Assembly (NCBI RefSeq): GCF_003144195.1
Contig: NW_020290135.1
Span: forward strand, 1-32,787
DNA from: Ceraceosorus guamensis
Taxonomy: Eukaryota; Basidiomycota; Exobasidiomycetes; Ceraceosorales; Ceraceosoraceae
Direction of reading: 5' to 3'
DNA: 32,787 bases
Shown: in pieces, positions 1-32,787 of the stretch
Numbering within the stretch: the stretch's first letter is position 1
Layout: every line of letters begins with the position of its first letter
Program-made: the position numbers and the translations under genes
Notes under the pieces: model-generated
What the model saw: the letters and a program-made list of their open reading frames with translations, nothing else
Database searches by the model: none
Told to the model about the DNA's origin: nothing

Positions 1-195
1 CTCCCCCCCTCCCCTTTCATCTTGGGCTATCGCGCAGACTTTGCGGACCGCCTTCACCAAGCTCTGTACGATCAGTTTGGCAAAGACGTCAAGATCAGAA
101 GCCATCAAGCAGAGGATGGTAGCGGTGTAGGAAGCGCCATCATCGCTGCTATGACGCTCAAACGTCGTCAAGAGGGCAAGTACAATCATTGCTGA
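1..195 (+). CDS. Hexokinase/glucokinase family, C-terminal end only (5' partial)
   Basis: The frame beginning at base 1 runs to a TGA at 193-195 and contains EDGSGVGSAIIAAMT. This matches the conserved glycine-rich C-terminal segment of eukaryotic hexokinases (family pattern AEDGSGVGAA...A), part of the ATP-binding fold. It is preceded by ADRLHQALYDQFG, like the helix before that motif. Hexokinases phosphorylate glucose or other hexoses with ATP in the cytosol as the entry step of glycolysis. The first ~37 bases are very pyrimidine-rich and end in CAG (35-37), so they may be the end of an intron with the last exon starting at 38. Alternatively, coding continues to the window edge. The protein ends KYNHC. 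Most of the gene lies outside the window, so hexokinase, glucokinase and a regulatory paralogue cannot be told apart. Confidence 0.85.
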   Translation, partial: LPPSPFILGYRADFADRLHQALYDQFGKDVKIRSHQAEDGSGVGSAIIAAMTLKRRQEGKYNHC

Positions 196-1218
196 GAGAG
201 AGCGCGCACGCGGGGGGATCAGACGAGACGTAGGCTTGTCGCTCGCTTCGAAGGCGAGCTGTATGGTCCTATTCAATCCGGGAGATAGATCGCTTGTCCT
301 ACACGCTTCGAGACTGACGCGTGATGACAGTGGGCGACCTTATCTCAAAGAGCAGCGACATACGCCTCCAAGCACGTACGAGACGCAGTTTCGGCGAGGA
401 GGGGTTAGCAGTGCCCGCAGGTACTTTTTGGCTCGGTACCTCTAAAGAAGCAGACGCGGTGCTTCGGGGGGCATGGGTATATGCATTCGCGTGTGCAGGG
501 CGTAGAAAGTAGCGCTAGGTGAGGATACAAGGGGCAGGCAAGGTCGAGGCGAGCGCACGTCATTCGAAGCGAAGGGAAGTTCGGGTGGGGGAAAGAGGGA
601 GCACATGTGCCTTGACATGGCGGGTTCGCATTTCGTATTCGCCATGCTTCTAGCGATGGATGAAGCGCGGGCACGCGCACGCGCACCCCATGATTCACAC
701 CTTTCCTCCTGCCGTGCGTTCTCAGGTCGGACGTTCTTGATGCAAAAATTTCTCTCTTTCGTTGGACTTGAGCAGTGGAGCAACTCGCGACGGGTCGTGG
801 GTATGAGCATGGCACGTTCGAGGGTCGCGGATTGCGAGGGCGGGCGGGCGCATCTCGTCGCGCACGCCCCGCACGCCCCGCACGCCCGCGCGCGCGGACG
901 TTATCCGTGAGATTTGGCACGCAGACCCAACATGCGCCGTATGCGCGTATTGATGCTGGTGGAGAAGAGCGCATCTCCTACGTGTCCTCTCTGTCAGGTC
1001 AGATTTCACGATTCGACATGGGGCGGCTTGCATGGTCAGCTTTGGGAGGGAGGGGGTTATGGTACTTGCTGAGAGGAGCGAAGAGCGACGAGGGCACGAA
1101 GAGAGGGGAGCGAGTTGCGCTGAATGTGCTCCCCCCCCCCCCCCCTTCCTCAAATGATTTTCTCTCTCTCTCTCTCACTCATGAACTCTGACCGACTCTT
1201 GCACTTGCGAAGACTCAC
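196..1218. other. Intergenic region (hexokinase 3' side / Con-6 gene 3' side)
   Basis: I see no gene with support here. Open frames on both strands are low-complexity (Arg/Ala/Pro-rich) and come from GC-rich sequence such as the repeated GCACGCCCC around 860-890. Any downstream exon of the Con-6 gene on the minus strand should lie in this stretch, but I could not fix its position. A perfect 6-bp stem (GCTCGC at 241-246, GCGAGC at 254-259) lies 45 bases after the hexokinase stop and would be in its 3' untranslated region. Confidence 0.5.
1131..1176. repeat. Poly-C tract (15 C) followed by (TC)8
   Basis: Fifteen consecutive C at 1131-1145, then eight TC units at 1161-1176. Both are simple sequence just downstream (minus-strand sense) of the Con-6 exon. 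If the intron starting at 1218 is real, the CT tract lies inside it. Confidence 0.9.
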
Positions 1219-1347
1219 CATGAGCAACTGTTTGCGCGCGTGGCTCCTACCGGCGCTGGTGGTGGAGGGATTGTTGAGAGCGGATCTCCATCCTGCCAAT
1301 TGACGATCCTTGTCGATCTTGCGCTTGTGAGATCTGTACTTTGCCAT
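1219..1347 (-). CDS. Conidiation-specific protein 6 (Con-6) domain protein, first exon
   Basis: The minus strand reads MAKYRSHKRKIDKDRQLAG and then SALNNPSTTSAGRSHARKQL. The core resembles the Con-6 repeat of fungi (consensus roughly RVAxGxKAxLxNPNVSEEAKxxAxxxL): a G, an NP, a ST/S pair and an A/R-rich helix in the right order and spacing. Con-6 proteins are small hydrophilic proteins, often abundant in spores or stress; their biochemical role is unknown. The start is strong: the ATG at 1347-1345 is preceded by AAACAAAACA and followed by G. A GTGAGT donor (1218-1213) follows codon 43 in phase 0. Candidate acceptors downstream give short tails of 3 to about 30 residues; I cannot choose between them. 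The call rests on a single short domain. Confidence 0.5.
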
Positions 1348-1715
1348 TGTTTTGTTTCCCCCCCCGCGCGCGCGCGCAAAGTCTGAGCAGGATGTAGCTG
1401 GGAAGGGGTTCTAGAGCAGGCGGGCGGGCGGCAATGGCAGCGTGATGGTGGAGAACATGAAGGTGGGTTTTCATTGTGCGATGTGTATATGTGCTTGCGC
1501 GTGAGTCAAGTCTGAGCACGCACGCACGCACGCACGCTGCTCATGCTGAGGTCTATTCGATCGACTTTGCCTGATTGCATGCGAACCTCCACATCGTTCG
1601 TGATGATTGCCGATTCAGCAGCAGCAGCAGCAGCAGCGTGCAGCTTTCCGTGAAGCTATAGGCTAGGCTCTTGCAAAGTCCTGCCGGCGGGCTGCTGATA
1701 TACTCACAACTCATA

Positions 1716-1766
1716 CTCGCACTCGCACTCACACTCACACTCACACTCACACTCACACTCACACTC
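1716..1766. repeat. Hexanucleotide microsatellite (ACTCAC)n
   Basis: About eight near-perfect copies of ACTCAC/ACTCGC in tandem; the first copies are the ACTCGC variant and the rest ACTCAC. It lies in the intergenic region upstream of both flanking genes. Confidence 0.9.
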
Positions 1767-2208
1767 GTGACTGTACTCGCGCGATGTGTTGTTGGATGCT
1801 TACCTCAAGCGAGCTATGTATACTCACGGACTGTACGCATGCCGCAAATAGCAATTAGTGATCGTCATCACTCACGACTGCTTACCCGCTCTGCTGCTGC
1901 TTAATTGCTGCATTCAGATTCTGCTGCAGCGGCTGGGGCACAGGGGGAGAAGCGCAGCCATGATGCTCTGCTCCGCCCCGCTCTGGTCGTCTGCTCATCG
2001 ATCGATCATGCTGACCTTTCTGAATGGATGCGCTGCCTGCTGTTGTTGTTAACTCTGACCGGGGCATGCATGGAGCAACCCACGACTCAACTGTTCGACG
2101 CTAAGCGCCTATACCAGTTCTCATTGTGATTCTGATTCACGTTTGTATGTCGGATGAGCCGCGCGCCCAAAAGTCCGCGTCGCGCCGCATGCAGGGATCG
2201 ATCGAACC

Positions 2209-2244
2209 CATCCATCCATCCATCCATCCATCCATCCATCCATC
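2209..2244. repeat. Tetranucleotide microsatellite (CATC)9
   Basis: Nine perfect CATC units, about 350 bases before the start codon of the membrane-protein gene, so probably in its promoter or 5' leader. Confidence 0.95.
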
Positions 2245-2292
2245 AGCAGCTCACTTCACTGCGCGCGCCTGTCCGTCCGTACATTCAAGTAT

Positions 2293-2300
2293 TCACGTGA
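2293..2300. promoter_or_regulatory. Palindromic E-box TCACGTGA
   Basis: An exact TCACGTGA palindrome, the kind of site bound by fungal bHLH factors of the Cbf1 type. The same 8-mer occurs in the upstream regions at 19917-19924 and 25846-25853. Regulatory function is inferred from motif identity and position only. Confidence 0.35.
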
Positions 2301-2590
2301 TTCGCGACTTCAGGCGATCCGCGTCGGGGGTACGGTCACGTGCTCAAACAGGTAAGAAGAACATCACGCACCGGCTCATATGGGACACGTTTTCACGAGC
2401 TTTCACACAAATATTTGTTACCAATGCCCTCGACGCTCGAGCTATCGTCAGCACCACCGCGCACACTCAAGAGTCAAGTTTCGCCGCTTGGGCAAGACCG
2501 CGCCATTTCACATTGCAAATCGAGGATTGCGGTACATCGAAATCGAAGTCACCATCGACTTGTACTCACGTCTGCTGCGCTTGATTCGTG

Positions 2591-3865
2591 ATGCGGCTCA
2601 GCGAGAGCAGCTGGTCATCGAGCGCGAGCGGGCTGCTCGTAGCGCTCAGTAGTCCCAGCTTGCTCATCTTGTGGACCTATCTGGCTACGTGCGCAGCGCT
2701 GCTGGGGTGGGTGTACAGCAAGGCTTCGTCTGCGTCTGGCGTGTCCAGCAAGCGTTCACCGCTGTGGAAGGCGGGTAGCCTGCTCTCGCTGGCTTCCACG
2801 TGGTACTTGTGAGTGCTCACGCGCCGCTATAGAGGCTTCCAACGAGCGCATACACGCGATTGTTGAACACAGCTCGAATTTCACCTTAGCATGCTCGCAT
2901 TTCTACGCTATTCATACGTAGACTATGTGAATAGCAGCCGCACGCTCGAGGCATCCACCTTGCGACGCCTCAAGGATTGGCTGGACAATACGCGTCTGTT
3001 CGAACAAGCTTGGCTAAGGGTGGTGCAAGGTCCCCGCGAATGGTGGTTCTCCTCCGAAATTTGCGTCATCACGACAGGTGCTTGGACATTGTGGATAAGA
3101 GCGAGGCGTGAGTGTGCGCTCCTCTTCTTCTCGCTGCTTGCTCGAACTGCGAAAGCTAAAGACTGCGCATCCTGGGTGTCCGCATGTATGCGCGTAGAGC
3201 GCCAAGGCAAGCTCAGGTATGCTGCCGCGTACATGATTCTGGGTCAGATCGTAGCCATCAGCGTCGCTGCTGCCCTTTCCTTCCTCGCCGTAGCCGAGGA
3301 TACTACAGACGCAAGTACAAGCCCATCAGACGACTCTAGCTCTTCCAGCGCACCTGGAAAGGGGAGACGCCCTCAAGACAAGAGGCAGACCAGCGCAGCA
3401 AGCGGGGTGCTGCTTTTGGAATTGGTCTTCTTTGCGGCTGGGGCATGGGCAGTGTCTTCGCCTCCTCGAGACTTGCTGCAGATCCTCACCATGCACGTCT
3501 TTCCTCTTTTTCTCGTCCTTTTACCTCCAAGCGACGCACCTCACTTTACGTTTCTCGCCATGGGTCTGAGCATCTACGCTGCCGCTTTGCGCATTCGAAA
3601 TACGTTGGCAGTGTTAACGACGCTTCAAGCACAAGAGACGTTCATCGAAGCGCTCTGGAACACTTTTTGGGCGCATCCTGCTCAAGGAAGCATCTCTTCG
3701 GACCATGTCGCCGTCTCTCTGCTCGTCAGCTCTCGCATACTCTTGGAGTGTTCGAGCTCGAGCACAATACGCGCAAATTGGTCAGGCATAGCGTTAGCTA
3801 GCCTCACGCCGCTACTTTGTCCAGCTTGTACACTCGCCGCATGGGTCGCCATTACTCATGGGTAG
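2591..3865 (+). CDS. Multi-pass membrane protein of unknown function
   Basis: Model: 2591-2808, 2890-3107, 3198-3865, giving 367 residues. Intron 1 (GTGAGT at 2809, TAG at 2888-2889) is required to join the frames, producing ...ASTWYF-MLAFLRYSY.... Intron 2 (GTGAGT at 3108, TAG at 3196-3197) is 90 nt, a multiple of three without a stop, so a retained form of 397 residues would also be open. I favour splicing because it removes a Cys-rich insert between two hydrophobic stretches. Hydrophobic segments begin near residues 16, 34, 62, 122 and 150 and recur through the C-terminal third, suggesting 7-9 membrane passes. A Ser/Asp/Lys-rich hydrophilic loop (about 185-215) splits the protein. The start ATG has G at -3. 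I do not recognise the family. It could be an ER or vacuolar membrane protein, which is inference from topology only. Confidence 0.7.
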
Positions 3866-5652
3866 ATCGCTAGCGGCGTGGCAGACCGATCTGCCAAAGC
3901 TGATCGCGTACCCGCCCCATCTGCTCGCCCGCTACCTTGGTCTGGCGGGTCCGAAGCCTGCCTAAATTTGCGGCCCCCGCGCCACTGATCAACGCGGTCC
4001 GACTTCTTTCTGACCCTTGCCCGCAATGGGGCGAATGATTTGTGGCGGGGCGTTTTTTGCAAGATCCGCTCTCTGGCCTGCGTCATTCGACACTCGGCTT
4101 GCGTGCTCTTCAATTTGACGTTTGATTGAGCTCGCCCGGCCGCCATCACGTCAAACTCACCAGCGCTCGACCTTGGAAGGAGATCATGGTTCGGCGTTAT
4201 GGACGCCATCCCATCAAAATTTTTACCTACACTACTGAGAGGTATGATCACGCAAGGAGAACCTTTGAGGCGACTCCGTCCATCTTTTCATAACGAATGG
4301 GATCGCATCACGTTTGCTGATTGCACGTCGTCCGAAAGAATTCCGAACGAGAGCTTCGTTGACTTGCCAGGCTTCGCATGCCGTCTTGGCCCTGAACGAG
4401 TCGATCCCAGGGCGGCTGCCACCCACGACGATGCCAGGCAGTGCCACCTCACATCAAAGAAGACCTCATCATGCAAATGAGCATGGGTAATCCTAGGGAG
4501 TGTGAAATTCACACTGTAGTAGAGTGTCTCATTGAGACGCCTGCCACACTTGCTGTGCCACACAATCGATCTTCGCTGTCCGGTATTGCCAGCACAGTGC
4601 CTGTGATCTGCGGGACATCTCAGCCGTTGCACGCCACGCGATCCCGCTCGTTAGGGGAGCCTTGCAAAGTTTACACGAGGCACGCCGCGCAAAAGCGTGC
4701 CAAGTCCTACGAGCATCTTGCAGTCTGTCTCAACATTTTTTTGCGCAAAATGTGACAGACGTCGGTCATGCCCGGTGGTGGCACAAGTTCTAGAAGCAGC
4801 ATCATGAAGGCGTCTGATTGAGCAGCACGACACGGCCAGCGAACGCATCGCGCCACGACTGTTCATCTCAACTTGCGCGATCTTTGAGTCAAGATCGGAA
4901 AGGCTCCGCACTCTAGACTCGTATCCGCACCCGGACCGACACTTGTTCCCTTGAACCTGGGCATTGCTTCGTGAAGTGCAGGGTCAAACGCGCGGTGTGA
5001 AGCACGACGAGAATCACCGGCATGGCGTGATCAGTCTTGGAGATTGAATTGAACGGGAACATGACATCCACACTGTGCATCTTTGAGCCCTACTTGGGTC
5101 CCCCCCTTCCCGCCGCTTCGGTCCCGTTGCGCGGACCGACGTTCGGCCTTTCGCGCATCAGCAATAGAAGAGCAGGACTTGGCACTTCCGAAGCATGGCA
5201 AGCCATCCGCGCTCTTTCCCGCTCGCATTCGCGCCGCTGGGATGGATTGCTGCAAGATGATGGATGGAGAGCCGCTGGCGGTATGACGTGCGCAGCATAC
5301 CACCACCCCAGTACCGAGTCTTGCGCGCGCCTGCCTCTACGACTTTTGAGTGCAACGTTGCCACTTTTCGGGGAAGGCAGTCTTGCGCGTACTGCCTCGA
5401 AGCCTCGTGCTTTTCAGAACGATGGTCAAATAGAACGAGCCTTCTTCGAAGAGATGCAGCCCTCCCGAATCGTATTCATTCTTGAGCTGCTTGCTTCATG
5501 CACTCGAAAGTGAAACTCGAACGGCAGGCTCCGTCAAGGCTTTCAAAGAAGAGGGACCTTTCAACCAAGGTTCTATGCTCAAATTCCGCACAGAGCTTCT
5601 TCAACAAGTGCCTCAAGGCTGGTCCTTGTCCACCCCATCTTTCTCCGCAAAA
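3866..5652. other. 1.8-kb region without a recognisable gene
   Basis: Between the membrane-protein gene and the secreted-protein gene I find only short open frames on both strands, with no recognisable domain, no convincing signal peptide and no chain of splice sites. Two adjacent odd palindromes, TGTGAA-A-TTCACA (4501-4513) and GTCTCA-T-TGAGAC (4526-4538), are the only structured elements I noticed. A lineage-specific gene or noncoding transcript cannot be excluded. Confidence 0.5.
4501..4538. repeat. Two adjacent perfect 13-bp palindromes
   Basis: TGTGAAATTCACA (4501-4513) and GTCTCATTGAGAC (4526-4538) each have 6-bp perfect arms around one central base and are separated by 12 bases. Each could be a binding site for a dimeric regulator. 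Nothing else in the sequence says what they do. Confidence 0.6.
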
Positions 5653-6464
5653 ATGAGAATCGTCTCTTGCGCTCTCTGCGCATGCGTAATCATGGCATTG
5701 AGCGACGCGTGCTTCGCTTCACCCCTCTTACGGTGCGTCGTGCAGACTTTTTCAAACAATTGCGAACTCGAGATCGCCTCGTGAGAGGAAAGACAAACAC
5801 GAATTGACGCATGCATTCTGATCTGGTTCACTTTGCCCGGCTCGCGCGGCTTCCCAAAAGCAACAAGTACGGCAACGAAATCTTTGTGAGTTTCTCTTTG
5901 GTGCGTGCCCCCGCGCAATTTTTTGGTCCTTGCTTGCTGATTCGAAATCAGCTAACCCTGGCACGTTGCTGCCATCTCCCATAATGATGGCATGCCCATC
6001 CACCAGACCTCTGCCGCCCCGAACCGCGTCCACTTTACAAGATCTTCGGACCGAGTGCTGTTGCACGTCTTTGATCGCAAAGAGGGAGGCGAGAGCGGGG
6101 TGTTCAGAATGTACAATGGCGACCTGTCCACAGACTTCAATCCTCGTCCAATCTGGCCCAAGATTGTGAGTAGGATATTGCTCGACCAACGTTTTCTCGG
6201 TATCTCTTTCCCGGGCACTCTGTGGGGGTTGGGCTTCCAATAGGACCGTGGGGATGCAGCCGAACAGCAATGGCTGATCACGAACATAACGATCTCGCTC
6301 TGCAGTGGAACGACGTGACTACGCCAGGCCGATATGCGATCCATGGACCTGGACACAAAGAAGGAGAACGCATCCATTGGGACCATGCGCAAGGACAGTG
6401 GGTGACGACTCGAGAGGAGGAAGCAGCTCTCTTGAAGAGGATTGCCTCTCTCCGGACGCATTAG
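5653..6464 (+). CDS. Small secreted protein, 140 aa (effector-type candidate)
   Basis: Four exons: 5653-5732, 5861-5885, 6007-6165, 6306-6464. Donors are GTGCGT (5733), GTGAGT (5886) and GTGAGT (6166); acceptors end AAAAG, CCACCAG and CTCTGCAG; phases match at each junction (2/1, 0, 0). Introns 2 and 3 have branch-like CTAAC and CTGAT. The product starts MRIVSCALCACVIMALSDA, a short basic start plus a hydrophobic core with small residues, so a signal peptide with cleavage near residue 22. The mature part (about 118 residues) is hydrophilic, lacks cysteines and is rich in Arg, His, Trp and Gly, with RVLLHVFDRKEGGE, FNPRPIWPKI and GRYAIHGPGHKEGER. The C-terminal 25 residues look helical. I recognise no family. 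A secreted effector or small extracellular protein of a plant-associated fungus is plausible. The 25-nt second exon makes this gene easy for automatic predictors to miss. Confidence 0.65.
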
Positions 6465-6896
6465 AGAAGGGCGTTGCCGCAGCCAGGCGCTCGTTTGGCG
6501 TGACGATCGATCTCCCAAAGCATCCAGCTGACGCCGTCCGCCTTCGACATTGTCTAATGGCGAACGGCAAGAGGTGGTGATTGTGACTCGTCTTGCAGAG
6601 CTATCGAGACCGCAGGTCCCAAAGTGGCCGTGCATGACGCACCAGTAAGCTGATTCCAGACCAAGCTAGTGATCGGGCAACACGTTGCCTCGAATCGGTG
6701 CAAGCAATCATTTGTGCTTTCAAGGGACAATGGACGATCCGTGTGAAAGGCCCGCTCGTGAGACTCGTGTCCCTGAAGAGTTGACTTGAAAGAGGCCTAT
6801 AGTGAATGCGCTGCTGCGTGGTTCCAAACTTTTTCTAAGCGCGCCAAGGCGCTTTCTGTGGCTCAGTGCTCAAGCGACGCGCCTGCATCGCACCCT
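6465..6896. other. Convergent intergenic region
   Basis: About 430 bases between the stop of the secreted-protein gene and the stop of the Lys/Arg-rich gene on the other strand. It should hold both 3' ends. I see no gene in it. Confidence 0.6.
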
Positions 6897-7688
6897 CTAA
6901 GCAAAAGAGACGCTCTTTCGCTTTGGTAGCTGCGCTTTGGCAGAGCTTGGCAGTGCACTGTCCATCTCCGACTGCTCTGACGATCTCGTCGAGTCTGCGG
7001 CGTGGGTCGCGCGCTGGGCCAGCGCAGCGTTGGTCCTTCTGGCCGCCTTTCTAGCTCTGGCTTTCGCCCTCTGTTCCTCGATCAGGTTGCGCTTAGTCGC
7101 TGTCTTGGACAAGATGATGGCCTTTGGTGGCGATGCAAGCGGCGCATCTTTGTGATGCCCCACGCACTCATCTGCACTGCCCTTCTTGCCAGTCGGAGCA
7201 GGTACGCTCTGCCCACCTAGACTGCCAGCATCACGACCATCGCTGCTGCTCTTCCTCCTCCTCCTCTTCTCCTTTTTGAAAGCTGCGCTCTCCTTGTTCT
7301 TCCTCAACCTCGCTTCCTCCTTTGCCTCTGACAACTTTGCAATGTCCAAGCCCAACTGGGCCAAGTGAGAAGCTCCCATGCTCTCCGGAAAGCTCTTTGT
7401 GCGCTTCTTGCCCTGCTCGAGCATTGGCGATGCGTCCTTCTCTTTGCTCGGATCTTCGGCACGACCTACGGGCTTCGTAAGGTCCTGCTCGTGCACCGAG
7501 CCTGTTCCATGACGAACCTCCTTGCCTGCTCCTGCGCCCGCGCCTCTTGCCCCACCTGGTCGAGGTGCATTCAATCTGTTGCGCTTCTCTGCCTGCTGTG
7601 CCCGCTTCACATTCTCAGACTTTGCGCTGCTGCTGGAGCTCTTCTTGCGCTTGTGACCCGGCAAGGGACCTTTGGGCAGACCGACCAT
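6897..7688 (-). CDS. Lys/Arg-rich hypothetical protein, probably nuclear or nucleolar
   Basis: A single open frame of 263 residues with no intron needed. It begins MVGLPKGPLPGHKRKKSSSS and ends PKRKSVSFA. It is strongly basic, with bipartite basic clusters near residues 13-16, around 135-150 (KKEKRRRRK) and 215-225 (RAKARARKAARR), separated by Ser/Gly/Ala-rich low-complexity stretches. A helix-forming segment (LAQLGLDIAKLSEAKEEARLRKNKE) lies near the middle. This composition is common in ribosome-biogenesis and chromatin-associated proteins, and the basic runs would act as nuclear localisation signals. I recognise no named domain. The start ATG has GG before it (G at -3) and G at +4. It lies divergent from nothing: its upstream neighbour, the SIR2-like gene, is transcribed in the same direction. 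Confidence 0.6.
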   Translation of the reverse strand: MVGLPKGPLPGHKRKKSSSSSAKSENVKRAQQAEKRNRLNAPRPGGARGAGAGAGKEVRHGTGSVHEQDLTKPVGRAEDPSKEKDASPMLEQGKKRTKSFPESMGASHLAQLGLDIAKLSEAKEEARLRKNKESAAFKKEKRRRRKSSSDGRDAGSLGGQSVPAPTGKKGSADECVGHHKDAPLASPPKAIILSKTATKRNLIEEQRAKARARKAARRTNAALAQRATHAADSTRSSEQSEMDSALPSSAKAQLPKRKSVSFA

Positions 7689-8663
7689 TCCACGCTGCGC
7701 GGCGCTGCTGATCGACTGCTGCTAGATGACGCTGTTGCGGCACAGCACAAAGAGAAAGAGGATCGTGCGAAGACTCTGCTGACCAACTTTCTGACCAGCA
7801 GGGCGCCGTCTTGTAGTCGTGAGTCTGGATCACGAGATCTCAGATCCGTGCATGTATGTCGAATCTCGTCGTTGAGATCGCTCGGCTCTGACCGTATGAT
7901 GAACGAGGTCACGATCATTGTGATTCCTTGATTCAAGGTTGTGATTCCAGATCCTTGATGAACCATGACTTTGCACGGCGACTTCACGCATGTAGCAGCA
8001 GCAGGGTACGTACGTCATGCGCGTGCCCGCCGAAGAATTTTAGGTTCGGAGGCGGGGTCGGACACAACACGTGATCCTCGACGCGTGAGCTCGTTTCTTA
8101 AGCACGACATCAAAATCTTTCGAGGTTGTTGTGCCTGTTCAGGAGTCGAGTCTCAGATCGGGGCGGCTCATTGCTCAGACCTCACTCGCGACGCACAGCT
8201 TCGTCCGAGAGCGCTACCCTTGATCCGGATGCGCCTTGTGCTTCGCTCTTTGACCTCTCAGCTCAGCCCGACGGTCGCTGCAACAAATGACATTCGTGTA
8301 GGGAGACTTGTACGTATGTTTGCTTTGAGTTTTTGAGCGATGCCAGCATCAGTAAGACTTGCAAAGTGTTAGGTGGCGCATCTAGCGCTCGTATAGACGG
8401 GGAAAATTGGAGATCGATGACAAAATGGATGCGAGACATGATAACTTTGTTGGTTGGTAGGATGAAGGATGAAGAATGAAGCCGAACGCAAGAGCTACAG
8501 TAGCTGTGACGTGAACAATGTGCAAAGTGACGAGACTGGACCAGACGATAAGACAAGACGCACGGAAACGGGAAGGAGACGAGACGAGGCAGGAGAATGG
8601 AAAGCGAAACGGGACGAGCGAATGCTACAACCTTCAAGGCAGAGCGTGAGAGCATTCCTAGGA
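7689..8663. other. Intergenic region between the Lys/Arg-rich gene and the SIR2-like gene
   Basis: Roughly 975 bases containing the 3' end of the SIR2-like gene and the promoter of the downstream minus-strand gene. It carries a copy of the dispersed GATTC/CTTGATT-type element around 7918-7960 (ATTCCTTGATTCAAGG, then GTGATTCCAGATCCTTGAT) and an ACACGTGATC box near 8068. Open frames here are short and unconvincing. Confidence 0.5.
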
Positions 8664-11600
8664 CTAAATTTGATCAGCAGGTTCCCAAAGCTTGATCGTG
8701 AGCTCGGGATCCTCGTAATTGCGGGGAAGCGGTTTCGATGGCGAGAACACGAAGTGGCTAGCAGTGTCGACGAATATCTTTTTGAGATCGGGAGGGGGCT
8801 CGCTGTCCCCAGAACTACCACCACGGTAGACATCCGCTTTCGCTTTGCCATGGGCGACGTCGCGCTCGGGCTCAATGCTGCTCGACTCGCCCTGAGGGAT
8901 GCCCGTGATCCCCAAGCCGCCGCGAGGATGCTGCTCTTGCGAGATGTTGTTCTCGATTGGGGCAGGCTCCCTGTTTCTGGTCTGCGTCGGGCTTGCGGCT
9001 GGGGATGAGGAAGCGGTGTCTGGGAACGAGTGCGGAGGAAGCCTTGCAGATCCAGGCTGTTTCAAATCGGGGGTCTGCTCTACAGACGAGGACGTGGGCG
9101 GCTGCGCTACCGAGCTTGGCGGAGAGCTGTTCGACGATTTCGATGTAGACGTTGTTGATCCCGAGAAGATGATCTTCAGTAAGTCTTGGACCTTCACGGC
9201 CTCGCCCTCCTTCTTGTATTTTTTGTGGTGCGCTCGAGCTTGCAGCACATCGGTGTGGGTAAGAGCGGCAACCTGCGACCAAGGAGGGGTATCGCTGAAT
9301 TTCTCACGGTAGTCCCGTTCCAAGGCTCGACGGCCCAATTCGAGCGATGCCTCCTCCCAGGGATTGGTGGTGAGTATGGTCTTGTTCTTGGAGAAGGGGA
9401 GGTTGCACACGTACGGCGCGCTTGCTAACAGCGCGATCACCTCGCGATATCGCCAGGGATGCTGCAGATATCTGCTCTTCGCTCGAGCCAGAGGGTCATC
9501 GTGAGTGTTGGTGCTGACGCCGATGAGTGACATGACCAAGAAAATGATCAACATGATCAATGTCATGATCTTCGAGGTGTGAAAGGTGCCGCATGGCTCA
9601 TTCTGTCGGCGTGACTGGGGAAAATTTCCCAGACCAAAATCGCGGAAGGGGGCACTGCGCCTCCAATATCCTTCCCGACGATAGAACGCTCTGAAGTATT
9701 CGCGATATATGGAAAGGGCTTCTTTGACGTGGTTGCAGGCCTCTATGTCGAGTTGATGAAGGCTTTTGAAACAATTGAGTACCTGTTCTTCGTTCTCTTC
9801 CGCGACAAGCCATTTAGTTGCTTTCAGATACTGCTTGCTGAGCTCTGTTGAATCATAGGTATCGCGCTTCGGAACCTCGAGCTCCTCCGAATCATGATAG
9901 CCGCGCTTCAGGCTCGGAGACGGCGTCGGTTCGTAGAGATCAGTGAGGTCCTTCATCTTCCTAGAATCTATGTTTTCGCTGAGGAAAGTACGCGTGTCCA
10001 ACATTTCCTTCCGGCGGTCTTTCGCAGACGATCCGTTGGGTAGAATCAATGTGCATTGGCCGAGCAGCTTGATTCGGTCGCTCTCTTCGAGAGGACCGAG
10101 AATTTCGTGGACAAAGCAGCGTGAGTTGAGTGCAAAGTTGTCGGGGAGGGCGACCTTCTCTCCAAGAAGCAGAGCAAGATTGATTATGCCGCGTAGATAT
10201 TTGGCTTGTGGGATGTCGCGCATGGATCGGGCTGGCGAAATGTTGTCGAAGACCAGAGGCGCGAGCTCAGGGGCTTGATAAACCTCGTCCAACTGTAATT
10301 GCTGTCTGAAAAGCGGTATGACGGTGCCCTGATCTTCGGTCTGCTCGAATTGTGTTTGGAGTTCACGCACGGCTTGCAAACCCCATGTGTTTCCCGCACG
10401 CTCCGCGGCGCGTCTTGCAGACTCCATGTACTGGCGGTAGCGCAGCCTTGCAGGATCGTTAGAATCGCCTTGCTTGGCCAGAGAGTTCGAAAGTATCGCC
10501 GACAAGGCGCCGGGGACCCATATATCCGGCCATAGGTCTGGCGCAGCCCCAAGCTCCTCAGCGATTTCCTGTAATGCATTGATCAGCTCTGTGACCTGAG
10601 CTTCCGCGTGTTTAAAATCTTTGCTGCTCAATCTTCGAACGATGTCGTCTAAGCGGAGGGCTGAGCGTCTTTGAACGGTATCCGTTTGGTATGTCTGAGC
10701 AAGTTGAAGATTGATCGCTAATGCTGTCCAAGCAGCCTCATCTGGGCCAGCGCCGTATGTGGAGACGAGTTTCTTGAGGCACGGAGTGAGGAGGCAATGG
10801 ATACTTTCGAGGCGCTTGCTGCACATCTCGAGCTTCTCGACTCGTTGCACGTCCCGCCGATCCGACGCTTCGAGAAGACGATCTTTTTCAATTCGCATCG
10901 CAGTGTACAGATCCCACAGGACACCCAAGCCCAGGACTGGGCGTGGGCAGACCTTGTCGAGCTTGCGATTAAGATCGTTGGTGAAAGATGACTCGCTCTC
11001 GCTAGTGCAGCCCTCGTATGGAATTTGAAAGGATTCGACCCGTGAATCTTGCGGCAGCGGTGTTGGGCCATTTTCGCCAAAGGCAAGCGGTGGATCCTGA
11101 GTTCTTTGATTGTCGTTTTCGTTCACTTGGCAGTCCTCCACAGCTTTGACTACGGGGCCGAAAAGAGCATCAAGGCAGTCGCGTCGAGTGCCCACTAAAA
11201 GCTGCAGCCTAGGTGCATTGCGAACCATGAGTAGATAGTCTGCATTCTCCTTCAGGTCTAAGCCGCTCCAGCCCGTGGTGATGACGATTGAGCTTTGGTA
11301 GATCATTTCAAGGACCATAGCGAGAGGGAAAGGTAGTTCCTGATGACGCTGAAAATTGCTGTCGATGCAACTCGAAGGATTGCGTGCGGTGCCGTGGATA
11401 TTGAAGAGGAACCTTGAGGAAGGCTTCGACAGGATGTCGGGGAACCAATGCGCGATCGTGCGAAACGCTTCGAAGGATTGACAGAGGAAGACAACGCAAA
11501 GTCTGTTGCCTAGTCGCAATGCACGCTCCTCGGCCTTATCCACACGGGCCTTGTCTACCAGTTCGTTTCCAGTCATCTCGCAGAGGAGCACTTTCTGGTG

Positions 11601-12159
11601 TTTGGATGCCTCGCGAAGGGCCTCGTCGAAGCAAGTGTCAAAGTTCGTGGTAAGTACGCCCTTCACCGAGTCCGAACCGGACGATATCAAGCGATCAATC
11701 AATTCCTGCAACAGGCGTAGAAGTGATAACCAGCTTTGAGCACGAACTATCTCCCACTTCTTGAGTTCAAGCAAGCACACTCACTTGATGGAGTGAATTT
11801 GGCTTTGATACATCGAATGCTGACATGATACCGAGGTATTTCTTGCCAAGACGTCGGACGAATAGGTCGGTAATGCGGTAGTCTTCGAAATTGGCTCCAA
11901 GCTTCTGCAGAATGTCGCGAACCTCGATGAATTTGTCCTTGAGTTCCTCGCACGAGTTGTGACCGTCATCGATAGGGTGACCGTCATCGATAGGGCAAAG
12001 AGCTATGTGACAAAGCCGATGTATGATTGCAGTGACGAAGGCCGTCCACATCAGCAGTCCGGAGCAAGCGGACATGCCACTCCCGACGAGGATGACCTGT
12101 TCACGCTCAGAGTCCCTCCAGGTCTGGAAGGTTTTGGGATCGAATCGCGGTGAAGCCAT
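8664..12159 (-). CDS. SIR2-like domain protein with helical region and transmembrane segment, 1138 aa
   Basis: Two exons, 12159-11785 and 11705-8664, joined in phase 0 by a 79-nt intron (GTGAGT ... TTGCAG). Start chosen: GCGAAAATGG, a strong context; an in-frame ATG lies 19 codons upstream. Residues 22-275 carry Sir2 fold motifs in order: VILVGSGMSACSG (22-34, the GxGxSxxSG NAD loop), TTNFD (144-148), HG (229-230, position of the catalytic His) and TTGWSGLD (268-275). I see no paired CxxC zinc-finger motifs after HG, unlike deacetylating sirtuins, and the layout resembles SIR2-like (SIR2_2-type) NADase domains. A long charged helical region follows (about 300-800). Next comes a transmembrane segment at about 838-857 (IMTLIMLIIFLVMSLIGV) and a Ser/Pro-rich tail. 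It is probably a membrane-bound NAD-binding or NAD-cleaving protein. Biochemical activity is inference; the motif order is what I see. Confidence 0.8.
11960..11995. repeat. 18-bp tandem duplication inside the SIR2-like coding region
   Basis: Unit TGACCGTCATCGATAGGG occurs twice head to tail (11960-11977, 11978-11995), perfect copies. On the coding strand it produces two PIDDGH hexapeptides in a row near residue 55-66, between the NAD-loop helix and the rest of the SIR2 domain. It keeps the frame, so copy number can vary without breaking the protein. Confidence 0.95.
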
Positions 12160-14644
12160 TTTCGCTTTGGTTCTAGACGGTGTGCACGCGGCATGTGGTC
12201 GGGAAGGGCCTTTCAAAGGCTTGCGCCGAGTTGGAGAGGGGCGTCGAGAAGAGCGTAGCCGGCGCGCAGTGGGATAGAATGCCGAGCGAGAAAGATGTAG
12301 TGAGGATCAGCGCGTGAGACGCAGAAGCGGGAGGGAGGAGTGCGCAAGGGAAGGGGTTGTGCGAGGGAGGTCTGAACCAGGGAAGGCGTTGCGAGCCTGG
12401 TGCCCATGCGGGCCCTGGTGACAAGATGATCTCCAAGTCCATTTTCGAAGGCCACTATTTATAAGCCTGGAGTGACTCAGCGGTACCGATACGACCATGG
12501 CAGCATCTTGCGTTAGACAGATTGTTGAGGAAGGCCAATCAGCATTGCGATCTCCTTCAGGTCGCGTACGATGCCGAAGGACCCCGAAATGCTGACTTGG
12601 CGGGAAGTTGACCAGATTGCTCCATCTTGGGTGCGTCTGAACTTCTGTGGTTCAGCGAGTGTTCCAGACCTGCTCTGTGAGCGATGAGAACTTGCGGTAC
12701 GTGTGGGGGGCGAGGATTGCTCGAAACGAAAAGGAGGGTGCTACATGCACTCCTAGAATTGCGCAGAGAAGCTGGAGGAAGGACCCTGCCGTCTTCTCGT
12801 GACGTAATCAAACGAGGGAGCAAGAGAGGGTCGCATCGTATTGTGACCCTCAGTGCGCATCGATGTGACTGATGATGGGACGCAAACATGGTCGTGCAGC
12901 GAGGCCCCTCAAAACAGTAACCCGCCCTAGCGCACCCGCGCACCCGGCAGCGCGCTAGCAGTCACAAGTCTAAATTCGTGATTCACCTCTCATGCGAGCA
13001 GCCCCTATTCGTCTCTGAATCCCACTTCTCACCAAAGACTCCGACCTCACAGCTGTTTCCGCGGCTTCAAAACTCTTGCCAGCCGTGCACTCAAATTTGG
13101 ATGAAGACCCTGCATCAAGACTACCTACATAGACCGCGCAAGCTCGAACGCAATCAAGAATGAGTGGAAGCCGATTTTGATCGACTGACGGCGACGGCGC
13201 GTGCGGCGTCAGGAACAGCCTCATCACCATGTACCGTTTGACTCACGATTAGAACACTTCTGTAGAACAGCATGATGTCGAGATGGGCAGCAGCCGGACG
13301 GCGATTGGGAATGAGGACCTGCATGCGCTGTAAAGCGGAGAATCGCCACACGCACGGACTTCATGCAAATGCAAGCGCACTGTCCGTGCGAGTCGTGGGT
13401 CCAGTGATGGATTGGCGCACAAATGTGTGTTCATGCACTCGTGCCTCGTGACTAGTCCTTGGTTGCATATGCAATCTTGAAGGACGCAGGATGCACGCGA
13501 CCATCCCTTTTGCAGGATGCTCGGTGGGCAGACACGATGAGGGGTGAAGCACAGGCGAGGGCAGCAGCCAGCAGCCCCTGCTTTGACCTCACTTCGTGGT
13601 CAGCCGATCAAGGGTCCAGATGACCCAGGGCGCCACTGCTGGCTGCAGGGGAGCCAAGCCGGACGGAGCGTCCAATCAGATTTCTGTGAATGGAAGTTGA
13701 GTCGAGTCACACAAGAATCACAAATGCAAGCAAAAGTTTGCACCGAGCCTCACACCCAAAGACTTCGTTCGATCCAGTCAGTCGTCACAGACAAAGTCTA
13801 GAGTCTGATCGAGTTACATATAGAGCAGTCAAGTGGAGGCGCAAGTTTCAGATCGTTGGTCCGCCAGATCTTCAAATTACCCAAGACTAATTTGTTCGAG
13901 ATTCATCAGATTCACGAATTCGAGATTGTGCGGCAATCATCGCGGCAATCGTGGGAGCAGCGCGCGGGGTCGCGTGAGAATCTCGATCCAAGTCTTGAAT
14001 TAAGGTGCACGGGCCGCGGGGTCATGCGGTCCAACTCAAAGACTCATCAAACCAGCAAAGTCAAGAGTTTGAGTGCCGCTTGGGAGTTGAAGAGTCACGT
14101 GGCATTTCGAATTCCGGTCCTCCTTGATCGTATATGTACATAAGTCTTGAGTCTTGAGTGTCTCGACTCTTAATTAAAAATGACGATTGGTGGTTTATAT
14201 TTCTGAATGTGGTTTTTGATTTTGGAACATCTTGATAAGAAAATGTTGCGGTTGTCAATTCAAAATGGAGTCAAGAGTTGTGACAAAGAAACCGCGACCC
14301 AGATCGCCACGATGTGGAGCATACATCTGCGCAGCTTGAAGTCAGAGACGGAGTGCCCTGATCACTCGCTTCAGCGTCAAAGTGACTGCCTCCATTCACA
14401 TTCGCGATTCTTGATTGCAGACCATAAGCCGGACTATGATACTGCTGCCCCATTACGACCCACACGCATACATCAGAGCTAGAATTGCAAACGCACCCTG
14501 ACCCAGCCAAGACCCGCAACTAGCTGCGCCAGTCTCCGACTACTTCGAATACCTTCTCGGTCGCAGGCACTTTGACAGTCCAGAGCTCAACACTCAGACT
14601 CTTGCGCAGCATATTCAAAGCAGCAAAGCATCCATTTGGTCAGG
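12160..14644. other. 2.5-kb region without a recognisable gene
   Basis: This divergent region separates the SIR2-like gene (leftward) from carboxypeptidase S (rightward). A consensus TATA box for the left gene is at 12456-12463. From about 13,700 to 14,450 the sequence is less GC-rich and full of short GAGTC, GATTC and CTTGA words, for example CTTGAGTCTTGAGTG near 14150 and GATTCTTGATT near 14407. Open frames are below 130 codons, mostly overlap one another, and show no domain. I see no gene, tRNA or element with ends. Confidence 0.5.
12456..12463 (-). promoter_or_regulatory. TATA box (TATAAATA) for the SIR2-like gene
   Basis: The minus strand reads TATAAATA at 12463-12456, about 297 bases before the chosen start codon. 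That would give a 5' leader of roughly 260 bases. The match to consensus is exact; the assignment is by position only. Confidence 0.4.
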
Positions 14645-17015
14645 ATGACCGGAGGCAAGGAAAAGTCCCTTGTCGGCGAACGCAAAGCCGATGACAAGCA
14701 TAGGGGCAGCATCCTCACATCGCCGACATTCAATAAGCAGCCTGCACGCGCATACAAGCTGCTTGCTGCACTCTTCACCCTCCCCTTGTTAGCCCTGTCC
14801 TTTGTCTACATCGACGCAGCTCTCTCCGAGCCACACATCAACTCACGCTTCACTTCGCTGCTCGATGACTTGTCGGTTGCCGCCTACAAGAGCTTGGATC
14901 TGGAGCGCGAATGTCCTCAAGTCCCAATCAACGCAAGCGCTCTTCACTTCAACCTCGACGCCAAGGGTTCGCGTGCCCGTGCACGCGCGGAAGAGGATGA
15001 GGCGCGATACGCTACCCTGCTTAGCGAATCGGTCAAGATCGACACCTCCATTGGCGACAATTGGCCCTCTCCAACGGAAAATCCCTCACTCTGGGAGGAC
15101 AGGTTTGGACCATTCAAAAAGTGGATGGAGCAAGCTTTCCCGCTGGCTCATCAGGATGATCGCATACACAGAGATGTTGTCAATCAACATGGTCTGGTGT
15201 ACACTTGGAAAGGGAGCGATGAGAACTTGAAGCCTGTGCTGATCACTGCTCATCAGGGTGAGTCGCACTCGCGCATATATGCACTCGAATCGCTACTCTT
15301 AAAGCACATACCCACCCCCTTGTCGAGCAGACACTGTGCCGGTCTTGGAGGCGACGCTGGACCAGTGGAAATATCCACCGCATTCGGGCCACGTGGATGA
15401 ACAAGGCGTTGTTTGGGGAAGAGGATCGTACGATGCCAAGGCTTGGCTAGTAGGCATCATGTCTGCGCTGGAACGTTTGCTTAGTGAAGAGAGCACGTTC
15501 GTGCCGAAGCGAGGCATCGTCGTTGCCTTTGGTTTTGATGTGAGTGCTGGGTGATGAGCAAATCCGGCAGCCGCAGTGCTGACAAGCACGCCTCGTCATC
15601 ACTTGCGGCGCGCAGGAAGAAGCATCTGGACCTCAAGGTGGAAGGCATATTGGTGCGCATCTGGAAAAGGTGTGGGGCAAGGACAGCTTCGCGTTCCTCT
15701 TGGACGAAGGCACACCCAACCTTTCGTCATCGTCGGGCTACGGTGTACCCGTCGCGCTAGTAGGTACGGAGGAGAAAGGAGCGATGCACATTACGCTCCG
15801 TGTAGAGTCTGCCGGTGGACACTCTTCCATCTCCCCAAGGCACACCAGCATAGGTATGCTCAGCGCCATCTTGGCCGAGCTCGAAAGGTATCCGGAGCAG
15901 GTTAGACTTGGAAAAAAGGTTGGGGATGATTCCGCGCACTTGAACACGCTCATGTGTCTGGTCGACTCGCCCGTCATGGACCCTGCTCTCAAACGCGCAC
16001 TCAGAAACCTTGCCTGGGCGAAGCGGTCTGTCCGCGCAAATGACTGGGTTGCAACAAGTGACGACGGCCACACAAGTCGCAAAGGACTCACCGTATCAAC
16101 CATGTTGGACTCGCTGCGTCACGATCCGCACGGTCTTCGAAGGGTAGCCAGGGCAGAAGATGCAGTCAAGGCTGTTCTGCCTCGAAATTTGGCTAATCCT
16201 TTCTTTACGACGCACGCGATCGATGTGATTCAGGGAGGTGTGAAGATCAATGCTTTGCCGCCCGTCGCTAGCGCATCTGTGGACCATCGAATCGCTCCTT
16301 GGTCCAGCGTCAAATACTTGCAACAAGAATGGACAGACCTGCTGAAGCGATTTGCAGAAAAGTTCAACTTGGAGTTGACAGCGTGGGGAGAGAAGGTCGA
16401 TGCAAAGTCGTACTGGATGGGCCACATCTGCGAAAATTCTTCAAAGCAGTCTTCTATACGTTGGCAAGACCAATGCGAGGGATATGTGACGTACGACGGG
16501 ACCGGTGGCAAGCTCGTCATCGAAGCTTGGGAGAGTCCGCTGGAACCGGCTCCTGTTACACCGACGCAGGGAAAAGATGCAAAAGCATGGAGATTACTCT
16601 CTAGCGTGATTCGCCAGACTTATCCCACTGACCACACGGGTCAGGAAGTCCGCGTTGTGAGTCTGCGCATCCGGGTGTTGAGATGGCATGAGCCGCACGC
16701 GTGTTCCGCTTGACCTCCTCGCAAGGAGGGCGTAACGTTCTGTCCGACCTCTTCATCCTGACGTCTTGCTGCACATCCTTCTTGCTCTCTTCTCAGGCCC
16801 CCGCCATGATGCAAGGCAACACCGACACGCGTCATTATTGGGCCCTCACTCGCAATATTTTCCGCTACGGCCCTTCATCCTTCGAAAAGGATCCGAGCGG
16901 ATTGGGTACGGTCAAGGGCGTGCATGCCGAGAACGAGCACTACGCGACAAAACGAAGTCGACTGAGCAAGTTTTATCAGGAGATCATTTTGAGAGCTGAT
17001 GCGGAGGAGTTTTGA
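14645..17015 (+). CDS. CPS1: Carboxypeptidase S, vacuolar M20 metallopeptidase (Cps1-like)
   Basis: Four exons: 14645-15257, 15331-15539, 15616-16656, 16797-17015; 693 residues, all junctions in frame. It removes C-terminal residues from small peptides in the vacuole and uses two zinc ions. M20 motifs are complete: AHQD (202-205), GRGSYDAK (234-241), catalytic and metal-binding EE of FDEEASG (275-276), DEG (304-306) and the C-terminal His in NTDTRHYW (629-636). Residues about 37-56 (YKLLAALFTLPLLALSFVYI) form a single hydrophobic segment after a basic N-terminus, matching the type II signal anchor that takes yeast Cps1 to the vacuole. Introns 1-3 are 73, 76 and 140 nt with GTGAGT donors; intron 1 splits the metal-ligand Asp codon. 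The protein is longer than yeast Cps1, mainly in the N-terminal part. Its 3' end faces the PITP gene. Confidence 0.93.
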
Positions 17016-17601
17016 GGGGTCGTGGTGGTCCCTTTGTTCTCTCGCGCCTCGAAATTCTCCCCCACTTTGCACGCCTCTTCCGTATGTGGCCTTTTCTGAT
17101 TGTGCTCGCTGGGGCATTTTCAAGTTTCCTACCTAGCCAGCTTTACCAATTCGGCATGCATCATGGCAATGCACAATTTTTGGTCGTTCACTCCTCACAA
17201 TTTCTTAGTGTTAGCGCAAGCAAGCCTCGGACCCTTTCTCAACGACACACAGGATATTGCTAGTCACGCGCACGCAGAGCACAGCCACAACGTGCTACGA
17301 CCCGAGTGGGAGTTGCATCTATGGTATCTATATTGCGTGAGGATTGAAAAAAAAAAAATGCAGCGAGCCAAACGGACCATTTCCAGGGTCATCGAGCGAG
17401 AAGAGGTGAGATCATTTCGAGCTGCTGCACATTTTGGCGCGCTTCGTGCGAGACGAGGTGTGGAAGCCACGAATCAACTCTAGGCTGGGCTGCAGGGAGC
17501 GGCCGAGGCGAGCTGGAAAGATGAAGGAGGAAAACACCCAGAGGGCAGTCGCGTATCGACGTATTTACCCATTTCGAAATCTGAGATCCCACTCTGTGAG
17601 C
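17016..17601. other. Convergent intergenic region
   Basis: About 585 bases between the stops of carboxypeptidase S (+) and the PITP gene (-). It contains an A12 run at 17347-17358. Open frames are short and I see no gene. Confidence 0.6.
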
Positions 17602-19547
17602 TCAGGCGATCTTGGTGCGAGATAACGTCTGAGCGACATCCCCCGCAGCTTCGGACGAGGAGGAGGAGGATTGAGATGCGATTGTGGTAGCAGCTGTCGA
17701 GGCTTGGGAATCTTGGCCGTACTCTGAAGCAGAAGCAGACGCAGACGTGCTCGTGGGCGCTGTGGCGTTGTCACCATCCTTTTCCTGAACACCGCTCGAC
17801 GGCGCACTCTCCGTCTGGCGATTCAAGAACCTTGAGATGGTTTGTCCCTCTTCAGTGCCATTCGATCGCGGGGGCTCTAGAGCTCCTGATTGGTCCTCCG
17901 AAGCAGGGGCGAGGGATGCGGCTGAGCTCACGACGTCGGGGGTGGGCGCGTCATTCGAGGAGAGAGCGGGTCCAGTGCATTGCTCAGTTGGCGCTCTTCT
18001 GGCTCCCGCTCTCCTGGTACCATCCGGCATGACCTTTGCCGCATTCATCAGAGGAGTCCAGTACTGCATAGCCAAGGGAAGGGTGAGGTAGAATCAGTCC
18101 ACTCGCAGTACAACGGGCGTCGGTCTTGTTCAAGAGGACGCAGAATCGCTCGTGCCTCTCCTCCGTGCTAATCGTCAATGGACAACGCCCCGACACTCAC
18201 CTTTTCAAAGTCCCACACGTATCGGTGTCTGCCGCCAAACTCCGCATCAAGCAGGTCCAGATCCACAAACTCTTCCAACTTTGCGTTGAACCTGATCTTG
18301 GCTCTAGTAGCGGGATCCAAAAAGGGCGAAATGGCGCTAAAGAAGGCGTTCTGCGGCGCAAAGCACGAGCGACATTGGTGAGTGACTATCAGTGGCCGCG
18401 TCGACCGAGCCGCTCTGCTGCGTTCCCTCTGCCAAGACACTCACCAGGTACCACGGCACGTTGCAGACGAACGCTCGGCCCATCCTCTCGACATAGTGAG
18501 CCTGCAAAATGTTGAGCACTTTGAGAGCTGAAAGGGCGGGTCAAGAGCATGCAAGATGGCGCACTTCAGCAACGCAAAGCGCATACAGGTAGAATGGAGA
18601 CCTAGGAGAGAGATGCTGGGTTGCTCACCTTGCGACAGCGAGGGATTGGAAGCTTGAGTTGCGGACTTGTAATCGATGATGATCGTCAGCGTCTCTACGC
18701 CCTCCGGAGCGATGTCTGCACAGTCCAACACAGGTGAAAGTAGGCCATGCACGCCTCAGTCAGCGAGTGATTGGAAGTCCAGACTCTTTGCACGCTGCAC
18801 GCTGCACACTGCAACCCACCCAAAGATCTTTCCAGCGCGTACACCAGGAATCTGATTTGTCGAGGAGAAGGTGTCGTATTCTCTCTTGACGCATGCGGAG
18901 CGCAAGGATGGCAAGTCGTGAGCATGTATGCGCCTTTATTGTCTGTCTGTCACACGCCTGGCTCACCTTCCAGGTCTGAGGTAGAGCACCGGTCTGCCGT
19001 CCTTGTCAAACCCGCTGAGCACTTGTTTGCCAGTTTTGGCCTCCTCCACCACCTCGTCCGGGCTGATCAGCTCAGGCCTGTAGCTGCGTCTCCAGTACAA
19101 TGTCTCGCTGATCCTCTTCTTGGCGTTTTCCAGGTCCCACTTGGAAGCGCGGGCGTAGCGAGGCAATGTGGTGGCATCTTTTAGAAACGTTTCTTCCCAC
19201 GTCCTGTACCACGCTGGAGCGGGCGAGGTCGAAGTTGACGCTGCTGATGCCGATTCTTTCGCCTTGTGAGCAGGTTCGATGGAGCTGCCTGCAGTCTCGG
19301 TGACCGTCCTGCTCTTGCTCAGCTCCGCATCATCTTCCCAACCCCTGCCGTGCAGCTCCCACACGTATGCGCCGAGAGCAGCAAGGAGATCCTGCTGAGC
19401 GGCCGAAAGAGGGGCGCTGGGAGGTCGAGACTGCAGTGATGCCAAGGTGGATGGAAGAGGCGCGAGGATGGGGTCGTGAGAGACTGGCAGGGAGGATTTG
19501 TCGACAGAGGTTGAGGGAGCGGGAGCTCGACGCAGGAATCGAGACAT
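17602..19547 (-). CDS. Sec14-like phosphatidylinositol transfer protein, Pdr16/Sfh3 type (CRAL-TRIO domain)
   Basis: Six exons: 19547-18967, 18884-18820, 18715-18629, 18527-18445, 18350-18201, 18063-17602; 475 residues with matching phases throughout. The N-terminal CRAL-TRIO helical part is about 105-165. The lipid-binding lobe (about 170-325) reads DGRPVLYLRPGRENT, RQIRFLVYALERSLD, VETLTIIIDYKS, VLNILQAHYVERMGRAF, CNVPWYL and SPFLDPATRAKIRF, closely parallel to yeast Pdr16/Pdr17. Such proteins move or present phosphatidylinositol and sterols, affect azole tolerance and act at the ER, plasma membrane and lipid droplets. After about residue 335 a Ser/Ala/Thr-rich unstructured tail is added, absent from yeast homologues. 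Intron 2 has a GTGGGT donor, the rest GTGAGT/C. I chose MSRFLRR (ATCATGT context); an in-frame ATG 52 codons upstream would add a Pro/Ser-rich leader that reads through an 8-bp repeat. Confidence 0.9.
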
Positions 19548-19560
19548 GATGGCGAGGGCT

Positions 19561-19588
19561 GGAGGGCTGGAGGGCTGGAGGGCTGGAG
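19561..19588. repeat. GGAGGGCT 8-bp tandem repeat
   Basis: Three perfect head-to-tail copies (19561-19584) plus a partial copy lie immediately upstream of the PITP start codon, so in its 5' leader. Read in the PITP frame they would encode a Pro/Ser/Leu-rich stretch if the upstream ATG were used. Confidence 0.9.
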
Positions 19589-19772
19589 AGAGGGGCGACT
19601 GGGCCGTGTCAAAGTGCAAATTCTGCTGCGGTTGGATGAAACGGGCGTAGAGGCAAGGAATGTGGTCTGACAGTTGAGACGTTGGATGTGAGGGAGAAGG
19701 CAATCACAATCAAGAATCAAGAATCTTGAGTCCGATCATGCACGGCTTGACGCTCGTTGTCTAGCTGATGGG

Positions 19773-19806
19773 CGTGTGTGCTGTGTGCTGTGTGCTGTGT
19801 GTGTGC
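19773..19806. repeat. GTGTGCT-type tandem repeat
   Basis: Three copies of TGTGTGC/TGTGCTG followed by a short GT run; simple sequence in the bidirectional promoter region. Confidence 0.85.
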
Positions 19807-19916
19807 ACCACTTCTTCTCTCGCGGCTGTGTGCTTCCGCGGCGCAGCGGGGCCAAAAATCAGGAATCAAGAATCAAAAATGTGAATTGAATCAAGAATCA
19901 GCTGATGGAAATAGAA

Positions 19917-19924
19917 TCACGTGA
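19917..19924. promoter_or_regulatory. Palindromic E-box TCACGTGA
   Basis: The exact 8-mer sits in the longer palindrome GATCACGTGATC-like context (ATCACGTGAT, 19916-19925), between divergent PITP and TRM1, and directly follows the AATCAAGAATC elements. Cbf1-type bHLH factors bind such sites; binding here is inferred. Confidence 0.4.
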
Positions 19925-20378
19925 TCTCGACTTCACCTTTGCCCTGCGCGCGCGCGCGCGACCTTTTTTCTGCTTTTTTTTTTTGGGCCCCGGCGCGTGT
20001 GAGGCGCGTGTCGAGTTGGATGGAGTCGAGTCGAGTCTAATGAGTCGCGGCACTCGGCTTCACTTGACTCACGACTTTTCACACCCATGCCTTGATCGCA
20101 GGCGCACACGCAAATACCCGCATCCGCCCCCCCAAGCATCCGGCCGTTTCTCACTCAATCTCGTCATCACCATTACCGTCACAATCACCGTCACTCGCAA
20201 GCGACCTCATCTGTATTCTGTACCACGCATACACCCTTCCGCGCTCCTTCGCTAATCCTTTTACGCTCAGCCCACGTTCAACGCCTTCTCGCTTCTCGCT
20301 TCTCGCTTCGACCTCCCCTCACGCACAGCCGCTCACGCATCCCCAAGCAAGCCAATCGCCTCGTACGTGCGCCCTTGA

Positions 20379-23042
20379 ATGTTCCCTCGCCGCATCAGCA
20401 CCGTCTGCGCATCGTCTTTTCTCTCTCTCCAACGCCCGGCGCTCAATCTGACCATGGCGCCTACGCCCGTCGCGTTGAGCACAAGCGCAGCTGCCGCACT
20501 GGGCATCTCGTCGGACCAATCGGCTTTCAAGGAAGGCTCAGCGGTCATCTCCATACCCAAATCGGACGCCGCTTTCCTGAATCCTGTACAGGAATTTAAC
20601 AGGGACCTCTCCGTGCTTGCGATTCGTACCTGGGCCGAGCGGAGGGACAGGGAGAAGAGGGAAAAGTTCGAACAGGCGATCAGCAAGAGAAAAGAAAGAA
20701 GCGCGAATGGCAGGGGCAAGAGGAGAAAAATCGCGCACACGGCGACGTCTAATGGTGAGTGACGTGCCGTCGTGTGAGATGGGCGTGATGAGCGCGACCA
20801 GCTTACGCGAAAGCTACGCTCTGCTTGCAGCGTCAGACGCAGCCTCGCTTGACAACGCCTCCAGCACATCTGCCAAAAGGGCAGACTTGTCGGCCAGCGC
20901 TTCTTCAACAGCAGCAGCAACAGCAGCGGGCGACGTCTCTACTGCCAGCACCAGCTCGCACGCACACATCGATTCCTCCCACCGACCCTTTACCTTCAAC
21001 ATCTTCGAAGCTCTCTCTGCAACAGGCTTGAGGTCCATTCGGTATGCTCGAGAGATTCCGAACTTGAAGAGTGTGCACGCCAACGATCTCTCGCCCACTG
21101 CTGTGCAAGCCATTTGGAAGAATGTGGCTCTGAACTTCCCTGCTAATCGCGACATCAAGCAGTGGGCGCCCGAATTGGATCGAGGAGAGCCGGAGAAGGA
21201 TGATGCGGAAGCCAGCTCAACTGCCGAAGCTGCTGCCGCCGCGGCTCGCAGCGCTTCGTCTTCTGAGGCTGCGAGCGCGCAGTTTGCCAGCAATGGCGCA
21301 GCCAATGGGGCTGGCCATCCAGCTATTCATCCCAAATGCAAGATCCATGTGACAGAGCAAGATGCCATCGAGATCCTCTACACTTCACGAGCGAAGGACA
21401 AGCAGTACTCGGTGATTGATTTGGATCCGTACGGTAGCGCATCGATGTTCATAGACGGAGCAGTCCAAGCCGTGGCGGACGGAGGTCTGCTGTGCGTCAC
21501 TTGCACCGACCTGGTGGTGCTGGCGGGGAACGCGTATCCCGAACGAGCCTACTCCTTGTACGGCGGCACGACGACGCGGAACGACTTCGTGCACGAAGTT
21601 GCGCTGAGGTTGGTTTTGGGCTTGATTGCCACCACGGCAGGAAGGTACGGTCGAGCCATCACGCCCCTGCTCAGTCTTTCTATAGACTTTTATCTCCGAG
21701 TGTTTGTCAGCGTACACACCAGGCCTGTGGATGTCAAGATGCTGGCTAGCACCATGGGCACCGTGCAGACTTGTCCTGATTGCGGTAATTGGGACGCAAA
21801 TGCTTTCGGACGCAACAAGGCAGAGGGGAGAGCGGATCTGATCAAGTATCAGGCTGGCACTAGCCATACTGTGGGTACCAACTGTCAGGAATGCGATAGT
21901 CGATTTCATGTGAGTGCGAGCGATGATCAGGGAGGACGCAAAGTGCGAGGAAGGCGAAAGCGCCGTACGTCGAAGATGAGCTACACATGTACTATTCAGG
22001 AATCTCGTTAGGCTTACCCAATACACGTGGGGAGACAATCCATGAACCGCTACTCTGAGGCGAGCGCTTGGGGAGGAGCAAAAGGAATGCAGCGCCGGGC
22101 GATCGGTAGGAGGTGTCAAGTTCTTGGTGCACAGCTGACCCTTTGTCTTCTTTGTTGTGCGGACTTCCCGGCACTTTGCAGGTGGCGGGCCCCATGTGGC
22201 TCGGACCGCTACATACGCCCAGCTTCGCCGAGGAGATGCTTGAGGTTCTGGAGCGAGCGCCCGTGCGCTTCCGTACAGCTCCGCGTATCCGTGGTATGGT
22301 GGGAATGGCAAGCAAGGAGCTTTCCTCTCCATTCTTCTTCATCCCACCGAAGATCTCCAGCTACTTCCATACGACCAACATTCCCCTCACCGCTGTCGTC
22401 TCGTGTCTCTTGAACGCGGGATACGAAGTCTCTAGAAGTCATGCGCAGCCGGCTAGCATCAAGACGAATGCTAGTCCGACTGTGGTGCGAGATCTCTGGA
22501 GACAGTGGGTCAAGGAGAAGTCGCCGATCAATGAAAAGAATGTGCACGAGAATAGTCCGGCGAGGAGATTGCTCGCGAAGGAGTGCGCTACGACATTCGA
22601 GCTTGACAAGGATCATCCGCAGACGAGGCAGGTCCTCGGACTGGACCAGGACGGCAAGAAAAACGCAGGCGTCAAGTATCAAGTGAGTGTGCTCTAGTGG
22701 CAAGACCTTCAGCTCACGGAGCGTGCTCCCCTACGGTCTGGCATCAGTATCGGAAAGGCTGACGGTTCTGTCGATGGCTCCTCCTGCTTGCCGCAGCTAA
22801 ACCCTCTGCCAAACTGGGGCCCCGGAAAAGCAGCCAGACCAGAATCTAAAAAAGATCGCAAACGAGCAGCCGCAGCGGCTGCGGCTGCGGCAGCATCGAG
22901 CGAGTCGAATGGAACGGGCGGGGGTCGGGCGAATGTCAGCGGTTTGGCTGCCAGTGCTGGAGTTGACGCGTCAGCCCAAGGCGATGTGCAAGCCAACAAC
23001 CAAGCAGCGTCAATGGACGAAGATGAGCTTCGCAATTCGTAA
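20379..23042 (+). CDS. TRM1: tRNA (guanine-26-N2)-dimethyltransferase Trm1
   Basis: Four exons: 20379-20754, 20831-21909, 22182-22682, 22797-23042; 733 residues from the first ATG, 708 from the second (20454). Trm1 dimethylates G26 of tRNAs using S-adenosylmethionine. Motifs seen: ISIPKSDAAFLNPVQEFNRD near the start of the mature form, FEALSATGLRSIRYA (SAM-binding start), DLDPYGSAS (322-330), CTDLVVLAGN, and a zinc-type CPDC (440-443)...CQEC (477-480). The C-terminal domain includes KEKSPIN and LNPLPNWGPGKAARPES. The first 25 residues are Arg/Ser/Leu-rich without acids, like a mitochondrial presequence; the second ATG (ACCATGG) has an excellent context. Yeast TRM1 uses exactly such paired starts for mitochondrial and nuclear forms. 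Ala/Ser-rich inserts lie near residues 150-175 and 250-290. The tail has a poly-Ala run. Intron 2 is long for this region (272 nt). Confidence 0.95.
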
Positions 23043-23784
23043 ATTTGATGCGATGCACCCACTAGAGCTTCTGAGGCTTTGTCATTTGAGCCTGGCCATT
23101 GAAGAGGACGCATTCACTGTCAAAGTGCGACGCTTTCAAGCTAAAGCATGCAAGCATGCAACCAACCGATCATAATGAAAGCTGACATTGGTGCGCGTCG
23201 ACTGATGATCGCGAAGCTCGTGCGACCATTTCTCGACGATCGAGAAAGTCTCGCGTTCGGAGCATTCTCGAGATCGACGCGCTTGTTGAATGCACGAAGC
23301 ACGACGGAGGGGGAGATCTCGCTCGAGACGCAAATGCGATGCGATGGGATGAAAAGTGGTGTGGGTGTACACGTGTTTATGAGTGGTCTTGTGCGATTGT
23401 TCAGAGGGTGCGACGGACGTTGGGATGGCGTGCAGAGAGAGATGGCTTTTTGAGATTCGGGACTGGCTAGGAGGGATGAAAGGGTAGGCGAGAAAGTTGA
23501 CGTGGGAGAGAGCGAGGTTGGAGCGAGGGCACAAGCGCGACTTTGTTTGAGCGGCGCATAGGATGTGCGTGGTACGACGCGCACTGCGCCAGCATCAGCG
23601 GGACCTTTGTTTTCGAAGCGGATGAACCGGATTGCCGAGGTGCACTGCGTCTACCGAACAGTCTCGGTGGGACTGCTCGTGCGCCGTGTGCGGTCCGAGT
23701 GGCGTTGAGAGGCGGAGGGGCCATCGTCCCTTGCTAGCAGCCCTTTCGAGGTTCGTGCGCCTGTTTCGTGCACAGTGTGGCTCC
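23043..23784. other. Convergent intergenic region
   Basis: About 740 bases between the stops of TRM1 (+) and the GPI-protein gene (-). Open frames up to about 147 codons occur on the minus strand but overlap each other, lack domains and have no splice logic. I see no supported gene. Confidence 0.5.
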
Positions 23785-24927
23785 TCAGAGCACAAAGATG
23801 GCCCCAATCAGACTGGCAAGACACATTGCCAGCACAGTGCCGATCTGAGCAGATCCGAAATGAAGAGAGGAGAGCGCACCGTCGCCGGAACCTGCACGAG
23901 TCGAGGTGCTCGTGCTGTTGACCGCAGGACTGCTCGTGCTCGTGCTCGTGCTGCTGCTGCTGCCGGTGCTGGTCGCGTTGGGAGCGCTGCTGTTTGAGGC
24001 GCTGCTTGCGCCGGGTTCCGTCGTTGCGCTGCATGCATGCATAGAGATCAGGACATGAGTTTAGTCAAGTGTAGAAGCACGTCACCATGGCCTGCTTGCG
24101 TCCCTCGATTTGAGTTGCGAGCCGCGCACTCGCGATTCTCGACGCGCATGCACGAACATCACTCACGTAGCTCCGCCTGCACTGCCAGCGGTGCCAGTCG
24201 CTCCATTGGGAGCTGTGGTGGTGAGAGCCGCGCCGCTGTACGTAGCCGGTCCGCCCGCCGCTCCATTCCTCACTCCATTGTGCTGACCCGCGCAATTGTT
24301 CTTGTAGTGAGATGAGAAAAGGAGAGATGTTAGAGCGTTGCACGGTAAAGGTAGATCCAAAAGACGGGCATGTATATGCACACACGCGCGCGAGGCCACA
24401 CCTCGCTCGTTGTTGGGGCGAGCATTGTGTCTTGATCGAGGTTTCACCTCCTACACACTCACATTGTTGTAAGTTACATCTTCGGCCGGCTGGATGCCTG
24501 GGCATGGAGCGTAGCAAGCCTGAGCAAACAAAGTGAGACGCAAAGTGGTGCGAGTGAGTTACAACGTGTCTCACTGGAGGTCTGGCGCGGCGCGGCGCGG
24601 CGGGGTCCGCTGCAGGCAAGCAGGCACATATAGAAGAACATGTATATGCTTCCTCGAACCCTAACCCCGCTCTCGACTCACGATGAGACCGTACTGCTTG
24701 TTGCAGATGCATGGCCAATCACCGTCATTGCAAGGTCCACCAGGTCTCTGAGACTCGTCCACCTCCACCTGTCCCAAGCAGGTAGTGATGGAGTCCCTCG
24801 TCTCTTGTGGGCACGTTGCTTGTGGGTCGAGCAGCGTCTCTCCGGGTGCCGATTGGGCAAGGACGAAGGAGGCGGTCAAGAGCAGAGCTAGACTCCACTG
24901 GAGCAGCACAAAGCGGCGCGAGAACAT
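23785..24927 (-). CDS. CFEM-like, Ser/Thr-rich GPI-anchored surface protein
   Basis: Four exons: 24927-24682, 24519-24463, 24300-24167, 24028-23785; 226 residues, phases 0, 0 and 2/1. Residues 1-24 (MFSRRFVLLQWSLALLLTAS...) form a signal peptide. Eight cysteines follow at 39, 50, 66, 73, 75, 84, 88 and 104. The last five with D70 fit the CFEM pattern (D-x2-C-x-C-x8-C-x3-C-x15-C), except that the gap after CxC is one residue short; the first three are spaced more widely than in CFEM. I therefore call it CFEM-like or divergent. CFEM domains in fungal surface proteins bind haem or act in adhesion and host contact. A Ser/Thr/Ala-rich spacer (about 120-200) ends in GSGDGALSS and a hydrophobic C-terminus (IGTVLAMCLASLIGAIFVL), the standard GPI-anchor signal. 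A TATATAAAGG box lies 188 bases upstream. Introns are 162, 162 and 138 nt. Confidence 0.85.
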
Positions 24928-25105
24928 GCTGGTTGGGTCGGCGTGGCCAAGAGAGGGATGCTTTGCCTGTGAGTATGTGGATGGGGGGTTTCAGAGTGGT
25001 GAAGGTGAGAAAGGAAGGCGAATGTGGCCGCCTAGCTGATGCTTGGTTCATCCAAATCGTGATCACGAGTCGTGAGTGTTCGTTGCAGGTGAATCGTGTT
25101 CCTCT

Positions 25106-25115
25106 CCTTTATATA
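25106..25115 (-). promoter_or_regulatory. TATA box (TATATAAAGG) for the CFEM-like gene
   Basis: The minus strand reads TATATAAAGG, 188 bases before the start codon of the GPI-protein gene. Motif and spacing suit a TATA-type, regulated promoter. Confidence 0.5.
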
Positions 25116-25845
25116 CAAGCGCCTGACCCACGCAAGGCTTGGCAGAATTAAAGTTGCAGCGTGTCCGCGCAAGGCGCAGAGACAGCACCCTCAAACATGC
25201 TATATGGAAGCCATCAGCTTTCGCGGACGTTGCACCGCGTCGCGGCCTCCACCCGCGCGTCGTCGGTTGGCCGCGGACACCCAACACAACACGTTGTACC
25301 GCACAGCAGTCAGTTCGAGAGCTCCATGAGCCCACGACTGCCATGAAGCAAGTCAATCAATGGATCGTGAAACATATGCTTCTGCAGCGCCGAGACATGG
25401 AGCAAACTTCGCATCTCCGTCAACGCCAGCTGGACGGAGCAAAAGTCTGCTGACCTATACATACAGCGCGCGATCACAAAGCGATCCTTGACCCCACATT
25501 GCTTATTGCGCCACCGCGCGAGGAACGAACGGGAAGCGAGCGGCTTTGAACTACGCAAGGGTAGAAGAACGACGAGCCATCGGCCGCATTCACGATCGTC
25601 ACAAGTGCAACTCCCGTACGCTGCCTGCTGCCCCGCCGCAATCCCCTCGCATCCAACATGTTGGATCCGCGCGCGTGATCCGGCCCGCTGCGCTGCATGC
25701 TGCCTGGATGCCTGCAGCTGGATGCCTTCCCTCAGGCACCGCTCCGCATCTTGCAAAGCATGCGGCGCAGAGAGGAGGTCAATCGTTCAGCGCGTCGACG
25801 TAGAGTCAGAGCGCGACCCGTGCGAGTGGTGTGGAGTCGGGATGA

Positions 25846-25853
25846 TCACGTGA
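25846..25853. promoter_or_regulatory. Palindromic E-box TCACGTGA
   Basis: Exact TCACGTGA in the palindrome ATCACGTGAT (25845-25854), about 325 bases before the mEF-G start and followed within 50 bases by an AATCAAGAATC element. This is the same pairing as in the PITP/TRM1 promoter. Confidence 0.4.
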
Positions 25854-26178
25854 TGGCTTCCAGACCCGAGGATTTTTGGATTTTTTTCAAATCAAGAATC
25901 AGAATCATTCATGATGAGACTCTTGATCTCCTGATGGCTCGGGCAGACAGGTGCGTGCGGTGCGTGCGACTACATGCGGGAGCAAATCGCACGTCTTCCT
26001 AGCTGATGGCGAACAAGCAGATTCGCAATTTAGCACCTGAATGCGTCGATCTTGAACGTTCACTCCAACATTCTTGATTCAATCGCATCAAGAGACCTGC
26101 TCGACCGCTCGAGCGCATCTTGACGCTGATCGTGCTATCCGGCTGGTCCAGCTTGGAGCGCATACATTCACTCGCAAG

Positions 26179-29071
26179 ATGCTGGTGCGAGGCACAACAC
26201 AGCGGGGCTTTGGCCTCATGGGCGCCGTACACGCACGATGTCTCTCCACCGCAGCGGCGCCAGCACGGACTGCTAGCAGCTCCAGATGCTCGCCAAGCTC
26301 CATCTCAACCAGCGCGCGCCGCCTTGGTGCTTCCAGTGCTGGTCTTCGGATCGCTCGTCAGCCTGGTGGCGTGCTTGCAGGATGCACAGCAGGCATGGCA
26401 TCGGTGGCGACCTCTTCCACCGTCGTCTCGGCCATAGACCCTTCCATTGTACTGACGGGAGCCGAAGCACAAGCCATGTCTCGTCGACGGAACATCGGAA
26501 TCGCAGCGCACATCGATAGCGGCAAGACTACAGTGACGGAGCGAGTGCTCTTCTACACTGGACGCATCAATGCGATTCACGAGGTCAGGGGCAGGGACAA
26601 TGTAGGGGCAAAGATGGATCACATGGAACTCGAGAGGGAGAAGGGCATCACCATTCAGAGCGCTGCTACGTATTGCAAGTGGATGGCCACTCCACCCACT
26701 CAAAGAGATGCCGTATCGGGCGATGTGGGTAGCGGAGAGACTTCTGGAAAGGAAGAATTCCACTTTAACATCATCGACACGCCAGGTCACGTGGATTTCA
26801 CCATCGAGGTGGAGAGAGCTCTGCGAGTGCTCGATGGTGCAGTGCTGGTGCTGTGCGCTACTTCTGGCGTGCAAAGCCAGACCATCACAGTGGACAGGCA
26901 GATGAAGCGGTACAATGTTCCCCGCATTAGCTTCATCAACAAGATGGATAGGCAAGGGGCAAATCCATGGAGAGTCATCGATCAGATCAGGTCCAAACTG
27001 AAATTCCCCTGTGCCGCTGTCCAGCTGCCTATTGGTAGCGACGACAACTTTGAGGGCCTCGTCGACCTTATCCGATGGAAGACTGTGCACAACGACGGAG
27101 AAAAGGGGTGAGTGAGGATTCAGTGGACAGGTCAAGCTTGCTCCCAGGCGCTGACGCATCACACTCCGGGGGCTGCGCCTCTCTCAGCATCACTATACGC
27201 GAGGTCGACGGCGTACCTGATAACATGAAGGAGCTTGCAGAGGAAAAGAGGCGAGAGCTGATAGAGCAGCTGGCAGATGTGGACGACGGCATGGCAGAAA
27301 TCTTCTTGGAAGAACGCGAACCTAGCATCGATGAATTGGCCACTGCAATTCGTCGTTCCACATTAGCCTGCAAGTTCTCGCCAGTCTTTATGGGTACTGC
27401 CATGAAGAACAAGGGAGTGCAAGCCATGCTCGACGGCGTTTGCGCGTATTTGCCCAATCCTGCAGAGGTGCCCGCTACCGCGATGGACACGAGCAGCACA
27501 GCCGCCAAGGCGGCCCAAGAGGAAGCGGTCCAGCAAGCTCTGGAGGATGGTGCCGATGACGAGCAGCAACAAGTGGCGCGCAAGTCGGCCTCGTTGCCCG
27601 TCGTTGGTTTGGCACCAAAGTCGGATGCACCTCTGGTTGGCCTGGCTTTCAAGCTAGAGGAAGGTCGTTTTGGGCAGCTGACATATCTGCGAGTGTATCA
27701 AGGTACGCTCAAGCGCGGTAACCAGATCTACAATGCTAGAACCGGCAAGCGAGTCAAAGTGCCTCGATTGGTGAGGATGCACAGCAACGACATGGAGGAT
27801 GTGGACAGCATTGGTGCTGGGGAAATTTGCGCCATGTTTGGAGTGGACTGCAGTTCTGGCGACACCTTTACCGATGGAACGACGCAGCTCAGTATGACGA
27901 GCATGTACGTGCCGGAGCCCGTCATCAGCCTTTCCATCATTCCAGAAGGCAAAGACGCGAGCGCCGCCAATTTCAGCAGAGCACTCAACAGGTTCCAAAA
28001 GGAAGACCCGACGTTCAGAGTACATATTGACAACGAGAGCGGTGAGACCATCATTAGCGGAATGGGGGAATTGCACCTGGAGATCTACGTCGAGAGAATG
28101 AGAAGAGAATACAACGTACCTTGCAAGACGGGCAAACCTCGAGTCGCGTTCAGAGAGACGATTGCTCAGAGAGCTGCTTTCGCGTACACGCACAAGAAAC
28201 AGACTGGTGGAGCTGGACAATTTGCTCGTGTGGCCGGGTGAGTACAACGCGCGCCTGCGTAGCGTGAAGCACTCGCACTGACGCGCGCGCCTCTCCTGCT
28301 TCCAGCTTCATCGAGCCGATGACTCTCGACGAGGAAACGGGCAAGGACGTCGCCTTTGAGAACCGCATCGTTGGCAACGCCATTCCAAACGGCTACTTTC
28401 CTGCTTGCGAGAAGGTGAGTGGAGGCCATCTGGAGCGTGCGACGTCTTTACCCACCCAACGCAAGAGCTGACGCCACGCGCTCTCTGCTCCGCAGGGCTT
28501 CTACGAAGCGTTGGAGAAGGGCTCGCTATCGGGGCACTCCGTCACTGGTGTTCGATACGTAATGGAAGACGGATTGGCGCACTCTGTCGATTCCTCTGAA
28601 CTGGCCTTCCGCCTCGCCACCATTGGCGCCTTTCGATCCGCTTTCCACAACGCCATGCCTACGATCTTGGAGCCAAAGATGACGGTGGAGATCACTGCTC
28701 CTACGGAGTTCCAAGGGGCTGTCATTGGTGCCCTCAATCAGAGGAGGGGCGTGGTGGAAGATAGCGAGGTCAGAGAAGATGAGTTCTCCATCACGGCTGA
28801 AGTCAGCTTGAACGACATGTTTGGCTATTCCAGCCAGCTTCGGGGCTTGACACAAGGCAAAGGAGAGGTGCGTATAGGTCATGTGATTTCTCACAGCGCT
28901 AGGTAGGGACTCTGTGCATCGCCTTGCTCACGCTGACGCGCCCTTTGTTCCCTTTCTCCCTCAAAGTTCTCGATGGAGCTCAAGAATTACCAACCGGTCT
29001 TGCCTAATGTCCAAAGAGATATGGAAGCAGAGTACAAAAAGCAGCTGGCTGCTGGCAGCGGTAAAAAGTGA
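26179..29071 (+). CDS. MEF1: Mitochondrial elongation factor G 1 (mEF-G1)
   Basis: Five exons: 26179-27107, 27188-28237, 28306-28414, 28496-28867, 28967-29071; 854 residues, all junctions in frame. It is the translocation GTPase of mitochondrial protein synthesis. The first ~60 residues are Arg/Ser/Ala-rich without acids, a mitochondrial presequence. G-domain motifs: AHIDSGKTT (110-118), [11 protein letters not shown] (152-162), DTPGHVDF (200-207) and NKMD (254-257). Later segments include [19 protein letters not shown] (domain II), [16 protein letters not shown] (domain III), [14 protein letters not shown] and NMFGY-like [12 protein letters not shown] near the C-terminus, ending AAGSGKK. Two hydrophilic inserts stand out: about 172-193 before DTPG, and about 50 residues rich in Ala/Gln/Glu before domain II. 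The last intron uses GTGCGT. The ATG has A at -3. The tail [16 protein letters not shown] is typical of mEF-G1, not mEF-G2. Confidence 0.96.
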
Positions 29072-29829
29072 AGCGATCATCTACATTCTAGAGTTGAAGA
29101 AATTCATTCGCGCTCTTTGCAATCTTGTCGCCATGCATCGCAACTATCATCACCCTTCCAAAATGACTCAGTATCCGACGAGCGGCGGCAAGTCTGGTTC
29201 GCGCGGGGTGAGATGAAACGCCGTGAACCTGTCAGGCACACAGCCTCGGCTGGAAGCCTGTCACACATGTGCTTCTCCGAGCTCGGAATCACGCTGACAC
29301 GTCTAGATCTGGCTAGCACCTCGGTAAATGTCGTATTAATTCCGCGCGTCTCACGCCCGCGTTGCAAGGAGACGTCCCACGCGTCTCAAGGGAATCGCAT
29401 GACGGGGAAGTTGAATTGCTTTCTACAGGGCATGCTCAGGCAATCTGCAGCCGGCCGAGCGCCGTGCCGCACGATGATGGGCTCGATTGAGTAAGGAGAG
29501 GAGGAGTCAGGTTCGTGGATTGGCAGGAGAGCGGGCACCGGGTGAGCAGCTCTCGAGCATCGAGCGCAGTCAAGATCCTCTGCTCGTTGCTCGCGATGCG
29601 AAGAGTGCCCTCGGCAGCCACGCGAGGGCGATGGTCAACAGCGCATGTATCGCAAAGGCAGCAAGGCAGAGCGATGGCGAAGCAGAGCTCCCGTTCGATC
29701 AGGGCAAGATCAGACCTGCGCAGCTATAAGAGAGGTTGATCCACTTGCAAACTTGCGCTCCTGACGGAGGACGAATATCAGCGACATCCTTGCAGCAGCG
29801 TGCACGCTAATCACTTCTTTTCCGCAGAC
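29072..29829. other. Intergenic region and GH28 promoter
   Basis: About 760 bases between mEF-G1 and the GH28 gene, both on the plus strand. It contains the mEF-G1 3' end and a TATA box at 29725-29730. Open frames are shorter than 130 codons and show no domain; I see no gene. Confidence 0.55.
29725..29730 (+). promoter_or_regulatory. TATA box (TATAAG) for the GH28 gene
   Basis: TATAAGAG lies 105 bases before the start codon of the GH28 gene, in the position expected for a TATA box with a 60-75 base leader. Plant-cell-wall enzymes are usually regulated genes, which fits a TATA promoter. Confidence 0.45.
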
Positions 29830-31521
29830 ATGCATCTCTTTCCCTGTTTGCTCACCCTTTCCTTGCAGTTGCTGGCGCTTCAAGCAGGCACTGCGATTGG
29901 TCTAGAGGCGCGCACCCCTCACGTATTGCGGAGGGCGTACACGAAACACACGTCGAGGTCCGTGCAAGACACTCGCGATGCTCTCAAGACGACTCATCAG
30001 GAGCGAGCAGCTCCAGAAGTAGGCGACCCCTCAAGCAGCCAAAGCACTACCATTTGCGACATTGTAGATCAGGGTGGAGCGACCTCTTCAACGCTCGACG
30101 TGGGCCCCATCATCGAACAAGTCTTCAAGTCGTGCGTCAAGCGCAGCTCAGGAGCTGTGCTTCGTGTACCGGCTGGGGACTGGCCGATCGCCTCTCATGT
30201 CATCCTGAATCCCTGCGAAGACTTCACCTTTCAAATGGAGGGCAATCTACACCTCACAGTCGCGAACGTGGGCGGCGGTCCCATCTTCGACTTTCGATAC
30301 TCGAACAATTTCAGAGTCACGGGAGGTGGAACATTCTTTGGCAATGGCCGTGCTTTTAGGGACAAGTACGCCTTGAAAGACAGACCGAGGTTGATGCTCT
30401 TCGAGGGTACCAACTACGAAGTTGACCACATCAGGCTCGATGATGCGCCGGTAAGTCATTTAGCCACGCCAAGGCTCTTGCTTGAGACGAGACATTCTGA
30501 CATTCTCGTCAGATCAGATGTACCATCTCACCGCCCGAGGATCTCACTTCAAAGTCCACGATATAGTGATCAGCAGCAAACCTCCATACGTCGGTACGAC
30601 GGACGGCATAGATTTGGTTTGCGAAGAACAATGTTCAGTCTACAGCGTGAGGAGCTTCCAGAAATCAGTTGACATGTGCTTCGCCGTCCTCGTTTGACAT
30701 TCCAAGGCGTCTTTCCGCCAGGCGAACGTGACGAGTGGCGACGAGTGCCTTTCAATCAAGAAAGCCCACGGGGTCGAGGTGCAGGTAAGATGGGGTGCTC
30801 TTCTGTTGCGGTGGACTCGGGCTGATTGCGTCGGTGCACACGCCCCCTGCAGGATCTCGAGTGCCACAGTGAGTGGCGAAACATCGCACACGCCTTCAAA
30901 CCATTCTCACGGCTCCGCTCGCTTCACACAGATGGGGGTGCAGTATCGATTGGCAGTGCTGGGCCGGATGGCACGTTTGAAGTCGAAGACGTGCGCGTCA
31001 AAGGCGTGTCGATGCATAACTCTCAAGCTGGCGTCTACATCAAGGCGTATCCGAGATCTCGTGAGCTTGATAATCTTCCTCTGCCTTGCGCTTCGCAGAC
31101 GTATTAAAAACCATCATTTCCTTCCCCAGGCGGCTACATCCGTGGTTGCCTTTTCCAAGACTTTACCATCGACGATGTAGCGCATCCCATCGAGATCAAT
31201 CAAGCTTGGTGCGGTCATGGCGAGTGCTCCCTCTCGGAACCTGGAGGACTTGACATCTCCGACATTACGTTTGATGGCTTCAAAGGAAGCGGGGATGACA
31301 CTACCCGGCCTCCCGTCATATTGCGTTGCCACTCGGGAGGGTGTCACGATATCAATTTCAAGGTGGGTCAGGCTGAACAAGACCCGGAACAAAAATGAGC
31401 CGTCAGCCTTACCATTCTTTCTGCACAGAACATCGACTTGGCTAAAAAGGGCGGACGTTCCCCCAAGCCGCAGATGCAGGGCGCATGTGGCGCTGGACTC
31501 GCCGCCCTGCCGGCTTGCTGA
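29830..31521 (+). CDS. Secreted GH28 glycoside hydrolase, rhamnogalacturonan-hydrolase-like
   Basis: Seven exons: 29830-30450, 30518-30646, 30722-30784, 30853-30868, 30932-31060, 31130-31362, 31429-31521; 427 residues. Exon 4 is a 16-nt microexon, and the full chain closes in frame. Residues 1-23 (MHLFPCLLTLSLQLLALQAG...) are a signal peptide. The body is a right-handed beta-helix type: VTGGGTFFGNG, DAPMYHLTARGSHFKVHDI, TTDGID (234-239), SGDECLSIK (255-263), NGGAVSIGSAG (277-287) and AGVYIKAYP. GH28 polygalacturonases have NTD, GDD, GHG and RIK at these places. The DEC motif, GGxxxGS and TRPPVILRC near the C-terminus fit rhamnogalacturonan hydrolases better. It should cut the rhamnogalacturonan part of plant pectin outside the cell. 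Catalytic acids D236, D257 and E258 are present. The substrate is inferred. It is the last gene before the telomere. Confidence 0.88.
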
Positions 31522-32693
31522 ACTTGCGAAAGGAAAGTCGGCTCAGGCGGACGGCTGAAGCAAGCATATTAGCCGTCCGACGAAGTTGTTTGCAAAAATG
31601 CACGTGACACTTTGCCATGTGAATGACGCCTGATCGCTTGGACTGCGCACTCTTTTGTGAGCTGCACCAGACCTTCTCACTCTTCGTCGCGAAGCATCTC
31701 CAAGTCATTTGCGAGCTCATCGCGGTCATGATGTCATGTTCAACTTTCACGTTAGCCTGAATCCTCGTTCGTGCTTCAAAGAAGTCTTGATCACGTCGGA
31801 CCTGCAGCTCTTGCTGAGGCCCTTCTAGTGCGAGTCCGTCTTTGCTTTGCGCTCGATGCGCCGCTTGCGTGGTGCTGCCAACGTCGGAGGGCAGCCATTC
31901 TTGACCAGACCAATGTAATAGAGGCTGGCTTCTTTCACTTTCCCTCGTGTGCTCCAGGTGCAGGTCCTCAAGGCCGAGGTCCCAGCTCGGCAATAGACTA
32001 CATACAATTTAATTACGCTTCACATTCAGTGTATCTCCAAAGCTCTTGTAGTGTTACATCACTAGTGGCGGATCGTGCCGCCTTGTGACGGCTCTCTCAA
32101 GCCGGCGAACGCGGCGCGATTCTCTAACGAGCGTGTGGCTCTAGAGGGCTTGCCTGCAAGCACAAACGCGAATGTCAATGAGCAAGTCCGTCGCGATACT
32201 CGACTGACTGCTGAGTAGTCAGTCGTGAGTGGACAGGACACATGCTTGCTATCGCGGCTTCTGTGCGCGGGGTCCAGGCGGCCGCTCTTCCGCGCGGAGG
32301 ACTCCGGCGGTCTCCGTTCGTGCTGCATGCATACCGGGCCGCTCATCGTGGCCGGCGCGGCGATAGCTCTCGACGCGCGGTGGTATGCACCTGACCGCAT
32401 AATATGCAAGGACCGCGAGGGAACCTGTGCAGGCACGCATGATTCCGTGAATCAAGAAGGAGGCGGGCGAAGCACCGTCTCAAGAGAGGTGAGGTGAGTG
32501 CTCGTCTACGAGAGTCATGAGTTGCTGAGCTGCGCTGCGTCTGCGCTGCTCTCGAGGCTAAATCTTGCGTCTTTACATCCCATCGCTCGATCATCGGGTC
32601 TAGCTTTGGCAGACGACTGTCTTTTCCTTGTTGAGCAAGCACGCAAGCAACGACGAGGAGCACGCGGTGCTTGCTCACTGCTGGTGCTGGTGA
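31522..32693. other. Subtelomeric region without a recognisable gene
   Basis: About 1.17 kb between the GH28 stop and the telomere array. The longest open frame (31442-31993, minus, 183 codons) overlaps the GH28 3' exon and has no domain. A 9-bp perfect inverted repeat with a 7-base loop lies at 32201-32225, and GAATCAAGAAGG at 32451-32462 resembles the dispersed element. I see no helicase fragment or tandem subtelomeric repeat. Confidence 0.55.
32201..32225. repeat. Perfect inverted repeat, CGACTGACT/AGTCAGTCG
   Basis: Arms 32201-32209 and 32217-32225 are exact reverse complements around a 7-base spacer, about 470 bases from the telomere repeats. It could fold as a hairpin or bind a dimer; no function is evident. 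Confidence 0.7.
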
Positions 32694-32787
32694 GGGTTAG
32701 GGTTAGGGTTAGGGTTAGGGTTAGGGTTAGGGTTAGGGTTAGGGTTAGGGTTAGGGTTAGGGTTAGGGTTAGGGTTAGGGTTAGGGT
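32694..32787 (+). repeat. Telomere repeat array (TTAGGG)n
   Basis: From 32697 there are 15 perfect TTAGGG units plus one base to the window edge, preceded by one degenerate unit (TGAGGG, 32691-32696). The G-rich strand runs 5'->3' toward the right end, the orientation of a true chromosome terminus. TTAGGG is the usual telomere repeat of filamentous fungi and many basidiomycetes. Confidence 0.98.

Follow-up and report, generated by a model that had tools for sequence, protein, structure and literature searches.

Bacterial immune-type SIR2 NADases have been studied in depth, vertebrate ones (FAM118) were described recently, and a locus in Ceraceosorus guamensis raises the question of whether a fungus encodes one as well. 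The window, that is, the whole stretch of 32,787 nucleotides that we analysed, lies on contig NW_020290135.1 (GCF_003144195.1) and carries on its minus strand, from 12159 to 8664, an intact two-exon gene for a protein of 1138 amino acids. Exon 1 (12159-11785) supplies 125 codons (residues 1-125), a 79-nt intron follows at 11784-11706 with canonical ends (GTGAGT...TTGCAG), and exon 2 (11705-8664) supplies 1013 codons and the stop (residues 126-1138). The intron length is not a multiple of three, and reading through it brings an internal stop codon and a frame shift. Exon 1 holds the GSGMS of the NAD loop, a conserved block (TDLFVRRLGxxYL...NSLH) and four residues, G26, G28, S30 and W38, that are invariant between the fungal protein and eight bacterial relatives. 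From the exon-1 block TDLFVRRLGKKYL...NSLHQ into the start of exon 2, the protein aligns without a break to its relatives P0001, P0002, P0003 and P0004, and this continuous homology over the exon junction supports the splice, which is also needed because the NAD loop would otherwise be parted from the remaining domain. The gene model agrees with the numbering of N146 and H229, the two residues that an earlier note on this DNA had singled out. A pseudogene reading was set aside, as the 1138-residue frame is intact. Exon 1 also contains a perfect tandem duplication of 18 nt (11959-11994); residues 56-67, which it encodes, read PIDDGHPIDDGH and belong to the loop behind the NAD motif.

Residues ~20-310 (11151-12102, minus strand) make up a SIR2_2-type catalytic domain with N146, H229 and D275 as candidate catalytic residues. 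The earlier note had reported four motifs in sirtuin order, and all four are present in the spliced protein, with GSGMSACSG starting at 26, TTNFD at 144, HG at 229 (a second HG lies at 1077) and TTGWSGLD at 268 (GWSGLD at 270-275). Even loosely defined, the four-motif pattern turned up in none of 20,000 residue shuffles of the protein, and a chance origin of the motif order was set aside on that count. About 858 residues lie beyond the SIR2 motifs, in line with the roughly 860 first estimated, and the reported lack of paired CxxC motifs after HG extends to the full 1138 residues, in which no CxxC or CxxxC occurs. The Pfam SIR2_2 family (PF13289) scored 24.9 bits exon-wise and 21.9 bits (E 2e-4) on the spliced protein, on either side of the curated cut-off of 24.5; its scores in the relatives were 37.6 (P0002), 44.1 (P0003), 34.7 (P0004) and 14.9 bits (P0001). 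As a sequence assignment, SIR2_2 membership is borderline by Pfam alone and secure through the homologues, which settle what the Pfam score leaves.

To place the protein, we searched for relatives. Among 7,992 scored candidates, a capped set, matches were limited to P0001 (E 8e-31) and P0002 (E 1e-26), and a full-length three-row profile returned the same two and nothing further. Residues 1-215 of P0002 as query (1,150 candidates) added P0003, P0004 and the more distant P0005. NCBI lists P0003 under Candidatus Sigynarchaeota as a SIR2 family protein (partial); its lineage is Promethearchaeati, which we take to be the Asgard archaea, and it stems from a MAG, in which contamination is possible. 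BLASTP aligned the fungal protein with P0003 at E 9e-23 over SIR2 and at E 7e-11 over the C-terminal region, and a profile of P0002-P0004 matched its SIR2 part with 120.9 bits (residues 73-285; the NAD loop falls outside the match). The kin are not confined to fungi: the closest named relative is the Asgard-labelled P0003, and the bacterial relatives that a SIR2 profile scan recovered have TPR-like tails. That scan of bacterial and archaeal genomes gave 77 pattern stretches, which led to nine loci (L002-L010), all bacterial, with SIR2 proteins of 431 (cut by a contig end) to 973 residues. Searches elsewhere returned no relative: tblastn of plasmids with the SIR2 domain gave three records with no real match (best E 0.1), and viral contigs, scanned with two alignments, gave 46 and 29 pattern stretches.

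A tree of 14 rows, rooted at the midpoint only and built without L008 (L007 and L008 have identical SIR2 proteins), paired the C. guamensis protein with P0001 (support 100/99) and joined the two with P0002-P0004 in a five-member clade (100/99), with the bacterial proteins apart; P0005 and the C. guamensis protein drew long-branch warnings. In P0001, residues 218-241 are a 24-residue insert (KSNAHH...GPG) between GYSG and LD(M), which, judged from the protein letters, resembles an in-frame intron left unspliced and starting GGTAAGTC; on this ground P0001 appears eukaryotic.

The bacterial proteins share the SIR2 subtype of the fungal protein and differ from it behind that domain, where their tails are TPR-like (TPR_12 is above cut-off in L004 only) and the fungal C-terminal region was not found. 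Within the SIR2_2 subgroup, most of them have [VI]D[ST]xxQ[RK] after HG, and L007 and L008 have VDLVTQK. Their best PADLOC stretches sit within the SIR2 part. Among 40 ORFs flanking eight of the loci, the best 25 of 53 Pfam families comprised two phage integrases, a single RadC and ResIII, and otherwise mostly ordinary genes, and the best 25 of 28 PADLOC matches included a few single ones, a type IV restriction enzyme for instance.

We then compared the clade with solved structures. At E<=0.1 the five-member profile matched 15 PDB sequences, all of them KomC, DSR2, ThsA, SPARSA or SIR2-HerA, with no zinc sirtuin among them. A good-quality model of P0003 gave a similar picture in a fold search, in which 49 of the 50 matches listed were of the SIR2_2 type. 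Both routes lead to NADases from bacterial defence as the nearest solved structures, and together with the motifs these bear out the proposal that the protein is closer to immune NADases than to sirtuins. The fold search that had been suggested as a check thus succeeded with the relative P0003 and not with the fungal protein, whose exon-2 model (pLDDT 56.9) was folded without exon 1, which holds the first strand and the NAD loop; this model matched nothing at E<=0.001, and the 50 matches listed were mostly 14-3-3, plus other helical proteins, with no SIR2 row. A viral fold library searched with the P0003 model gave no match at E<=0.001, and a PDB search with the single sequence gave nothing meaningful. 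These data suggest that the C. guamensis protein is probably a fungal SIR2_2 (SIRim) member of the sirtuin superfamily, an NAD+-cleaving enzyme and not a deacetylase, which would serve as a stress or immune effector under helical and C-terminal control. SIR2_2 kinship, intact catalytic motifs, the lack of a zinc motif and C-terminal homology to P0001-P0004 are backed by sequence and by the relative's model; what we infer beyond these comprises catalysis, autoinhibition, oligomerisation, a trigger, a defence role, sensing and cell death.

Known SIR2_2 proteins or SIRims (ThsA, DSR2, KomC, Avs5 and the SIR2-APAZ of SPARSA) likewise have the NAD loop, TTN[FY]D, HG and GxSxxD in order, no zinc module and often a large extra region. 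They differ in that extra region, since the fungal C-terminal region (residues 610-896) is, among the sequences searched, common only to P0001-P0004, and Pfam found no SLOG, STAND, APAZ or NACHT family in the fungal protein. In Thoeris ThsA a SLOG-type signal sensor stands C-terminal to the SIR2 domain; in the fungal protein the best PADLOC ThsA stretch is confined to residues 138-164 (E 0.0084), and no SLOG was matched at E<=10. Membership in the fungal NLRs was set aside, as no NACHT or NB-ARC family was matched at E<=10. Human FAM118A/B also differ: FAM118B is short (a 371-residue chain), whereas the fungal protein has 1138 residues with further conserved regions, and the FAM118 clade is vertebrate-specific in the passages of its published description.

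The conserved C-terminal region (~residues 610-896; 9393-10253, minus strand) matched no Pfam family, so that the idea of a further region outside named families held for this part of the protein. Its sequence is also common to P0001-P0004, with the link to P0001 weaker. A comparison by hhalign gave it 96.9% (E 1.7e-10), and its profile match amounted to 40.1 bits in two stretches; the best-conserved blocks are residues 610-673 (DIPxxxYLR...ALL...KVAL..NF.LNSR.F) and 863-896 (PWRY...SAPYxxNLP). P0001 matched the C-terminal profile weakly (E 0.29) and aligned directly with the fungal protein up to the first block and then in a short stretch near PWRY (E 3e-5). To look for the region in bacteria, we scanned 1,182 bacterial genomes, without a positive-control genome, with an alignment (A7) of the fungal protein, P0002, P0003 and P0004 from which P0001 was left out. 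It gave short, weak matches (E 0.0025-0.009) in 3 of 395 genomes from the phylum of G004 and none in 400 from the phylum of G002 or 387 from that of G001. The middle of the fungal protein (~residues 465-586; 10323-10688, minus strand) is helical and possibly TPR-like, and a middle-part profile of P0002-P0004 gave it no support (E 0.52).

The earlier note had also described a transmembrane helix. A hydrophobic segment that may form one is present at residues 838-856 (9513-9569, minus strand), with a mean Kyte-Doolittle value of 2.73 over 19 residues; the next best window reaches 1.61. The comparison did not support anchoring as a family trait. The best 19-residue windows of P0001-P0004 score 1.44-1.85 and lie at other positions, and the segment falls in an insertion relative to P0003; since these relatives have no counterpart, the hydrophobic stretch is, by this alignment, a trait specific to the C. 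guamensis protein and not of the family. An intron hiding the segment was considered and rejected, as exon 2 has no in-frame candidate under a simple donor/branch-point rule. The protein closes with a Ser/Pro-rich tail (~residues 975-1138; 8667-9158, minus strand) that is predicted to be disordered (pLDDT <50).

How might such an enzyme work? In the mechanism that we favour, the N-terminal domain would cleave NAD+ to nicotinamide and ADP-ribose through N146 and H229, possibly with D275. The enzyme would be inactive or unassembled at rest. Binding of a trigger by the helical middle or by the conserved C-terminal region, or oligomerisation of either, would activate it, and in a response to stress, infection or incompatibility this would lower NAD+ or produce an ADP-ribose signal. 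In DSR2, Avs5, ThsA and KomC, too, sensing parts of the protein itself hold the enzyme inactive and turn it on. For ThsA and Avs5, control of this kind is described in the passages of the published reports.

Whether NAD+ loss or its product would matter more is a question raised by P0002. This relative carries at residues 922-1085 a Nudix domain resembling ADP-ribose pyrophosphatase (PDB 8wv3, E 6.5e-13), placed after the region that it has in common with the fungal protein; P0003 breaks off at the junction where this domain begins, and the fungal protein, with its hydrophobic insert, ends there in the Ser/Pro-rich tail. P0002, P0003 and P0004 are otherwise alike in combining SIR2 with the C-terminal homology, within the same 100/99 clade as the fungal protein. 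Pfam found no Nudix match in the C. guamensis protein or in P0004, and because P0004 has none and P0003 is cut at the junction, a C-terminal Nudix is, on this evidence, not a defining feature of the clade. The fusion in P0002 points to ADP-ribose as the product of importance, and it favours either a limited signal or depletion combined with clean-up. It also lends itself to another reading, in which the protein makes an NAD+-derived signal or is an ADP-ribosyltransferase, producing an ADP-ribose messenger or modifying a target without NAD+ depletion or killing. FAM118 fits such a reading, as passages of the published work call its activity modest, perhaps signalling, and indicate from FAM118B that SIR2_2 proteins can process NAD modestly rather than kill. 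We consider this reading unlikely, given that the nearest solved structures are bacterial defence NADases and that Pfam scans of 10 ORFs from the window showed no macrodomain or other partner for ADP-ribose.

Less probable still is a degenerate SIR2-fold scaffold or regulator with the C-terminal region as the working part. The NAD loop of the fungal protein has diverged, lacking the PxxLPxW of its relatives, and the profile match to these relatives starts beyond it, at residue 73; a weak or dead enzyme is therefore possible on sequence grounds. The protein also has the longest end branch in the clade (1.74). What speaks for catalysis is that N146, D148, H229, G230, G270 and D275 are invariant across the five-member clade and that G26, G28 and S30 of the loop itself are kept with the eight bacterial relatives (L008 was left out of this alignment), as are W38, TTNFD, HG, D240, Q244, GxSGxD and Y282.

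Recent transfer of a bacterial gene, or contamination of the assembly, might explain why the named relatives found are prokaryotic and why the gene is the sole PF13289 match in the 23.8-Mb genome, in the rest of which exon 2 found no other match. We regard this as very improbable: the gene has an intron and pairs at 100/99 with P0001, itself bearing an apparent unspliced intron, and its GC3 of 0.615 falls between the extremes of six neighbouring ORFs from the same contig (0.576-0.654), so nothing in it marks the gene as foreign. By Pfam, the neighbours include ORFs with an M20 peptidase dimerisation domain (15670-16713), a CRAL-TRIO domain (18963-19703, below cut-off), a TRM tRNA methyltransferase (20617-22697), EF-G (26074-28241) and a GH28-like domain (29800-30672, below cut-off); the ORFs at 2891-3865, 6897-7688 and 14636-15400 had no match at E<=0.01. 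The intron-bearing gene and neighbours such as the TRM tRNA methyltransferase, EF-G and the GH28-like ORF fit a fungal host, and an old transfer of the gene may have taken place. None of these five neighbours shows a visible tie to the SIR2 gene, and a Pfam scan of 10 ORFs in the window recognised no defence gene.

A diverged ordinary zinc-dependent sirtuin deacetylase is barely credible: the Rossmann motif order is common to both, and a profile that included the bacterial rows did match zinc sirtuins (11 of 32 PDB sequences at E<=1e-3, covering just 42-47 positions around TTN), but the protein has no CxxC, PF02146 (SIR2) is silent on it at E<=10 while the same model finds ordinary sirtuin exons elsewhere in the genome (seven matches at about four places), and the five-member profile matches no zinc sirtuin at E<=0.1.

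An NAD+-cleaving SIR2_2 effector thus being the reading that we prefer, the catalytic module is known, and what is new is its C-terminal partner and the unexpected Asgard-labelled relative, subject to a contamination check. SIR2_2 proteins in eukaryotes have already been recognised (PMC12700824). Among the papers listed in literature searches, judged by titles, abstract openings and selected passages, none dealt with a fungal immune-type SIR2 NADase; term searches of the main text found no SIR2, sirtuin or NADase in a survey of fungal NLR effectors (PMC9815663) and no SIR2 or sirtuin in a survey of Asgard defence (PMC11291487). It is conceivable, although rather doubtful, that Asgard archaea and fungi have in common a class of NAD+-cleaving effectors with its own C-terminal sensor, either inherited through the archaeal ancestry of eukaryotes or passed from one group to the other. 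In the fuller form SIR2 would make ADP-ribose and Nudix would remove it, as a built-in shut-off or signal limiter, and the fungal branch would have dropped Nudix and gained a possible membrane segment. The SIR2-Nudix fusion of P0002, possibly an ADP-ribose maker and remover in one chain, hints at a way in which an enzyme of this kind could keep its product in check. With a fungal SIR2 protein whose partner region is common to an Asgard-labelled protein, it would become possible to test directly whether immunity by NAD+ depletion extends from archaea into fungi.
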